Positions 1 to 64,000 of a stretch of DNA of 64,000 bases are shown here, piece by piece; the first letter of the stretch is position 1, and every line of letters starts with the position of its first letter. The stretch comes from Natronobacterium gregoryi SP2 (GTDB lineage Archaea; Halobacteriota; Halobacteria; Halobacteriales; Natrialbaceae), in assembly GCF_000230715.2 (NCBI RefSeq), contig NC_019792.1, forward strand, positions 3,038,001 through 3,102,000. The letters run 5' to 3'. The notes under the pieces are model-generated. The model saw only the letters and a program-made list of their open reading frames with translations. It searched no databases and was not told where the DNA came from. Made by a program: the position numbers and the translations under genes.

Positions 1-146
1 TCATTATTTGACTTGCACGAGCTATCGGTCTCCACTCGGGGTCGTTGTGGCACCATAGTGGGATGTCAAACTAAGGGAGGTTGTCTGGCTAACCCTGTCT
101 CTCATTTGTACGGCAGTTTATATGCCGTGTTGGAGAAACGGTAATT

Positions 147-833
147 TCACTGGGGTAGCGGTGGCCATGTCGAGGCAACGGTTGTTTCGATGAGGTGGGT
201 CTGTGCTCGGCGGAGGCGCTCGGAGAGTGACGAGGCAGTAATCCCGAGTTCGGCAGCGACCTCGTCAAGCGTTGCCGTTCGAGGGATGTCGAAGTGGCCC
301 ATCTCGTAGGCGATTCGGAGTGCCTCGCGCTGGTGGTCAGTGAGTCCGTCTCCCGCTTCTTCAGCCTCTCCATCGTAAGTGAGTCGTCGCAAGGTAAATT
401 CGCCGTTACGCTGCCAGAACGTACGAAATTCGTCCAACACTGCTCTATCTCTGAACCACCCGCTTTGTATCCAGCCGGTCGGCGTGACGCGGATTCGTTC
501 AATAATGGAGTCGGTGGTAGCGAGTGCACGGAGCTCTGAGAGGTCCTCGATCTGCTCACCGAGTTGTGCTTCTATCCCCAGAGCTGGCAAAACCTGATAT
601 TGACACGTTTCACCTGCCTGTCCGACCAGAGTGTGCTCCGCCACGAACGATGACGACTCGAAGGCTTGCTCAATAGACGCGGGTGTTTCATGCGTCGCGT
701 GAACGATAAACGGTGGATGATTGCCATGATTCGGCTGAAGTTCGATATCCAGCGTTGCTTCCGGAACATCTCCTGCAATCGCCACGAGCGGGAGATGTTC
801 ACAAGTGATTTCGTATTCAGCGATGAGGCCCAT
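147..833 (-). CDS. HTH_10 (bacterio-opsin activator type) transcriptional regulator
   Basis: A 228-residue protein whose last 60 or so residues form the HTH_10 domain: the stretch LTDHQREALRIAYEMGHF followed by a recognition helix around AAELGITASSLSERLRRAQ. The N-terminal 150 residues form the sensor-like domain usual in this haloarchaeal family. The ATG at 833 is preferred over a GTG at 845 because family members usually begin MGLIAEY. HTH_10 proteins act as DNA-binding activators, but the ligand and targets are unknown. It stands alone, facing away from the IS remnant. The family call is firm; the role is not. Confidence 0.88.
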   Translation of the reverse strand: MGLIAEYEITCEHLPLVAIAGDVPEATLDIELQPNHGNHPPFIVHATHETPASIEQAFESSSFVAEHTLVGQAGETCQYQVLPALGIEAQLGEQIEDLSELRALATTDSIIERIRVTPTGWIQSGWFRDRAVLDEFRTFWQRNGEFTLRRLTYDGEAEEAGDGLTDHQREALRIAYEMGHFDIPRTATLDEVAAELGITASSLSERLRRAQTHLIETTVASTWPPLPQ

Positions 834-937
834 ATCTCTCAACACTCACCACTACGGATATACAACTTGGAACGGTTGCCTGATAATCGTTACTCGCTCA
901 ACTACTGGCGACGGTTTGCGAAGAGTTCTATGACACC

Positions 938-1072
938 CTCAACGAATACGCAGACGAACTGAAGACCGAACTGTGGGGCGACTCGTTCTGGAACGATTCG
1001 TACTGCCTCATCTCGACGGGGCAGGTGTCGGTGGATGTACTGAAACAGTACGTAGAGGACCAACGCGAGTAG
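938..1072 (+). pseudogene. tnpA: IS200-type tnpA, C-terminal stub
   Basis: The frame ending at the TAG 1070-1072 encodes ELWGDSFWNDSYCLISTG followed by QVSVDVLKQYVEDQRE, the well-known C-terminal part of the small IS200/IS605 Y1 transposase. The frame is open only back to 887, and the resemblance fades upstream of about 938. The catalytic HUH motif and the start are missing. The stub lies one base before tnpB, as in complete IS605-type elements. The element has therefore lost its left end and transposase and can move only if a transposase acts in trans. Confidence 0.8.
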
Positions 1073-1073
1073 A

Positions 1074-2423
1074 ATGTACTACGCCTACAAGTACCGTCTC
1101 AAGCCGTCCGACGCCCACCGAGAAGAGTTGGACCGCCACCGAGACATTTGTAGGCAACTATACAACCACACGCTCTACCGCCTCAACGAGTACCAAGACG
1201 AACATGGAGAACTGCCGTCCATGACCGCCCTGCGGTCGGAGCTTCCCGACCTCAAGAAGTGGTGGGACGACCTCTCAGACGTGTACTCGAAGGTTCTCCA
1301 AACCGTCGTGGAACGTCTGTTCGACAACCTCAAAGGACTCTCCAAACTCAAGGAGAACGGCTACGGCGTCGGTCAACTCAAGTGGAAGCCACCACGCGAG
1401 TTCCGCAGTTTCACGTACAGTCAGTCTGGCTTCAAGCTCGACAAGAAGGGCGGTCAGACTGTCCTCTCACTCTCGAAACTCGCGGACATACCAATTCGAC
1501 TCCACCGCGCTATCCCCGACGTTTACGAGAGCGACAGCTCTCGTGCAGCCCATCAAAAATCTCCGATTTCTGAGGACGACGCGAAGCTCAAACAAGTCAC
1601 GATCAAGAAGGAACCGACAGGCGAGTGGTTCGCCACCTTCGGCGTCGAAATGGACCGTGAACCACCCGAACCGCCTGAGAACCCCGAGAAGTGCGTCGGT
1701 ATCGACGTGGGGATTCTCAAGTACGCCCACGACACCGACGGCACGGCGGTCAGGTCGCTCGCCCTCTCGGACGAACGTGAACGCTTGGAACGAGAGCAAC
1801 GGAAACTCTCGCGGAAGCAACACGGGTCGAACAACTATGAGAAGCAACGACGGCGCGTGGCGGAGTGTCATGCCGACCTCCGACGGAAGCGCCGCGACTT
1901 CCTCCACAAACTCTCGAACTACTACGCTCAGGAATACGACTTCGCTGCGGTCGAAGACCTGAACGTCAAGGGGATGATGGAGTCGCCGTCGAACAGCCGC
2001 AACACGGCGTCTGCCGCGTGGCGGACGTTCCTCTCGTTGCTCGAATACAAGTGTGAGCGCGAGGGGACACACTTCGTCACGGTCAACCCGAGAGGGACGA
2101 CCAAGGAGTGTGCATCCTGTGGTGTTTCGACAGAAAAGCCGTTGTGGGTCCGTGAACATTCCTGTCCCGCCTGCAGTTTCGACGCGGACAGGGACGCGAA
2201 CGCGGTCGTCAGACGCAGTCTGACGGGCAGCAAAATCGCTCGCGATTTTGCGACGGTGTGGAACATTCTTTCTCGCGGCTTCGAAGACGTAGGAGTGGGA
2301 GACTCCGAATCAACGCCTGTGGAGACTGCGCTCCCTGTGGATACGCCTGTATCTGCAAAGCGCGTCGTGGAAGCAGGAAGCCCTACCCTCAAAGAGCGAA
2401 CGGCGTCAGCCGTGAGCGAGTAG
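1074..2423 (+). CDS. tnpB: TnpB, RNA-guided nuclease of IS200/IS605 family
   Basis: A 449-residue TnpB. RuvC residues appear intact: D211 in CVGIDVGILKY, E294 in FAAVEDLNVKG and D374 in DADRDANA. A four-Cys zinc finger uses C346/C349 and C364/C367. TnpB proteins are omega-RNA-guided DNA endonucleases that help retain the element. Two segments look foreign to the family: residues 150-168 and 378-394. Each is encoded by palindromic DNA and keeps frame, and the second lies four residues after D374. The C-terminus continues into the right-end hairpin of the element. With tnpA gone, this is effectively a solitary TnpB; whether the inserts spare activity is unknown. Confidence 0.93.
   Translation: MYYAYKYRLKPSDAHREELDRHRDICRQLYNHTLYRLNEYQDEHGELPSMTALRSELPDLKKWWDDLSDVYSKVLQTVVERLFDNLKGLSKLKENGYGVGQLKWKPPREFRSFTYSQSGFKLDKKGGQTVLSLSKLADIPIRLHRAIPDVYESDSSRAAHQKSPISEDDAKLKQVTIKKEPTGEWFATFGVEMDREPPEPPENPEKCVGIDVGILKYAHDTDGTAVRSLALSDERERLEREQRKLSRKQHGSNNYEKQRRRVAECHADLRRKRRDFLHKLSNYYAQEYDFAAVEDLNVKGMMESPSNSRNTASAAWRTFLSLLEYKCEREGTHFVTVNPRGTTKECASCGVSTEKPLWVREHSCPACSFDADRDANAVVRRSLTGSKIARDFATVWNILSRGFEDVGVGDSESTPVETALPVDTPVSAKRVVEAGSPTLKERTASAVSE
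1521..1577 (+). repeat. In-frame palindromic insert 1 in tnpB
   Basis: Nineteen codons with no counterpart in the usual haloarchaeal TnpB pattern, as I recall it (RAIPD directly followed by DAKLKQV). The DNA holds a perfect 8+4+8 palindrome (ACGAGAGC GACA GCTCTCGT, 1525-1544), then a GCAGC run and a second imperfect palindrome centred on AAATCTCCGATTT. Same architecture as insert 2. Confidence 0.55.
2205..2255 (+). repeat. In-frame palindromic insert 2 in tnpB
   Basis: Seventeen codons between the catalytic DRDANA motif and WNILSRG, which are adjacent (with one Ala) in typical haloarchaeal TnpB. It contains the palindrome CGTCAGAC GCA GTCTGACG at 2207-2225 and a perfect 9+4+9 palindrome, GCAAAATCG CTCG CGATTTTGC, at 2230-2251. 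The order palindrome, GGCAGC, AAAATC-palindrome matches insert 1. Confidence 0.55.
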
Positions 2424-2438
2424 GGCAGGGTAGTTCAC
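2381..2438 (+). repeat. IS605-type right end / 3' end of presumed omega RNA
   Basis: The 3' end of tnpB and the bases after it form a nested hairpin: CCCTAC (2381-2386) pairs with GTAGGG (2420-2425), and ACGGC (2400-2404) pairs with GCCGT (2409-2413) around a GTCA loop. It is followed by GGTAGTTCAC, a common terminus of haloarchaeal elements. Known TnpB systems make a guide RNA from this region, with guide sequence starting just outside the element, here from about 2439. The exact end is inferred. Confidence 0.5.
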
Positions 2439-2458
2439 TGGTTCGACGGGATCGTCGG

Positions 2459-3946
2459 TCAGTACTTTTGTTCGTCAGTCGACAAGTCGAGGGCGTCGTA
2501 GAAGTCGCGATCGATGCGGTTACGGTCCGAAAGCCAGCTTTCGAACCCCGATCGATCTTCCGGGTAGGCCTCGTACTGCCGCTCGTAGGCGGTGACGTGG
2601 TCACGCGTTTGCCCGACGCTGCGGATCGCGTCGTACAGTTCGCTCTTGCTCACACCGAGCGTATCGAAGGTTCCCGCACGAAACTCCGAGAGGGCGTTTC
2701 TGGCGAGACCTGCGCCGACGAAGAGTTTGCTCTTGAGGTCGTCGACTTCCGTCGACGTGCCGACGATCCCCCGAATCTCTTTTTCCGGGAGCAAGGCCGT
2801 CAGTGCACGAAGAACGTTCACGTCGATCGAGTTCGCGGCGACGTTGTACGCGTCCCACGAGGCGAGTTTCGCCGCCTCTCCGTGTTCCCGGTACAGCCAC
2901 CGGTTGTGCTCCCAGAGCCCGTGCTCGGAGAAGTCTCCGTCCTCGATCGCCTCTACGGCGGCACGCCCGGCCGAGTAACCGGAGTACGCTGCCCCACGAA
3001 TCCCCTTCCCCGTAATCGGATGCGTCGTCCCCGCCGCGCCACCTGCAGCCAGGTAGCCTGGCGCGACCATCGAATCCAGCGGACGACGGAGCGCGATCGC
3101 CGACCCAAGCTTGTTCTTTCCGTCAAACTTCTCTGCGACGGCCGCCTTCTGGTACTCGGGACGGGTCTCGACGTCGCGGCGCAAACGGTCGACGAGCGGG
3201 ATCGGTTCCTTGTTCATCTGGAACCCCAAACCGACGTTGATCTCCGTCGGCGTGCGCGGGAAATACCAGATGTATCCCAGTTCTTCCAGGGGCTTTCCGA
3301 CGATGGCGTCGTGGTACTCTACCGGTTCGTCCGTCTCGATGATCTCGCGGTAAGCCGACCCGAAGTGAGTGTACTGTGGAACCTCGAACGTCGGGTCACC
3401 AGGCGTGTCGAGACTCTCGAAGCCAACCATGTCCTGCAGAATCGACTGCGCTCCGGCAGCGTCGATCAACACGTCACAGCCGTAAGTGACTGGCTCGCCG
3501 TCGCGAATCGCTTTGACACCCGTGACACGACCGTTCTGGACGACCTCGTTGACCACCGTGTCGTAGTGTTGCTCGACACCCAGGTCGGCAGCCTGCTCGA
3601 GCAGTCGCTGGCCGAACTCGTAGCGATCGACGACGTTGCTCCCGTCCTCGTAGGGCAAGACCTTTCGAACGCCGACGGCGTCGTCCCAGAACTCGATCCG
3701 GTCGATGTTGCTGTCGACGAGGACAGCCTCGTCGCTGGCGATCGCGTCCATGTCGATCGGCCCCGGATAGTTGCTCGGATCTCGAGGGCTCTTCATCGCA
3801 TCGCCGCATGCGATAAACCCGCCTTTTTGACGAGACTTGCGCTCGAGTTGGACTACGTCGACCCCCTCGACAGCAGCCGTTGCAGCCGCAAAACAGCCCG
3901 CCACTCCGCCCCCGACAACGACGACATCGTGTTGGTTGCGAACCAT
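2459..3946 (-). CDS. Geranylgeranyl-reductase-family FAD oxidoreductase
   Basis: A 495-residue flavoprotein. It starts MVRNQHDVVVVGGGVAGCFA with the dinucleotide-binding GxGxxG-like fold, then VVQLERKS at the end of the second strand. The middle carries PRTPTEINVGLGF, and GYLAAGGAAGTTHPITGKG is the FAD-ribityl motif of the geranylgeranyl reductase family. Members saturate isoprenoid chains of archaeal lipids or quinones, or act on related substrates. The ATG at 3946 is chosen because a longer start (4006) adds 20 residues ahead of the FAD strand. The gene converges on tnpB. The family is clear; the substrate is not. Confidence 0.85.
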   Translation of the reverse strand: MVRNQHDVVVVGGGVAGCFAAATAAVEGVDVVQLERKSRQKGGFIACGDAMKSPRDPSNYPGPIDMDAIASDEAVLVDSNIDRIEFWDDAVGVRKVLPYEDGSNVVDRYEFGQRLLEQAADLGVEQHYDTVVNEVVQNGRVTGVKAIRDGEPVTYGCDVLIDAAGAQSILQDMVGFESLDTPGDPTFEVPQYTHFGSAYREIIETDEPVEYHDAIVGKPLEELGYIWYFPRTPTEINVGLGFQMNKEPIPLVDRLRRDVETRPEYQKAAVAEKFDGKNKLGSAIALRRPLDSMVAPGYLAAGGAAGTTHPITGKGIRGAAYSGYSAGRAAVEAIEDGDFSEHGLWEHNRWLYREHGEAAKLASWDAYNVAANSIDVNVLRALTALLPEKEIRGIVGTSTEVDDLKSKLFVGAGLARNALSEFRAGTFDTLGVSKSELYDAIRSVGQTRDHVTAYERQYEAYPEDRSGFESWLSDRNRIDRDFYDALDLSTDEQKY

Positions 3947-4060
3947 TGGGTACTGGTCGTTCGTTCGGATATGAGGAACGTAACTCTTGCTTTTGCGGTA
4001 GGTCACCGAATCGATACTAATTCCATACGCACGTCTGCATGGTTGGATTCCGAGACCCGG

Positions 4061-4393
4061 TCAGTTCGGTACTGCGGATACAGCATCTGCTGCCGTCGTT
4101 CCGACCTGTTCGTAAAAGTGTCCTCGAAGACTGTCAGTGTGCTGTGACATCTGTGTCACGACCACGGTACGGTTTGACTCGACGGTGAATACGATATCGA
4201 GGTCCAGTTCGAAGAACGATCCCCGCATAATGAACTTCGTTTTGTCGTACAGATCTTCGTGGCTCGGTGAAACCTTCCGACAGACGTAGCCGGAGCGGTT
4301 CCGGAGAACTACTTTCAGCTCTTCCGGCGTGAGATAGCGGTCGCGCTTCTTACGCGCCGTTTTGGTGACGTGAATTGTATCGAGTGGCGACAT
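4061..4393 (-). CDS. Conserved-looking hypothetical protein, 110 aa
   Basis: A small protein starting MSPLDTIHVTKTARKKRDRY at the ATG 4393 (an upstream start would add 15 weak residues). It is predicted alpha/beta, with basic N-terminal residues and a core GSFFELDLDIVFTVE ... TVVVTQMS. Codon use looks coding. The pattern of a basic helix followed by strands with His and Asp resembles small nuclease-toxin-like or DUF4258-like folds, but I cannot place it. No antitoxin-like partner is visible next to it. Confidence 0.6.
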   Translation of the reverse strand: MSPLDTIHVTKTARKKRDRYLTPEELKVVLRNRSGYVCRKVSPSHEDLYDKTKFIMRGSFFELDLDIVFTVESNRTVVVTQMSQHTDSLRGHFYEQVGTTAADAVSAVPN

Positions 4394-5200
4394 AGTGAAC
4401 ACAGACGAATCAGTTCGTCTTCTCTCTGACCTCGTCACTGCTGACTTACTCGACTACGAGCATTAGTGTTTTCCATCTAATCAAATAGTTAGTCACGTCT
4501 AACACATTGCCGATTCTCAGTTCCGGTTCGAACGAACAGAACTCAGTACGGTACGTTTCGCTGGGTAGTCCTCTCTAATCCCTTGGGCGTCGCTACAGCT
4601 CTGAACGACACTCTACACCCCCTTTTCGCCTCTCTCGAACGTGACGGGCAACTCGAGACGCACCCGGTAGAGAGAACAAAGACGGCCGACGGTGGCCCTC
4701 ATACTGTCAGACAGAAGTCAATACGATGTCGGTCCGGGTTCGCGGCCGTCTCCACCGGCGGCCCCAGCAGAGCGACCGATCGGCACGTCGTTCTGTCCAG
4801 CAGTAGCAGCGACCGGTCGATGGTCCTCCCCACGAGTACCGTCACGTCGTGGGGATCGAGGCCGATCACACACCGTCGCCGGACACTCGAAGCAGACGGT
4901 GACGTTCGGAGTCGGCTCGAGGAAGTTCGAGACCTTCGATTCGACTAGTCTCGTCCACGACGATCCCCAGTCGGGCACTTCAGTCGAACGGGTTGCCGCC
5001 GTCGGCTTCAGACCGATAGTCTCGTCGAACGAGAGTTCGGACGCCGCGAGGACGCCGCTCCGGCGGGGAGCGCGAACGGGATAGCAACGACCCCCACGTG
5101 GGCACGGTGAGTGCAATCGCCACAGTCAGCGGCCCGAGGTCCCTGCTTGCTGGTGGGACGAGTGATAGGTGAGAGGGCCGGCTAGTGCTCGCGTCTCGTC
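4394..5200. other. 807-bp region without a convincing gene
   Basis: Only short frames are present. A 132-codon minus-strand frame (4718-5116) has uneven composition and no motif I recognise. Several shorter frames on the same strand look coding-like in pieces, which suggests a decayed gene. The first 100 bases upstream of 4393 are AT-rich (around 4440-4510) and probably hold the promoter of the preceding gene. Confidence 0.4.
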
Positions 5201-5488
5201 TCAGCCGCCGTACACCGACGGAATCATCCGCACTACGGACGCTTCGTCGAGTTCCGTCTCGAGGCCGTCGAGGTGACCGACGTTTCGTTCGTCGACGGTA
5301 ACGACCGTATCACCCGCCAGCCCCTTCTCGTCGTCGGCGAGCAGTTCACCCTCGAGGTCGGAGTACGTCACCTCCAGATCCGCGAGGAGGTCGCCGACCG
5401 TTGCCGGTTCGGCGTCGACCTCGTGGTAGACGCTCTTCTCGCCGACAGCGTCCCGGAACGGGCCGAAGAAGACGCACTCGAGTTGCAC
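5201..5488 (-). CDS. Ubiquitin-like MoaD/SAMP-family protein ending in Gly-Gly
   Basis: A 95-residue beta-grasp protein starting at GTG 5488 (VQLECVFFGPFRDAVGEKS) and ending SVVRMIPSVYGG. The N-terminal strand pattern, the LLADLEVTYSDLEGEL helix and the terminal diglycine match the ThiS/MoaD superfamily. This family includes archaeal SAMPs, which are adenylated, then either carry sulfur or are conjugated to lysines. The frame is open further upstream, but the extra residues are Arg-rich and non-family. Last gene of a minus-strand group with a 77-residue protein and an AMP-ligase-like protein. MoaD function and protein-modifier function cannot be separated here. Confidence 0.82.
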   Translation of the reverse strand: MQLECVFFGPFRDAVGEKSVYHEVDAEPATVGDLLADLEVTYSDLEGELLADDEKGLAGDTVVTVDERNVGHLDGLETELDEASVVRMIPSVYGG

Positions 5489-5583
5489 GGCGCGACGTTC
5501 GTCGGGGTCGACCTTGTAGCCGACGGTTCGTTCCGGTGAACCGCCGCGGGGTCGCGTGGTTCGAGGCGTGAAGCGTCTCGTCG

Positions 5584-5817
5584 TCAAGCGAGGCCAGCGG
5601 TCTCGCTCAGCCGGTCGTTGGTCGCGTTGATCGCCATCTCGTCCAAGACGCCGACGCGTTCCCACTCGACGTAGGACTGCTGGGCGAGTTTGTGATGAAA
5701 CAGTTCCTCGAAGTCGTCGATGTGGTCGACACTGGTGGTCTCCATGTGTGACCGGCCGACGAACAGATCCATCGTCGTGGGCCCGAACACGCAGGGCTCG
5801 ATATCGGCGTCAGACAC
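5584..5817 (-). CDS. Small hypothetical protein, 77 aa
   Basis: Starts at GTG 5817 (VSDADIEPCVFGPTTMDLFV) and ends with a helical, acidic segment (DEMAINATNDRLSETAGLA). It has one Cys and a central HIDDFEELFHHKLAQQSYVEWER helix. I do not recognise the family. It sits 32 bases after the AMP-ligase-like gene and 95 bases before the ubiquitin-like gene, same strand, so co-transcription is likely. The GTG start is inferred: the frame continues upstream but becomes low-complexity Arg-rich, a shadow of the neighbouring gene. Confidence 0.62.
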   Translation of the reverse strand: MSDADIEPCVFGPTTMDLFVGRSHMETTSVDHIDDFEELFHHKLAQQSYVEWERVGVLDEMAINATNDRLSETAGLA

Positions 5818-5849
5818 CGTGTGGCGGCGATACACGAGTAGGAGAAGCG

Positions 5850-6584
5850 TCAGAACGAGACGCTCTCGAGATCGATCCAGACCGGTTCGGGAACCGACTC
5901 GCCCGAGACGGCAGCGTCGCCGCGGTCGTCGTCCTCTCCGTCCCCCAAGACGACGACTCCCTCCGCGAGCAGCGGTGCGATCACGCCAGCGACGACGGTC
6001 CGTAGATCGGAGAGTGGTCCACGAACGACGACGCGGTCCTCGGCCTCGAGGCCGCACTCGTCGATCACGTCTCGAGCAGCCTGGAGGATGTCGGCGTGGG
6101 TCAGGGTCCGGTCGCCGTCGGTCAGCATCGCCGTCTCGGGGTCGATAGAGAGCGGCGGGAACGCCGGGTTCTCGCTCCAGAGACCGGCGTCGAAGTGGTG
6201 GACGTCCGGCGCGTCGGGTTTTCGCCCGTAGCCGACTTTCTGGGCACCTCGTGGAAGGTCGTACGCGCCGTTCTCGAGGAGGTCGACGGGTGCAACGAGC
6301 GTCCGGAACGCGTCCTCGTCGGCGAGGTCGGTCGGCGGATCGAACCTGGTCGTCCCCTCGAGCAGCGTCGTCCCGAAGAAGGCGAGCAGAGCAAGCGGCC
6401 CGTCGCCGACGACGCCGACGGTGACGCCCTCGCGAACTCCCGAGTGCCGGAGGAAGTTCCCGGACTTCCAGGCAGAAGTACAGAGCCAGTGATAGTCGAA
6501 CGGCTTCCCTGTCGCGTCGACGAGCGCCGTCCGGTCGTCACGAAGCTCGCGGGTGAGCAGATCGTCGACAGTCGCGGCGGTCAT
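5850..6584 (-). CDS. Short AMP-dependent-synthetase-like protein
   Basis: A 244-residue protein resembling the N-terminal part of acyl-adenylating enzymes: RTALVDATGKPFDYHWL, then VTVGVVGDGPLALLAFFGTTLLEG, and LSIDPETAMLTDGDRTLTHADI. Full family members are about 500 residues and carry a YTSGSTGxPK-like phosphate loop and a C-terminal lid; neither is visible, so adenylation activity is doubtful. It begins a minus-strand group with a 77-residue protein and a ubiquitin-like protein. It may be a binding or regulatory derivative of the ligase fold. Confidence 0.7.
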   Translation of the reverse strand: MTAATVDDLLTRELRDDRTALVDATGKPFDYHWLCTSAWKSGNFLRHSGVREGVTVGVVGDGPLALLAFFGTTLLEGTTRFDPPTDLADEDAFRTLVAPVDLLENGAYDLPRGAQKVGYGRKPDAPDVHHFDAGLWSENPAFPPLSIDPETAMLTDGDRTLTHADILQAARDVIDECGLEAEDRVVVRGPLSDLRTVVAGVIAPLLAEGVVVLGDGEDDDRGDAAVSGESVPEPVWIDLESVSF

Positions 6585-6638
6585 ACCCGTAGCTCTCTCC
6601 CGGGAGGAAAAAAGGTCGCCGATCGCCCACGTGGGCGA

Positions 6639-7229
6639 TCAGTCGTCCGCCGCGGCAGGCTCGGCGTGGTCGATGTCGGTTCCGAGCACCTCGAGGAACT
6701 CGGCGAGCCACTCGGGATGGTCCGGCCAGGCCTGCGCCGTCACGAGGTTTTCGTCGCGGGTGACGTCGTCTTCCCACTCGGCACCCGCGGCGATTACGTC
6801 GGCCTCGAGTGCCGGATACGCGGTACAGGTTCGGCCCTCAAGAACGTCGGCTGCCGCGAGTATCTGCAGGCCGTGGCACAGCGACGCGACGGGTTTCTCT
6901 GCCTCGAAGAAGTGCTGGACGATCTCGAGGACGTCGTCGTACGTCCGGAGGTACTCGGGGGCGCGGCCGCCGGGGACGACCAGCGCGTCGTACTCGGTCG
7001 GATCGACGGCGTCGAAGTCGTGATTTAGTTCGAACTCGTGGCCCGGCTTCTCGGTATACGTCTGGTCTCCCTCGAAGTCGTGGATCGCAGTCGGACAGCT
7101 GTCGCCGCCCTCTTTCTCCGGACACACCGTGTGGACGTCGTAGCCGATCATCTGGAGTGCCTGAAACGGTACCATTACCTCGTAATCCTCGACGAAGTCG
7201 CCGGCGAGGAGGAGTATCTGTTTGGTCAT
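6639..7229 (-). CDS. DJ-1/PfpI family protein
   Basis: A 196-residue class I glutamine-amidotransferase-like protein. [20 protein letters not shown] is the typical N-terminal strand with the conserved Glu, [13 protein letters not shown] is the nucleophile-supporting region, and C118 in [12 protein letters not shown] is the nucleophile elbow. Family members are proteases, glyoxalases/deglycases or chaperones. The ATG at 7229 fits the family start; the longer frame adds 21 unrelated residues. Only 54 bases separate it from the downstream AMP-ligase-like gene on the same strand, so a shared transcript is possible. Confidence 0.9.
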
Positions 7230-7320
7230 CGTCTTCCCGCGTGTTCGTTCGCCAACACGCGTCTTAAGATATGTTGGATGCCACCATGACACTCACAGAG
7301 ACGAACGAAACGGCAGTGAA

Positions 7321-10300
7321 TCAGCGGTAGAGAACCAGTGCCACGAGAACGAGCACGACGCCGAGGGCGACTGCCCCCGCACCGATCGTCACGTCGCCGG
7401 CAAGTGCAACGGCACCGCCGGAGACGACGCCGGCACCGCCACCGCCAGCGAGCGTCGGCATCACGAGAGCCGATCCCGAACTCGATCCGGCATCGGTCGG
7501 TCCGTCGCCGTCGTTCTCGGACTCGAGTGCAGCGACCGCCGCCGACAACGCTTCGAGATCGGCCTCGAGAGATCCGATCGATTCGGTTTCGTCCGCCAGA
7601 TCGACGAGTTGCTGTGCCAGGTCCTCGAGTCGGTCGTCGTGCTCACCGAGTCGACCGTCGAACTCGTCGAATCGACCCTCGACGCCTTCGATGTCGTTTT
7701 CGACCGTCGCCGTCTCGTCCACGACCGTCTCGAGGCGTGCCGACAGTTCGTCGACGTCGTTCGCCAGCGACGACTCGATCGATTCCGCTCGTTCGGACAG
7801 TTCCGAAAGACGGCCGGAGACGCCGTCGATCCTGGCGTCCTGTGCGTCGAAGCGGTCGTCGAACTCCGAGACCTGCGTCTCGAAACCGTCGAGGTCGCCC
7901 TCGAGGGCCTCGACGTTACCAGCGACGGACTCGAGTCGGCTCGTCACCTCGTCGAGGTCATCGCCCAGCGACGACTCGAGGTCGGTAACTGTCGCCGATA
8001 GCTCCTCGAGATCGGTCTCGAGCGGCTCGATGTCGTCGACAGCCTCCGATAGCTCGTCGAATCTGGACTCGAGCGACTCGAGGGCCACAACCGTTTCCGT
8101 CACCTCTTCGAGATCGGCCTCGAGCGACCCGAGGCTCTCGATGGCTGTCGATATCGCTTCGATGTCGTCTGTGAGGTCGGCGATCTTGCCGTCGACGTCG
8201 TCGATACGGCCGTCCTGCTCGTCGACGCGCTCGGCGAACTCGGCAACGCGGTCGTCGACGTCTCCGAGGACACCCTCGAGCGTCTCCACGTCGCTCTCGA
8301 GGGAGGTCGTCTCGTCGGCGACGACCTCGAGCCGGGCCGTGGTCTCGTCGACGGTTCCCGACAGAGCCGTCACTCGCTCGGTGGTCGCTTCGATGGTGTC
8401 GTCCTGTCGTTCGAGTCGGGTGCCGTGCTCGGCGACCGAGTCCTCGAGCGTCTCCACGTCGCTCTCGAGAGCTTTTGTGTCTGATTCGATTGTCTTCAGT
8501 TGCTCTGGGACGTCCTCGATCGTCGCCGAGAGGTCCCCAATCCGGTCGGACGCCTCTGCGAGTCGCCCGTCGTGGTCGTCGAATCGCTCGTCGTGGTCGT
8601 CGAGTCGCCCGTCGTGGTCGTCGAATCGCTCGTCGTGGTCGTCGAGTCGCCCGTCGTGGTCGTCGAATCGCTCGTCGTGGTCGTCGAGTCGCCCGTCGTG
8701 GTCGTCGAATCGCTCGTCGTGGTCGTCGAATCGCTCGTCGTGGTCGTCGATCCGCCCGTCGTGGTCGTCGAGCCGCCCGTCGTGGTCGTCGAGCCGCCCG
8801 TCGTGCTTGTCGAGCCGCCCGTCGTAGTCCTCGAGTCGCCCGTCGTGATCTTCGAGCCGCCCGTCGTAGTTGTCGAGTCGCCCGTCGTGATCTTCGAGCC
8901 GCCCGTCGTGGTCACCGAGGCGCTCGTCGTGCTCGTCGAACTGGTCACCGTGCTTGGCGACCGTCTCCTCGAGTGCGCCGAGTTCGGTCTCGAACGTCTC
9001 GGCGTCGTTTGCGAGGTCTACAACCCGATCCGACAGCTCTTCGAGATCGTCCTCCAGTGGTTCGAGATCCGCGACCGTCTCCGACAGACCCGCGAAGTCG
9101 GCATCGAGCGACGCGAGATCGACCTCGAGCGCGTCAAGCGCGTCGGTCACGTTCTCGATCGTCTGCTCCTCTACCGTGGCGAGGTCGTCGGCCACCGTCG
9201 TCAGGCGGTCGTCCAGTTTCGCCATCTGCTCGCTCGAGGCGGCTCGATCCTCGAGAGCGACGAGGTCCGTGCGGATCGCGTCGGCCTCCTCGTCGATCGC
9301 CTCGAGTCGCTCCTCGTGTGCCGAAAGCTGGTCGAGCAGCGAGTCGAGCGCGTCGTTGGCCCGGTTTCGCCCGGCGGAGCCGCTGCCGTTGACGACGGTT
9401 GCGTCGTCGAACGAGATCGACTCACCACTCGAGTCGGTGATTCCGTTCTTATCGGCGTCTGGTTCCGCTCCGTCGTCCGCGTCGCTCACGTCGGTCCCAT
9501 CGGCCGATTCGGTGGACTCGACGTTGGTTTCGGCGGGCCAGGCGCTAGTCCCGGCGTCGATGTCGTCTCGTGCGGCCGCGAACGCTCCACGGACGGCGCT
9601 CTCCGCCGGCTCGTCTGCCAACCGGACACCACGGATCGACAGCGGCAACCCCGCAGCGTCGATCCGCCCTCCGACGAGATACTCGAGCCCGTCGACCACG
9701 CCGTCACCACCGATCGCAATGGGGACAGCGACGCCGTCCTGGAGCGTGCCGTCGTCGGCGTGGTCCGCGAGGACGTCGACGAGTTCACCGACGAGTTCGT
9801 CGTAGGCGTCCGCGATCGCACCCTCGAGTTCACCTGTCGTTTCCGGGTCGAGTTCGAACGTCTCGAGTGTTTCGCGCACCGTCGACGGCGAGTAGTCGGT
9901 TTCGGTCGCGACGCGATCGACTACCCACGTGCTTCCGCGTGCGATCGAAAACGAACGGGACGGAACACCGTAGTAGGCAAGCGAGAAACTCGTCCGCTGG
10001 CGCTCGATGCAGATGCCGATCCCGGTGTAGTTGTCGTCCGACAACTGATCGTAGACGACGGCAAATCCCTTGCCGATCGGCGTCGGCTCGAACCCATGTC
10101 CGGCTAGCACCGACTCGATCGTCTCACGGTGGCCAACACTCGAGACATCATCTGCGGCCAGCGGTTCCGGCGTCGCGTACCGGACGCGGTCACTGTCTTC
10201 CCTTTCTTGTCTCTCTTCTCTCTTTTCCCCCTCGAGCAGGTCCGGAAGTGCCGCTTCGAGCAGCGCTTCGGCGTCGGTATCGTCGTCGAAGACACCACGA

Positions 10301-10422
10301 TCGAACGGAACGCGCCCTTCGAGCGAGGCGACCGGCGGAGCAGCCGACTCGACCACTGGCTCTCCGGATCGCTCGGTCGCTGATCGTATCGCACTCGGCG
10401 AAATATCGAGACCGTATCCCAT
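7321..10422 (-). CDS. Actin-like domain fused to giant coiled coil with C-terminal membrane anchor
   Basis: A 1033-residue, very acidic protein. Residues 1-290 look like an actin/ParM/FtsA-type ATPase: MGYGLDISPSAIRSA (phosphate-1-like), YTGIGICIERQRTSFSLAYY near 132-151 (phosphate-2-like) and IAIGGDGVVDGLEYLVGG near 236-252 (adenosine-like). A disordered Asp/Ser-rich linker follows (about 290-360). Then comes a coiled coil of about 600 residues with EATTER, LESDVETLE and similar heptads, including 18 tandem seven-residue units. The end is a Gly/Ala-rich segment and one membrane helix (VVLVLVALVLYR). A start at 10422 removes 66 non-family residues. Likely a membrane-tethered cytoskeletal or shape protein; that role is inferred. 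Confidence 0.8.
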   Translation of the reverse strand: MGYGLDISPSAIRSATERSGEPVVESAAPPVASLEGRVPFDRGVFDDDTDAEALLEAALPDLLEGEKREERQEREDSDRVRYATPEPLAADDVSSVGHRETIESVLAGHGFEPTPIGKGFAVVYDQLSDDNYTGIGICIERQRTSFSLAYYGVPSRSFSIARGSTWVVDRVATETDYSPSTVRETLETFELDPETTGELEGAIADAYDELVGELVDVLADHADDGTLQDGVAVPIAIGGDGVVDGLEYLVGGRIDAAGLPLSIRGVRLADEPAESAVRGAFAAARDDIDAGTSAWPAETNVESTESADGTDVSDADDGAEPDADKNGITDSSGESISFDDATVVNGSGSAGRNRANDALDSLLDQLSAHEERLEAIDEEADAIRTDLVALEDRAASSEQMAKLDDRLTTVADDLATVEEQTIENVTDALDALEVDLASLDADFAGLSETVADLEPLEDDLEELSDRVVDLANDAETFETELGALEETVAKHGDQFDEHDERLGDHDGRLEDHDGRLDNYDGRLEDHDGRLEDYDGRLDKHDGRLDDHDGRLDDHDGRIDDHDERFDDHDERFDDHDGRLDDHDERFDDHDGRLDDHDERFDDHDGRLDDHDERFDDHDGRLAEASDRIGDLSATIEDVPEQLKTIESDTKALESDVETLEDSVAEHGTRLERQDDTIEATTERVTALSGTVDETTARLEVVADETTSLESDVETLEGVLGDVDDRVAEFAERVDEQDGRIDDVDGKIADLTDDIEAISTAIESLGSLEADLEEVTETVVALESLESRFDELSEAVDDIEPLETDLEELSATVTDLESSLGDDLDEVTSRLESVAGNVEALEGDLDGFETQVSEFDDRFDAQDARIDGVSGRLSELSERAESIESSLANDVDELSARLETVVDETATVENDIEGVEGRFDEFDGRLGEHDDRLEDLAQQLVDLADETESIGSLEADLEALSAAVAALESENDGDGPTDAGSSSGSALVMPTLAGGGGAGVVSGGAVALAGDVTIGAGAVALGVVLVLVALVLYR
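8560..8937 (-). repeat. Tandem 21-bp array, 18 units, coding a heptad repeat
   Basis: Eighteen consecutive in-frame 21-base units encode variants of DDHDGRL and DDHDERF. Leu, Phe or Ile occupies one heptad core position and His (sometimes Tyr) the other. The 3' part of the gene alternates GRL and ERF units almost perfectly, indicating recent duplication by slippage or unequal crossover. The array lies entirely inside the coiled-coil gene and is not a CRISPR. Confidence 0.95.
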
Positions 10423-10680
10423 GCGCTCGAAGAGACAGTCCCTCCTATTGGTAGTTTGGCTTCGAATCCCCAGGACTGAAAATCGAGGCCGGTCGTGTTT
10501 ACCGTCCGACACTGATGGCGAGTGGTATCGTCGAACTTGCTTTCGGCCGCGCTCCAATGGACGATATCGAGCGGCAGTGACGTCGAGGAAAACTTCAAAA
10601 AACACGTTTCCAGAATGCAAGGAGAATGCCCCGGGGCTTGACCCCGAGGCGATTCACCTCTCGAGGGCTTACGACTGTCG

Positions 10681-10854
10681 ATGAATCGATCGAGAGCAAA
10701 CGACGAGAGAACCGGGCGTCGCAAGTCGATGCTGTTCTGTCTCGAGTGTGACGACGCCAGTCCGATCGACGGCAACTGGCTCCGGTGCTTGCGGGACGAG
10801 CACGTGGCCTACGTCTGTCCCGGTTACGGGACGACAATCGTCGAGCAACCGTGA
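10681..10854 (+). CDS. Small Cys-containing protein of haloarchaeal zinc-ribbon type
   Basis: A 57-residue protein: an Arg-rich start (MNRSRANDERTGRRKSM), then LFCLECDDASPIDGNW, RCLRDEH and YVCPGYGTTIVEQP. The layout matches the common haloarchaeal family with CPxC ... CPxC knuckles, but the second pair has become CPGY, with an extra Cys at RCLRDEH. The knuckle may be weakened or rewired. It starts 258 bases after the divergent coiled-coil gene. Function unknown. Confidence 0.6.
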   Translation: MNRSRANDERTGRRKSMLFCLECDDASPIDGNWLRCLRDEHVAYVCPGYGTTIVEQP

Positions 10855-11322
10855 GATGGAGTGTAGCAACGACGTACTGGTGTCACCACTTCGGGGCGCG
10901 GTTGCACCGGCAATGGCGGACAGGAAACCGTATGGGACAGAGTGGTGTCGGCCAGTGACTGGACACTCGTAAACTGCCTCGTGCGTGTCCCGATGTTCGG
11001 TACAGTCAATCGCACTTGTGTGGCGTTCGCCCGAAGCACGCCGAACGACGAGCGACGAGCGGCTCAAGGCGTGACTCGGCGGGAGTCGTGTGACCAGTCG
11101 TGTTCTTCTGTCGGCCGTGCTCAGTACCAGCGAGCAGTTCCGAGCGTCGATGCCCGGAGACGTTTTCTCGAATTCACCCGTTATTTTTTGGGCGACTAAA
11201 CTCCCCTCTCGCAGATATTGCCATATTACTTGACGATCGTCCAAGATAGAGGTAATTCTCGTATATTCGCCCACAACAGTAGAGTTTTAGTAGTGGGAAT
11301 TGTTGTCTAACTCGAGCAAAAG
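10855..11322. other. Intergenic region before glnA
   Basis: 468 bases without a convincing gene. It holds a half copy of the 85-bp palindrome family near 10897-10936 and decayed-looking sequence to about 11180. From 11180 it is AT-rich (TTATTTTTTGGGCGAC, ATATTACTTGACG), with a TATA-like TTTTAG at 11285-11290, about 35 bases before the glnA start. Confidence 0.5.
10897..10936. repeat. Half copy of 85-bp palindromic repeat (R1)
   Basis: GCGCGGTTGCACCGG ... CAGGAAACCGTATG matches the right half of complete copies elsewhere (core GCGGTTGCGCCGG, end CAGTAAACCGTATG). The left half is absent or decayed. Confidence 0.55.
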
Positions 11323-12678
11323 ATGGCAAACGGAAAGCTGACTTCGGCAGACAAGAAGGTACTGGACGAAATCGAGGAAAACGACGTCGACTTCCTCAGG
11401 CTCCAGTTCACAGACATCCTGGGAACGGTCAAAAACGTCGCCGTTCCGGCACGGCAGGCGGAGAAAGCCTTTACGGAGGGGATCTACTTCGACGGCTCCT
11501 CGATCGAGGGCTTCGTCCGTATCCAGGAATCGGACATGCGTCTGGTTCCCGACCCCGATACGTTTGCGATCCTCCCGTGGCGAGCGGACGAGGAGAGTGC
11601 TGCCGCCCGGATGATCTGTGACGTTTACGACACGTCGACGGACGAGCCCTTCGAGGGTGATCCGCGACACGTCCTCAAACAGGCGATAGACCGCGCCAAA
11701 GAGATGGGCTACGAGGTCAACTTCGCACCCGAACCCGAATTCTTCATGTTCGAAGAAGACGAGACGGGTCGCGCGACGACCGAGACCGCCGACCACGGCG
11801 GCTACTTCGACCTCGCGCCCAAAGACCTCGCCTCGGACGTCCGCCGGGACATCATCTACGGACTCGAGGACATGGGCTTCGAGATCGAGGCCAGCCACCA
11901 CGAGGTCGCCCGCGGTCAGTACGAGATCAACTTCGAGTACGAGGACGCACTGGCGACCGCGGACAACGTCGCAACCTTCCGCACCGTCGTCCGTGCCATC
12001 GCCGCCCAGCATGACCTTCACGCGACCTTCATGCCAAAGCCGATCCCGAAGATCAACGGCTCGGGGATGCACACCCACATGTCGCTGCTGGAGGAAAGCG
12101 GCGAGAACGCCTTCCACGACGAGGACGACGAGTTCAACCTCAGCGACACCGCACGGTCGTATCTCGCGGGCGTCCTCGAGCACGCTCCCGCGATCACGGC
12201 AGTCGCGAACCCAACGGTAAACAGCTACAAGCGCCTGGTGCCAGGCTACGAGGCACCAGTCTACGTCGCCTGGTCCGACCGCAATCGGTCGGCGCTCGTC
12301 CGCAAGCCCGCAGCACGCGTCCCCGCAGCCAGCCGCATCGAACTGCGCTCGCCAGACCCCTCGTGTAACCCTTATCTCGCTTTCGCCGTCATGATCCACG
12401 CCGGTCTCGACGGGATCGAACGCGACCTCGAGTGTCCGGACCCGATCAGGGAGAACATCTACGAGTTCGACGAGCAAAAGCGCAAGGAGTACGGCATCGA
12501 CACGCTCCCCTCGAACCTCGGCGAGGCCGTCGACGCCCTGGAGAAAGACGAAATCATCTACGAGGCGCTGGGTGATCACGTCGCACCGAAGTTCGTCGAA
12601 GCAAAAAGCCAGGAGTTCGAGGAGTACCTCGTCGACGTCTCCGAGTGGGAGATTGACCGCTACCTCGAGACGTTCTGA
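11323..12678 (+). CDS. glnA: Glutamine synthetase, type I
   Basis: A 451-residue GSI enzyme making glutamine from glutamate, ammonium and ATP in the cytoplasm. Signatures include [18 protein letters not shown] near the N-terminus, [10 protein letters not shown], the ATP-binding [18 protein letters not shown] region, [17 protein letters not shown] and the catalytic [18 protein letters not shown]. The adenylylation-type Tyr context of bacterial GSI-beta is not obvious, and the length fits the archaeal/Gram-positive alpha group. Single gene with its own promoter. No nitrogen-regulatory gene is adjacent. Confidence 0.97.
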
Positions 12679-13022
12679 ACCGACGCACACGGGCCATTTC
12701 GCCCTCTCTCCTGCCAGCTTTCTTGCCACACCGACCACCAGTGAGTGGCTACGCTGGGAGTGCACCGACAGAGAATCGTACGCAACGACATCCGCTTCGC
12801 TGCATTTCTCGACCAGTCCGTGACTCGAGCGCGAGTCCAGCACGCACAGCGTCTCGAACAGCGGGTTCTCCGTGAGCCGTTGCTGTAGCTGTCTCGTCAC
12901 TCGAGTGGGCTCTCACTACAAGACGGTACGCCGATTGGGTCGTCTCGTCGTCTGCGCTGTGGGCACAGTGACCAAGCGCCGAGAGACGGCTTTACGGTCG
13001 TCGCCACCGATAGCTCACACGA
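12679..13022. other. Intergenic region after glnA
   Basis: 344 bases with no gene, repeat or RNA that I can support. Frames here are antisense extensions of glnA. Confidence 0.5.
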
Positions 13023-13325
13023 ATGACTGACGCCGTTAGCGAGTCCGGCAGCGAGAAACCGACGCCACCAGCGGCCCTCGAAGACGACCTCCGGGAGGCA
13101 CTCGAGACGCTTTCGGAGCGAGAGCTGGAGACGATCGACGCCGTCGCGACCTACGCCGCCGAACTGGCTGCGTGGGCCGAGACGACCAAGCGGGCCGCCA
13201 CACGTCCCGACGGTGTCCCGGAGCGAGCGACCGTCTCGGAGACCGAAATCGGGGGAACGACCTACCGCTACTACCAGTGGCGCAAAGGCGACGACATCAG
13301 ATCGGAGACGGTCGAACTCGAGTGA
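13023..13325 (+). CDS. Haloarchaeal hypothetical protein, 100 aa
   Basis: An acidic small protein: MTDAVSESGSEKPTPPAALE, a long helix (LREALETLSERELETIDAVA TYAAELAAWAE region), then GGTTYRYYQWRKGDDIRSET. This helix plus short beta tail is familiar from haloarchaeal proteins of unknown function. Coding composition is strong and the ATG is preceded by a plausible AT-poor leader. Followed immediately by two tandem copies of the 85-bp palindrome family. Confidence 0.78.
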   Translation: MTDAVSESGSEKPTPPAALEDDLREALETLSERELETIDAVATYAAELAAWAETTKRAATRPDGVPERATVSETEIGGTTYRYYQWRKGDDIRSETVELE

Positions 13326-13381
13326 CGTACTGCCGTCGGGAACACTGTCCGTCGATTTCGTCGCCATCGCGGTCGGGGAGT

Positions 13382-13465
13382 GATACGGTTTACTGTAGGT
13401 CATTTTCGGCACAACCGCGACCCGGGCGGCGGTTGCGCCGGTAAATCGTTACAGTAATCCGTATG
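13382..13465. repeat. 85-bp palindromic repeat, type-1 core (R2)
   Basis: Ends GATACGGTTTACTGTA and TACAGTAATCCGTATG. The core pairs GGCACAACCGCGACCC with GGCGGTTGCGCC. Its reverse complement differs from the copy at 41829-41913 at only a few positions, which is strong evidence of a mobile or copied unit. Confidence 0.85.
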
Positions 13466-13545
13466 AGACGGTTTGCTGTCCGCCATTTCTGGCGCGACCG
13501 CAGAAGTTCGCGGTCGCGCCGGGACATCGGTACAGCGTTCCATCT
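13461..13545. repeat. 85-bp palindromic repeat, type-1b core (R3)
   Basis: Overlaps the end of R2 by five bases (GTATG). Core GGCGCGACCGCAGAAG paired with TTCGCGGTCGCGCC; right end GGTACAGCGTTCCATC is worn. Similar cores occur at 21734 and 40759. Confidence 0.75.
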
Positions 13546-13624
13546 GAGATCGACGACAAACCCGGCCAGGGTTCGTCTTATTCGGTGTGACGTTCGCGTT
13601 ACTTTTCGCGCACGTCACACGGAT

Positions 13625-13774
13625 TCACTGCTCGAGGTCGCCCGTCTCGGCGTCCAGCACGCGGAGTTCGTTCCGCCCCGTGATGTCGTAGTAGAGGGCG
13701 ACCTCGTTGCCGTCCGGCGCGACGGTCGGGAGGGGTGGGAGTTCCTCGAGCGACTCGTCGACTGTGTCGAGCAT
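13625..13774 (-). pseudogene. N-terminal remnant of an S9-type peptidase
   Basis: A 49-codon frame, MLDTVDESLEELPPLPTVAP then DGNEVALYYDITGRNELRVL and DAETGDLEQ, matches the first beta-propeller strands of haloarchaeal prolyl-oligopeptidase-like proteins (pattern: SPDGxxVAFYYDxxGRNELxVLDxxTG). It stops after one propeller repeat; the remaining propeller and the hydrolase domain (several hundred residues) are absent. Treated as a decayed gene, though the short frame might still be translated. Confidence 0.6.
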
Positions 13775-14019
13775 CCGACTCCCTCTCTCCGAACGCACGC
13801 AAAATTTCAGTTCCAGTGACCGATCGAACGTATCGGCAGGGCACACAGACGTCCCGCCGGAGTCGCTGTCTCCTGGGGGCCCAGGACGCCGCTGAACGTG
13901 GGTTCGTCGCTCGAACTGCTGTCCGCGTACCGACGTCGACGGTCCTACCAGTCCCGGCACTCACGAACGTGGTCGAAAACCCACAAATCCTTTTGGCCAC
14001 ACGAGTCCTACGGTGAACT

Positions 14020-14613
14020 ATGTACGTACGGGACGCGAAAAACAGGGAAGAAGTCTGGCTACTCGATCACATCGAGTCGATGGGGCTCGACGATACGGCG
14101 TTCCGTTCCCGTGATTACGTCCTCGCGATCGACGAACACTCCGGCGAAAAGGCCGGCTTCGGCCGGATACGGATCCACAAGGTCGAGGGGGACGGCGACC
14201 GGGACGAGGTCTGTGAGCTCACGAGCATCGGCGTCCTCGAGGGCTGGCGCGGTCAGGGTGTCGGCGCACACGTCGTCGAACGTCTCGTCGAGTACGCAGG
14301 CGACGACGGATTCGAGACGGTCTACGCGCTAACCGGTGAAGGGGCATACCTCGCCCAGTTTGGCTTCCAACGGATGGAGGAGTCCGTGCTCCCAGCACCG
14401 CTTCGAGAGCGACTGGACGCAAAGCGCAACGGGGTCGACCCGGATGCAGTGGCGTACGCGCTTGCCGTCGACGAGTTCCGGATGCCCCAGCGACTTCGGG
14501 AGGCGTTCAAACACGCACCCGAGCAGCGGTCGGAGGACGGCGACGAGGAATCCCCAGAGGACTTCGGAATCGACCCCGATTCAGCGACCTACAAGTACGA
14601 CACCGGACAGTAG
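14020..14613 (+). CDS. GNAT-family N-acetyltransferase
   Basis: A 197-residue protein with the GNAT acetyl-CoA pattern: ELTSIGVLEGWRGQGVGAHV (motif A, R/Q-x-x-G-x-G/A) followed by LVEYAGDDGFETVYALTG and the FGFQRMEES motif B region. The C-terminal 60 residues (VDPDAVAYALAVDEFRMPQR and an acidic tail) are typical of haloarchaeal members. Substrate unknown. It begins just 5' of a promoter-like AT segment and runs toward mcmA1, 104 bases away, with which it may not be co-transcribed since an AT-rich stretch lies between. Confidence 0.9.
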   Translation: MYVRDAKNREEVWLLDHIESMGLDDTAFRSRDYVLAIDEHSGEKAGFGRIRIHKVEGDGDRDEVCELTSIGVLEGWRGQGVGAHVVERLVEYAGDDGFETVYALTGEGAYLAQFGFQRMEESVLPAPLRERLDAKRNGVDPDAVAYALAVDEFRMPQRLREAFKHAPEQRSEDGDEESPEDFGIDPDSATYKYDTGQ

Positions 14614-14717
14614 TGCCCGACCCCGCCGTCGGTCACGAGTTGTCGCCCTGTGTTCTAACCCTTCAATTATAGCGGGTTCATGAACCTTGAAGCCATCTCC
14701 CACCAACAGTAACTACA

Positions 14718-16403
14718 ATGTTCGATTCTGACGAACTCGAGGAGATCCGTGCCAGCAAAGAGGAGTGGCACGAGGAAGAAGTAGAGCCGGTCCTCGAGCA
14801 CTTCGGTGAGCGCACGGAGATATTCACCACGGACACAGGGGGACAGGAAGTCGACCGGCTCTACACGCCGGACGATGTCGCGGATCTCGACTACGAGGCG
14901 GATCTGGGGAACCCGGGTGAACCGCCGTATACGCGCGGGGTATATTCGACCGGCTACCGTGGTCGGCTGTGGACGATGCGCCAGTACGCCGGGTTCTCGA
15001 CGCCCGAAGACACTAACGAGCGCTATCACTACCTGCTCGATCAGGGCCAGACCGGGCTCTCGATGGCCTTCGACCTGCCGACCCAGATGGGCTACGATTC
15101 CGACGCCGGAATGGCGGCCGGCGAGGTCGGGAAGGCCGGTGTCGCGATCGACTCGCTTTCGGACATGGAGACTGTCTTCGACGGCATTCCGTTGGGCGAA
15201 GTCTCGACCTCGATGACGATCAACGCGCCGGCCTCGGTTCTGCTGGCGATGTACATCGCGGTCGGCGACGAGCAAGGCGTCGACCGCGCCGAGTTGCGGG
15301 GGACGATCCAGAACGACCTCCTCAAAGAGTACATCGCGCGAAACACCTACATTTACCCGCCCGAACCCTCGATGCGGATCATCACTGACATCTTCGAGTT
15401 CTGTGCCGCGGAGACGCCGAAGTTCAACACGATCTCTATCTCGGGCTATCACATCCGCGAGGCTGGTTCGACGGCCGCCCAGGAACTGGCTTTCACGCTG
15501 GGCAACGGCATCGAGTACGTCGAAGCCGCACTCGACGCCGGCCTCGACGTCGACGAGTTCGCGCCCCAGCTTTCTTTCTTTTTCAACGGCCACAACAACA
15601 TCTTCGAGGAGGTCGCGAAGTTCCGCGCCGCCCGCCGGATGTGGCACGACATCATGGAAGAGCGGTTCGACGCCGACGATCCCAACTCCAAACAGCTCAA
15701 GTTCCACACCCAGACAGCCGGCTCGATGCTGACTGCCCAACAGATCGAGAACAACGTCGTCCGCGTCGCCTACCAGGCGCTTGCAGCCGTCCTCGGAGGG
15801 ACCCAGAGCCTTCACACGAACGGGAAAGACGAGGCACTCGCGTTGCCTACCGAAGAGTCCGTGCGCACGGCATTGCGTACCCAGCAAATCCTCGCCCACG
15901 AATCCGGCGCGGCCGACACCATCGACCCGCTTGCCGGCAGCTACTACGTCGAGTCACTAACCGACGAGGTCGAGGAAGAAGCCTACGAGATCTTGGAGGA
16001 AGTCGACGACCGCGGCGGCATGCTGGAAGCCGTCGAACAACAGTGGGTGCAGCGTCAGATCCAGGACACTGCCTTCGACCGCCAGAAGGAGATCGAAGAG
16101 AAAGAACGCATCATCGTCGGCGTCAACGAGTTCGAGATCGAGGACGCAGAACCCGAGATGGACGTCCAGGAAGTCACCGAGGAAGACGAACAACGGCAAG
16201 TCGACAGTCTCGAGTCCGTCCGCGAGGACCGCGACGACGAGGCCGTCGACGCCGCGCTCGAGGAACTGCGCGACGCGGCCCGCGGCGACGAAAACCTCAT
16301 GCCGTACATCATCAGCGCGGTGAAGGCCTACGCGACGGTCGGCGAGATCTGTAACGTGTTTCGCGAGGAGTTCGGCGAGCACCAGCCCGGAAGCGCGATG
16401 TAG
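14718..16403 (+). CDS. mcmA1: Methylmalonyl-CoA mutase, large (catalytic) subunit
   Basis: A 561-residue catalytic subunit, lacking the B12-binding domain that archaea encode separately. Motifs: [20 protein letters not shown] near residue 74, [54 protein letters not shown] and the [19 protein letters not shown] region. It interconverts methylmalonyl-CoA and succinyl-CoA in propionate and odd-chain or branched metabolism and in the methylaspartate cycle. The epimerase for the same pathway lies 5 kb downstream (21214-21597). No cobalamin-binding small subunit is in the window. Confidence 0.96.
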
Positions 16404-16580
16404 GAAAGGCCCCGCGGCTGTCTCCCCTCGAACTCGTCTTACAGTACGATCGGGTCGATTCCCGAAAGCGCAACGACGCCACCGGAACCTGTCACTGCGA
16501 ACGGACCACTGCCAGCCGTTTTCGACGCAACCGCGGCGGCAGAGTGGCGATTACGTCAAAAAGGCGTTACTGCAACCCGC

Positions 16581-18935
16581 TCACTCTGTGTCGGACTCGG
16601 TCGTCTCGAGGTCGTTGAACCGCTCCGAGAGTTCGGACGCCTGCATGGCGAGTTGCCTGGTCCGATCGGAGACGTTCGCCATCGAACTCGTCTGCTCCTC
16701 GGCAGCAGCCGCGACGTTCTCCGCCTCGGCCGTCGTTTCCTCGCTGATGGTCGCGGTTTCGTCGACCATCGAGGAGACCGCTTCCAGCGAGGCGGCCTGA
16801 TCGTCTGTCGCGTCGGCGATTTCCTGAATGCCGACGTTCGTCTCGTCGGCGTACTGTGTGATCTGGTCGAGTTCCTCGACCGCGTCGTCGACCTGGTCGA
16901 TCGCGTCGTCGATCCGTTCGCTCGTCATCTCGACGGTCTCGACCGACGTCTCGGTCTGAGCCCTGATCCGCTCCAGTCGTTGTTCGACCTCGTCGGCAGC
17001 CGCCTTTGTGTCGCCCGCGAGCTCTTTGACTTCCTGTGCGACGACGCTGAAGCCGCGGCCGGCGTTGCTGTTCCCTTCGGCGCGGGCGGCCTGGACGTTC
17101 GCATTGAGCGCGAGGAGGCCCGTGTCGTCCGCGATAGTCGATATCTGACTGATCAGCTCGTCGACGTGGGCGACCTCGGCCTCCAGGTCACGGATCTCCG
17201 AGACGGCTACCTCGGAACTCTCGCCGATCTCGTCCATCTCCGAGGCAGCCTTCGAGGCCGCTTTCTGGCCGGACTCGGCCGCCTCTGACGTCTGTTTTCC
17301 GAGGTCAACGACCTCGCTGGAGGAAGCAGCGATCTCCTCAGTCGTCGCCGACAGACCACTCAGTTCGTTGGCGGCGCTTTGGAGTGCGTCGTGTTGCTGG
17401 GACGCACCGTCGGAGATCTCCTGGACCGACTCCGCGACGCGCTCGCTCGCGTCACGGACTTCCTGGCTTCCGGCCGTCACGTCCTGGCTCTCTGCGGCGA
17501 CCGCCCCGGCGAACTCGCTTACCTCGCCGATCATGTGATCGATCTCGGCGATCATCTCGTTGTACGCGGTGCCGATCTCTTCCATTGCCTCGTTCTGACT
17601 CTTCGAATCGACACGTCTGGTCAGGTCGCCGTTTGCAGCCGCCTCCATCGCATCGCGGTACGCGTTCGCTTTCGTCTGGAGGTGCTCGAGGAGTTCCTCA
17701 GCCGACTGACGAGCCGCTTCGGCCTCTTGCTGGGCCGCTTCTGCGGTCTCTTTTGCTTGCTCGGCCTCCTCGGTCTTGCGCTCGGCCCGCTTTCGGGCCT
17801 CCTCGGACTCCTCGATCCGATCAACCATCGACGTTCGCATGTCGTCGATCGAGTGATAGAGCGTGCCGAGTTCGTCCCGCCGATCGGACTCGAGGACGAC
17901 ATCGTATTCGCCGGCTCTGACCCGCTCGGCTCGCTCCGACAGCGTGGTGATCGATTTCGCCGTGTTCCGGCCGATAGTCCCGCCGACGAAGACGACCCCG
18001 ACGAGTGCGAGACCGATGAACAGCAAGATTCCACGCTGGATGTCGCTGCTCAACTGATAGGCGTTCTCGCTTGGTGCGTGCGTAATGACGACCCAGTCGC
18101 TTCCCTCGACCGGAGCGTACGCGGCGACGTGTTCGTCCTCGAGTTCGGACTGTTTCGTCGCCTCCTCGAGGAAGCCGCTGTTTCCATCGAGGCCGTCTCT
18201 GAGCTCCGGGATGTCCCGCTGGGTCGCGTTGGGGACGTACGATCCGAGTTCGCCGTCGCCAGCGTCGGCGTGATTCGAGAACAGGACCTGTGTGGAGCCG
18301 CCGGTTGCCCGAATTACCTCGGTAAACGTCTCCTCGACCGAACTGTCGAAGTTCTCGTCGACCGCCGATGCGTCGACGGTCATCACGAGGACCCAGCCTG
18401 GCTCCTGTGGGACGGGACTCATGAACGTGATGACGGTCGAGCCGTCATCGTCGGTGTACGGCTCAGAGGTGACGACGTCGTCGTAGCCGCTGAACGCCGT
18501 CTGTGTGATCCACGGTTCGTCGCTGACGCTTTCGCCGATATGGGAGTCGTCGGTGCTTGCGAGGGTGACCTCGTCGATAGTGTTGACGAGACGAAGCGTC
18601 TCGACGCGGGCGGGGAGGTGTGATTCTTGCTCCCTGACGAGATACTCCTGGACTGTGTCTGGCTCGTCAGCGAACGAGGGATGGTCGGAGATCAGCCGCG
18701 TCGGCAACTCGTTGCTCTCGATCCACTCGCCCAACTGCGCGGCATCGGCCTCGGCCTCGACGGTCAGCCCTTCCTCGACGTCTCTGTCGAGCGTGTTTGC
18801 CGCGTCGCCGTGGACGTAGACGCCCGCGATGCTGATGACGACGATGATCACCAACAGCGCGAGTGCGAACTTTGCGAGGTACGACGACCGGATACGATCG
18901 ACGACGCCATCGGCGGGGTCGTTCTCGTCGCTCAT
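16581..18935 (-). CDS. cosT: Methyl-accepting transducer CosT-like (Htr)
   Basis: A 784-residue transducer. One membrane helix near residues 17-37, an extracellular double-Cache-like domain, a second helix (ILLFIGLALVGVVFVGGTIG) near 290, two HAMP-type regions and a long cytoplasmic signalling coiled coil with hairpin tip LLALNANVQAARAEGNSNAG. It should signal through CheW/CheA to the archaellum. It follows a ProX-like lipoprotein by three bases, the arrangement of CosB-CosT in Halobacterium salinarum, which mediates taxis to compatible osmolytes. The name rests on this pairing. Confidence 0.88.
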   Translation of the reverse strand: MSDENDPADGVVDRIRSSYLAKFALALLVIIVVISIAGVYVHGDAANTLDRDVEEGLTVEAEADAAQLGEWIESNELPTRLISDHPSFADEPDTVQEYLVREQESHLPARVETLRLVNTIDEVTLASTDDSHIGESVSDEPWITQTAFSGYDDVVTSEPYTDDDGSTVITFMSPVPQEPGWVLVMTVDASAVDENFDSSVEETFTEVIRATGGSTQVLFSNHADAGDGELGSYVPNATQRDIPELRDGLDGNSGFLEEATKQSELEDEHVAAYAPVEGSDWVVITHAPSENAYQLSSDIQRGILLFIGLALVGVVFVGGTIGRNTAKSITTLSERAERVRAGEYDVVLESDRRDELGTLYHSIDDMRTSMVDRIEESEEARKRAERKTEEAEQAKETAEAAQQEAEAARQSAEELLEHLQTKANAYRDAMEAAANGDLTRRVDSKSQNEAMEEIGTAYNEMIAEIDHMIGEVSEFAGAVAAESQDVTAGSQEVRDASERVAESVQEISDGASQQHDALQSAANELSGLSATTEEIAASSSEVVDLGKQTSEAAESGQKAASKAASEMDEIGESSEVAVSEIRDLEAEVAHVDELISQISTIADDTGLLALNANVQAARAEGNSNAGRGFSVVAQEVKELAGDTKAAADEVEQRLERIRAQTETSVETVEMTSERIDDAIDQVDDAVEELDQITQYADETNVGIQEIADATDDQAASLEAVSSMVDETATISEETTAEAENVAAAAEEQTSSMANVSDRTRQLAMQASELSERFNDLETTESDTE

Positions 18936-18938
18936 CGC

Positions 18939-19919
18939 TCAGATCAGCCCCTGTTCGGTGAGAAACGAGGTCGCGACGTCTTGGGGATCTTCGCCGTCGA
19001 CGTCGACTCGTGCGTTCAGTTCCTGCATCGTTCTGGGACCGCCGATTGCCGAACCAATCCGGTTCAGCTCGTCCCGAACGTCCGGCGAACTCGCCTCCTC
19101 GGAAATAACCGGAATCGGGTTATACGCCGGCCAGAAGTGGTCGTCGTCCTCGAGCAGTTCGAGTTCGTACGTCGCGAGTTGTGCGTTCGTGCTGTAGGCG
19201 ACACCGAGATCGGCGGTCCCGAGTTCGACTTCGTCGTAGGTCAGACCGACGTTGACGACGACGACGCCGTCTGCTTGCTCCCACTCCGCGAGCGCTTCGT
19301 CGTCGAAGTCGTAGTGATCGACCAACCCGGGCCAGCCGTCGTTTCGCTCGTAGAAGTCGTCTTCCACGGCGACCGACAGATCGTAGTTACCGTCGTCGAC
19401 GTACGCCGCGAGATCGCTGAGCGTCTCGATCCCAGTCTCGGCGATCGTCTCCTGATGGGTGACGAGTGCCCAGGTGTTTTCGAACGGCGCCATATCGAGT
19501 ACCTCGAGGTCGTGTTCGGCCTCTGCCTCCTCTTTGACGGCTTCGTACTGTTCTTCCTGACCGATAACTGGCTCGTCGTTCTGGGGTGGGTTCGTGAGCC
19601 ACAGCGTCCCGGTATAGTCCCAGTAGAAGTCGATGGTGCCGTCCTCGAACGCGCCCCACGTCTCCGCGTTGTTGCCGTAGTTTGTCTCGTCGACCACGCT
19701 GGCGTCGGTGTTCGCGTCGAGTAGCTCGTACGCCATGTAGCTCAAGAGAATCGATTCGGTGAAGTTCTTCGACCCGACTACGACCTCGAGCGAGTCGCCC
19801 CCGTTCACACTCGAGTTCTCGACAGCGGAACAGCCTGCAAGCAGCCCCGCACTGGCGACTGCTCCCCCAGCAGAGAGGAGCGATCGGCGCGAAAATACAT
19901 CAGTTTTATATTTAGTCAT
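18939..19919 (-). CDS. cosB: CosB-like osmolyte-binding Tat lipoprotein
   Basis: A 326-residue ProX/OpuAC-like binding protein. The N-terminus has SRRSLLSAGG and lipobox LLAGC, so it is probably Tat-exported and lipid-anchored. VVVGSKNFTESILLSYMAYE, TNYGNNAETWGAFEDGTIDF and YWDYTGTLW are quaternary-amine binding signatures. No ABC permease or ATPase is adjacent; instead the transducer gene follows after three bases. This points to a chemoreceptor partner rather than a transporter subunit, as shown for H. salinarum CosB. Upstream DNA is unusually AT-rich. Confidence 0.88.
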   Translation of the reverse strand: MTKYKTDVFSRRSLLSAGGAVASAGLLAGCSAVENSSVNGGDSLEVVVGSKNFTESILLSYMAYELLDANTDASVVDETNYGNNAETWGAFEDGTIDFYWDYTGTLWLTNPPQNDEPVIGQEEQYEAVKEEAEAEHDLEVLDMAPFENTWALVTHQETIAETGIETLSDLAAYVDDGNYDLSVAVEDDFYERNDGWPGLVDHYDFDDEALAEWEQADGVVVVNVGLTYDEVELGTADLGVAYSTNAQLATYELELLEDDDHFWPAYNPIPVISEEASSPDVRDELNRIGSAIGGPRTMQELNARVDVDGEDPQDVATSFLTEQGLI

Positions 19920-20301
19920 ATCTCTAGATATTTCTGGCGAAAGCGTAAATTAGTAGTGGCCGATAACGGCACTAGAGTGCCCTAATTGTTGCTTCAGAAC
20001 AACATATGCAGATATTAGTGAGTGACCATACCAGAATCGATAGTATATGTAATCATACTATTATAGAAAAGTATAATATTACTATTGCCACTGGTGGCGA
20101 CGAGACTGGACTGCCCGCACTTCGAACGACGGCGTGAACTTCCGGAGGTGAAGGGACTGAACTGGCCCCGACTCGTGGTAGACTCGCTCCCAAACGAAAC
20201 AAGTGTTTCTCGCCGTCCAAGGTCCGCTCGAACTGGCGGCCGGTCTCGGTCACGTGGCGATCACCCGTGAGTTCAAGCCGACGGGGGACGATTCACCCGG
20301 C
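19920..20301. other. AT-rich divergent promoter region
   Basis: 382 bases between cosB and the aldo/keto reductase. Positions 19920-20090 are markedly AT-rich. A TAATTTA box on the minus strand at 19945-19951 lies about 28 bases before the cosB ATG, fitting a leaderless transcript. Positions 20040-20090 contain several TATACTATTATA-like runs. No gene seen. Confidence 0.5.
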
Positions 20302-21141
20302 ATGGTACTGGGACCGGACGAGTCGGCGGTAACCGTCTCCACCGATGGCCCCGAAATCCCGACGCTCGGCTTCGGGACGGCACGCATGACCGGTGGCGAC
20401 TGTAAACGTGCCGTCGAAACCGCCCTCGAGGTCGGCTATCGCCATATCGACACCGCTCAGATGTACGACAACGAGGCGGCCGTCGGGGAGGCGATCGCCG
20501 ACAGCGATGTCGACCGCGATGACGTGTTCGTCTGCACGAAGGTTCATCCCGACAACGCGACCCGCGAGAACGTGCTCGCCTCGACGCGGGCCAGCCTCGA
20601 GCGACTCGGCGTCGCGACGGTCGACTTGCTCCTGTTGCACGCGCCGAGCGATCGTGTGCCACTCGAGGAGACTCTCGGCGCGATGAACGACCTCCAGTCC
20701 GAGGACGTCGTCGACCACATCGGCGTCAGCAACTTCGGGGTCGACGACCTCGAGCGCGCCCGCAACCTGTCGGAGACACCGATCGTGACGAACCAGGTGA
20801 AATACCACCCCTACCATCATCAAGACGACCTGCTCGAGTATTGTACCGACGAGAGCGTCTGCCTGACGGCCCACACTCCGCTGGCAGAAGGTGCGGTCCC
20901 CGGCGATGACCGACTCGAAGAGATCGGCAAAGCGTACGGCAAGTCCGCCGCGCAGGTGGCGCTGCGATGGCTCGTCCAGCAGCCGCCGGTGGTCGCGATT
21001 CCGAAGGCCTCACGTCCCAAACACGCCGAAGCCAACGCCGCCATCTTCGAGTTCGAACTCACCGACGAAGAGATGGACGCGGTCGGCGATCTGGGTGGTG
21101 GTCACTGGAGCCAGTTGGCGGCGCGACTCGGTTTGCGGTGA
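20302..21141 (+). CDS. Aldo/keto reductase
   Basis: A 279-residue AKR with the expected catalytic tetrad: D/Y in GYRHIDTAQMYDNEAAVG, K in DVFVCTKVHPDN and H in VDLLLLHAPSD. Later come HIGVSNFGVDDLERA and the NADP-binding AIPKASRPKHAEAN. It reduces aldehydes or ketones with NADPH in the cytoplasm; substrate unknown. ATG 20302 starts the beta-barrel sequence (MVLGPDESAVTVSTDG); the frame is open for another 33 codons upstream, but these do not look family-like. Stands alone, reading toward the epimerase gene. Confidence 0.93.
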   Translation: MVLGPDESAVTVSTDGPEIPTLGFGTARMTGGDCKRAVETALEVGYRHIDTAQMYDNEAAVGEAIADSDVDRDDVFVCTKVHPDNATRENVLASTRASLERLGVATVDLLLLHAPSDRVPLEETLGAMNDLQSEDVVDHIGVSNFGVDDLERARNLSETPIVTNQVKYHPYHHQDDLLEYCTDESVCLTAHTPLAEGAVPGDDRLEEIGKAYGKSAAQVALRWLVQQPPVVAIPKASRPKHAEANAAIFEFELTDEEMDAVGDLGGGHWSQLAARLGLR

Positions 21142-21213
21142 CTCTCGCCGCGAAGTCACGTACACGACGGAAAACCAGCATATTAGTAGCGTCGTTCCGT
21201 GGACTCCCACCCG

Positions 21214-21597
21214 ATGCACTTCGACCACGCCGGCATCGCGACCGAAGATGCCGACGGACTCGCGGAACTGTACGAAGACCTGTTCGGACTCGAGCGCGTC
21301 CACGAGGAGGTCTTCGACGGGATGCGCGTCGCCTTCCTCGCGTGTGGCGAGAGCTACTTCGAACTGCTCGAACCCGTCGAAGACGGCACGATCTCCCGCT
21401 ACCTCGAGGAGAACGGACCAGGGGTCCACCACCTTGCGCTTGCGACCGCGGACATCGAGCGCGCACTCGAGACGGTCCGCGACCACGACGTGACGCTCGT
21501 CGACGAGGAACCACGCCCGGGTGCGTGGGGGCACTCGGTAGCGTTCTTGCATCCGCGGGATACGGGCGGGATACTGCTCGAACTCGTCGAGCACTGA
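21214..21597 (+). CDS. mce: Methylmalonyl-CoA epimerase
   Basis: A 127-residue VOC-fold protein starting MHFDHAGIATEDADGLAELY, with metal ligands expected at His in FDHAGIA, Glu in ESYFELLEP, His in GVHHLALAT and Glu near ILLELVEH. It converts (S)- to (R)-methylmalonyl-CoA, the substrate form for the mutase found 5 kb upstream. The ATG at 21214 fits family members; a GTG at 21199 is in frame. Two copies of the 85-bp repeat family follow its stop. Confidence 0.92.
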   Translation: MHFDHAGIATEDADGLAELYEDLFGLERVHEEVFDGMRVAFLACGESYFELLEPVEDGTISRYLEENGPGVHHLALATADIERALETVRDHDVTLVDEEPRPGAWGHSVAFLHPRDTGGILLELVEH

Positions 21598-21602
21598 CGT
21601 CT

Positions 21603-21685
21603 GAGACGGACTGCTGTACCTATTTAGCGCCGATCGCCAGAACGGGGTCGGCGATCGGCGGTAATTGAATACAGCAAACCGTATG
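21603..21685. repeat. 85-bp palindromic repeat, type-2 core (R5)
   Basis: Left end GAGACGGACTGCTGTA, right end TACAGCAAACCGTATG. The core is the second type, CGCCGATCGCC paired with GGCGATCGGCG around AGAACGGGGTC. A related core occurs at 41727. Confidence 0.8.
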
Positions 21686-21733
21686 AAGAGTACGCTGTGA
21701 CAGAAGCGCCGCGCTTGAGCGCTCTCACAACTT

Positions 21734-21815
21734 CGTACGGACTGCTGGAACGCTTTACCGGTGCGACTGCAGGAGTTCGCGGTCGCGCCGGAACTGACTG
21801 ACAGCAAACGGTATC
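21734..21815. repeat. 85-bp palindromic repeat, type-1b core (R6)
   Basis: CGTACGGACTGCTGG at left, GACAGCAAACGGTATC at right, core GTGCGACTGCAGGAG paired with TTCGCGGTCGCGCC. Forms a pair with R5 after a 48-base spacer. Confidence 0.8.
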
Positions 21816-21859
21816 ACTCCTTCAACCTTATTATCCGGCCGCCTCCATATGGAAACCGT

Positions 21860-22033
21860 ATGAGCATGTTCGAACGTCTCGGAGAGAAAGTCGAACGATT
21901 CAAGCAGGAAGCCGAAGCAGCACGGGACGACGCGACGGAGTATCGCTGTCTCGAGTGCGATGTCGAGTTTCACACCGAGCGGGACACCTGCCCGGACTGT
22001 GGGAGCGAAGACGTCGTGATCGCCCACGACTGA
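21860..22033 (+). CDS. Small zinc-ribbon protein
   Basis: A 57-residue protein: a charged helix (MSMFERLGEKVERFKQEAEA) then YRCLECDVEFHTERDTCPDC, giving a four-Cys zinc ribbon (CLEC ... CPDC). Small proteins of this shape are very common in haloarchaea; their roles are mostly unknown. ATG 21860 is in the context AACCGTATG, the same as the ends of the neighbouring repeats; a second ATG follows at 21866. It converges with the flavin reductase gene, 14 bases away. Confidence 0.8.
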   Translation: MSMFERLGEKVERFKQEAEAARDDATEYRCLECDVEFHTERDTCPDCGSEDVVIAHD

Positions 22034-22047
22034 CGAGTCGGCGGTTG

Positions 22048-22692
22048 TTACCCGAAGTTCTCGATCAGTGCGTCGTCCGGATCTCCGCCAGCGTCCTCGA
22101 TAGCATCCGAGACGGCCGTGACGAACGCTTCGAAGCCGAAGGCATAGCACTGACCGTCCTTGAGGTGCGTCTCGATCGCGTCGGCTATCGTCCCGTCGTC
22201 GTTCTCGTCGGCGAGAACGACCGTCGCACCCTCGTCCTCGAGCGTCTCGAGTCGCTGTTCGTGAGCGGGGTCGTCGTCTTGGTAGACGACGACTGCCTCG
22301 TGGCCGGCGTCGTGGGCGGCCTCGGCGATCGACACCGCGGGTCCAACCCCAGGCCCGCCCGCGACGGCGACGACGTCTCGGTCGCGTTCGTAGGTGATCT
22401 GGCCGAACGGTCCGTCGACGTGGACGGTCTCACCGCCGTCGAGTTCGGCGAGCCAGGGCGACAGCTCGCCGTCGGGGTCGACGCCGACTGTGAGCTCGAA
22501 GGTCCCCTCGGTTGACGGCGACGAGAGCGTGTAGTGGCGCTCGATCACCTCGTCCTCGGGTGCGGCTCGCAACAGGACGAACTGTCCGGGCAAAGCGTCG
22601 AACGCCGCGGGCGTCTCGAGTTCGAGCGCGATTGTACTCGGACCGACGTCGCGTACCGATTCGACGGTGACTGGGGTCCCGGTTATCTCCAT
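22048..22692 (-). CDS. Ferredoxin-NADP-reductase-like FAD/NAD oxidoreductase
   Basis: A 214-residue FNR-superfamily protein. FAD site: ERHYTLSSPS (the RxYS-type motif). Pyridine nucleotide site: VAVAGGPGVGPAVSIAEAA, then VVVYQDDD. The C-terminal CYAFGFEAFV occupies the CGP-type motif position. It moves electrons between NAD(P)H and a flavin or iron-sulfur partner; the partner is not identifiable. ATG 22692 begins the FAD barrel (MEITGTPVTVESVRDVG). It diverges from the 2-oxoacid oxidoreductase operon with 175 bases between. Confidence 0.88.
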   Translation of the reverse strand: MEITGTPVTVESVRDVGPSTIALELETPAAFDALPGQFVLLRAAPEDEVIERHYTLSSPSTEGTFELTVGVDPDGELSPWLAELDGGETVHVDGPFGQITYERDRDVVAVAGGPGVGPAVSIAEAAHDAGHEAVVVYQDDDPAHEQRLETLEDEGATVVLADENDDGTIADAIETHLKDGQCYAFGFEAFVTAVSDAIEDAGGDPDDALIENFG

Positions 22693-22833
22693 GTCGAACC
22701 AGTTCGGTGGCAAACTGAAAAGTCGTTCCGTTCCTGCGCTGGTCTCGTTGCGAACTCGTTATTTCTCCCTAAATCGTTACTATAACGTCCGTAAACAGCT
22801 TTTCGTCGAGAATTCGCCTGGGGTTTCAGAAGT

Positions 22834-22841
22834 CTTTTTAT
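22834..22841 (+). promoter_or_regulatory. TATA box of the 2-oxoacid oxidoreductase operon
   Basis: CTTTTTATCGG lies about 30 bases before the ATG at 22868, correct spacing for a near-leaderless haloarchaeal transcript. Seen in sequence; not tested. Confidence 0.6.
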
Positions 22842-22867
22842 CGGCTGGCAGCAATTTTCGCGACGAC

Positions 22868-24607
22868 ATGGCAGAGGATCTCAATTGGGCGATCGGTGGC
22901 GAGGCTGGGGACGGTATCGACTCCACCGGCAAAATTTTCGCCCAGGCGCTTTCCCGCGCTGGACGACACGTGTTCACCTCGAAAGACTTCGCGTCCCGAA
23001 TCCGTGGTGGTTACACGGCGTACAAGATTCGGACGTCGGTCGATCAGGTCCAGAGCGTCGTGGACCGACTCGACATACTCGTCGCGCTGACACAGCGAAC
23101 GATCGACGAAAACGTCGACGAGCTCCACGACGGCAGCGCCGTCATCTACGACGGCGAACGTTCCTGGGACGCCGACATTCCCGAGGGCGTGACTGGCGTC
23201 GACGTCCCGCTGAAATCGATCGCAGAGGATGCCGGCGGTTCGATCATGCGCAACACCGTTGCACTCGGTGCCGCGTGTGAGATCACCGGATTCGACGTCG
23301 AGTACCTGGACGAATCACTCGAGAAGCGCTTCGGCGGCAAGGGCTCGAAGATCGTCGAGAACAACAAGGAAGCCGCCCGTAAGGGCCAGGAGTACGTCCG
23401 CGAGAACTACGACGTCGATCTCGGCTATAACCTCGAGACGACCGACGAGGACTACGTCCTTCTGAACGGTAACGAAGCGATCGGCATGGGCGCACTCGCT
23501 GCCGGCTGTCGGTTCTACGCCGGGTATCCGATTACGCCCGCAACCTCCATCATGGAGTACTTGACCGGTCGGATCGAGGACTACGGCGGTCACGTCGTCC
23601 AGGCCGAGGACGAACTCTCAGCGATCAACATGGCGCTGGGCGCTGCACGCAGTGGTGCCCGGTCGATGACCGCGACCTCGGGTGCAGGGATCGATCTGAT
23701 GACCGAGACGTTCGGACTCGTCGCCCAGAGCGAGACGCCACTCGTCATCACCGACGTCCAGCGTTCCGGTCCCTCGACCGGGATGCCGACCAAGCAGGAA
23801 CAGGGCGATCTCAACATGGCACTGTACGGCGGGCACGGCGAAGTGCCACGGTTCGTCGTCACGCCGACCTCGATCGACGAGTGCTTCTGGAAGACGATCG
23901 AAGCGTTCAACCTCGCCGAGAAGTACCAGACGCCGGTCTTCCTCGTCTCGGATCTGGCGATGTCGGTCACCGAACAGACGTTCCCACCGGAGACGTTCGA
24001 TATGGACGACGTCGAGATCGACCGCGGCAAACTCGTCGACGAAGTCGACGAGTGGCTCGACGCCAAGGGACGGTTCCGGGCCCACGCCGTCACCGACGAC
24101 GGCGTCAGCCCGCGTGCCATCCCCGGAACGACCGACGGTGCCCACATGAGTACTGGCCTCGAGCACGACGAACTCGGCCGCCGGACCGAAGACCCCGACG
24201 AGCGCGTCCAGCAGGTCGACAAGCGAAATCGGAAAGTCGAGACGGCCAAGGAACGAGAAGAGTGGGACTACCGCGAGTTCGGCGATCTCGAGGCCGACAA
24301 CCTCGTTATCTCCTGGGGATCGAACGAAGGTGCCCTCACCGAGGCACTCGACTATATCGACGAGAACGTCCGCGTTATTTCCGTTCCGTACATCTTCCCG
24401 CGACCAGATCTCAGCGACGAGATCGGGGCTGCAGACGAGGTGATCGTCGTCGAGTGTAACGCGACAGGACAGTTCGCCGATCTGCTCGAACACGACGCAC
24501 TTACCCGCGTCAAGCGCATAAACAAGTATACGGGCGTTCGCTTCAAGGCGGACGAACTCGCGGAACAGATTTCGGAGAAACTCTCCGAGGAGGTGCCAGC
24601 ACAATGA
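22868..24607 (+). CDS. 2-oxoacid:ferredoxin oxidoreductase, alpha subunit
   Basis: A 579-residue fused gamma-alpha subunit. The N-terminal gamma part has NWAIGGEAGDGIDSTGKIFA and SRIRGGYTAYKIR. The alpha part has LNGNEAIGMGALAAGCRFYA, YPITPATSIMEYL and TSGAGIDLMTETFGL. With the beta subunit it oxidatively decarboxylates a 2-oxoacid to an acyl-CoA with ferredoxin as acceptor, replacing a dehydrogenase complex in haloarchaea. Whether pyruvate or 2-oxoglutarate is the main substrate cannot be read from the sequence. ATG 22868 is positioned behind a good TATA box. The stop overlaps the beta start (ATGA). Confidence 0.93.
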   Translation: MAEDLNWAIGGEAGDGIDSTGKIFAQALSRAGRHVFTSKDFASRIRGGYTAYKIRTSVDQVQSVVDRLDILVALTQRTIDENVDELHDGSAVIYDGERSWDADIPEGVTGVDVPLKSIAEDAGGSIMRNTVALGAACEITGFDVEYLDESLEKRFGGKGSKIVENNKEAARKGQEYVRENYDVDLGYNLETTDEDYVLLNGNEAIGMGALAAGCRFYAGYPITPATSIMEYLTGRIEDYGGHVVQAEDELSAINMALGAARSGARSMTATSGAGIDLMTETFGLVAQSETPLVITDVQRSGPSTGMPTKQEQGDLNMALYGGHGEVPRFVVTPTSIDECFWKTIEAFNLAEKYQTPVFLVSDLAMSVTEQTFPPETFDMDDVEIDRGKLVDEVDEWLDAKGRFRAHAVTDDGVSPRAIPGTTDGAHMSTGLEHDELGRRTEDPDERVQQVDKRNRKVETAKEREEWDYREFGDLEADNLVISWGSNEGALTEALDYIDENVRVISVPYIFPRPDLSDEIGAADEVIVVECNATGQFADLLEHDALTRVKRINKYTGVRFKADELAEQISEKLSEEVPAQ

Positions 24608-25467
24608 GCTCCGACGTACGATTCACTGACTTCAAATCCGACAAGCAGCCGACCTGGTGTCCCGGATGCGGTGACTTCGGGACGATGAACGGCATGATGA
24701 AAGCCCTGGCCGAGACCGGCAACGATCCCGACAACACGTTCGTGGTGGCCGGAATCGGCTGTTCGGGGAAGATCGGGACCTACATGCACAGCTACGCGCT
24801 GCATGGTGTCCACGGTCGCGCCCTGCCGGTCGGGACCGGCGTCAAGATGGCTCGTCCCGACATCGAGGTCATGGTCGCCGGCGGTGACGGTGACGGCTAC
24901 TCGATCGGTGCCGGTCATTTCGTCCACGCCGTTCGCCGCAACGTCGACATGTCCTACATCGTCATGGACAACCGTATCTACGGGCTAACCAAGGGTCAGG
25001 CCTCGCCGACCTCGCGGTCGGATTTCGAGACCTCGACGACGCCGGAAGGATCGAAACAGCCACCGGTCAACCCACTCGCACTTGCGCTGGCTTCCGGCGC
25101 AAGCTTCATCGCCCAGTCCTTTGCCTCGGACGCCCTGCGCCACCAGGAAATCGTCCAGAAAGCCATCGAACACGACGGTTTCGGCTTCGTCAACGTCTTC
25201 AGTCCGTGTGTCACGTTCAACGACGTCGACACCTACGACTACTTCCGTGACAATCTCGTCGACCTGGACGAAGAAGGCCACGACCCAACGGACTACGAAG
25301 CCGCCAAAGCGGTTATCCTCGACAGTGACAAGGAGTACCAGGGTGTGATGTACCAGGACGAGAACTCGGTGCCATACCACGAACAACACGGCGTTACCGA
25401 GGACATGTCCGAGATCCCCGACGGCGCACCCGAAGACGCGATGGACCTCGTCCGCGAGTTCTACTGA
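24604..25467 (+). CDS. 2-oxoacid:ferredoxin oxidoreductase, beta subunit
   Basis: A 287-residue thiamine-diphosphate subunit. QPTWCPGCGDFGTMNGMMKA supplies two iron-sulfur cysteines, GIGCSGKIGTYMHSY a third, and FSPCVTF a possible fourth. The GGDGDGYSIGAGHFVH segment and the NRIYGLTKGQ region form the ThDP-Mg site. It begins inside the alpha stop (ATGA), so translation is coupled. Partner and pathway are as for the alpha subunit. Confidence 0.94.
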   Translation: MSSDVRFTDFKSDKQPTWCPGCGDFGTMNGMMKALAETGNDPDNTFVVAGIGCSGKIGTYMHSYALHGVHGRALPVGTGVKMARPDIEVMVAGGDGDGYSIGAGHFVHAVRRNVDMSYIVMDNRIYGLTKGQASPTSRSDFETSTTPEGSKQPPVNPLALALASGASFIAQSFASDALRHQEIVQKAIEHDGFGFVNVFSPCVTFNDVDTYDYFRDNLVDLDEEGHDPTDYEAAKAVILDSDKEYQGVMYQDENSVPYHEQHGVTEDMSEIPDGAPEDAMDLVREFY

Positions 25468-26118
25468 CTCCGCGACTCCTTGCCTGCGCTTTCAGGGCCC
25501 TCGAGTCGTTTCCCGCTCGTTTCGCCTCTCGACACTCCCGCAGCCCCCCTCTTCTTTACAATTTATAGAAGATATTGCTGGTGGTTCTCTGCTTTTCGTA
25601 CTGGTCGATCGTCGACACCTACGGAGTATGTTGATAAATACCCGCCTTTCTTTGGCCCAAGAGTGTGGATTGTAGGCGTGGTTTGCATAGAGGGAATAAA
25701 TATGAATCCTATAGAGAGTATTTAAAAGGGCAAAACATACACGTACGTTCACCTCTGGGAAGAAAGACTCGACATAGTTGTCAAAACCGCCAGTTCGAGG
25801 GGGAGGGGGGGGGGAGTTCGGGGGCAGTCGAGAGTCGATCCGGCCCTTGCCGACCCACACGAGAACTTCCCGTCGAGACGGCCAGCGCGGTACCACCTCG
25901 TCTAGTTACCGTCGCGGCCGTCGACCAGTCGCGTCCGTCCGACGCAGGGCGTAGTAGCCGCTGACAGTCAGCGCCTCCCGATCGTACGACGCCGTCGCAA
26001 CCCGCGTGCAAACAGGAACACGTCACGGTCGAAGGGCTTCGGACGCCACCCCACATCAATTATTACGACAGTGGAACAACCACGAACGTTTTTTCCGTCA
26101 CGCCCGAAAGACGGGACA
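25468..26118. other. 651-bp intergenic region with AT-rich island and poly-G run
   Basis: No convincing gene. 25540-25760 is AT-rich with several TATA-like stretches (TTTATAGAAG, GAATAAATATG, GAGTATTTAAAAGG). A G-rich run, GGGGGAGGGGGGGGG, occurs at about 25799-25813. The rest reads like decayed coding sequence. A TCAATTATTACGAC box at 26056-26069 may serve the following lipoprotein gene. Confidence 0.5.
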
Positions 26119-26739
26119 ATGCCCGCCGACAGCGATTTCGATAGCGAGCCAGCCGGCAACCCCGGCGACCGAACCACGTCCAATCGCCGCCAGTTTCTCG
26201 CACTGAGCGGCCTCGGCGTTACCGGACTCGCCGGCTGTACAGAGAGGCTGAACGATGACAACCCGAACTCGGACTCGCCGACTACCGACCAGCAGGCAAC
26301 TCCCTCGAGCGACGAGCACCGAACTGTGACGATGGTCGTCCAGCCGGACCCGACTGCTCTGCGAGAGGCCCAACTCGAGATCACGACCGCACACGAAGAG
26401 GGGGAACTCGACCACGAGGAGGCCGAACGCGAGCTTGCGGAACGAGAACGGGAGTTGATCGATGCGGCGGTCGACGACGCACATACTCGCGTCGACGACG
26501 TCGGGGCGACGGTGCTCGACGCTGTCGAGAGCGAAGGAGCACTGCTCGTCGAAGGGGAGCCGATCGCGATCGTCGACCTGCTAGAAGCGCCCTCGATCTC
26601 GGCGATGTTCTCTGCGAGCAGATTCGAACAGGCCCAGAAGCGAGACGAGGCAAGCGAGATCGCAAGCGATGGGGCCGACACCGACCCGGCTGGAACGGAG
26701 ACAAACGAGTCGACGGCGGACTCGGACGGAACCGAGTAA
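26119..26739 (+). CDS. Tat lipoprotein of unknown function
   Basis: A 206-residue secreted protein. NRRQFLALSGLG is a twin-arginine signal and GVTGLAGC a lipobox, so it is probably exported folded and lipid-anchored. After a Ser/Asp/Thr-rich linker comes a helical, very charged domain (TTAHEEGELDHEEAERELAE and onward) ending in an acidic disordered tail. No enzyme motif. ATG 26119 places the Arg pair near residue 23. It converges with another lipoprotein gene 27 bases away. Confidence 0.78.
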   Translation: MPADSDFDSEPAGNPGDRTTSNRRQFLALSGLGVTGLAGCTERLNDDNPNSDSPTTDQQATPSSDEHRTVTMVVQPDPTALREAQLEITTAHEEGELDHEEAERELAERERELIDAAVDDAHTRVDDVGATVLDAVESEGALLVEGEPIAIVDLLEAPSISAMFSASRFEQAQKRDEASEIASDGADTDPAGTETNESTADSDGTE

Positions 26740-26766
26740 CGGTTGCCCGTTCGGTCGTCAGTCGCG

Positions 26767-27486
26767 TTACTCGTCGTCGGACGACAGTTCGTCGGGAACG
26801 GAGACCTCGACGCCGTCGTAGTCGGTAAACGTCGTCTCGACGGTCACGACCGCAGGTTCGCCGCCCTGGCTCACCTGCATTCGTACGTCGGTCCCGTACA
26901 GCGTGTCTGTCTCCGTATCGACCAGGACGTAGGCGACGAACTCCTCGAGGGTCGTCCCGACGTGGCCGGAGTCGTCGATACCTGCGAGTTCGCTCTCGTG
27001 CTCGTCGGAGACGTTCAGTTCGTACATCGTCGTCTCGACGCCGTCGACGGTCTCGGTCCGGATCGGTTCGAACGATGCGTTCTCGAGAGAGTCGGTCGCC
27101 GAAGCGAGCCGATGTGTTTCTTCCCAGTTGCCGTCGTCCGTCCGATCGAACTCGTCTCCGTCGGTCGTGTATCGTTCGTCTGCGAGGACGTACTGTTCCG
27201 TCTCCGTCGTTCGTGGATCGGCTCCGACGTGGGTTTCGGTCGTCATCGTCAGGTGGGCCTGTCGATCTGTGACGTCGACGGGGCCATCGATGGTAGTCGT
27301 TTCGTTGACCATACCGGACCGAAGCGTTCGCTCCACTTCGACGTGGTAGCTCTCGACAGTGTCGGCGTTGGCCTCGATCGCATCTACGTCGACCGCGGTG
27401 TCGTCGGCATCGTCTTCGAAGACGCCGATCCCTCCAGTACAGCCTGCAAGGAGAAGACAACACGCGACGATAACCGTCAGAGGCAT
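26767..27486 (-). CDS. Secreted lipoprotein, LolA/DUF6612-like
   Basis: A 239-residue protein with a Sec-type lipoprotein signal (MPLTVIVACCLLLAGCTGG). The mature part is beta-rich: repeated strands such as VESYHVEVERTL, AHLTMTTETHVG and ETTMYELNVSDEHESEL, a pattern like LolA/LppX-type half-barrels that hold lipid or hydrophobic ligands. Family assignment is from strand pattern only. ATG 27486 gives a well-formed signal peptide; a longer frame adds 32 residues that would bury it. Confidence 0.75.
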   Translation of the reverse strand: MPLTVIVACCLLLAGCTGGIGVFEDDADDTAVDVDAIEANADTVESYHVEVERTLRSGMVNETTTIDGPVDVTDRQAHLTMTTETHVGADPRTTETEQYVLADERYTTDGDEFDRTDDGNWEETHRLASATDSLENASFEPIRTETVDGVETTMYELNVSDEHESELAGIDDSGHVGTTLEEFVAYVLVDTETDTLYGTDVRMQVSQGGEPAVVTVETTFTDYDGVEVSVPDELSSDDE

Positions 27487-27710
27487 CCGATTCGCTCGAG
27501 CCACGATACGAGACTGTTCGAACGACCACCTTCTAAAGTTTTCTCTGTCGCTGCCGACCTGTGCCCGACCGGCGACGAGCACGCCGTTCGTGAAAAAGCC
27601 GGTACTATTCCCTCGTTTGAAGGACGTATAATTTATTCAGACCCTTCATATGAGCGGAACTGAGGGGTATACTCCACTGCCTGATTCGGATGGCGTGGGA
27701 ATTCCCCCGA

Positions 27711-27720
27711 ATATTTATAG
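27711..27720 (+). promoter_or_regulatory. TATA box of the cytochrome c peroxidase gene
   Basis: ATATTTATAG is about 32 bases before the ATG 27747. A CCTTCATATG sequence lies further upstream at 27643-27652; the same ten bases occur upstream of hemE. Confidence 0.6.
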
Positions 27721-27746
27721 TTAGTTGAACTGAAACTCGAGCCTGC

Positions 27747-29093
27747 ATGGGGTATAGCCGACAGTTGCTACTGGTCGTCGCCGTCAGCCTCCTTGCCGTC
27801 GTTAGCGCGGGGGCTGTGGCTGCGGCCGACGCTTCAGAGGCGCACAGTGCTGAGCCGGTGATGGAGGGTGACGTCGCCCCACAGGTTCAGGAGAACAACG
27901 AAACGGAGGAGCTACCGGTAGAGCCACCGACCGAGGAGTCACACCCGGGCTACGAGTACATTCGACAGGAGGGTGACACCGAAGAGAAGATCGAACTCGG
28001 CGAACAGCTGTACTTCGACCCGCGAATCTCCGAGACGGGAACCATTTCGTGTAACACCTGTCACAACGTGATGGAAGGCGGTGACGACAGCCGTCCGGTC
28101 GCGATGGGTGTCCACGGCGAGACTGGACCGGTCGCGTCGCCGACCGTCTGGAACTCCGGGTTCCACCACACGCAGTTCTGGGACGGCCGCGCCGACACGC
28201 TGGCCGAACAGGCCGAAGGACCGATCGTCGCCGACGTCGAGATGGGTATGCCCGACCACGAGGCAGCCCTCGATCGCGTCCGCGCAGTCGATGGTTACAT
28301 CGAGCAGTACGAGGAGGTCTACGGCGACGAAGTCGACAGTGACGACCCTGAAGACCTCGTGACTCTCGATCACACGACCGACGCGATCGCCGCCTACGAG
28401 CGAACGCTCGTGACGCCGAACAGTCCCTACGACCAGTACGTCGAGGGTGACACCGACGCGTTGACCGACGAGCAACTCGACGGCATGGAGTCGTTCCAGG
28501 AATTGGGCTGTCAGAGCTGTCACTCCGGGCCGATGTTCAGCGGCCAGTGGGACGAACCCGAGTCCGGTGAGGGCATCTACATGCCGCATCCGACGTTCGA
28601 AGAGAACCCACAGTGTGAGCAGTACATCGAGGAGTACGACCTGATGGAGAACCCGGGCCGTGCGGGCGTCACTGACGACGAGGCAGACGAGTACCACTAC
28701 AAGGTACCGACGTTGCGCAACGTCGAGCACACCGCCCCGTACATGCACACCGGGCAGGTGCCAACCCTCGAGGAAGCCATCCGCGTGATGGGGGCCTGTA
28801 GCCTCGACGACGAGCCGTCCGACGAGGAAGTCGAGGACATCGCGGCTTTCCTGACGACTCTGACTGGGGAGTACCCGGAACAGGAGATGCCGCGACTGCC
28901 GAACCCGAGCGGCGAATCGATGATCCCGATGGACGCTGACGCGGAATTCGAGGACATCGAGGAAGAACGTGACGACGCCGACGAAACTGACGACGACGGC
29001 ATTCCCGGAATGACGATCGGCGCAGCAGTCCTCGCGCTGGCGATCGCGACTGCTGCAACACTGGTCGGCTACTCTCGACGGCTAAACGGCTAG
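27747..29093 (+). CDS. Diheme cytochrome c peroxidase (MauG/CcpA family), membrane-anchored
   Basis: A 448-residue exported protein. Sec signal (QLLLVVAVSLLAVVSAGAVA), first heme site SCNTCH (C102/C105/H106), second heme site GCQSCH (C255/C258/H259), and the family stretches GQLYF-type EQLYFDPRISETGTI, WDGRADTLAEQAEGPI and KVPTLRNVEHTAPYMHTGQV. It reduces hydrogen peroxide with electrons from small redox proteins outside the membrane. An Asp-rich linker leads to DDGIPGM and a terminal helix with basic tail, similar to PGF-CTERM archaeosortase signals but with PGM. First of the cytochrome c maturation region, a client of it. Confidence 0.92.
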   Translation: MGYSRQLLLVVAVSLLAVVSAGAVAAADASEAHSAEPVMEGDVAPQVQENNETEELPVEPPTEESHPGYEYIRQEGDTEEKIELGEQLYFDPRISETGTISCNTCHNVMEGGDDSRPVAMGVHGETGPVASPTVWNSGFHHTQFWDGRADTLAEQAEGPIVADVEMGMPDHEAALDRVRAVDGYIEQYEEVYGDEVDSDDPEDLVTLDHTTDAIAAYERTLVTPNSPYDQYVEGDTDALTDEQLDGMESFQELGCQSCHSGPMFSGQWDEPESGEGIYMPHPTFEENPQCEQYIEEYDLMENPGRAGVTDDEADEYHYKVPTLRNVEHTAPYMHTGQVPTLEEAIRVMGACSLDDEPSDEEVEDIAAFLTTLTGEYPEQEMPRLPNPSGESMIPMDADAEFEDIEEERDDADETDDDGIPGMTIGAAVLALAIATAATLVGYSRRLNG

Positions 29094-29166
29094 GCGTTCG
29101 TCCTTCCTTTTTGGAACGAACGATAGCTCTTTCAGAACCCGATACAAATCACGATACGTCCGACGA

Positions 29167-29628
29167 ATGACCCCACGGAAACTCCTTACGATAGCCGTGC
29201 TCATTGCCGTGCTGGGGTTTGGCTACTATTCGATGAACACAGCCCCGGTTCTCAGCGATCACGACTACACCTACCAGGGCGGGATCGAGTGGCACGAAGA
29301 TCCCGACGAGGCAACCGCAGTTGCCATAGAACAGGACAAACCAGTCCTCGTCTACTACTGGACGACCTGGTGTACGTACTGCCAGGAATACGACGACAAC
29401 CACTACCAGAACGACGCGATACGCGACGAACTCGACGAGTACGTCCTCCTTGCGATCAACCTCGACGAACCCGGGCCTGGCGCACAGCTTGCCTCCAACC
29501 ACGAGGCAGCGTACCCGCCACAGCACGTCATCATGACTGCCGACGGCGAGGAACTGTCCCGCCTCGGCGGCTACGTCGAAGAAGACCGGTTCCTCGAGGA
29601 ACTTCGAAGCGGGGTCGATTCGGCATAG
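29167..29628 (+). CDS. Membrane-tethered thioredoxin-like protein (CcmG-type role)
   Basis: A 153-residue protein with an N-terminal anchor helix (LLTIAVLIAVLGFGYYS) and an external thioredoxin fold. Redox pair C69/C72 lies in YYWTTWCTYCQEYDDN, and a cis-Pro region in AYPPQHVIMTADG. The fold is closest to the thioredoxin_7/DsbD-gamma type. It ends one base before ccmF, so it almost certainly serves cytochrome c assembly, reducing apocytochrome CxxCH cysteines with electrons from CcdA. No separate CcmH is seen, and this protein may cover that step. Confidence 0.88.
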   Translation: MTPRKLLTIAVLIAVLGFGYYSMNTAPVLSDHDYTYQGGIEWHEDPDEATAVAIEQDKPVLVYYWTTWCTYCQEYDDNHYQNDAIRDELDEYVLLAINLDEPGPGAQLASNHEAAYPPQHVIMTADGEELSRLGGYVEEDRFLEELRSGVDSA

Positions 29629-29629
29629 T

Positions 29630-31966
29630 ATGATACCAAACACACTCACATCCGGCACGCTGTTGCTCGTGGTTGCAGCGTTTGCAAGCAGCCTTGCAAC
29701 GCTTCTCCTGTTGTACAGCTACGTCTCGCGCACCGACGACCTCCGTCCGGTGACGCTCGTCGCGGCCGGCACCTCGACGCTCTCGCTGGTCGTTGCCCAC
29801 ACGTATCTCACCTACCAGTTCGTCGTCGGTGACTACACCAACGCGTACGTCTGGGAGAACTCCGCGGACTATCTCTCCGTGCTGTACCGTCTCACCGGTC
29901 CGTACGCGAACCACGAGGGGTCGATCCTCTTCTGGGCGACCCTGACTGCCGTCGTCGCCACGTGGACGGTGTACTCGAGTCGGTTCCGGGGCCGTGGAGC
30001 GAACCTCGCCCAGTCGATCTCGCTGGGCATCGTCGCCGTCTTCGCGACGATGCTGGTCACCCAGAGCCCCTTCACTCCGATCGAGATCGCGTTTCCGGAC
30101 ACGCCCGCGGGATTCGTCCCGCCGGACGGCGACGGGCTGAATCCGCTGCTGGTCGATCCCTGGATGGCGATCCATCCGCCGATTACCTTCGCGGCGTACG
30201 CGCTGTTGATCGTTCCGTTCGCGCTTGGAATCACGCACTTCGTCTCCCTGTTCCGTGGCGAGGGAAGCGTCTTCGACGAGTGGCTCGGGAGCATGCGCCA
30301 GTGGCTGCGTGTCTCGTGGCTGCTGTTGACTGCAGCGATTGTCTTCGGTGGGATCTGGGCCTACGGCGTCCTCGGCTGGGGCGGTTTCTGGTCGTGGGAC
30401 CCCGTCGAAACCGCCGTCTTGATCCCGTGGCTCGCCCTGACTGCCTCCTTACACGCGATCAACCGCTACGCCAAGACCGGCGAGTACCCGATCTTCGCAC
30501 CGGCGTCGGCGGCGATCGTCTTCCCCCTCGTGATCTTCGCGACGACGGTCGTCCGCAGCGGCGTCTTCCGGAGCGTCCACTCCTTCGCCGCGGGCGGGAT
30601 CGGCACCGGCATCCTGTTCCTGCTCGGGGTCACCGGGACGGCTGCGATCGTCCTGCCCTTTGGCTACTGGTTCCTCGAGGCCGAGGAGGGGTCCCGGGAC
30701 GCCGACGAACCGTGGCTGAGCCGCCGCACTGTCTACCACGTGGCCGTGCTCGCGTTCGCCGTGCTCGCGTTCATCTCGATCTGGGGGCTGTCCTTCCCCG
30801 TGATTCGCAACGCGGCGACCGGCGTCGAGGTCAGCGTCGGACAGGACCACTACAACCTCTGGAGCTACCCCGTCGTGGTCTTCGGGTTACTGGCGGGCGG
30901 GCTGTACGCCCTGCTCGATCTCCGACGGCGGAAACTCGCGATCGGCGCGACCGCGGCCGTCGCCGTCGCGACCCTCGTCGCGGCGTTTATCGCACCGTCG
31001 GCGAACTGGTACCTGAGCGATCCCGCCGTCCACGACCCGCTCGTCTACCGCGTCGTCGGCTCGGCCAGCGTCCTCTCGATCGTCCCGCCGGCGGCGTTCT
31101 TCGCTGGCACCTGGATCTGGCGGTACGTCGATCGCGTTCGGGGCGTCCCCTCGCGGACGTTCAAAGTCCGCGAGACGGGTATCGTCCTCACTCACGTCGG
31201 CGGTGCGGTGTTGATCGTCGCTATCTCGTTCGTCTACCTCTTTGCCACGTCGGCATCGGTCGCGGTGGTCGGGATCGACGATGCAGGGAACGACCCCGAG
31301 CCGATCGTCGAAGAGACGCCCGACGGCGAGTACGAGGTCCACGTGACGAACTACGAGACGACCGAAGAACCGACCATCGAGGAGGCAGCCCGCAGCCCCG
31401 AGGAAGTGCTGGCCGTCGACGAGGACGCCTCGCTCGTCAGGGGCGAAATAACGGACCTCGACTCGGTCGAGGAAACGACCGTCGCCCGACTCGAGGACTC
31501 GAGCGTCTGGCTGGCAAGCGCCGACGATTCGCTGTTCGAGGAAGGGACGGAAGTCATCGCTCGCGGAACGGTCTTCGAGGGTGAGACGCCGGGTGTCGAC
31601 GCCGAGGCGTTCGTCTACACTGATGCGGACAACCTGGGGCCGGTGTCGGAACCGCCGCAAGCGGTTCACACGCCGCGGGTCACTGCTCACGAACTCGAAC
31701 TGGCCGTCTACGAGGGCGGCGAGCGCGTCGCCGAGGGGATGATCGCCGAACAGGAGTATCTCCGCTCGGAGATGAACACCAACGACGCCGTCATCGAGCG
31801 TGGGATCACCGGGGACACGTACGTCGTCGGGTCGATCGACGAACGCGGCGCGTCGGTCACCATCGACACGTATCCGCTGGCCAACCAGATCTGGCTGGGC
31901 GTCGCGTTGATGCTCGTCGGGATGACGACGGTGACACTTGCGGATAGCCGACGCAAACGCGAATAA
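29630..31966 (+). CDS. ccmF: Cytochrome c heme lyase subunit CcmF
   Basis: A 778-residue polytopic protein. The WWD domain reads WGGFWSWDPVETAVLIPWLA, with conserved histidines in SLHAINRYAK and SVHSFAAGG. It has many helices up to about residue 540, then an extracytoplasmic beta domain (EVHVTNYETTEEPTIEEA and onward) and a final membrane helix. CcmF joins heme to apocytochrome c in System I. Coupled to the thioredoxin gene (one-base gap) and convergent with ccmB (10-base gap). Confidence 0.96.
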   Translation: MIPNTLTSGTLLLVVAAFASSLATLLLLYSYVSRTDDLRPVTLVAAGTSTLSLVVAHTYLTYQFVVGDYTNAYVWENSADYLSVLYRLTGPYANHEGSILFWATLTAVVATWTVYSSRFRGRGANLAQSISLGIVAVFATMLVTQSPFTPIEIAFPDTPAGFVPPDGDGLNPLLVDPWMAIHPPITFAAYALLIVPFALGITHFVSLFRGEGSVFDEWLGSMRQWLRVSWLLLTAAIVFGGIWAYGVLGWGGFWSWDPVETAVLIPWLALTASLHAINRYAKTGEYPIFAPASAAIVFPLVIFATTVVRSGVFRSVHSFAAGGIGTGILFLLGVTGTAAIVLPFGYWFLEAEEGSRDADEPWLSRRTVYHVAVLAFAVLAFISIWGLSFPVIRNAATGVEVSVGQDHYNLWSYPVVVFGLLAGGLYALLDLRRRKLAIGATAAVAVATLVAAFIAPSANWYLSDPAVHDPLVYRVVGSASVLSIVPPAAFFAGTWIWRYVDRVRGVPSRTFKVRETGIVLTHVGGAVLIVAISFVYLFATSASVAVVGIDDAGNDPEPIVEETPDGEYEVHVTNYETTEEPTIEEAARSPEEVLAVDEDASLVRGEITDLDSVEETTVARLEDSSVWLASADDSLFEEGTEVIARGTVFEGETPGVDAEAFVYTDADNLGPVSEPPQAVHTPRVTAHELELAVYEGGERVAEGMIAEQEYLRSEMNTNDAVIERGITGDTYVVGSIDERGASVTIDTYPLANQIWLGVALMLVGMTTVTLADSRRKRE

Positions 31967-31976
31967 GACGGTTTCG

Positions 31977-32654
31977 CTACTCTTCGACCACGTACTCGAA
32001 GGTCATCCAGCCTGCAAGCAAGACGAGCAGATCGTAGGTTACCAGGATTCGGAGCCACGCCGACGTCATCCCCTCGGAGAGGCCCGGTTCGGTCAAGGCC
32101 GTTCCCGAGAGGATGATCGGGATCACGAGCGGCACGAGCAAGACCGGCAACAGCGACTCCTGCAACTGGGAGTGAAGCATGAGAATCGACAGCAACACGC
32201 CGACCGCGCTGAACCCGAGCGCGGCGAGTGGCACGACGAGCAACACCGTCGCAAGCGTCGCCATGTCGAACGCGTAATCGAGGAAGACGACGACGAACCC
32301 GAGGCTCAACAGGCCGATTCCGGTGATGAACACCGTGGAACTCGCGACCTTCCCGAGGTAGATCGCCGATCGATCGACTGGCGCGAGCAGCAGGCCGGCG
32401 ATTGCCTCGTTGTTCCCCTCGAGTGCGACGGCGTGGCTCATCCCGACCGCGCCGCCGAAGACGACGGCGAGCCACAGCGCACCCCGGGCGAGCACGTCGC
32501 GGGAGCCGACTTCTTCGCCGAAGACGAACGAGAAGACGACGATGATGAGCAACGAGAAGACGACCGCGGCGTTGGTGGTCTGCTTGCTGCGAGATTCGAC
32601 CAGCAGGTCCTTGCGAGCGATCGCGTAGACGACCCGAAGGTAGTCCCCGATCAT
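31977..32654 (-). CDS. ccmB: Heme exporter subunit CcmB
   Basis: A 225-residue protein with six predicted membrane helices. Opening VVYAIARKDLLVESRSKQTT and the LLAPVDRSAIYLGKVASS segment are characteristic of CcmB. With CcmA and CcmC it forms the transporter-like complex that uses ATP to release holo-CcmE. Its ATG overlaps the ccmA stop (ATGA), so the pair is translationally coupled. Confidence 0.95.
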   Translation of the reverse strand: MIGDYLRVVYAIARKDLLVESRSKQTTNAAVVFSLLIIVVFSFVFGEEVGSRDVLARGALWLAVVFGGAVGMSHAVALEGNNEAIAGLLLAPVDRSAIYLGKVASSTVFITGIGLLSLGFVVVFLDYAFDMATLATVLLVVPLAALGFSAVGVLLSILMLHSQLQESLLPVLLVPLVIPIILSGTALTEPGLSEGMTSAWLRILVTYDLLVLLAGWMTFEYVVEE

Positions 32655-33442
32655 CGTTCTCCCGTCTCTCTGTCCTCGGTGCCGTCCGCTCGCCCGATAG
32701 TCGATCGGGTCGGGACAGCCGTCCCGCTCGTCACCGCTCGTGGCTCTCCGCCCGTACAGCGCCGTTCGTACTCTTCGAGCACCTCCGCCGCGTCGTCGAA
32801 CACCGTCGTCTCGAGGTCGCCGACGAGCCGACCGTCGTTCATGAACAGCACCCGATCTGCCAGCCGGTAGCCCCGCTCGAGGTCGTGGGTCGCCGCGAGG
32901 ACGGTCCGGTCCTCGAGGTCCTCGAGCACTGCGGCGACGCGTTTCAGCGAGGTCTGATCGAGACCCGTGTAGGGTTCGTCGAACAGTAGGAGGTCGGGAT
33001 CGTGGACGAGCGCACGCGCAAGCGAGACGCGTTTGCTCATGCCGTGTGAGAAGCCGGCGACCCGTTCGCCCCCGCGGTCGGCGAGCCCGACCGTCTCGAG
33101 GAGGTCGTCACAGACGGCGGCGTCGACGCCGTGCAGCCGTGCGTGTAGCCGGAGATTTTCCCTGGCGGTGAGTTCCTCGTAGAGCATCGTCTCGTGGGCG
33201 ACGACGCCGAGCCGGGAGCGAACCGCCGCGTTGCCGCCGACCAGCGGTTCCGATCCGATCTCGATCTCCCCTTCCGTCGGCCGGGACAGCGACGCGAGCA
33301 TCCGGATGAGCGTCGTCTTCCCCGCGCCGTTGGCCCCGAAGAGGACGGCCGTCTCACCGCCCTCGAGGCCGACGGAAACGTCGTCGACGCCGACGTGGGT
33401 GCCGAACCGCTTTGTCACGCCGGAGACGGAGACGAAAGCCAT
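32651..33442 (-). CDS. ccmA: Heme exporter ATP-binding subunit CcmA
   Basis: A 263-residue ABC ATPase. Walker A GANGAGKTTLIRML, signature FSHGMSKRVSLARAL, Walker B LLLFDEPYTGLDQ, H-loop LAATHDLERG. Position before ccmB identifies it as CcmA rather than a general ABC protein. ATG 33442 precedes AFVSVSGVTKRFG; the frame is open upstream for 34 non-ABC residues. The C-terminal 40 residues are an unusual Arg/Thr-rich tail. It diverges from ccdA with 56 bases between them, so the promoters must be very close. Confidence 0.94.
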   Translation of the reverse strand: MAFVSVSGVTKRFGTHVGVDDVSVGLEGGETAVLFGANGAGKTTLIRMLASLSRPTEGEIEIGSEPLVGGNAAVRSRLGVVAHETMLYEELTARENLRLHARLHGVDAAVCDDLLETVGLADRGGERVAGFSHGMSKRVSLARALVHDPDLLLFDEPYTGLDQTSLKRVAAVLEDLEDRTVLAATHDLERGYRLADRVLFMNDGRLVGDLETTVFDDAAEVLEEYERRCTGGEPRAVTSGTAVPTRSTIGRADGTEDRETGER

Positions 33443-33498
33443 TGCCCGACGGTTGGCGGACGCATGACTTAAGCATTGTAATTCCGTACTGTCGATCG

Positions 33499-34179
33499 AT
33501 GGAGCTTCCGACGCTGTCAGTCGTTCTCCTCGCGGGTGTAGCAACGATTCTGACGCCGTGTTGTCTCCCTCTGCTTCCGCCGCTGCTGTCTGGCAGCGTC
33601 GGCCACCGACTTCGTCCGGTCGCGATCGTCTCGGGAAGTCTGCTTTCCTTTACCGCACTTGGCGTCCTCGTCGGCGCGTTCGGGTCCGTCTCGCCCGACA
33701 CCCTCCGTGCGCCAGCGTTCCTGGCGATCGTCGCTTTCGGCGCGGTGATGGTCGACGACGACCTGCACCGAGCCTACTCGCGGTACGCCTCGCGGCTCTC
33801 GAGTACCGCCTCCGAACGCGTCGGCGCGTTCGACGAGCAGCGCCACCCGCTCGCGTCGGCGTTCTCACTCGGGTTGTTGCTGGGTGTCATCTGGCTTCCC
33901 TGCGTCGGGCCCGTCCTCGGTGCCGTCCTCGCGTACGCGGCGACGACCGGGGCTGCCGTAGAGAGTGGGGCGTTCCTGTTCGTCTACGGCGTCGGGTTCG
34001 CGCTCCCGCTGTTGGGCGTCGCCTACGGCGGCAAGATCGCGGGCCGATCGATCGCCGACCATCTCGGCGTGCTCGGCCGACGGGACGTCGTTCGGCGTGC
34101 GGTCGGCGTCGTCTTGCTCGTGACCGGCATCGCCTTGCTGTTCGAGATCGACCGGATCTTCCTCTCGGCGCTGTACTGA
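33499..34179 (+). CDS. CcdA-like membrane thiol electron carrier
   Basis: A 226-residue, six-helix protein of the DsbD/CcdA family. TPCCLPLLPPLLSGS in helix 1 and LPCVGPVLGAVLAYA in helix 4 carry the conserved Pro-Cys motifs. It carries electrons across the membrane from cytoplasmic thioredoxin to the external thioredoxin-like protein, keeping heme-binding cysteines reduced. ATG 33499 is used because the upstream frame is Arg-rich. It is flanked by ccmA (divergent) and a DUF411 gene (convergent, 23 bases). Confidence 0.9.
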   Translation: MELPTLSVVLLAGVATILTPCCLPLLPPLLSGSVGHRLRPVAIVSGSLLSFTALGVLVGAFGSVSPDTLRAPAFLAIVAFGAVMVDDDLHRAYSRYASRLSSTASERVGAFDEQRHPLASAFSLGLLLGVIWLPCVGPVLGAVLAYAATTGAAVESGAFLFVYGVGFALPLLGVAYGGKIAGRSIADHLGVLGRRDVVRRAVGVVLLVTGIALLFEIDRIFLSALY

Positions 34180-34202
34180 TCTCTGGACCCGCCCCGCGTT
34201 GG

Positions 34203-34745
34203 CTACACCGTCGTGTACTCCTCGGCACCGTCCTCGTCGAACGCGTAGATCCGCAACGGTTCGTCGCCGCGTGGCCCCATTCCGGGCGAGTGCTGTGGCA
34301 TCCCCGGCGCGGCGAGACCGCGGGCGGATGGCTCGTCCGCAAGGAACAACTCGACCGCCTCGAGAGGGACGTGCCCCTCGACGAGAACGGGCTCGTCCTC
34401 GCCCAGCACGAGCGTGTGACAGCTTCGGACGTCTGCCGGGACACCCAGTTCCGTTTTGACCGTGCCGAGGTCGTCGACGTGTTCGACTCGGATGTCCAGC
34501 CCGTGACCGTCGAGATAGTCGACGTACTCCCCACAGCAGCCACAGTTGGGGTCGTGATACTGAACGCCGCTCTCGAGGGGGAGCGATCCGTCCCAGTCCC
34601 AGTGGGTTGGCTCCGAACCGGAATCGGACGACGTCGGTTCTGTCTCGGTGTCGGTCTCCTCGAGACAGCCGGCGAGGCCGACCGAGGCCAGCATCGTTCC
34701 TGCTCCAGTCACACAGAAGCGTCGTCGAGAGACTGGCTCGCGCAT
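34203..34745 (-). CDS. DUF411 metal-binding Tat lipoprotein
   Basis: A 180-residue exported protein. SRRRFCVTGAGTML is a Tat signal, and SVGLAGC a lipobox. The DUF411 domain begins YHDPNCGCCGEYVDYLDGHG, with the Cys-x-Cys-Cys motif, and continues VPADVRSCHTLVLGEDEPVL and EGHVPLEAVELFLAD. DUF411 proteins are often linked to copper handling. Lying inside the cytochrome assembly region, it may handle copper for respiratory enzymes; that is inference. Confidence 0.87.
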   Translation of the reverse strand: MREPVSRRRFCVTGAGTMLASVGLAGCLEETDTETEPTSSDSGSEPTHWDWDGSLPLESGVQYHDPNCGCCGEYVDYLDGHGLDIRVEHVDDLGTVKTELGVPADVRSCHTLVLGEDEPVLVEGHVPLEAVELFLADEPSARGLAAPGMPQHSPGMGPRGDEPLRIYAFDEDGAEEYTTV

Positions 34746-34876
34746 ACCACCGGGTTCGGCTGGGAGCATAATATACCGTCCGGTCCCCGAGACGTAGTAA
34801 CGACGTGTGTCCCGGTATTCCTACTGCGTCGCGACTGGCGAAGCTTTGATGTAACGACAGTCAGAAAAGATAGATA

Positions 34877-35365
34877 ATGGATCGGAAAGTGAAGGTAGTG
34901 GTCGGTGGCGTCGGTATCGTCGTTCTGCTGGCGGTGCTGGCGACCACGACGATGGGGTCTGCTACCCAGTTCGTCACTCCGACCGACCTGGCAGAAACCG
35001 ACGACCACGACGACTCCGTCGTCAAACTCGAAGGGCAGGCCGTCGCCGTCGACGACGGCGACCCAATCACCTTCGACGTTGCAGACGGGAACGACACAAA
35101 GCCGGTGACTTACGACGGCGAGATGCCCGAGACGATGTCCGATGGCCGAGTCGTCGTCGCCGAAGGACACTTCGACGGCGAGGAACTCGCAGCCGACGAC
35201 CTGACGGTTCGAGCCCACGAGGGCGAACATCCAGAGGACCACCCTGCGACCGACACGAACGAAACGCTCGACCACCACGAATCACACGACACCGCCGACG
35301 CCGAGAAATCGGACGACGAACAGTACGACGGCAACGAGAGCAACTACGGAGACGGATTGCTGTAA
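34877..35365 (+). CDS. ccmE: CcmE-like heme chaperone with HxxxH in place of HxxxY
   Basis: A 162-residue protein: anchor helix (VVVGGVGIVVLLAVLATTTM), then an OB-type domain (VVKLEGQAVAVDDGDPITFD and PETMSDGRVVVAEGHFDGEE). At the place where CcmE has LAKHDENY, this protein reads VRAHEGEH (H114, H118), so the heme-binding His is kept and the usual Tyr is His. The tail is His/Asp-rich. CcmE carries heme from CcmC to CcmF. The last codons (GDGLL, stop) lie in the end of an 85-bp palindromic repeat, so the C-terminus has been set by that repeat. Confidence 0.83.
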   Translation: MDRKVKVVVGGVGIVVLLAVLATTTMGSATQFVTPTDLAETDDHDDSVVKLEGQAVAVDDGDPITFDVADGNDTKPVTYDGEMPETMSDGRVVVAEGHFDGEELAADDLTVRAHEGEHPEDHPATDTNETLDHHESHDTADAEKSDDEQYDGNESNYGDGLL

Positions 35366-35437
35366 CTAGTTACTGCCGATCGACAACACGGAGCCAGCAG
35401 CCGGTAGTCGCCGATAATCAACTACAGTAAACCGTGT
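35351..35437. repeat. 85-bp palindromic repeat, type-2 core (R7)
   Basis: Left end GACGGATTGCTGTAACTAGT, right end CTACAGTAAACCGTGTG. The core is a worn type-2 (GTTACTGCCGATCGAC ... GTAGTCGCCGATAATC). The left end covers the ccmE stop codon. Confidence 0.75.
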
Positions 35438-35510
35438 GGGGCTGATTGCCCCGGTTTCTGGCACAACCGCAATCCGTCCGGCAGTCGCGCTGACTTGCGA
35501 CAGTCCGCCT
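35433..35510. repeat. Degenerate 85-bp repeat, type-1 core (R8)
   Basis: GTGTGGGGCTGATTGCC at left, CCGGTTTCTGGCACAACCGC ... GCAGTCGCGCTGACTTGCGA core, CAGTCCG at right. Follows R7 directly, making another type-2/type-1 pair. Confidence 0.6.
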
Positions 35511-35813
35511 GAAGCCCAGCGGGCACCCGATCGAACGGGAGACAGAGTTCGAGTGTCTGGCGTAGGCGTGAACCGCGGGCAGTGAAACGCGAGAGCAGAG
35601 ATCCCACGAACCGTACGAACGGACACTCGTGGCCGTAAACCGTATCAGTTCTGTTTACCGCTCGAGTCGTTCCGGTTCCGTGGCGGCGCGAGAAGGGTCG
35701 GGCTGAATTTTGATTCGGTATTCCGGACTTTTTGTTGCCGATCACTGGCCGACAATTCCTGATTCGAGATAACGAGACCGGTTTTTAATTATGCCACTCC
35801 CCGAACGTTACCT
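35511..35813. other. Intergenic region, decayed repeat pieces and promoter
   Basis: No gene. A further half repeat (GGCCGTAAACCGTATCAG) lies near 35630. A strong TATA-like TTTTTAATT at 35782-35790 lies 24-32 bases before the ATG at 35814. Confidence 0.5.
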
Positions 35814-35903
35814 ATGGTACAGGCGATCGACACGTCGGCGACTGTCCCCGGAGGCGTTTCCGGCACTGGAACCGGGCCAGTGGTCCGGGTGAGACACCGA
35901 TGA
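35814..35903 (+). CDS. Possible 29-aa leader peptide coupled to the molybdopterin oxidoreductase
   Basis: ATG 35814 lies about 27 bases after the TTTTTAATT box, the position expected for a leaderless transcript. The frame reads MVQAIDTSATVPGGVSGTGT and ends with TGA overlapping the next ATG (ATGA). Its composition is not distinctive and it could be simple 5' leader, but the spacing and overlap favour a translated leader. Confidence 0.35.
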   Translation: MVQAIDTSATVPGGVSGTGTGPVVRVRHR

Positions 35904-37411
35904 GAGAGACACGTCTCGTTGCCATCGTAACGCTGCTTGCAGCAGGAATCTCGTCGGTTGCGACGTCGTTCGGCATCTACGCGACCTCCGAACGGTTCCT
36001 CGTCTCGTCGTTCAATCGACTCGTTTTAGAGGTGCTTCCCGGCTGGTTCGTCTCCACGTTCATCCAGGTGCTCGGCGATCTCGCACTCGAGTTGAGCATG
36101 CTGTTCTCGGGTGCGATACTCTCTGTAGTCGTCGGTGCCGTGGCAGTCGGGGGGTATCGCCTGGGTGCGAGCATCCGCCCGTCTTCGCGGGAACTCGCAG
36201 GCACCGTACTCGCAGTGGCACTGGTTTTCGTCGTAACGTATCCTGTCGTGGGAGCAGCTAGCGCGGTCGTTTTGCCGGCGATCGTTGGTGGTGCCGTCGT
36301 CGCAGGGTTCGACCTCGCGTTGACATCGAACGAGCCGACCGGCGACGTGCGCTCCGACCGGCGTGTGGTTGTCCAGGCCGTCGGAGCCGTCGCCGCGTAC
36401 AACGTCGTCGCACACGGGCTCGGCTTCGTCCGCCGGAGCCAGACTCGACGATCCGAACGCGAACTCCAGGGACAGGCGACGAGACGCGAAGCCGAACACC
36501 TCGTCGCGGAGGCGAACGACGCCGGGATCGACGCCGACGGCATCAAACCGTTGATCTCCGAGATCGGCGAGTTCTACCGGGTCGACATTAACCCGACGCC
36601 ACCGACAGTCGACGCCGACGCCTGGAATCTCTCGGTAACCGGCCTCGTCGACGAAGAACTCGAACTCGAGTACGACGACATCAGGGGGTACGAGACGATC
36701 AACCAGTATAAGGCGATCCGCTGTCTGAGCGACGGTATCGACGGCGAACAACTCGACACCGCGGTCTGGACCGGCTGTCGGATGGGCGACGTGCTCGAAG
36801 ACGCGGGCGTGCAAGAAGACGGAGAGTACGCGATGGTACGCGGTGTCGACGACTACTTTTACTCGATCCCGCTCGAGGATCTCGCGGACTCGCTGCTTGC
36901 TTTCGGAATGAACGGGATGGAGCTTCCGGCCGGCCACGGCTACCCCGTTCGCTTGCTCGTTCCGGATCGATGGGGGAAACTCCACGTCAAGTGGCTCACC
37001 GACGTCGAAATCGTCGGCGAGGAAGCAGGCGGTTACTGGGAAGAACGCGGCTGGAACGGGATGGGGCCGGTCAACGCGGTGACGAAAGTCGATCGGATAA
37101 ACCGCCCCGACGACGGCCGTATTCAGCTCGTCGGTCACGCGTACGCAGGCGCTCGTGGCGTCGAGGCAGTCGAACTCTCGATAGACGGCGGCGACAGTTG
37201 GGAGGAGGCGACGCTGAGCGAACCACTTCCGGACCCCGACACGACCCGCCAGTGGCGCTACGAGATCGACCCCAGCGCGGACGATCCAGACAGCTACGAC
37301 GTCTACGCGCGGACGATCGACGGCGAGGGAACCGTCCAGCCGGAAGAGCGAACTGACCCATACCCCGACGGAGCAACCGGCTGGGCACAACGAACCGTTC
37401 GCCGACAATAA
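35900..37411 (+). CDS. Membrane-bound sulfite-oxidase-family molybdopterin oxidoreductase
   Basis: A 503-residue protein. Residues 1-175 form about five membrane helices (e.g. LAGTVLAVALVFVVTYPVVG, LPAIVGGAVVAGFDLAL). Residues 215-400 form the sulfite-oxidase-fold domain with presumed Mo ligand C275 in NQYKAIRCLSDGIDG, and HGYPVRLLVPDRWGKLHVKW. The last 100 residues match the Mo-cofactor dimerisation domain (VGHAYAGARGVEAVELSIDG). It may oxidise sulfite or reduce an oxidised substrate; direction is unknown. Position between ccmE and ccmDC hints at a c-type cytochrome partner. Confidence 0.9.
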   Translation: MRETRLVAIVTLLAAGISSVATSFGIYATSERFLVSSFNRLVLEVLPGWFVSTFIQVLGDLALELSMLFSGAILSVVVGAVAVGGYRLGASIRPSSRELAGTVLAVALVFVVTYPVVGAASAVVLPAIVGGAVVAGFDLALTSNEPTGDVRSDRRVVVQAVGAVAAYNVVAHGLGFVRRSQTRRSERELQGQATRREAEHLVAEANDAGIDADGIKPLISEIGEFYRVDINPTPPTVDADAWNLSVTGLVDEELELEYDDIRGYETINQYKAIRCLSDGIDGEQLDTAVWTGCRMGDVLEDAGVQEDGEYAMVRGVDDYFYSIPLEDLADSLLAFGMNGMELPAGHGYPVRLLVPDRWGKLHVKWLTDVEIVGEEAGGYWEERGWNGMGPVNAVTKVDRINRPDDGRIQLVGHAYAGARGVEAVELSIDGGDSWEEATLSEPLPDPDTTRQWRYEIDPSADDPDSYDVYARTIDGEGTVQPEERTDPYPDGATGWAQRTVRRQ

Positions 37412-37448
37412 GACCGGCCGCGTCGCCCGACCGGCCGGTGCAGTTGGG

Positions 37449-37592
37449 TCAGTCTCCTCGGTTCGATTCTGGTTCGTTCGTCACGTCCTCGAGTCGCTGC
37501 TCGACCGCCGAAAGCCGATTGCGGAGATAGAGGACGTAGACGAGGATTGCTCCGAACACGATGCCGTACGCGAAGAGTAGTAGGTAATCCAT
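37449..37592 (-). CDS. ccmD: CcmD-like one-helix protein, 47 aa
   Basis: Starts MDYLLLFAYGIVFGAILVYV then LYLRNRLSAVEQRLEDVTNE and ends NRGD: one membrane helix followed by a charged amphipathic helix, exactly the CcmD layout. It follows ccmC by six bases. CcmD keeps the CcmABC-heme-CcmE complex able to release holo-CcmE. Sequence conservation of CcmD is poor, so the call rests on topology, size and position. Confidence 0.8.
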   Translation of the reverse strand: MDYLLLFAYGIVFGAILVYVLYLRNRLSAVEQRLEDVTNEPESNRGD

Positions 37593-37598
37593 GTGTGA

Positions 37599-38345
37599 TC
37601 ACTGACGTTCCGTCCGCTTGTACGTTTCCGTCCGCGTGCGGTTCTTCAGCGAGTCGATTCGGGTCGTGAGTTCGTGCAGGTGAACTCTCACGCCGAGTAG
37701 GGAAACGTAGAGAAACAGGACCGCAAACAGCGAGACGAACAGGACAGACGCTGTGATGGCTGCTTCGGCGTCTGGATTCCCCATCGACGGTGCGTGGAGG
37801 CGGGCAGTCCACAGCCGTGTCGACGCATACGATATCGGGACGGTGATGAATCCGACGACGCCATAGACCGACGCGAGTCGCGAGACTCGGCCTCCTCTGT
37901 CACCGCTCGAGTAGATGATCAGGTATCCGGCGTAGATGAACCAGACGAACAGGAACGTGACCAGACGGATGTCCGACCAGTCCCACCAGGTGTTCCAGAT
38001 GACGCGACCCCACGCGCTGCCCGTAACCAACGTCAGCGTTGCGAAGACGAACCCGAGTTCGGCGGAGCCGTGTGCGAGCTGTTCCCAAAATCGGGTGCCG
38101 GTCACGAGATAGAGGACACAGCCTGCGAACGTCACCGTCAGCGCGAGACCGCCGACAAGCGCGAGCGGGACGTGCCAGTACGCGATGAGATTAATTCCAT
38201 GACTGACGCCGTACATCGACTTCGATGCGTGGCCAAACACCAGTCCGATCGATGCGAGACCGAGTATCAGAGTGAGGTAGCCGGGAACGGAACTGCGAAA
38301 CACCCACCGCAGGAATCCGATCGTTCGTCCCTCGTACGAGCCCAT
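37599..38345 (-). CDS. ccmC: Heme exporter/lyase subunit CcmC
   Basis: A 248-residue, six-helix protein with the tryptophan-rich WWD motif VIWNTWWDWSDIRLVTFLFV, a His in INLIAYWHVPLALVGG and another in TARLHAPSMG, the expected external heme ligands. CcmC transfers heme to CcmE. The ATG at 38345 begins MGSYEGRTIGFLRWVF; a much longer open frame runs upstream through hemE and is a shadow. Followed by the small ccmD-like gene. Confidence 0.94.
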   Translation of the reverse strand: MGSYEGRTIGFLRWVFRSSVPGYLTLILGLASIGLVFGHASKSMYGVSHGINLIAYWHVPLALVGGLALTVTFAGCVLYLVTGTRFWEQLAHGSAELGFVFATLTLVTGSAWGRVIWNTWWDWSDIRLVTFLFVWFIYAGYLIIYSSGDRGGRVSRLASVYGVVGFITVPISYASTRLWTARLHAPSMGNPDAEAAITASVLFVSLFAVLFLYVSLLGVRVHLHELTTRIDSLKNRTRTETYKRTERQ

Positions 38346-38490
38346 ATCACTGGGTTCGTGGCCACTCTCAAAAAGCATCCGTCCTGTTCCCACGCCCCTG
38401 GTAGACTCTGCCAGTCCTATGTATGGCCCATCTTCATAAAAGCCTTGTATTTTACAGATGTACCGCTGTAACTCCCTAATAAAAGTATAT

Positions 38491-38500
38491 CCTTCATATG
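38491..38500. promoter_or_regulatory. CCTTCATATG motif shared with the ccp upstream region
   Basis: The ten bases also occur at 27643-27652, 95 bases upstream of the peroxidase start. Here it lies between the divergent ccmC and hemE. It could be an operator for heme/cytochrome genes or chance. Confidence 0.25.
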
Positions 38501-38591
38501 GCCCGTTAGTGGTGTGTCGGTGGCCTACAGCTCCGACCGAATCGGCGGGGGTTCCACAACTATTAGGCTCTCCCCTCGCCAACGCGGCGGT

Positions 38592-39596
38592 ATGAAAGAG
38601 CTGTTCGAAAAAGCGGCCCGGGGCGAACCGACCGAACGGCCACCCGTCTGGATGATGCGCCAGGCCGGCCGCTATCTCCCCGAGTACCGCGAACTGCGGG
38701 AAGACTACACGTTTCTCGAGGCCATCTCGACCCCAGAAGTCGCCGCCGAGATCAGCCTCCAGCCCTGGGAGCGGTTCCAGCCCGACGGAATCGTCATGTA
38801 CTCGGACATTCTGACGGTACTCGAGCCGCTTGACTTTTCGTACCACCTCGAGTCCGGCGTCGGCCCGGTCGTCGAGAACCCGGTCGACGAGCCGGGAGAC
38901 ACCGAACGCGAACAGGGCGACGTCCGCGACGAACTGTGGTACGTCGGCGACCTGCTCGAGCGACTCTCGGCCGAACTGGGCGACCGGGCCGCAGTCCTCG
39001 GCTTCGCCGGCGGCCCGTTTACGCTCGCGGCGTACGTCTGTGAAGGGACGCCCTCTCGCTCGTTTATGCAAGTCCGACGGCTTCGTGCAGAACACCCCGA
39101 GGCGTTCGAGCGGTTGCTCGAGGCTTTTACCGACGTACTGGTGGAGTACGTCGAGTTCCAGGTCGAGTCGGGGGCAGACGCGATTCAGTTGTTCGACACC
39201 TACGCCGGCTTGCTCTCGCCCACCGACTACCGGGAGCTCCTGTTGCCCTACCATCGAGAGGTCCTCGAGACAGTCGACGTCCCGACTATTATGTTCGCAC
39301 GCAACGTAGGCGGCAACCTCGGTCTGCTAGAAGACAGTGGAGCCGACGTCGTCGGACTCGACTGGACGGTCGACCTCGAGACGGCTCGCGAGGAACTCGG
39401 CGACGTGGCGATTCAGGGGAACCTCGACCCTGCACTACTGTACGGTGACTCCGACACGGTTCGGGAACGAACGCGAGACGTCATCGACGCGGCAGGCGAC
39501 GCCGGCCACATCCTCAACCTCGGCCACGGCGTCGACCGGAACACACCCGTCGAGAACGTCGAGGCGTTCTTCGAGACGGCGAAAAAGGTAGCGTAG
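38592..39596 (+). CDS. hemE: Uroporphyrinogen decarboxylase
   Basis: A 334-residue enzyme: ERPPVWMMRQAGRYLPEYRE is the strongly conserved substrate-binding N-terminus; further motifs are PDGIVMYSDILTVLEPL, GFAGGPFTLAAYVCEG and LNLGHGVDRNTPVENVEAF. It removes four carboxyl groups from uroporphyrinogen III to give coproporphyrinogen III. ATG 38592 matches the family; a TATA-like ACTATTAG lies 30 bases upstream. It converges with hemH with a three-base gap. The siroheme-based heme route does not need HemE, so its presence suggests the coproporphyrin/protoporphyrin route is also used. Confidence 0.95.
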   Translation: MKELFEKAARGEPTERPPVWMMRQAGRYLPEYRELREDYTFLEAISTPEVAAEISLQPWERFQPDGIVMYSDILTVLEPLDFSYHLESGVGPVVENPVDEPGDTEREQGDVRDELWYVGDLLERLSAELGDRAAVLGFAGGPFTLAAYVCEGTPSRSFMQVRRLRAEHPEAFERLLEAFTDVLVEYVEFQVESGADAIQLFDTYAGLLSPTDYRELLLPYHREVLETVDVPTIMFARNVGGNLGLLEDSGADVVGLDWTVDLETAREELGDVAIQGNLDPALLYGDSDTVRERTRDVIDAAGDAGHILNLGHGVDRNTPVENVEAFFETAKKVA

Positions 39597-39599
39597 GCG

Positions 39600-40658
39600 T
39601 TACTGCGGCGGGAGGCCAGCGTTCATACAGTACGTCCCTGGCTCGTCCCGGCACTGACACTGCCGAAGCTGATAGTAGTCGGGTTCGAACCCGGAGAGGA
39701 ACGGCTCGACGAGGTCGGCAAGCAGGCCAGGAAACCGTGGATCGTCGTGTGGGACCGGCACCCGGTAAAGATCGAGACCGACCGCGTCAGCGTCCTCCTC
39801 AAGGTCAATGTCGAGTTCGACCAGCGTCTCGGACTGTTCGTGCATGAAACTCATCGGCTCGACGACGACGCGCTCGGCCTCGCCACCCAGTTCTTCGACG
39901 ACATCCTCGGTCTCGGGTTCGGTCCACTCGATGCCGCGGTTCTCGTGGTTCTGGTAGCCGATCTCGTACTCCTCGAGACCGATAATGTTGGCGAGCGCAT
40001 CGGCGTGTCCTTCGACGTACCCGTCGTAGCGACTCCCCTCTTCGAGGTACTTCGTCGGGGTGCCGTGTGCCGAGAAGACGAAGGCGGTGTCGGGGTCGGC
40101 GAGGTCGATTCCTTCCTCGGCGACGAACTCGCGGATTGCCTCGGCACGGATACGGTTGTACGTCGGCGTGCGGTGCCAGCCAGTAATCGACGCGAACTCG
40201 GGATCGTACGCGAGGTCGTCGATCGCCGCCTCGAGCGCGTCGATGGCAGCGACGCTGGTCGAGGGCCCACAGAGCGGATAGATCGGAACTGCAAGGACCG
40301 ACTCGAACTCTGCTTCGGCCAACTGTTTTGCAACGTCCGGGATCAGTGGTTCCATGAACTGCATCGCGTGGTAGACCGAGACGTCGTGTCCCCGATCGTC
40401 GAGCGTCTCCGCGAGTGCCTCGGCCTGGGCAGTCGCCTGCTCTTGCAGCGGTGAGCCTCCGATCTCCTCGTACTCCTCCATCAGGCCCGGCAGACGCCGT
40501 TTTGCCAGCTCGCGGGAGCGTTCCCGTGCTGCTTCCTCCGACTCGGCGTCCTCGAGCGAGGCGTTGTCGTAGAAGATACGCGTCAGGTACTCGAGGACGA
40601 CGTCGCGGTCCGGTTCGGACGGTTCTCCGAAGTTCAGCAGGACGACGGCAGTTTCCAT
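39600..40658 (-). CDS. hemH: Ferrochelatase
   Basis: A 352-residue enzyme inserting iron into a porphyrin (protoporphyrin IX or coproporphyrin III). Motifs: VVLLNFGEPSEPDRDVVLEY at the start, LLQEQATAQAEA-type GSPLQEQATAQAEALAE, the catalytic FVFSAHGTPTKYLEEG and VVVEPMSFMHEQSETLVELD. The C-terminus reads LRQCQCRDEPGTYCMNAG, with Cys spacing suggesting an iron-sulfur cluster as in several ferrochelatases. It converges with hemE. No oxidase (HemG/HemY) gene is beside it. Confidence 0.94.
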   Translation of the reverse strand: METAVVLLNFGEPSEPDRDVVLEYLTRIFYDNASLEDAESEEAARERSRELAKRRLPGLMEEYEEIGGSPLQEQATAQAEALAETLDDRGHDVSVYHAMQFMEPLIPDVAKQLAEAEFESVLAVPIYPLCGPSTSVAAIDALEAAIDDLAYDPEFASITGWHRTPTYNRIRAEAIREFVAEEGIDLADPDTAFVFSAHGTPTKYLEEGSRYDGYVEGHADALANIIGLEEYEIGYQNHENRGIEWTEPETEDVVEELGGEAERVVVEPMSFMHEQSETLVELDIDLEEDADAVGLDLYRVPVPHDDPRFPGLLADLVEPFLSGFEPDYYQLRQCQCRDEPGTYCMNAGLPPQ

Positions 40659-40758
40659 GGTCGAGGGTTAGGATGGCTCCGGTATAGATACTTCGGAGGC
40701 GGAAGACGAATCACTAGCCCGTCGGGGCGCAGTTGGTCTTGCCGGCGCGACTGGAGTT

Positions 40759-40840
40759 ATATGGACTGCTGTCCCGCTGTACCGGCGCGACTACAGAGAA
40801 CTCGCGGTCGCGCTGGAACTGACGGACAGCAAACCGTATC
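40759..40840. repeat. 85-bp palindromic repeat, type-1b core (R9)
   Basis: ATATGGACTGCTGTCCC at left, GGACAGCAAACCGTATC at right; core CGGCGCGACTACAG paired with CTCGCGGTCGCGCTGG. Close to R3 and R6. Confidence 0.8.
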
Positions 40841-41659
40841 AGAGCCGAGACGATCGAAGGCGGACACGTCACGGGAAACCGCTCGTTCGGCGAATCGACA
40901 GACAACACCGAGGTCTGGTTCGGGCTAGCCGGGCGGTCGTCGACCCCCTGTATTCCTCGACGAGTTGGGCCTTCTCGATCCCGCAAGACCCCAGACTCCG
41001 TTCGATGACGAGGGACCGATGCCCTCTCGAGGCACCCACCCTCGAGAGAGTTGCCCACTACTGGCCGTGAGAGGCGTACAACTGGGCCGGAACTGCACGA
41101 GGTCGGCGGCGAGTAGATCACGCAATTATATATTTTCTCAGTACAGATATTTTTAGTATCATTTAGGTGCCGGGTGCAGCCATCAGTAATGCAGAGCCGG
41201 GTGAGACGGTCGAACAGATGGCCGAAAGCCGGCTTCTGATCGACCTGTGGCCGGACTGCACCCGCCCAGGTCGGTAACGCTTTAGACGTTGTACTGGCCC
41301 AGAGATCGGCGCTTTCGCATCTAACTGCCGTTTCCAGCAGTTGCTATCGGAGCTAGCCGGAAAACGCTCGCCGACGAAGCCCACGGTTCGAGCGGCAGAG
41401 TCCGAACGGGAAACCGTAGGTACCGCGTTCAATAGCACGCTGTCGAACTAGCCAACATATTGCTTATAGTATAAAATACTGAAAGTGTTCGTACTAGTAT
41501 GTAGTCCAGAACTCGCCGGCAGCGATAGCGTGATCGTAAATCCGCGCCGTCTGTACGCAGACGTCATCGAGTCAGCGAACGGTCGCCAAGGAGGATACCA
41601 CGGCCCCACCGGCCGGCATGAACAACGACTGCCCGGCACGGCTCGAGGGTCCCCGCCCG

Positions 41660-41702
41660 TGAGACGGATCGCTGTCCCGATTCCCGGTGCAACCGCTTTG
41701 GG
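41660..41702. repeat. Partial 85-bp repeat (R10)
   Basis: GTGAGACGGATCGCTGTCCC then CGGTGCAACCGCTTTGG: left half of a type-1 copy. The right half is missing. Confidence 0.5.
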
Positions 41703-41726
41703 ACGCGACTACACCACCACTGACCG

Positions 41727-41815
41727 AGACGGTTTACTGTAGTCGATTGCCGCCGATCGCCGACCACCGGCCCCGTTCTGGCAATCGGCAGTAACTAGTT
41801 ACAGCAATCCGTATG
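41727..41815. repeat. 85-bp palindromic repeat, type-2 core (R11)
   Basis: GAGACGGTTTACTGTAG at left, TTACAGCAATCCGTATG at right; core ATTGCCGCCGATCGCC ... GGCAATCGGCAGTAAC. Same CCCGTTCTGG centre as the antisense of R5. Confidence 0.85.
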
Positions 41816-41828
41816 GGAGTCGTCCGTC

Positions 41829-41913
41829 TGATACGGATTACTGTACCGATTTACCGGCGCAACCGCCGCCCGGGTCGCGGTTGTGCCGAAAATGACTTAC
41901 AGTAAACCGTATG
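41829..41913. repeat. 85-bp palindromic repeat, type-1 core (R12)
   Basis: GATACGGATTACTGTACC at left and CTTACAGTAAACCGTATG at right. Nearly identical to the reverse complement of R2, 28 kb away. It follows R11 after 13 bases, another type-2/type-1 pair. Confidence 0.88.
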
Positions 41914-42093
41914 AGTCCAGAGACCGACCTGGCCCACTCCAACGACACCAATCGCGCCGGGATGGCGGTCGGCAACGGATAGTTACAGCAGGAGCATGAA
42001 CCCTGTGAAAACGGCATCCGCGCCCTCGGCTGGCAGGTCGGAGCAGATACAGTGATCTCCCGCTCGAGCAGGCGATTCGTCGACGGACGACAC

Positions 42094-42462
42094 TCAGGTG
42101 GAGGAGGTACAACGGATCGTGAATCGACCGATCCAGTCCTCTAACCGGTCGAGAAGCGCCTTGAACTCCTCGTCCTCGAGGATGGGGCAACAGCCATCGT
42201 AGAGTTCGATTCGAATCGTGACGAGCATCGTTCGGCCGTCTTCGAACCGATCGATTTCCACGTCGCTGACGGCCTCGAGGTCGAGGCACTCGAGACACCA
42301 CTCGAACAACCAGCTCTCGTGTTCGGGCCGGTGGTCGGCGATGCCGTAGCCGAACTGATAGTGAATTTCACAACGGTGGCTGGTTTCGTCCTCGAGCTGT
42401 GCCAGTTGCTCGTCCGGAATGGAACCGGTGCCGTCTCGATCGATCCGTCGCCCAGGGCTCAT
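42094..42462 (-). CDS. Acidic Cys-containing hypothetical protein, 122 aa
   Basis: Starts MSPGRRIDRDGTGSIPDEQL; later HYQFGYGIADHRPEHESWLF, EWCLECLDLEAVSDVEIDRF and LYDGCCPILEDEEFKALLDR. Five or so cysteines, including CLEC and CC pairs, suggest metal binding. Composition is clearly coding and haloarchaeal. No family recognised. It lies 80 bases from the first of two Cys-rich regulators on the same strand. Confidence 0.68.
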   Translation of the reverse strand: MSPGRRIDRDGTGSIPDEQLAQLEDETSHRCEIHYQFGYGIADHRPEHESWLFEWCLECLDLEAVSDVEIDRFEDGRTMLVTIRIELYDGCCPILEDEEFKALLDRLEDWIGRFTIRCTSST

Positions 42463-42542
42463 ACGACCCCATTCAATAGCCAGTATGAAGTTGCTGTCTC
42501 TCGATACTGCATCTATTTATATAGCAATAGCTAGAACGAAGT

Positions 42543-43220
42543 TCAGTAGCCACTACAACTCCCGCGAGCACACGAAGAATCCTGAACGAGCGATGTTATT
42601 AGTTTCGATTCGACGGCAGCGAGTCGCTGTGAGACTGCCGATCTGGAGACGCCGAGTTCGTCCGCGAGATCGGCGAGGTCTGCGTCCCGTGGCCGTTCGT
42701 AGTAGCCCGATTCGACGGCGGTCACGATAGCTTCACGCTGTTTCTCCGTGAGAGTCTCGGTGGCGATCTCGAGGACGTGATCGTCGCTCGACGACGGCGC
42801 GGAGTCGGTGATTCGCTCGAGACGGACCGACGCGCCGGTGTTTCGCAGTGCAGTGACGATCTTCTCGAGTTCTGTCCGCGACGGCGTCGTGATAGCGACC
42901 GACAACCCGTCTTCGTCGACAGTCTCGATCGATGCGATGCAGTCGTGGGTCTGGAAGACGGGACAGATACACCGCTCACCGACGTCGGCCCGGAGGTATT
43001 TGGATTCTCCGGCGGTTCTGTCGACGACTTCCGACCGACATTCGAACTCGTCACCACAGTCTTCGTCTCGGTAGTGGAGATCCTGACTGACGTCGTGACC
43101 GCCTTCACATTCGTCCAGGACCGAACAACGCGCCTCGTGATGTGGTTCGATCCAGAACCGGGCCCGGAGAGGAGTGGCCGCGGACGAACCAGTGTCGTGG
43201 TCGGCGTCTCCTGAAGGCAT
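42543..43220 (-). CDS. Cys-rich HTH_10 regulator (paralogue A)
   Basis: A 225-residue regulator. The C-terminal HTH_10 domain reads LTEKQREAIVTAVESGYYER and LADELGVSRSAVSQRLAAVE. The N-terminal half has many Cys/His: RCSVLDECEGGHD, DCGDEFECRSE, RCICPVFQTHDC, likely a metal or redox sensor. Similar in layout to the next gene upstream (43299-43922), same strand, 78 bases apart, so the pair arose by duplication. Targets unknown. Confidence 0.86.
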   Translation of the reverse strand: MPSGDADHDTGSSAATPLRARFWIEPHHEARCSVLDECEGGHDVSQDLHYRDEDCGDEFECRSEVVDRTAGESKYLRADVGERCICPVFQTHDCIASIETVDEDGLSVAITTPSRTELEKIVTALRNTGASVRLERITDSAPSSSDDHVLEIATETLTEKQREAIVTAVESGYYERPRDADLADLADELGVSRSAVSQRLAAVESKLITSLVQDSSCARGSCSGY

Positions 43221-43298
43221 GACAATGTTGTATTGGTATTCGAGTAATAAGTTCAGGTGGCAATTGCCCACTCGGTGGGAACACTCGACGTATGCCCG

Positions 43299-43922
43299 TT
43301 ACTGTTGGCTAAACGACCGAATGAGCGTCTTCTCGACGGCGTTGAGGCGCTGTGAAACGGCTGATTTCGAAATTTCGAGTTCGTCTGCCAGGTCCTCGAG
43401 TGTCGCTTCGCGAGGCTGGCCATAATAACCCCGTTTGACCGCGAGTTCGACTGCTTCGCGCTGTTTCTCGGTGACGTCGCCCGTATCGATCTCGAGGGTC
43501 GTCTCCTCGTCCGACGGAACACGAGAGAGACGGCGCAGTCGAACCGTCGCATCGAGCATCTCGAGAGCGTCGATGATGTGGCTGAGGAGTGACCGATCTT
43601 TGACAACCAGAAAGACCTGTAGCGATCCGTCCTGGATGCATTCGACATCGAAAACACAATCGAACTGAGAGAGTTGCTCGCAGATACACGCCTCGTGGAT
43701 TTCCTCAGTGACGTACCGGCGTTCGTGGCCGTCGTTTTCGGCGACCGTTACCTCGCTGTGGCAGACGTCGTTTGCGGAGATACTCCGTCTGATCGCCGTC
43801 GCGTTCGGTGTTGCCGACACGACTGGGCAGGTAGCGTTCTCGTCAGGAGTGACCGCGAGTGTCGCCCGAAGTGGCGTCGTGTCCGGTTTTTGTGCGGCCG
43901 AGCGCGCTGATTCGGCGGGCAT
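43299..43922 (-). CDS. Cys-rich HTH_10 regulator (paralogue B)
   Basis: A 207-residue relative of the neighbouring regulator. HTH_10 end: VTEKQREAVELAVKRGYYGQ and LADELEISKSAVSQRLNAVE. Sensor half: TCPVVSATPN, DVCHSEVTVAEN, EACICEQLSQFDCVFDVECI. The CICxxL/F...DC block is shared with paralogue A (CICPVFQTHDC). It diverges from the Mrp-like gene, start to start 164 bases, and may regulate it. Confidence 0.86.
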   Translation of the reverse strand: MPAESARSAAQKPDTTPLRATLAVTPDENATCPVVSATPNATAIRRSISANDVCHSEVTVAENDGHERRYVTEEIHEACICEQLSQFDCVFDVECIQDGSLQVFLVVKDRSLLSHIIDALEMLDATVRLRRLSRVPSDEETTLEIDTGDVTEKQREAVELAVKRGYYGQPREATLEDLADELEISKSAVSQRLNAVEKTLIRSFSQQ

Positions 43923-44086
43923 ACCCGTGGCTTGGAAACACAGGACGGTATAAAAGGAGGCCGGTTCCTGTCGTGTGGGAACGCCTGAACGTGTTCAGGC
44001 GAAATTTCATTACGCGAGAATTGCAGCGACAGTTTTCGCCCGACGAGAACTGGACAGAGTACGGGAGTGCAGTCCTGGCTGATACG

Positions 44087-45055
44087 ATGACACGAGACCA
44101 ACTGTGGGAGCGACTTCGGGCGGTCGAAGATCCGGAACTGGACGACGACGTCGTCTCGCTGGGGCTCGTTACCGATGTCATCGTCGAGGGAGACACTGCG
44201 GTCGTCTCGGTTGCGTTCAACGCACCCCTCTCCCCGACCGAGCGAGAGATGTGCGACGAGATCCGGGCACTCTGTCGCGGAATGGGGCTGACGCCACGGC
44301 TCCACGCCGACTCGACCCACGACGGCGTGACCGGTGTCAGAAACACGATCACGATCGGGGCGTCGGCTATCGACGCCAAACCGGGTGTCGTTACCGGAAC
44401 ACTGGCGACGGCACTTGCAGGACTCGACGCGCACGTCGGCGTCTTCGACTTTCGCCTCGAGTCGGCATCTAACGGCTGGCTCGAGGCAGTCGATCCACCG
44501 GATCTTTCGGGAGATCCCGTAGTCCCCGCTACGAGCCAGAACGTCTCCGTCGTTCGGCTCGGCCCTCTCCTTCCGCGAGACGGAACGATACCGGCAACTG
44601 ACGCTGTTCTCGACCTTTTGCTCCCACGGATTCGCAACCGACTCGTCTGGGGGGGTCTCGATTACTTGCTCGTGGCGCTGCCGTCTTCGTCCGAGTCGGT
44701 CCGACACACCGTCCTGGAACGAGTGCCGACGCGGGGAACGATCGCCGTCGGAGCGGCCGGGACGGAGTCGACCTCACTTCGAACCGCCGTCCGGACACTG
44801 TCGACCGAGACGACGGTGATCGGTGCCCTCGGAACCGTCTCGGACGGCGATCGGCGTCCCGAACCCACGTCCGACTACGACCTCGCAGACCACGATCTCC
44901 CGTGTCCGTACCTCGGCACGATCCCTCTCGAGTCGGACGCCGGACCGGACGCCGAACCGTTCCGGGAAGCCGCGGTCGCGATCACTGACCTGGTTGGGGC
45001 AATCAACCGTCAGCGAGCGGCACGGTTGCAACTCGCCGAGAAGGAACCAGGATAA
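44087..45055 (+). CDS. Mrp/NBP35-like protein with MIP18 domain and lost P-loop
   Basis: A 322-residue protein. Residues 1-80 match the MIP18/DUF59 domain (LWERLRAVEDPELDDDVVSL). The rest follows the Mrp/ApbC fold: VRNTITIGASA ... LATALAGLDAHVGVFDF, WGGLDYLLVALPSSSESVRH, PCPYLGTIPLESDAGPDAEP. The Walker A position, normally SGKGGVGKS, reads IGASAIDAKPGVVTGT, and the D-x-PPGTGD switch is ALPSSSES. The usual C-terminal CxxC is absent (single PCP). ATP-driven iron-sulfur carrier function is therefore unlikely; it may be a scaffold or regulator. Confidence 0.83.
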   Translation: MTRDQLWERLRAVEDPELDDDVVSLGLVTDVIVEGDTAVVSVAFNAPLSPTEREMCDEIRALCRGMGLTPRLHADSTHDGVTGVRNTITIGASAIDAKPGVVTGTLATALAGLDAHVGVFDFRLESASNGWLEAVDPPDLSGDPVVPATSQNVSVVRLGPLLPRDGTIPATDAVLDLLLPRIRNRLVWGGLDYLLVALPSSSESVRHTVLERVPTRGTIAVGAAGTESTSLRTAVRTLSTETTVIGALGTVSDGDRRPEPTSDYDLADHDLPCPYLGTIPLESDAGPDAEPFREAAVAITDLVGAINRQRAARLQLAEKEPG

Positions 45056-45257
45056 TCCCGTCGACGACACTGCCTCTCTCGTCTAGCTGTCTCGTTTCTC
45101 TTTCGAGGACCGCGTCTTCGGTCCGACGAACTTGCAGCCCCGTGCTACTCGTTGCTCGATCGCCACGGTCGACCGACCAGCTACGTCGAACTTGGTGGGA
45201 CTCGACTCGAGAACGACACCGATGAGGCAGTCGACACTCCCTCTCACAAGAGACCGC

Positions 45258-45367
45258 CTAGTACCGTCCCAAGCGTGGACCGACTAGTTGAGAGTTGGCC
45301 CAAACCGATCACGATTCTCGATCAGGAGTAAAGCGCACTAGTCAGAGTAGACTTGGGACGCTACTAG
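45258..45367. mobile_element. CTAG-bounded miniature element, copy A (110 bp)
   Basis: Begins CTAGTACCGTCCCAAGCGTG and ends ACTTGGGACGCTACTAG, so the ends are inverted repeats of about 17-20 bases with CTAG at both borders. No coding capacity. Copy B (46887-46996) is the same length with about seven differences. The right border CTAG supplies the stop codon of the IclR gene on the minus strand. Confidence 0.85.
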
Positions 45368-46113
45368 ACGTAATCCAGGTTCACCTGGGTGATGTTTGCG
45401 GCCCGCTGGACGACATCGGCAATTTCCTCGCGTCGTGGTTCGTCGAGTCGACGTTCCGGCCCACAGACGCAAATCGAACCACGGACACGGTCGTCTTTGT
45501 CGAGGACCGGTGCTGCCACGCAAACCATCCCCGCGATGCGTTCGCCCTCGTCGACCGCGTACCCCCGTTCGCGGGCCGCCTCGAGCTGGTCGAACAGCAC
45601 CTCTGGGTCGGTAACCGTCTGCGAGGTGACCTCGACGAGTCCCTCGTCGACCAATTTCGCGACTCGGCCGTCGTCCACGTGCGCGAGCATCGCCTTTCCG
45701 GGGGCGGTCGCGTGCAGGGGAATCCGTGCGCCCGGGTACGCGAACAGATTGATCGCGTCGGGTCCCTCTTCGACCGCGAGGATCACTGCCTGGTCGTTCT
45801 CCGCAACCAGCAGAGTCACGTGTTCGCCGGTCTCCTCGGCGACCGTCTCGAGTTGGTCACGCACGGCCTGATAAATTTCGAGACGGTGACAGTGGCGGTG
45901 TCCGACCTCCAGAAAACGAGTCGTAGTCCGGTACTCTTTGTCCTCGATCGTCACGTATCCCGTCGAGACCAGTGTCTGGAGATAGTCGTGGACCGTGCTG
46001 ACGGGCATCTCGAGTCGTTCTGCCAGTTCCGAGACGCGGCCCGGTCCGTTCTCCGAGAGTTCGTCGACGATGGCGAACCCGCGTTCGACGGAACGGTTCG
46101 ATGCATCGGTCAT
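45364..46113 (-). CDS. IclR-family transcriptional regulator
   Basis: A 249-residue regulator: N-terminal winged helix (SVERGFAIVDELSENGPGRV, MPVSTVHDYLQTLVSTGYVT) and C-terminal ligand domain (HLPLHATAPGK-type IPLHATAPGKAMLAHVDDGR, YAVDEGERIAGMVCVAAPVL, GSICVCGPERRL). IclR proteins in haloarchaea control sugar and aromatic catabolism. No catabolic operon is next to it; miniature elements occupy both sides, so its original target may have been displaced. The stop TAG lies in the border of element A. Confidence 0.92.
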   Translation of the reverse strand: MTDASNRSVERGFAIVDELSENGPGRVSELAERLEMPVSTVHDYLQTLVSTGYVTIEDKEYRTTTRFLEVGHRHCHRLEIYQAVRDQLETVAEETGEHVTLLVAENDQAVILAVEEGPDAINLFAYPGARIPLHATAPGKAMLAHVDDGRVAKLVDEGLVEVTSQTVTDPEVLFDQLEAARERGYAVDEGERIAGMVCVAAPVLDKDDRVRGSICVCGPERRLDEPRREEIADVVQRAANITQVNLDYV

Positions 46114-46718
46114 AGTCCCGAAAAGTACTGTTTTGCACAGAAACATTTCGGTATCGTCGGAACGAGTTTCGGCGAGGGTGTCGTCGTCGTTCCGTTCGGG
46201 CGAGAGATCACTGACGATGGGCGCCGTCTCCGGACGATGGCGTCTGATCGGAGTTAGTCTGGACGGCGAGGTTATCAGACCTCCGACATATTGTGTGATT
46301 AAGACAATTGTAGTTGACGGGCTCTAACCACACTCATGTTAGATATAATACTATATGTCTCAGATATCATTCTGGACAGCAAACTGTTTTCTCTCGAGTT
46401 GGTCGTAGTCTTCGCTGCTGGCAGACTTCAGTTGGAGCCCTCGAAGAGTTCTGTACGAGCCCAGATACAAACTATCTGCCTGTTCTTTGAATGGCCCGTG
46501 CTCGAGGTAGACACCAGACAGATAACGTGAAAAATATACGATCACATTCGATAGTAGTAATCATACCGGGAGGAAAAGGTATGGCAAAGAGAGCCGGCTG
46601 ACCGGTGTCGCGTACGCTCGACGACTGTCGTCGGACGGCGGAGCCGTCGATGATCGAAGAACGGCTCGTACGGTCCGCTGTCGGCCACTACCGCAGTCGC
46701 GGCGATGAGTGCTCTCTA
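46114..46718. other. 605-bp AT-rich intergenic region
   Basis: No supported gene. 46290-46380 and 46500-46580 are strongly AT-rich. Short frames of about 60 codons on both strands (46360-46545 minus, 46336-46530 plus) lack family features. The segment 46580-46700 resembles decayed coding DNA. The IclR promoter must lie near 46114-46160. Confidence 0.5.
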
Positions 46719-46890
46719 CTAGTACCGTCCCAAGCGTCGACTGATGAGTAAACCCAGACGACCGCATTCGGTTTCACTCATCTGTTTAGGCTTGCCAAGG
46801 CACTAGTGGCGGGCCAAGCCTGAACTGATGGGTCGAATCTGGCGGTGTCGCTCGATTCGACCCGTCAGTCGACGGTTGGGACGGTACTAG
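46719..46890. mobile_element. CTAG-bounded miniature element, copy C (172 bp)
   Basis: Left CTAGTACCGTCCCAAGCGTC; right GACGGTTGGGACGGTACTAG. Inverted ends of about 28 bases with few mismatches. The interior differs from copies A and B but includes a CACTAGTGG centre and its own inverted segments (AGGCTTGCC / GGCCAAGCCT). It shares its right CTAG with copy B. Confidence 0.82.
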
Positions 46891-46996
46891 TACTGTCTCA
46901 AGCGTGGACCGACTAGTTGAGAGTTGGCCCAAACCGATCACGATTCTCGATCAGAAGTAGAGTGCACTAGTCAGAGTAGACTTGGGGCGGTACTAG
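46887..46996. mobile_element. CTAG-bounded miniature element, copy B (110 bp)
   Basis: CTAGTACTGTCTCAAGCGTG ... ACTTGGGGCGGTACTAG; about 94% identical by eye to copy A. Abuts copy C on the left (shared CTAG) and cydB on the right, where its CTAG carries the cydB stop. Confidence 0.85.
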
Positions 46997-47985
46997 TACC
47001 TCCCCTCTAGCGTCGCCGGGCCGCGAAACAGCGAGTACAGAAACAGGAAGTACCCGCCGATGATCGGGAGAAAGATCGCCGCCATGATGGCCGTCATGTT
47101 GAGTGCGAGTGGTGAGACGACGGCGTCGGCGATCGTCAACTCGGCTGCGGGATCGACATAGGGGTACAGCAGGGTAGCGACGAAGCCGACGAACGCACCC
47201 GCGAGTCCCGCGGCACCGAGCACCGCGGCGTGGTAGCGCTCTCGAGCGACCGACCCGATAGTAACGACTGCGAACGCGAGCGTCGCGACGACGATAGCGA
47301 CGGTCGAGCACGACAAGAGCACCGGCTGGAGGTCGGGGTACCGACCGAACAGGACGATCGCCGTCAGCGCGAACAGTGCGACGTAGACGATCGTGGCTAG
47401 TTGGCCACGCTGGGTGACACGTGTTCGGAGGTCGCCCCTGGTCTTGACGCCCAGGAACGTCCCGCCGAGGACGACGGTAAGCGCGACGACAGTCAGTCCG
47501 ACGACGAGCGGAGCGATCGCGAGCGCAGACGGCTCACCGAGGACCCAGCTCGCGACGAATACGCCGAGCAGGAACGGGGACGCGGTACTGCCGGCGACGA
47601 AGCAGGTATCCCAGAATCGGACCCACGTCTCGTCGTCACGCTCCTCGCGGAGTTTCGATCCCAGTCCTCGCAGCGACAGCGCGAACAGGATCGCGAACAC
47701 GAGCAGGTAGTAGCGCGACAGGATGTTGGCGTAGACCGCTGGGAAACCGGCAAAAAGCACTGTCCCGAACAGAACGAGCCACACCTCGTTTGCCTTCCAC
47801 AGCGGACCGAACGCCGCGAGCATGGTCTCGCGCTCTCGCTCGTCGGCTTCGACGAAGAGGATGCCGAGCCCGAAGTCGAAGCCGTCGAGTAGGAGGTAGC
47901 CACCCAGCGCGACGACGACGAGGCCGAACCACAGCTCCGGCAGCGACTCGAGCAAGTACGCCGAGTCCGACAGCACGCTAGTCAT
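46993..47985 (-). CDS. cydB: Cytochrome bd quinol oxidase, subunit II
   Basis: A 330-residue membrane protein: LPELWFGLVVVALGGYLLLD GFDFGLG region at the N-terminus is the CydB signature, with FGPLWKANEVWLVLFGTVLF and RYYLLVFAILFALSLRGLGSK following. Eight or so membrane helices. With CydA it oxidises quinol and reduces oxygen to water at low oxygen tension. It overlaps the cydA stop by eight bases. Its own TAG stop lies in the border CTAG of element B. Confidence 0.94.
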   Translation of the reverse strand: MTSVLSDSAYLLESLPELWFGLVVVALGGYLLLDGFDFGLGILFVEADERERETMLAAFGPLWKANEVWLVLFGTVLFAGFPAVYANILSRYYLLVFAILFALSLRGLGSKLREERDDETWVRFWDTCFVAGSTASPFLLGVFVASWVLGEPSALAIAPLVVGLTVVALTVVLGGTFLGVKTRGDLRTRVTQRGQLATIVYVALFALTAIVLFGRYPDLQPVLLSCSTVAIVVATLAFAVVTIGSVARERYHAAVLGAAGLAGAFVGFVATLLYPYVDPAAELTIADAVVSPLALNMTAIMAAIFLPIIGGYFLFLYSLFRGPATLEGRY

Positions 47986-49435
47986 CGGCGGTCACCTCCG
48001 GCGCATCGGGGTGGTCGTCTTCCTCGCTGTCGACTTCGTGTCGTTGCGCCTCTTCGTCGACGATCCGGCCGAAGACGTAGAGGAAGACGCCAAACAGCAG
48101 GATGTATCCGATCACGAACGCGACGAGCGTCAGCGTCGCTTCGGTCCCGGAAAGTGGCGGCGAGACGCCCTCTGCGGTCGTGAGAACGTCCTGAATGATC
48201 CACGGCTGGCGACCGATTTCGGCGACGTACCAGCCGGTGATCAGGGCGACGAACCCGAGCGGCGACGAGAGCATCAGTGCCTTCAGCAGCCGGTCGTCGT
48301 CGGCGAGACCGCCGCGCCAGGCCCGGTAGGTGCCCCAGGCCCCCAGCGCGATGAACCAGAAGCCAAGCCCGACCATGATCCGGAACGACCAGAACACCCA
48401 CGCGACTGGCGGTGATTCGTACTCGAAGTCGTTGAGACCGGTTACCTCGGCGGTCGGATCACCCCCGCTTGCGAGGAACGACGCCAGGTGTGGGATACTA
48501 ATCGTATAGAGGTTGTCCGCCCGCGGATCGGTGAGCGACTCGAGTTCGGTCGGGAGCGCGATCAGGTGGAGATCGGCCTGGCCGGTTTCGTAGTGTGCTT
48601 CCATGGCGGCGAACTTGTGTGGCTGGGTCTCGGCGACGTGGCGGCCGTACATGTCGCCGTGGATGGCCTGGAACGCCGACGTCAGGAGTAAGACGACGAG
48701 ACCGGCCCGGAGTGCGGTCTTCCAGACCTTGCTGTCACGGTTCTTCCAGACGAAGTAGGCGGCGAGTCCTACGATCAGGAGGGTCACCGAGATGACCGCG
48801 GCGTTTTGCATGTGGACGTACATCCACGGGAATCGGGGGTTGAAAAACGCTGCGAGCGGGTCGGTAAGCTGGGCGATCGGGATGCCGTCTTCCATCACGA
48901 CCTCGTGCCCACGCGGGGTCTGCATCCAGGAGTTGACGACGAGGATCCAGAACGCCGAGAGCCACGCACCGAGCGCGACCATGACCGACGAGAGCGCGTA
49001 GAATCGGTCGGAGACTCGCTCCCGACCGAACAGCAACACGCCGAGGAAGACGGCCTCGAGGAAGAAAGCCATCTTCGCCTCGAAAGAGAGTGGGCCGCCG
49101 ATCAGTTCGCCGGCGGTCGTCGAGAACGCCCCGAAGTTGGTCCCGAACATAAAGCCCATCGGGATTCCAGTGACCGTTCCCATGATGAACCCGACGGCGA
49201 AGATTTTCGTCCAGAACTTCCTGAGTCGTGCGTATCGTCGTTTGCCCGTCCTGACTTCCTGGACGGTGAAGTAGACGAGAAACGGTGCGAGTCCGACCGA
49301 GAGCGCCGCGAAGATGATGTGGATCGTGATCGCCCAGCCGAACTGAATCCGACTGGCGAGTTCGGGCGAGAGAGCGAGCAGTGGCGCGAGTTCGGCCGTC
49401 GCTGTCGTGAGTAACTCTACCGTCTTGGGGTGCAT
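47978..49435 (-). CDS. cydA: Cytochrome bd quinol oxidase, subunit I
   Basis: A 485-residue subunit holding the hemes. RIQFGWAITIHIIFAALSVG has the heme b595-type His; FGTNFGAFSTTAGELIGGPL, FWILVVNSWMQTPRGHEVV and AEIGRQPWIIQDVLTTAEGV are family signatures, the last at the GRQPW motif. ATG 49435 is chosen; a TTG at 49501 would add 22 residues. The upstream region contains a perfect CTATAAC-CTAT-GTTATAG palindrome. A HTH_10 regulator gene immediately upstream is its likely controller. Confidence 0.94.
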   Translation of the reverse strand: MHPKTVELLTTATAELAPLLALSPELASRIQFGWAITIHIIFAALSVGLAPFLVYFTVQEVRTGKRRYARLRKFWTKIFAVGFIMGTVTGIPMGFMFGTNFGAFSTTAGELIGGPLSFEAKMAFFLEAVFLGVLLFGRERVSDRFYALSSVMVALGAWLSAFWILVVNSWMQTPRGHEVVMEDGIPIAQLTDPLAAFFNPRFPWMYVHMQNAAVISVTLLIVGLAAYFVWKNRDSKVWKTALRAGLVVLLLTSAFQAIHGDMYGRHVAETQPHKFAAMEAHYETGQADLHLIALPTELESLTDPRADNLYTISIPHLASFLASGGDPTAEVTGLNDFEYESPPVAWVFWSFRIMVGLGFWFIALGAWGTYRAWRGGLADDDRLLKALMLSSPLGFVALITGWYVAEIGRQPWIIQDVLTTAEGVSPPLSGTEATLTLVAFVIGYILLFGVFLYVFGRIVDEEAQRHEVDSEEDDHPDAPEVTADD

Positions 49436-49521
49436 GTCGTGTTCACCGTTACCCGACGGTAGGGTATCGGCGGTGGTAAACTGGTATTCGGCTATCGCCA
49501 AGTTTCGATGAACAAACCAAA

Positions 49522-49539
49522 CTATAACCTATGTTATAG
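49522..49539. promoter_or_regulatory. Palindrome upstream of cydAB
   Basis: CTATAAC CTAT GTTATAG, a perfect 7+4+7 inverted repeat, 87 bases before the cydA ATG and 106 bases after the stop of the regulator gene. It could be an operator overlapping the cydA TATA box. Confidence 0.55.
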
Positions 49540-49644
49540 GCTTCTTTCGACTGTCAAACCGCTCTTCTAGTGGGCAAATGATCAAAATGAGCGAGTGAGG
49601 ACAGTGACGACTGACACTCGAGGGGAACAGAACCAGATTCGACC

Positions 49645-50409
49645 TTAGACCAAAGTCGCGTCGTCTGACGCTGGGAACCGATCCAGGTACCGCTTGACGA
49701 GTCGCGACTCGGCCATCCGGAGCCGGTAGGAGAGCGTCGATTCGGGAACGTCGAGTTCCGACGCGAGCTCACCGATCGTGATCGCCCGAGGGCGTTCGTA
49801 GTACCCCCTGGCAGCCGCCTGCTCGATCGCCTCGCGCTGTGATCCCGTCAGGTCGTCGTCGACGACCGCGTCGCCGTGCCACTCGGTCGCGTCGCCGATG
49901 TGTCCGACCTCGACGGAGACGCCGTCACGACAGAACGTCTCGAGATCGTCGTACAGTGCCCCAACCTCCTCGTCGGACCGCATCAGCAGTCGCCATCGCT
50001 CCCGACCGGCGTGATTGCAGGATTCGAAGATCGTCCCTCGATCGAGGTGGTCCGACGCGACGTTGTGGATCGATCGGCAGTCACAGACGTCTCCGACGTA
50101 GGCATAGATCAGGCGTCGTCTCGCGCTACACTCGAGTCGGTAGGACGTGCTGGTACCACAGCATCGATCCGTCCCGATCGCCCGCGGGAGGTAGTCGCGG
50201 TCGGCGAGGGTCGTCTCGAGTCGATCGGCTGCCTCGGGCGGGCCGGTAAGCTGGACGAGACGGACACAGGAGGTCTGTCCGGTCGTGACGTCGACCGTCG
50301 ACGCCCGGAGGTTCGGATGGTCGTGGAAGACGTCCACGACCTGATCCTCACCAGGTTCGTACGTCAGCGTAAAGGTAAACTCGCGGAGACGGGCCATTGA
50401 TTCGCTCAT
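49645..50409 (-). CDS. HTH_10 regulator, probable controller of cydAB
   Basis: A 254-residue protein: sensor half with Cys pairs (GTDRCCGTSTSYRLECSARR, GDVCDCRSIHNVASDH) and C-terminal HTH_10 (LTGSQREAIEQAAARGYYER, LASELDVPESTLSYRLRMAE). Similar proteins regulate respiratory genes in haloarchaea (e.g. DmsR). It lies directly upstream of cydAB on the same strand with a 209-base gap containing a palindrome. ATG 50409 or 50397; a CCTTTAGG box about 27 bases before 50409 favours the first. Confidence 0.86.
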   Translation of the reverse strand: MSESMARLREFTFTLTYEPGEDQVVDVFHDHPNLRASTVDVTTGQTSCVRLVQLTGPPEAADRLETTLADRDYLPRAIGTDRCCGTSTSYRLECSARRRLIYAYVGDVCDCRSIHNVASDHLDRGTIFESCNHAGRERWRLLMRSDEEVGALYDDLETFCRDGVSVEVGHIGDATEWHGDAVVDDDLTGSQREAIEQAAARGYYERPRAITIGELASELDVPESTLSYRLRMAESRLVKRYLDRFPASDDATLV

Positions 50410-50562
50410 CCTGGTCGATATAGCGACCGTGACGCCTAAAGGGGTCGCAACGGGACGATTTTCGGTCGATGCGGACTGCCGAACACTGGTAGGTGAAAAT
50501 ATTGCACGCCCCTAGTCGATCGAACCAGCAGAGATAGTATCCATCAGCCACGAGAGAGACGT

Positions 50563-51408
50563 ATGAAAGCAGTGTATGCGACAGACCTGTCTGCTGCCAG
50601 TGAAGCGGCGATCGAGAACGAGACCTGCCTCGAGTGTCTCGGCCGAATCGGCGTCGAGGAACTGCATCTCGTCACGGTCGTTCCGGACAACGTCCACGCC
50701 GGCACGCCCGGGATCGATCACGTGAAACGACGACGACGGGCACTCGACCGTTACCAGGAGGTGATCGAAGGTGCCGGCCTCGGCGTCGAAACGCACGTCG
50801 TCCGTGGAACGCCCCACCGCCGGATCAACGGTATCGCAGAGTCCGTCGGAGCCGACCTGTCGATCGTCAGTTCGCGCGGGAAGAGCCCACTCGAGAACCG
50901 ACTCATCGGGTCGACGACGCGGAACCTCGCACGGACGACGGTCGTGCCGTTGCTAGTCAACCGGATCGAACGCGGCGTCGACGATCCGGCACTCGTCGAG
51001 AAACACCTGTTCGAACGAACGTTGTACGCGACTGACTTCTCCGAGAACGCAGACCGTGCCTTCGAGGCGTTCTCCTATCTCCGCCACGCGACCCAGGAGG
51101 CGACGCTCGTCCACGTCCAGACGGAAACCAGTCCGGGCCCCGACGGCGACGCCGATCCCGGGCAGCGACTCGCCGAACTGGCCGATCGACTCGAGGAGTG
51201 GGACGTCGACGCCACCACGGACGTTCGACGCGGCGATCCTGTAGACGAAATTCTCGCAGTCGAGGCCGAGTACGAACCGACGACGACGTTGCTCGGATCG
51301 CGTGGCAGGAGCCGACTCCGGCGACTGTTGCTCGGTAGCGTCTCCGAATCGGTCATCGCGAACGCAGACGGGAACGTCCTTCTCGTTCCGCCGGAACGAA
51401 CCGTCTGA
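50563..51408 (+). CDS. Tandem-domain UspA protein
   Basis: A 281-residue protein made of two universal-stress domains. Domain 1: MKAVYATDLSAASEAAIENE to SSRGKSPLENRLIGSTTRNL. Domain 2: RTLYATDFSENADRAFEAFS to GSRGRSRLRRLLLGSVSESV and VLLVPPE. The G-x2-G-x9-GS/T nucleotide motif is recognisable in both (SRGKSPLENRLIGST; SRGRSRLRRLLLGS) though not canonical. It diverges from the HTH_10 regulator. Role: stress or energy-status protein, partner unknown. Confidence 0.9.
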   Translation: MKAVYATDLSAASEAAIENETCLECLGRIGVEELHLVTVVPDNVHAGTPGIDHVKRRRRALDRYQEVIEGAGLGVETHVVRGTPHRRINGIAESVGADLSIVSSRGKSPLENRLIGSTTRNLARTTVVPLLVNRIERGVDDPALVEKHLFERTLYATDFSENADRAFEAFSYLRHATQEATLVHVQTETSPGPDGDADPGQRLAELADRLEEWDVDATTDVRRGDPVDEILAVEAEYEPTTTLLGSRGRSRLRRLLLGSVSESVIANADGNVLLVPPERTV

Positions 51409-51498
51409 TCGACTCGCGTTTCTGGTCACGCCGACTGCAGCCGACGCCCGTGAACGGTTTTCAGTGGCTCGTGAAAAAACGCACGGGGTAGATACCAG

Positions 51499-53820
51499 TC
51501 AGCCGAACAGGTAGTTCAGCAACAGCCGCTGGAGCAGGCCGGGACGGCGGCCGTCGCGGGTCTGGACCATGACGGCGGTCGTATCGACGCGTTCGACGAG
51601 GCGATTACCCGGCCGCCCGAGGAATCGTGCGCTCATCCCGGTGCGGTCGACGCCAGTCACGAGCAGGTCGGCATCACCGACGAATCGCGTCAGGCCAGCG
51701 ATCTCGTCGTCGGTCTCGATGACGGTCGATCGGGCCGGTACCGTCAGTAGCGAGAACAGCTCCTCGTGATACCGCTCGATCGTCTCTCGCTGCGTCTCTG
51801 GCGCGTCCGCTGCGATCGCCTGCAGGAGATTGAGTTCGGCACCTGTCTCTTCGGCGACGGCGTCTGCAAACAGTAACTTCAGCGGATCGTAGGCCCCGCG
51901 GTTGGCGACGACGGCGATCTCGTCGGCATCGTCGAAGCCGTCGTCGTCCACCAGCATCACGTCACAGGGTGCGTTCTTGAGCAGCCAGTCGGTGCCGCCG
52001 CCGAACAGTCGCCGGTGGAACTGCGCTCGATCGCGTTCGGCGACGATCAGGTCGTAGTTTCCGTAGGTAGCGAAGTCGACGATCGCCCGGTTGTGGTCTT
52101 CGCTGTCGATCTCCCGGTACTCGATGTGCGTGTCCGTCACCGGTGGACGGTCGGCGTCCGTCGCTCCGCCGGACGTGCGTGCCGGTCGATGCACGTCGTG
52201 ATTCTCGGGAAACCACGAGGGAGCGTCGTCGCCGGAGGGAAGCCACTCTGGCGGGTCGTCTGCAAACACGTCGGCGTGATCTCCGTCGAACATCTGGTGG
52301 GGAACGTCGACGAACTCCACGGCCGAAACCGTCGTCGACCGTAACCGTCCCATGTCGGTCGCCATCCGAAGCAGATCACGTCTGGCATCGGGGGACGTGT
52401 TGTCGGTGATCGCTACGAGGACGTCGTACTCTTCGTCAGATTCGAACAGGTCTCGCGTTCGGTCCAGTGCACTTTGGCTGACGTTCTCTCGAGCACCGGC
52501 ACGAGCGGCACCTTCCCGGTCGATCCGTGGCCGGGCGTAGCCAACGTACCAGGCGATCGAGACGAGCGTGATGGCGACTGCGCCGAGAAACGGCACGGTC
52601 CCCATCTGCGTGAGGACGATCACGCCGCCGGCCATTCCGGCGAGCTGGGTCCAGGGGTACAGTGGCGCGACGAACTCGGGATCGTAGTCCTCGACAGCCC
52701 CTTCACGGAAGCCCACGATGGCCAGGTTCACGAGGATGAACACGAGGATCTGGAACGCCGACCCGAACTTCGCGACCTGTTCGATCGGCAGTGTCGCGAT
52801 CATCACCATCATCACGCCGCCAGTGACGGCGACTGCGAACGCAGGAGTCTTGAATCGGTCGTGAAGGTGTTCGAACCGTTCGGGGACGAGACCGTCACGG
52901 GCCATCGCGAACGGGAACCGTGAGGCCGACAGTAGGCCCGCATTCGCCGTCGAGGCCAGTGCCAGCAGCGCCGCAATGACGATCAGCACTGCACCGAGTT
53001 CTCCGAGGGCTGCCTCTGCTGCGTACGCGATCGACGCGACCTCTTCGCCGCCCTCCGGAACGAACCCGCCACCAGGTGAGAGGTCGGGTGCGACGCCGAT
53101 GGCGACGTAGACGATCAGCACGTAGAGGGCGGTCGTCGCCAGCAGCGAACCGATCATCGCTCGCGGGATCGTCGTCCCGGGATCTTTGACCTCTTCGGCG
53201 ACCGCAGCGACCTTGATCACCCCGGCGTAGGAGACGAACACCAGTCCCGTCGCCGCGAGGATTCCCTCGGATGCAAGATCGAACGAGCCAGCAGTCTGTG
53301 ACGGCGTCACGTCGGGGAAGCCACCGATCACGAAATACCCCATGGCCAACATCATCACGCCGACGATCGCAAACTGGAGGCTACCGGTGCTTTTCGTACT
53401 GACGACGTTCAGGATCGTAAACAAAAGCGCCAGTCCGAGTGCGATCGGGAGGATGTACTCCGCGAGTCCGGGTGCGACGTAGACGAGATACGGGACGCCC
53501 CCGATCAACGCGAGTGCGCCTTTGAACGAGAGCATGAACCAGTTCCCGATACCGGCGATCGTCCCGAGTAGCGGTCCCATTCCCCGCTCGACGTAGACGT
53601 ACGAGCCGCCGTCTTCCGGCATCGCCGTCGCCATCTCCGACGCCGACAACGCCGCCGGCAACACGAGCAATCCAGCGATCGCGTAGGCGACGACCACTGC
53701 CGGGCCGGCCGACGCATACGCGATCCCAGGGAGAATGAAGATGCCGCTCCCGACCATCGCCCCGATCGCGATCGCCGTCGTCGCCGGCAGCCCGAGATCG
53801 CGCTGTAAATCGCTCGTCAT
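51499..53820 (-). CDS. APC-superfamily permease with C-terminal UspA domains
   Basis: A 773-residue fusion. Residues 1-430 form about 12 helices of an amino-acid/polyamine/cation transporter: TAIAIGAMVGSGIFILPGIA at helix 1, PEDGGSYVYVERGMGPLLGT, and FVSYAGVIKVAAVAEEVKDP. Residues 455-760 hold two UspA-like domains (EYDVLVAITDNTSPDARRDL; EIAVVANRGAYDPLKLLFAD). Fusions of this kind are frequent in haloarchaea; the Usp part is thought to regulate transport. Substrate unknown. The gene converges with the tandem UspA gene. Confidence 0.93.
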   Translation of the reverse strand: MTSDLQRDLGLPATTAIAIGAMVGSGIFILPGIAYASAGPAVVVAYAIAGLLVLPAALSASEMATAMPEDGGSYVYVERGMGPLLGTIAGIGNWFMLSFKGALALIGGVPYLVYVAPGLAEYILPIALGLALLFTILNVVSTKSTGSLQFAIVGVMMLAMGYFVIGGFPDVTPSQTAGSFDLASEGILAATGLVFVSYAGVIKVAAVAEEVKDPGTTIPRAMIGSLLATTALYVLIVYVAIGVAPDLSPGGGFVPEGGEEVASIAYAAEAALGELGAVLIVIAALLALASTANAGLLSASRFPFAMARDGLVPERFEHLHDRFKTPAFAVAVTGGVMMVMIATLPIEQVAKFGSAFQILVFILVNLAIVGFREGAVEDYDPEFVAPLYPWTQLAGMAGGVIVLTQMGTVPFLGAVAITLVSIAWYVGYARPRIDREGAARAGARENVSQSALDRTRDLFESDEEYDVLVAITDNTSPDARRDLLRMATDMGRLRSTTVSAVEFVDVPHQMFDGDHADVFADDPPEWLPSGDDAPSWFPENHDVHRPARTSGGATDADRPPVTDTHIEYREIDSEDHNRAIVDFATYGNYDLIVAERDRAQFHRRLFGGGTDWLLKNAPCDVMLVDDDGFDDADEIAVVANRGAYDPLKLLFADAVAEETGAELNLLQAIAADAPETQRETIERYHEELFSLLTVPARSTVIETDDEIAGLTRFVGDADLLVTGVDRTGMSARFLGRPGNRLVERVDTTAVMVQTRDGRRPGLLQRLLLNYLFG

Positions 53821-54091
53821 CTCTCGGCATCACCTCGCCCGGAGCCATCCGACGTGACTATCTCGTCTCTCGTCTGTCGTTGCCGCCACAGCCGTCCCTG
53901 TTCGTACTGTCGGGCGTCGTGAGCGGCCGCTGTTCCAGCCCGGCGGCCGCTCTTCGGTGACCTTCGTCCGACAGGGTCAGTACGGAACCGGCGGTAACGG
54001 GTCGTGCACTGAGTCGATCGTGTTCGTGTCATAGTGTCTGATTACGAGTGGCTGTGTTCTGGGTCAGCGTCGTGGCTGTGAAACGAATCGC

Positions 54092-55942
54092 TCAATCGTG
54101 TGGATGAAATCGCTTGATAGCCCTGTCGACCGCGTCCGTCTGCCCGAGAAACGTCACGCGGTCACCGGCCTGCAATCGGTGCTCGCCAGTCGGGACTTCC
54201 GTCTGTCCGTCCTCGTGGGTGAGCAGGCCGACGATACAGCCGTCCGGAATCTCGGCGTTGACTTCGGCGATCGTCTTCCCGACGAGATCGGCGGCCGTCA
54301 CCTCGATCTCCTGGACGTCACCAGTCCGGCCGAGTTCGTTCATCCACGCCGACAGCGACGGTCGCTCGAGGACGTTCTCGAGCGACCAGGCGGTCGCCAT
54401 CGAGAGGTCGATCGCCCGGACATCCAGCGACTCGAAGGCGTCGACGTTGTCGGGCTGGTTGACTCGCGAGGCGACCGTCTCGACGCCGAAGGTCGTCGTC
54501 GCGAGCTGGCAGACCAACAGGTTGACGTCGTCGTTGGGCGTGACCGCGATGACCGTCTTGGCCTCCGAGACGCTGGCCGCCTCGAGGATGTCGGCGTCGG
54601 TGCCGTCGCCCTCGAGCGCCCGCAGTCCGCGTTTGCGGACGTTCTCGACTGCATCCGGGTCCTCGTCGACGACGAGGACGTTCTCTCCGTCCTGTTCGAG
54701 CCGTTCTGCGAGCGAGAGCCCGACGCGGCCCCCGCCGACGATTATCGTGCGCATTGGTGACACCTCGAGATAGTCCGCGATCTGTCGTGCGAGGCCGGCC
54801 TGGAGGACGACCGTCGCGAAGATGATGAGAAAGACGGTGCCGGCGAGCAACTGAGCCTCCTGTGGGCGGCCCAGTGTCTGGAGTTCGACGGCGAACAGCG
54901 TGGCGACGCTCGCGGGAATGATCCCGCGCGGGCCGACCGCCGAGAGAAAGAGGCGTTCGTTACGAGTGAACCGTTCACTGGTGGTAGCAAGGTAGATGAC
55001 GGCCGGCCGCAACACCACTGTAATCGCGGCGACGATGGCGAGCCCGGCCAGGCCGAGTGCGAGGATGTCGTCGAAATCGATCAACGCCGCCAGCGCGACG
55101 AAGACGAACGAGAGGACGACCACCGAGAGGTCGTCGAGGAAGTCGATCACTGCCTCGTGGTGGGGGATGTCGACGTTGCCGAGCGTGAAGCCGGCCATCG
55201 CGGCCGCGGCGATCCCCGTCTCGTGGGCGATCAGTTCCGCGCCACCGTAGGCGACGACGATCCCCGCGAGGACGATCAATCGGGCGTGTAATGGACCAGT
55301 CCTCGGAGAGAGGTTCGACCGCGAGAGGACCAGCCACACGACTCCGGCGACGGACGCGCCGACCGCCAGCCCGACGAGTAACCGACCCACGAACTCGGAG
55401 GCGAGGTGAACGAGACTGCCATCGCCGGCGATCAACACCTCGAAGACGACGACCACGAGGACGGCCGCTGTGACGTCGTTGATGACCCCCTCGCCCTCGA
55501 GGACGGCCGCGACGTGGTCACGGACAGTGACGACCTGCAGGATCGGCCCGATCACCGTCGGACCGGTCGCGATCAACAGCGCACCGACCAGCAACCCGAC
55601 CTCGAGGCTCGTCTCGAGGAAGACGACGACCGCCGCTGCCGTCCCGAGCCAGGTGATCGCTGCACCGACGGTCACGATTCGCGTGAGAGCGGTCGGGCTC
55701 TCCCGAAGTTTTTCCAGACGTAAGTGATAGCCGCCCTCGAAGAGGATGATCGCGACGCTGACGCCGACCATCGCCGAGAGACCGCCGCCGAACGTCTCCT
55801 GGGAGACGAGTCCCAGCCCTTCCGGACCGATAGCGATGCCGGCACCGATCAGAAAGAGGACGCTCGGCACTCGCACCCGGTCGGCGAGAACGCGAGAGGC
55901 GACGCCGAGTGCCAGGACGAGCGCGACGATAGCGACGAGCAT
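54092..55942 (-). CDS. Cation/proton antiporter with TrkA-N and TrkA-C domains
   Basis: A 616-residue protein. About 12-13 membrane helices (LFLIGAGIAIGPEGLG; LIATGPTVIGPILQVVTVRD; SAVGPRGIIPASVATLFA) form a CPA1/NhaP-type exchanger, then a Rossmann TrkA-N domain (MRTIIVGGGRVGLSLAERLE) and a TrkA-C domain (VQEIEVTAADLVGKTIAEVN). Probably exchanges sodium or potassium for protons under nucleotide control. ATG 55942 is chosen over GTG 55945. The next gene upstream (TauE/SafE) is on the same strand, 68 bases away. Confidence 0.93.
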   Translation of the reverse strand: MLVAIVALVLALGVASRVLADRVRVPSVLFLIGAGIAIGPEGLGLVSQETFGGGLSAMVGVSVAIILFEGGYHLRLEKLRESPTALTRIVTVGAAITWLGTAAAVVVFLETSLEVGLLVGALLIATGPTVIGPILQVVTVRDHVAAVLEGEGVINDVTAAVLVVVVFEVLIAGDGSLVHLASEFVGRLLVGLAVGASVAGVVWLVLSRSNLSPRTGPLHARLIVLAGIVVAYGGAELIAHETGIAAAAMAGFTLGNVDIPHHEAVIDFLDDLSVVVLSFVFVALAALIDFDDILALGLAGLAIVAAITVVLRPAVIYLATTSERFTRNERLFLSAVGPRGIIPASVATLFAVELQTLGRPQEAQLLAGTVFLIIFATVVLQAGLARQIADYLEVSPMRTIIVGGGRVGLSLAERLEQDGENVLVVDEDPDAVENVRKRGLRALEGDGTDADILEAASVSEAKTVIAVTPNDDVNLLVCQLATTTFGVETVASRVNQPDNVDAFESLDVRAIDLSMATAWSLENVLERPSLSAWMNELGRTGDVQEIEVTAADLVGKTIAEVNAEIPDGCIVGLLTHEDGQTEVPTGEHRLQAGDRVTFLGQTDAVDRAIKRFHPHD

Positions 55943-56009
55943 CACGGCGATACTGTGACGGCGGAATCACCGATCGTTTCGACGCTGTGCAGTCGCCTCT
56001 CGGGAGCCA

Positions 56010-57035
56010 TCAGTCACCTCCGTCGGACGTCGTTTGTGCGTGTGAGTCGTCCACGTCGACCGTCCGAACGACCTCGGACAGGATCAGCAGGGCGACGACG
56101 AACGACGAACCGACAAGCAAGAGGACACTCACCAGTTCGAGTCCCTCCATTCCGATCCACTCGGAGAGTTCGCTCAACGCGATGCCCGCACTGGCAAACA
56201 GCATCATCAACCCGAAGTAGACGATCACGTCGTTCTCTTCGACGACCGTCGTCGCTGCCGAGCCGATCTTGGCACCGAGGGCGCTGCCGACGAGGAGCAT
56301 CGAGACGACAGCGAGGTCGACGCTGCCAGACATGCCGTAGGTGAACGTCCCGTAGGCCCCCGAGAAGAGCCCGGCAAACAGGCTCGTCCCGACGGCGGCG
56401 GTCAGTGGCGTCCCGATCAGGTAGTGGATCGCCGGCATCCGGATGAAGCCGCCGCCGACGCCGATCAGTCCCGAGACGATTCCGACGCCGCCACCCGCCC
56501 CAGAGATCGTCCACAGCGAGGCCCGACCACCGGACGTCAGCGAGATCATCGGAGGAACGGTATACGACTGGATCTTCTGGCCGATCGGCGGGATGTTGTC
56601 GTCGTCGACGTCCTCACCGTCGTCATCGTCGTCCTCGAGGTTGTAGGCCCGCCGGAGGAACAGCAGGCCGATCCCCGCAAGCAGGAAGATGTACGCGAGT
56701 CCCGTGACGAGTTCGGCGACTCCTAGCGCCTCGAGAGCGAACACGAGCCGACTGCCGAGTTCGATCCCGATCGAGAGAACGACGAACAGGACCGCGCCGA
56801 GCCTGTAGTCGACTTCCCCGACATCGTAGTGTTTGATCACGGCGATGACGGAGGTGCCGAAGTAAAACGCCAGCCCACTGCCGATCGCGACGGAAGCGGG
56901 GTAGTCGAGGATCAACAGGGTGGGCGTAATCAAGAACGACCCGCCCATCCCGAAGAACCCGAACAGAACCCCGACCATGAAGCCGAAGCTCACGAACAAC
57001 GCGAGCAGCGACAGGCTGAGTCCGAGTAGCTCCAT
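56010..57035 (-). CDS. TauE/SafE-family anion exporter
   Basis: A 341-residue membrane protein. Two halves carry the family glycine motifs: GFMVGVLFGFFGMGGSFLIT near residue 19 and GIVSGLIGVGGGFIRMPAIH near 190. A highly acidic loop (NLEDDDDDGEDVDDDN) faces the cytoplasm or exterior between halves. TauE/SafE proteins move sulfite, sulfonates or other organic anions. A 45-residue one-helix protein precedes it by three bases, and sulfur-handling enzymes lie upstream on the same strand, supporting a sulfur role. Confidence 0.92.
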   Translation of the reverse strand: MELLGLSLSLLALFVSFGFMVGVLFGFFGMGGSFLITPTLLILDYPASVAIGSGLAFYFGTSVIAVIKHYDVGEVDYRLGAVLFVVLSIGIELGSRLVFALEALGVAELVTGLAYIFLLAGIGLLFLRRAYNLEDDDDDGEDVDDDNIPPIGQKIQSYTVPPMISLTSGGRASLWTISGAGGGVGIVSGLIGVGGGFIRMPAIHYLIGTPLTAAVGTSLFAGLFSGAYGTFTYGMSGSVDLAVVSMLLVGSALGAKIGSAATTVVEENDVIVYFGLMMLFASAGIALSELSEWIGMEGLELVSVLLLVGSSFVVALLILSEVVRTVDVDDSHAQTTSDGGD

Positions 57036-57038
57036 CGG

Positions 57039-57176
57039 TCAGTTCACCGTTCTGGCGTGGACTGTCTTGGCGATCGACTCGAGCCAGCCGTACGCGACGT
57101 AGAGGACGATCGCCTGCACGAGGATGAAACCGACGACTGCAACCGCGCCGGCCACTCCACCTTCGATTCCGAGCAT
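57039..57176 (-). CDS. One-helix membrane microprotein, 45 aa, before TauE/SafE
   Basis: MLGIEGGVAGAVAVVGFILV then QAIVLYVAYGWLESIAKTVH and ends ARTVN: one membrane helix with an amphipathic basic tail. Stop at 57039, three bases before the permease start. Small one-helix proteins coupled to a transporter often act as accessory subunits; here that is inferred from position. A similar short protein beside sulfur genes is, as I recall, seen in other haloarchaea. Confidence 0.72.
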   Translation of the reverse strand: MLGIEGGVAGAVAVVGFILVQAIVLYVAYGWLESIAKTVHARTVN

Positions 57177-57203
57177 GTGCGTATAGATGACTGTATTTCG
57201 GCG

Positions 57204-58376
57204 TTAGTCGTCCGCAACGGCACTGTCCTCGGTGGCTGCACAGCGGTTGGGTCCGAGCTCGAGTTCGTTGCGTTCGTCCTCGTCGTCGGGTTCGTAGACA
57301 CCGAGGTTCGTCTCGATGACTTTCTCGTAGTTCGGCGGCTTCGACGGGAGGTTGTCGAACATGTGCTCGACGAACGCGTCTTCCTCGAGCTGGACGATCT
57401 CGTTTTTCGCCCAGATGTCGCCGACGGTCGAGAACATCGGCATACCGGGGTCGACGTCGATGTACTCGCCACAGTCGGTCACCGAGAAGTGCCCGGGCAG
57501 GATCTTGACGTGGTCGGGCATCGTTCCGATCTTGTGCTGGAGCGTCTGGTACTGGACGCGGGCACCGTCTTTCGCGTCGTCGCCAGCGAACTGGAGTTCA
57601 GTTCGACCGATCGACTCGACGAACAGCGTGTCGCCGGTCAGCAGGGCCTCGTCTTCGACGAGGTAGGAGGTCATGCCGGTGGTGTGGCCCGGCGTATGAA
57701 CCGCCTTGATGGCGATGTCGCCGACCATGACCGTCTCGTTTGGCTCCAGACCGTCGAAGTCGTAGTCGGGATCACGCGTGTTCGCGGGCCCACCGAGATG
57801 GTAGGGTACGTCGTACTTCTCGGCGAGGTCTCGGCCCGCGGAGATGTGGTCGGCGTGGATGTGGGTGTCGAAGACGCGTGCGATCTCGTAGCCGCGTTCG
57901 GCGGCGGCACTTTCGAAGGCATCGGTCGCACGCGTGACGTCGACGAGTGCAGCCTTCCCCGTTCGCTTCGAGCCGACGAGATAGCCCAGACAGCCCTTCG
58001 CACGACGCTGCAGCTGAAGGATCTCGAGGTCGTCGCGTTCGGTCGAAATCGAGACGACGTCGTAGACCAGGCTCCACTCTTCCATCCCGTTCTCGACGTG
58101 GGCGACGTTTTCGAATCCCTGCTCCTCGAGAGACTCGGCGAAGAGTCCGGCCGACCGACCGCTTGCACACGTGACGACGACGTCGTCGTCTGTCTCGTAC
58201 TCGTCGGGGTCGAACTCGCCGACGAGTTCGTCGTCACTGCCGGAGTACTCGACGTTTTCTGCTTCCGCGATCCGCCAGTCTTCGTAGTCTTCTGGTGCTC
58301 GCGTGTCGAAGAGCACGTCGAAGTCGTTGGCTTCGATTCGGTCTCGTAGGTCTGCTGCCGAAATGGTCTCAGGCAT
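57204..58376 (-). CDS. Rhodanese-metallo-beta-lactamase fusion (persulfide dioxygenase-like)
   Basis: A 390-residue protein. The N-terminal rhodanese domain has active Cys C70 in VVVTCASGRSAGLFAE. The metallo-beta-lactamase domain (about 115-330) has THIHADHISAG (H172, H174, D176, H177), then TPGHTTGMTSYL and LLTGDTLFVESIGRTEL. ETHE1-type enzymes oxidise glutathione- or thiol-bound persulfide to sulfite, and fusions with rhodanese link this to thiosulfate formation. Cys residues at 129 and near the C-terminus are extra. It precedes the sulfite-type exporter, a sensible order for removing sulfite. Confidence 0.91.
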   Translation of the reverse strand: MPETISAADLRDRIEANDFDVLFDTRAPEDYEDWRIAEAENVEYSGSDDELVGEFDPDEYETDDDVVVTCASGRSAGLFAESLEEQGFENVAHVENGMEEWSLVYDVVSISTERDDLEILQLQRRAKGCLGYLVGSKRTGKAALVDVTRATDAFESAAAERGYEIARVFDTHIHADHISAGRDLAEKYDVPYHLGGPANTRDPDYDFDGLEPNETVMVGDIAIKAVHTPGHTTGMTSYLVEDEALLTGDTLFVESIGRTELQFAGDDAKDGARVQYQTLQHKIGTMPDHVKILPGHFSVTDCGEYIDVDPGMPMFSTVGDIWAKNEIVQLEEDAFVEHMFDNLPSKPPNYEKVIETNLGVYEPDDEDERNELELGPNRCAATEDSAVADD

Positions 58377-58663
58377 ACAGTAGAACTCTCGAACTGTCCA
58401 ATATTAAGACTTCAACCAGCCAGAATAATTGGGGCTTTCGAGCGACCCGCGACGAACTAGCGGCAAGAACGTACAGAAGTTGCCGCAACCGGGCGATTGT
58501 CCCCGCAAACAGCGGCTGGTGAAGAGAACTCCCTGGACTGATGCGGTGAATTCGCCCGATCGTTCCGGGCGGCAAAACTATACTACCGGTTCAACCGTCG
58601 ACTGCTGTGTCGAACTGACCCACACGACTGGGTTGGCCCTGCAGCGAAGAGGTGGGGCCGCCG

Positions 58664-59716
58664 CTACTCGTCGGCGGGTTCTGTCGGCGAGTGTGCGTGG
58701 CCCTCGTGTTCGACTGCCGTCGCAGCGAGTGCAGCGGAGAGTGCTGGGACATCCGCATCGGTAACGGGACCGTCGGTCTCGAGTTCCTCGAGCGAACGCG
58801 GGAACGCTCGCAGTTCCTTGTGGATCGTGATGCCAGCGTTTGCGCCCTCACCCATCGCGATCGGAATCTGGCTGTATCCTGGCGTGAGGTCACCGACTGC
58901 GTAGACGCCGTCGACCGACGTTCGGCCGTAGTCGTCGACCGCGACGGCACCGTCCTCGGTCCGCTCGAGGTCGAGTCCCTCGACGACCTCGTCGTGGTAG
59001 TCAGAGCCGTACATCAGGAACCCGCCGCTGTAGGCCCGTACCTGTCCGTCCGCGAACTCGAAGGACTCGAGCCAGCCGTCGTCGCTTTTGTTCATGGCGG
59101 CAATTTCGGCGGTGACGACGTCGACGGGATGGTGCTCGAGCATCGTCGCCGTCTCGTCGCTCCAAGACGGGTCCTCACCCCGGGTGAGCAGATCGACAGC
59201 GTCGGTGTAGTTGAGCATAATCATCGCGACGCGTGCGGCAGCATCGCCGGCCCCCATCACGTAGACCGGTTCGTCGACGAACATGTAGGCATCACAGAGC
59301 AGACAGTAGTGCAGTCCGCGGCCGGTCGGAGGCAGCGGCGGGTCGGGTCGTTCGTCGGCAAAGCCCGTCGCGAGGACGACCCGACAGGCGTGATAGGATG
59401 CATCGCCCGTCTCGACGCGGAAGCCGTCGTCGGCCGAATCGCCAAGCGGCGTCACCGACTCGACGAGTCCCCGTTCGAAGTCGGCTCCGTACCCTTGGAC
59501 CTGCTCGCGAGCGGTCTGTAACAGTTCGTTGCCCGACGTCTCCTCCGTGATGCCGATCACGTTGTGGGTCTCGCGCATCATCGCGGCACGCCCACCACCT
59601 CGGTCGATAACCAGCGTATCGAGCGACAGCCTGGTCGTGTACAGCGCACTCGTCAGCCCGGCAGGTCCGCCACCCACGACTACGACATCGTAATCGAATC
59701 CGTCATCCGTAGACAT
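58664..59716 (-). CDS. Thioredoxin-reductase-like FAD oxidoreductase
   Basis: A 350-residue pyridine-nucleotide-disulfide-type flavoprotein. YDVVVVGGGPAGLTSALYTT is the FAD strand, a CxxC pair C138/C141 lies in GLHYCLLCDAYMF, VYVMGAGDAAARVAMIM binds NAD(P), and VDGYAVGDLT-type VYAVGDLTPGYSQIPIAMGE closes the FAD site. A His-rich acidic tail follows. Probably reduces a thioredoxin- or peroxiredoxin-like partner; the peroxiredoxin gene 563 bases upstream, on the same strand, is a candidate. ATG 59716 starts MSTDDGFDYD; the longer open frame upstream is a shadow of neighbouring DNA. Confidence 0.88.
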   Translation of the reverse strand: MSTDDGFDYDVVVVGGGPAGLTSALYTTRLSLDTLVIDRGGGRAAMMRETHNVIGITEETSGNELLQTAREQVQGYGADFERGLVESVTPLGDSADDGFRVETGDASYHACRVVLATGFADERPDPPLPPTGRGLHYCLLCDAYMFVDEPVYVMGAGDAAARVAMIMLNYTDAVDLLTRGEDPSWSDETATMLEHHPVDVVTAEIAAMNKSDDGWLESFEFADGQVRAYSGGFLMYGSDYHDEVVEGLDLERTEDGAVAVDDYGRTSVDGVYAVGDLTPGYSQIPIAMGEGANAGITIHKELRAFPRSLEELETDGPVTDADVPALSAALAATAVEHEGHAHSPTEPADE

Positions 59717-59793
59717 GTGTCTAAGGAGTGCCGACGGGTGAATAAAAATGTGTCTTCGAAAGCCTGGCGCTGCAAGTCGGTGGCTGCTGTCCC

Positions 59794-60096
59794 CTACTGC
59801 AGGTACTCCGCCACCGTCCGTTCGGACACGTCGTCTCGACCCGTCGCGGTCATAGCCAGTGCAATTCCGGGCGTCGAGAGACCAGCCTCCTCGAGCGTCC
59901 GGGCTTCTGCCGTCGCGTCCGAGAGGTCGTGTTCGTAGTACAGTTCGTTGATTCGATCGTGGTAGTGTCGAACGAGGTCGAGAGCGAGGCGTTCGACCGA
60001 TCGCCGTTCGTCGTCGCCTGGCCCCTCGCCGGTCGCCAGGCGGTCGAGTTGTTCGACTACCTCGGCAGGATCGTCTCGGTCTGCAGATTCGACCAT
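59794..60096 (-). CDS. Hypothetical helical protein, 100 aa
   Basis: MVESADRDDPAEVVEQLDRL, then RRSVERLALDLVRHYHDRIN and a C-terminal TLEEAGLSTPGIALAMTATG. Predicted all-helical, acidic, no Cys. No family recognised. A GTATAAG box at 60122-60128 lies about 27 bases before ATG 60096 (alternative ATG 60102). It lies between the thioredoxin-reductase-like and peroxiredoxin genes, same strand. Confidence 0.7.
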   Translation of the reverse strand: MVESADRDDPAEVVEQLDRLATGEGPGDDERRSVERLALDLVRHYHDRINELYYEHDLSDATAEARTLEEAGLSTPGIALAMTATGRDDVSERTVAEYLQ

Positions 60097-60278
60097 ACGC
60101 ATGGCTCGGTATCGAATCCACTTATACGCTTTCGACGAGTCGTCGCGAAAAAAGCGAGATGCGACGCGACGTCAGGCTCGACCGCGACGGTGGCGTGTCC
60201 GTCGTCCAGACTGCTGTCCCGACGTGCCGACCCAAACCGTGATGCGGCATCGGCCCGTGAAGTGGGATGTCGTCGACG

Positions 60279-60941
60279 TTAGAGCTCTTTCAGGGTGAAC
60301 CACCAGTCGTAGGATTCGTACTCCGCTGTGTCGGCTTCGGCGACGCGTGCTTCGACCTCCTCGACGGTGCCAGGCGGCGAGAGCAGTGCCTTGTCGCCGA
60401 AGTTCTCGTTCTCCGGCCAGTTGGCCGGCAGTGCGACATCTTCCTCGTCGGACGTCTGGAGTGCCTCGAGCGAGCGAAGTACCTCGTCGACGTTTCGGCC
60501 GATCTCCTTGGGGTAGTAAAGCACTTGACGGGTGACGCCGTCGGGGTCGACGAGAAAGACCGCACGAACCGTCGAAGTGCCCTGGCCGGGATGCACCATC
60601 CCGAGCGTGTCGGCGACGTCGCCGCTCTCGTCGGCGATGATCGGGAAGCCGATCTCTTCGCCGATCTCCTCGTCGATCCACTCGGTCCACTTGATGTGCG
60701 AGTGTACCCGATCGATCGAGAGACCGATCAGCTCGGCGTTCAGGTCTTCGAACTCCTCGCGGCGCTGTTCGAAGCCGACGAACTCCGTCGTACAGACGGG
60801 CGTGAAGTCACCGGGATGGCTAAAGAGGACGAACCACTTGCCTTCGTAGTCGTCCGGGATTGTCTTCGTGCCGTGTGTCGTCTCTGCCTCGAGTTCGGGG
60901 AACTGGTCTCCGATGAGCGGGAATCCGCTTTCGTCAGTCAT
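60279..60941 (-). CDS. 1-Cys (Prx6-type) peroxiredoxin
   Basis: A 220-residue thiol peroxidase. Peroxidatic C50 is in FSHPGDFTPVCTTEFVGF. The following IGLSIDRVHSHIKWTEWID, VHPGQGTSTVRAVFLVDPDG and long C-terminal extension are typical of Prx6-type archaeal enzymes. It reduces hydrogen peroxide and alkyl hydroperoxides. No second Cys is present in the C-terminal part, so an external thiol reductant is needed; the CxxC flavoprotein downstream could supply electrons. An AT-rich promoter precedes it (TTATAATACTTC near 60970). Confidence 0.94.
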   Translation of the reverse strand: MTDESGFPLIGDQFPELEAETTHGTKTIPDDYEGKWFVLFSHPGDFTPVCTTEFVGFEQRREEFEDLNAELIGLSIDRVHSHIKWTEWIDEEIGEEIGFPIIADESGDVADTLGMVHPGQGTSTVRAVFLVDPDGVTRQVLYYPKEIGRNVDEVLRSLEALQTSDEEDVALPANWPENENFGDKALLSPPGTVEEVEARVAEADTAEYESYDWWFTLKEL

Positions 60942-61111
60942 TGCAATCTATCTTACGCCACCACCAATTATAATACTTCTTTAGCAAGAAATAGTTTCGA
61001 CTACTCCATCCTTCTCGAGGAGAACGGGCGATTATTTCGCTACTCCGGAACGGTAACGTGGGTAGTGGTGACAGTCACAACGAACGAAAATCGGGGGCGG
61101 TATCGAAACGA

Positions 61112-61951
61112 TCAGTTCGCCCGCTCGGCACCCATCCGCCGGAGGAACTCGAGGAGGACGCCCAGTCCCTGCCGAACGTCGTCGTCGAAAATCGCTCCCA
61201 TCAGTCCCAGCAGGCCGACCTTCTTCGGCGGCTCTTCATCCGTGAAGGCACCGAGTCCAGCCTCGACGGAGTCGATTAATTGCTCGTCGCCGAGCTGACA
61301 GCCCAGTACGAGCATGTTCCCGAGGTTCTGTCCGAGCTGGTAGGGTTCGAGGTCGGAATCGGCGTAGGCGTGGCTCATCCCGGCGACGATCATCCGAAGC
61401 TCCGTGAGCGACCGTCGGTTCCCCTGGACGACCGAGATGGCTTCCGGGACCAGGTCCTCGGCGAGGTCGTAGGTCACCTCGAGCAACTCGAGCAGTTCGA
61501 TCAGCGTCTCCTCGTTCTCGCCCAGCCGTTCGAGCAGGGTGAGCGTCTCTTCGCGCTCGAGTGCCGTCCGGAGCCGGGCGAACGTCTCGCGGTTCTCGCG
61601 GACGACCGTCTTGAGCTCCGGCACCAGGTCGCCGGCGAGGTCGTCGACGACCTCGAGGGTCTCGAGCAGTTCGACGAGCGTGTCGGCGTTCTCGCCGACC
61701 CGCTGGACGAGCACGAGCATCTCCTCTCGCTCGAGTGCCGTCCGAACCTCGGCGATCGGCTCCCGGGAGTCGTGGGCGGCCTCGCGCAGTTCGGGGGCGA
61801 GATCCGCCGAGAGCTCCTCGACGACGACGAGCATCTCGAGCAGTTCGGCCAGTTCCTTGTCGTGTTCCTCGAGCGTGCGCGCGAATTCGGTCGCGTCGGC
61901 GTTCTCGAGTGCGGTACCGTCGACGGCTGCCTGTTGGTCTCGTTGTGCCAT
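61112..61951 (-). CDS. DUF1641 protein, partner of sulfide:quinone-oxidoreductase-like protein
   Basis: A 279-residue helical protein with three related modules of about 58 residues (e.g. ELLETLEVVDDLAGDLVPEL and ELLELLEVTYDLAEDLVPEA), then the DUF1641 end (GLLGLMGAIFDDDVRQGLGV LLEFLRR region). DUF1641 proteins are regularly encoded beside SQR-type flavoproteins. It begins one base after the stop of that gene here. Probably a subunit or membrane-adapter for it; chemistry not expected. Confidence 0.88.
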   Translation of the reverse strand: MAQRDQQAAVDGTALENADATEFARTLEEHDKELAELLEMLVVVEELSADLAPELREAAHDSREPIAEVRTALEREEMLVLVQRVGENADTLVELLETLEVVDDLAGDLVPELKTVVRENRETFARLRTALEREETLTLLERLGENEETLIELLELLEVTYDLAEDLVPEAISVVQGNRRSLTELRMIVAGMSHAYADSDLEPYQLGQNLGNMLVLGCQLGDEQLIDSVEAGLGAFTDEEPPKKVGLLGLMGAIFDDDVRQGLGVLLEFLRRMGAERAN

Positions 61952-61952
61952 G

Positions 61953-63125
61953 TTACGGAAGCGGGTCGTAGCCTTTCATCCAGGCGTCCCAGTAGACCGA
62001 CGGGAGGACGTTGACGTCCATGATCCAGTTCATCTTGCTCTCGACGGGTGCGGAGATTGGCTCTTCGTAGTCGAACTCCGCGAGCATCGCTTTCCCCTTC
62101 TTCGTGAGCAACGGACAGGCGGCGTAGCCGTCGTACTCCGCGAGCATCGCTTTGTCACGGATCATCGATGTCAGGTTCTTGCTGACGACGTGGGCCTGTT
62201 TGCGTGCGGCCGCGGCCGTCTTCGAGTGCGGTGCGTTCTCACAGTCTCCCAGCGCGAAGACGTCGTCGTATTCGTCGTGCTGGCAGGTGTGTTTGTCGAT
62301 GGTGACGTACTCGCCGTCCTCGGAGCCGTCAGTTAGCGGCGATCCCTCGGTGATCGCCTCCTGGCCGAACTGTGGTGTCACGGGTGCGTAGAGATCGTAC
62401 TCGATCTTCTCGCCGTCGGCACCGTGGACGACGCCCGCGTCGGGGTCAATCTTCTCGACGGAGACGTTCTCTTTAAACTCGATGTCGCGCTCGTTCCAGA
62501 TCTCGTAGAGCTTGTCACGATAGGGCTGGACGCCAAAGTGATGTTCGGCGTTGCGGGTCATGACGACCTCGACGTCGTCGCGGATGCCCTTCCGTCGGAA
62601 GTAGTCCTCGGCGAGCATCGTCAGCTTCAGCGGCGCACCCGGACACTTGATCGGCGTATCCGGCTGCGTGACGAGGAAGGTTCCCTCCTCGAAGTTCTCG
62701 AGTGCGTCGCGCATCTCGAGGGCTGCCTCGTAGTGATAGAACGGGTAGACCTCGTCGGTCTCCTGCCAGGCTTCGAGCAGGCCGGGCGTCGCGGTCGGAT
62801 CGAGTCGGTGACCGGTCGTGACCACCAGATAGTCGTACTCGAGATCCGCGGTTTGCTCGAGCGAGACCGTCTTCTCGTCTGGATCGACACCGACGACGGC
62901 ATCGTGGACGAACTCGACGCCTGGCTTGAGGAGGTCGTCGACGTGTTCGGACTGGTCGGGCTCGAGGTACCCGAACGGAATGAGGTAAAACGAGGGCTGG
63001 TAGAAGTGTTCTGTACTCTTGTCGACGACGGTGATATCGGCCTCGTCCGCGTCCAGTTTACGACGCAGGAGGTTTGCGGTCATTGCACCGCCGGAACCGG
63101 CACCTAACACAGCTATTTGTGTCAT
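61953..63125 (-). CDS. Sulfide:quinone-oxidoreductase-like flavoprotein
   Basis: A 390-residue FAD protein: MTQIAVLGAGSGGAMTANLL, DYLVVTTGHRLDPTATPGLL and VFALGDCENAPHSKTAAAAR are FAD sites. Candidate redox cysteines are in PIKCPGAPLK (near 160, matching the second SQR cysteine) and YAACPLLTKKG (near 345, the third). The first SQR cysteine is not evident, as in type III or archaeal variants. It passes electrons from sulfide to quinone at the membrane face. Co-transcribed with the DUF1641 gene. The family is sure; true sulfide activity is likely. Confidence 0.9.
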   Translation of the reverse strand: MTQIAVLGAGSGGAMTANLLRRKLDADEADITVVDKSTEHFYQPSFYLIPFGYLEPDQSEHVDDLLKPGVEFVHDAVVGVDPDEKTVSLEQTADLEYDYLVVTTGHRLDPTATPGLLEAWQETDEVYPFYHYEAALEMRDALENFEEGTFLVTQPDTPIKCPGAPLKLTMLAEDYFRRKGIRDDVEVVMTRNAEHHFGVQPYRDKLYEIWNERDIEFKENVSVEKIDPDAGVVHGADGEKIEYDLYAPVTPQFGQEAITEGSPLTDGSEDGEYVTIDKHTCQHDEYDDVFALGDCENAPHSKTAAAARKQAHVVSKNLTSMIRDKAMLAEYDGYAACPLLTKKGKAMLAEFDYEEPISAPVESKMNWIMDVNVLPSVYWDAWMKGYDPLP

Positions 63126-63382
63126 ATACCTCTAAATAATGGTCTGGTATCACCTAAAGCTGCGTCTCCAATCAACACTGCTAGCCAGTGCTCACAGCCA
63201 GGCACCGTCGGGGAAAATATTGCAGGAACTCTGCGTCGGTGACACACCAGGCGACGGGACACGGGCTGTCGGTCCGCAGCCCCGAAACTCCAGAGAACGG
63301 GTCGTAGCCAGTCAGAAACGACAGATCAGTCACGTTCGGAGCAACGAACTGGTCGACACTCGAATACCGCTGTCCAGCAGTG

Positions 63383-64000
63383 TCACTCGACACTCGTTTC
63401 GATCGGTGCGTCGATCATGTTCCCCCACTCGATCCAGGAGCCGTCGTAGTTCGAGACGTCTTCGTACTCGAGTAGTTCCGAGAGGACGAACCAGACGATC
63501 GACGATCGTTCGCCGACGTGACAGTAGACGATCGTCTCTGTATCGGGGAGGATATTACGGTCGTGGAACAGTCGTTTGAGGTCGGTCGCGTCCTTGAACT
63601 GACCGTTTTCGTCGATAATCTCGGACCAGGTCACGTGGGTGGTGCCGGGAATGTGTCCCGCCGTTCGTGCCTCGGGGAGGTCTTTGTTTGGCGGCTGGGT
63701 GACGGTGCCCTGGTACTCGGCTGGTGAGCGGACGTCGACGACCGTAACGTCCTCTGAGAGTGCAGCCTCTACGTCGGTCCGGTAGGCACGAATTCGGTCG
63801 TCCGGAGTGGGTGCGTTGTACTCCTGAGTAGTAACGTCTGGTTCGTCAGTCGTCGTCCGGCCCCCGATCTCCTCCCAGTACTGCTTGCCCCCGTCGAGTA
63901 GCCGTACGTCCGTATGTCGATAGTACTTGAACAACCAGTAGAGGTACGCCGCGTACTGGTTGTGGTGATTACTGTAGACCACGATCGTACTGTCTTCCGT
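63383..64000 (-). CDS. Two-domain rhodanese sulfurtransferase, cut by window end
   Basis: A partial CDS; the frame stays open to 64000 so the N-terminus is missing. Visible: end of the first rhodanese domain (STIVVYSNHHNQYAAYLYWL, HTDVRLLDGGKQYWEEIGG) and the complete second domain (VTVVDVRSPAEYQGTVTQPP) with active Cys in ETIVYCHVGERSSIVWFVL. It moves sulfane sulfur between donors and thiols or cyanide. Same strand as the SQR-like gene, 257 bases upstream of it, so part of the sulfur block. Confidence 0.93.
   Translation of the reverse strand, partial: TEDSTIVVYSNHHNQYAAYLYWLFKYYRHTDVRLLDGGKQYWEEIGGRTTTDEPDVTTQEYNAPTPDDRIRAYRTDVEAALSEDVTVVDVRSPAEYQGTVTQPPNKDLPEARTAGHIPGTTHVTWSEIIDENGQFKDATDLKRLFHDRNILPDTETIVYCHVGERSSIVWFVLSELLEYEDVSNYDGSWIEWGNMIDAPIETSVE

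Follow-up and report, generated by a model that had tools for sequence, protein, structure and literature searches.

Two elements of 110 nt in the chromosome of Natronobacterium gregoryi SP2 are 94% identical, are bounded by CTAG at both ends, and finish exactly where two genes finish, which raises the question of how such elements come to lie directly on the stop codons of their neighbors. The locus belongs to the 64,000-nt stretch analysed here (contig NC_019792.1, 3,788,356 bp long, positions 3,038,001 to 3,102,000; hereafter the window), and its features are collected in Table 1. Our analysis confirmed what the preliminary description had claimed for the length, identity and borders of the two copies and for the border CTAGs as the TAG stops of an IclR-family gene and of cydB, both genes being confirmed by Pfam. 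The IclR gene ends in GTC TAG and cydB in TAC TAG, and in each case this CTAG is the right border of the adjoining type A unit. The copy next to cydB closes a chain of three hairpin units in the order C-B-A (46719-46996), in which C and B have the CTAG at 46803-46806 in common, and B and A that at 46887-46890; the chain and the types B and C had been overlooked previously. Each unit at the locus forms a much more stable hairpin than shuffled sequence does (z -3.3 to -7.7), and with their inverted arms, lengths of 88 or 110 nt and lack of a transposase gene, the units have the format of miniature inverted-repeat transposable elements (MITEs). The 17-nt unit end matches the window seven times (≤3 mismatches) against 0.12 expected, and the genome holds 42 full-length type A copies at 93-100% identity, so the two copies are not a product of chance. 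CTAG itself is depleted in the window, with 39 occurrences against 106 expected from shuffles, in line with its supposed rarity.

Table 1. Units, borders and adjoining genes at the locus (positions in the window)
Feature	Position	Strand	Remark
Type A unit, 110 nt from CTAG to CTAG, single-unit array	45258..45367	+	hairpin z -4.5
Border CTAG holding the IclR TAG stop (45364-45366)	45364..45367	-	
IclR-family regulator gene, stop coincides with element border	45364..46146	-	PF01614, E 9.7e-37
Type C unit, 88 nt, chain unit 1/3	46719..46806	+	89% to reference C, left end A-like
Type B unit, 88 nt, chain unit 2/3	46803..46890	+	at least 10 identical copies genome-wide, including itself
Type A unit, 110 nt, chain unit 3/3	46887..46996	+	94% identical to 45258-45367
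Border CTAG holding the cydB TAG stop (46993-46995)	46993..46996	-	
cydB, cytochrome bd oxidase subunit II	46993..47985	-	PF02322, E 7.6e-72

Sequence and pattern searches mapped 234 units in 125 arrays across the genome, falling into three types of 110, 88 and 88 bp (62 A, 107 B and 65 C units). Pattern counts of 194 B/C ends and 63 A cores place the genomic total at ≥~257 units, of which the 234 units with array and flank context represent ~91%. Single (49) and double (49) arrays predominate, followed by 21 triple and 6 quadruple arrays. The outer borders of well-preserved units are CTAG at the left in 110/116 cases and at the right in 101/115, which bears out the confinement to CTAG. Mean divergence of well-preserved copies from their consensus is 2% for B, 3% for C and 5% for A, and the low value for B points to a recent burst of this type.

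The placement at the IclR and cydB stops recurs throughout the genome, as had been proposed for elements drawn to C-TAG stops. With genes called by our own home-made model, which assigns a coding fraction of 0.82 to the window, the TAG stop of a neighboring gene is provided by a border CTAG in 47 of the 125 arrays (38%); another 75 arrays fall between genes and 3 within a predicted gene, whereas free CTAGs, mostly sampled near arrays (n = 231), comprise 14 at stops, 129 in intergenic DNA and 88 in genes. The two sets differ in stop versus intergenic position (Fisher P = 3e-8) and in position outside versus inside genes (P = 4e-16). Stop-bearing border sides number 52, with both sides involved in five arrays, and of all 238 flanking sides, 152 are turned toward the 3' end of a gene. 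Convergent, tandem and divergent gene pairs occur in the ratio 43:57:13 with arrays compared with 31:85:50 without them, an excess of convergent over divergent pairs at arrays (P = 1e-5). No predicted gene starts at an array border, and 7/86 do so within 60 bp. When arrays are removed in silico, two convergent genes then end in one CTAG in five cases. The border TAG is in frame with or without the insertion, so the element does not make the stop, and the relatives agree with this.

Joined array flanks were searched and aligned in four genomes of the same genus (G001-G004), and the empty sites obtained by this comparison contained a single CTAG, in several instances the stop of the orthologous gene. 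A lone CTAG without a unit occupies the place of array 471164 in G003, of array 928429 in G001, G002 and G003 (a TTC TAG stop in all), of array 667451 in G003, where it is common to convergent genes, and of array 2965440 in G001 and G002, another unit being present there in G003. Other sites in the relatives hold near-CTAG sequences (CGAG, CTTAG, TTTAG, CTATC) and no unit. As for the genes of the present locus, cydB of G004 ends in AGC TAG and the IclR gene of G003 in TGA, neither with a unit at that place. At array 1092042 (L240 in G003), a B-like unit occupies the same CTAG in the same orientation in G003; the units of the two species are ~80% identical and their flanks 90-94%, and this shared occupancy could reflect either an old common insertion or a recurrent one. 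Since two sites (1092042 and 2965440) are occupied in G003 too, the family predates this species. What occupies the site of array 1998665 in contig C48 of G004 (L199) is an unrelated insertion of ~80 bp (TATAGCCACTGCAA...TTGCAGTTGTTACCATA) that adjoins a TA, possibly a member of another TA-targeting MITE family.

When 125 genomes of the family were searched for the 17-nt end, end pairs 1.2 kb apart emerged, corresponding to elements of 1217 bp in other genera (full-length in G020, G071 and G090) and of 1209 bp in G083. The 1217-bp element is bounded by CTAGTACCGTCCCAA(C/T)CGTGGACAG... and CTAGTA(G/C)CTTCCCAA(G/C)CGT...; its ORF2 matches PF13358 DDE_3 (1.7e-27) and NF033545 IS630 (3.5e-43), and its ORF1 contains HTH domains. 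The two frames overlap at a run of A7 (L121, L122, L124), which suggests a fused transposase produced by programmed frameshift or slippage. In G105, the termini of an IS630 element are 94-96% identical to the unit ends across 27-32 nt. G020 contains a miniature unit and a full-length IS that adjoin at one common CTAG, and B-like 88-bp units with conserved ends also occur in other genera. In N. gregoryi itself, a fast first-look search found no homologue of the cognate transposase (P0001) at E ≤ 1e-8, and the examined stretches of this genome yielded no matching IS630 ends or transposase, an apparent local absence that had gone unremarked. An HMM search detected many other IS630 elements in this genome, and the two main groups were rejected as the source by their ends (TAATGA..., ATACTGATGG...), which are unrelated to those of the units. 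As judged from sequence, with no source copy found here and other ends on the sampled IS630s, the units look like orphan MITEs. Their present mobility is doubtful, since no matching transposase was found in this genome, and the ends suggest that the mobilising enzyme was of the IS630 type.

One local group deserves mention in its own right. An IS630-family element of 1156 bp, with a 379-aa transposase and the termini TAATGA...TCATTA, occupies the loop of an inverted repeat in each of the copies inspected (G000 1370637, 3282925, 1622941, 2645710, 1775537 and 3588848; L185, L186, L187, L182, L180 and L104, respectively), for example GAGAGAGCT|IS|CGCTCTCTC, and looks to target hairpin or terminator loops.

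The units are, in our reading, most probably non-autonomous MITEs with IS630 (Tc1/mariner-type) terminal inverted repeats, mobilised in trans and joined at the TA in CTAG, to which we assign a probability of roughly 0.88. The transposase of ISY100, an IS630-family element, inserts at TA and duplicates it in vitro (PMC2170065), and IS630 prefers TA in CTAG, going by the title of Tenzen and Ohtsubo 1991 (cited in PMC2170065, used in PMC6811581). At some time an IS630 transposase acting in trans would have excised units and joined them to the TA within CTAG. With G as the first and C as the last base of the element, the target would become C-TA-G...C-TA-G, so that a complete CTAG would be rebuilt on both sides. 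A gene ending in ...C TAG would keep its stop when hit, and convergent genes with a common palindromic CTAG would each keep one; C-TAG stop sites would consequently be cost-free and fill up. Each insertion would add one CTAG, so that new units could land at unit borders, each lengthening its chain by 84 or 106 bp. Insertion at TA with G...C termini would be enough to explain both the growth of chains and the preserved stops. Instead of the 4-bp target duplication put forward previously, the reading to be preferred is that TA is duplicated within a favored CTAG: among single-base CTAG deviants at well-preserved outer borders, the outermost, target-derived base is the altered one in 8/15 (P = 0.017), which is only suggestive, borders that are CTAG being ambiguous in this respect.

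The chains carry a further pattern. All 109 junctions between units overlap by exactly four bases, 108 being CTAG and one TTCG. Like units are neighbors 5 times against 38.5 expected (0/5000 shuffles of unit types fell below 21), and unlike neighbors are present in all orientations of each pair. This pattern fits stepwise insertion accompanied by loss of like neighbors, in which chains of unlike units would persist and like neighbors would probably be lost through recombination or palindrome instability, perhaps direct-repeat collapse or the instability of long palindromes. Fragment searches of the examined stretches found no unit inserted at the two internal CTAGs that each type A unit contains. 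There are ~120 such internal sites against ~360 border sites, and random use would place roughly 1/4 of the 109 secondary insertions internally; this rough comparison, which ignores insertion timing, suggests that insertions favor unit borders over the CTAGs within units. Simple random insertion at CTAG fails to account for the border preference and the scarcity of like neighbors, and the rebuilt CTAG alone leaves the border preference unaccounted for. Tentatively, and at somewhat less than even odds, we propose that the family seeds its own targets: it would rebuild CTAG, fill cost-free palindromic stops including those shared by convergent genes, and then use unit borders over internal CTAGs, until about one-fifth of chromosomal CTAGs were element-borne. 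This share (~1/5) is an estimate extrapolated from unit counts and the density of free CTAGs in the window (29 in ~62 kb). Separately, one A unit is split at an internal CTAG by a different insertion of ~2 kb (G000 3588107-3590380, L104), whose ends are CGCTCTT...AAGAGCG and whose duplication, CTCAACTAG, is 9 bp long.

Other origins were weighed against this one. The preliminary description had looked to IS5-type transposases, and a CTAG-requiring element of the IS5 group (IS427/IS870-like) would indeed give MITEs with this target: IS870 needs 5'-CTAG-3' by the title of Fournier et al. 1993 (in the reference list of PMC6471742), and MITEPsy1, whose assignment to IS5 is tentative, has CTAG or YTAA as its target and duplicates 4 nt (PMC3189936). 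However, all full-length elements found with the unit ends encode an IS630 transposase and none an IS5 one, and no IS5-type element with these ends was seen among the opened end-pair hits in the 125 family genomes, making an IS5 origin highly improbable; the units on CTAG stops stand, and their source is to be sought in the IS630 family. Chains might also have been copied as composites, two or three units jumping together on functional outer ends. The outside ends of any chain are functional ends, and some arrangements recur (b2-c2 15 times, b1-c2 13 times), yet all four orientations of each unlike pair are found, no single composite is dominant, and the shares of single-unit and two-unit arrays (49/125 each) fit stepwise growth. 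Composite copying is therefore not favored, and we regard it as unlikely.

The hairpins could instead be domesticated RNA or DNA elements, involved in 3'-end processing or terminator-like in the manner of BIMEs, and kept for their action at gene ends, as opposed to tolerated parasites. The orientation of most flanking sides toward gene 3' ends, the 98-100% identity of most B copies and the stem itself would suit such a role: across nine units from several genera, 94.8% of the cells of the 30-pair stem pair, and 23 two-sided stem changes occur compared with 8.4 in shuffles. The covariation is real, but nearly all changes lead from one Watson-Crick pair to another, palindromy is expected of MITEs too and can be kept by correction at the DNA level, and DNA-level palindrome maintenance also fits. 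Moreover, the genes on either side of an array are divergent in 13 cases and tandem in 57, orthologous genes in relatives manage without units, and an Rfam search of the units returned no match. We consider domestication quite unlikely, and identity with REP/BIME elements, palindromes that owe their mobilisation to a REP-associated tyrosine transposase, is likewise unlikely given the IS630-type ends and the CTAG borders. PATEs, which derive from IS605 and lack terminal inverted repeats, were rejected as a match, since the units possess such repeats.

Several components of the IS630-derived MITE reading belong to known kinds, namely ~100-bp IS630-derived MITEs (RUP), CTAG targeting (MITEPsy1, and coupled to a stop codon in IS870) and the CTAG preference of IS630. 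IS630 of Shigella sonnei and ISY100 share with the probable source of our units the DDE_3 transposase family and the preference for TA in CTAG, and presumably the two-base TA target logic; in contrast, the units carry no transposase, and the IS with matching ends is haloarchaeal, has two ORFs and did not turn up in this genome. The RUP element of Streptococcus pneumoniae (107 bp, ~110 copies per genome, ends resembling those of IS630-Spn1) is alike in being a ~100-bp IS630-derived MITE, but the portion of PMC3049150 used here presents it as a simple repeat, with neither CTAG-sharing heterotypic chains nor stop-codon placement. MITEPsy1 of Pseudomonas syringae resembles the units in size (100 nt) and CTAG target (or YTAA) and was shown to transpose; it differs in its tentative IS5 relationship and in its six copies in strain 1448A, two of which interrupt genes (PMC3189936). 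Haloquadratum walsbyi also harbors haloarchaeal transposase-free repeats (MITEs, PATEs and SMRs), some of its MITEs having no functional cognate transposase in the genome, and CTAG is avoided on its chromosome; those elements, however, insert mainly in other mobile elements, and the sections of PMC3119063 consulted mention no IS630 link and describe no CTAG-sharing chains or stop-codon borders. In IS870 (IS5 group), from what its title-level record conveys, the CTAG target is coupled to a TAG stop as here, except that its own ORF takes its stop from the target, whereas here host genes keep theirs. In the open-access literature we encountered neither CTAG-sharing heterotypic chains nor MITEs on shared convergent stops; the new elements are these chains, the avoidance of like neighbors and of unit-internal CTAGs, and the stop-codon placement.

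These arrays offer a concrete way for a mobile element to reach high numbers in a gene-dense archaeal genome while leaving genes intact: the strategy is to target a four-base word that seldom occurs in coding DNA, by itself offers a stop context in both directions and is restored with every insertion. CTAG depletion is general in haloarchaea and accompanied by a conserved orphan CTAG methylase, the cause of both being an open question according to PMC6471742, and our findings bear on why haloarchaeal CTAG is depleted and methylated. With more than 100 natural sites, the genome also allows arrays, empty sites and shared stops to be compared between species.
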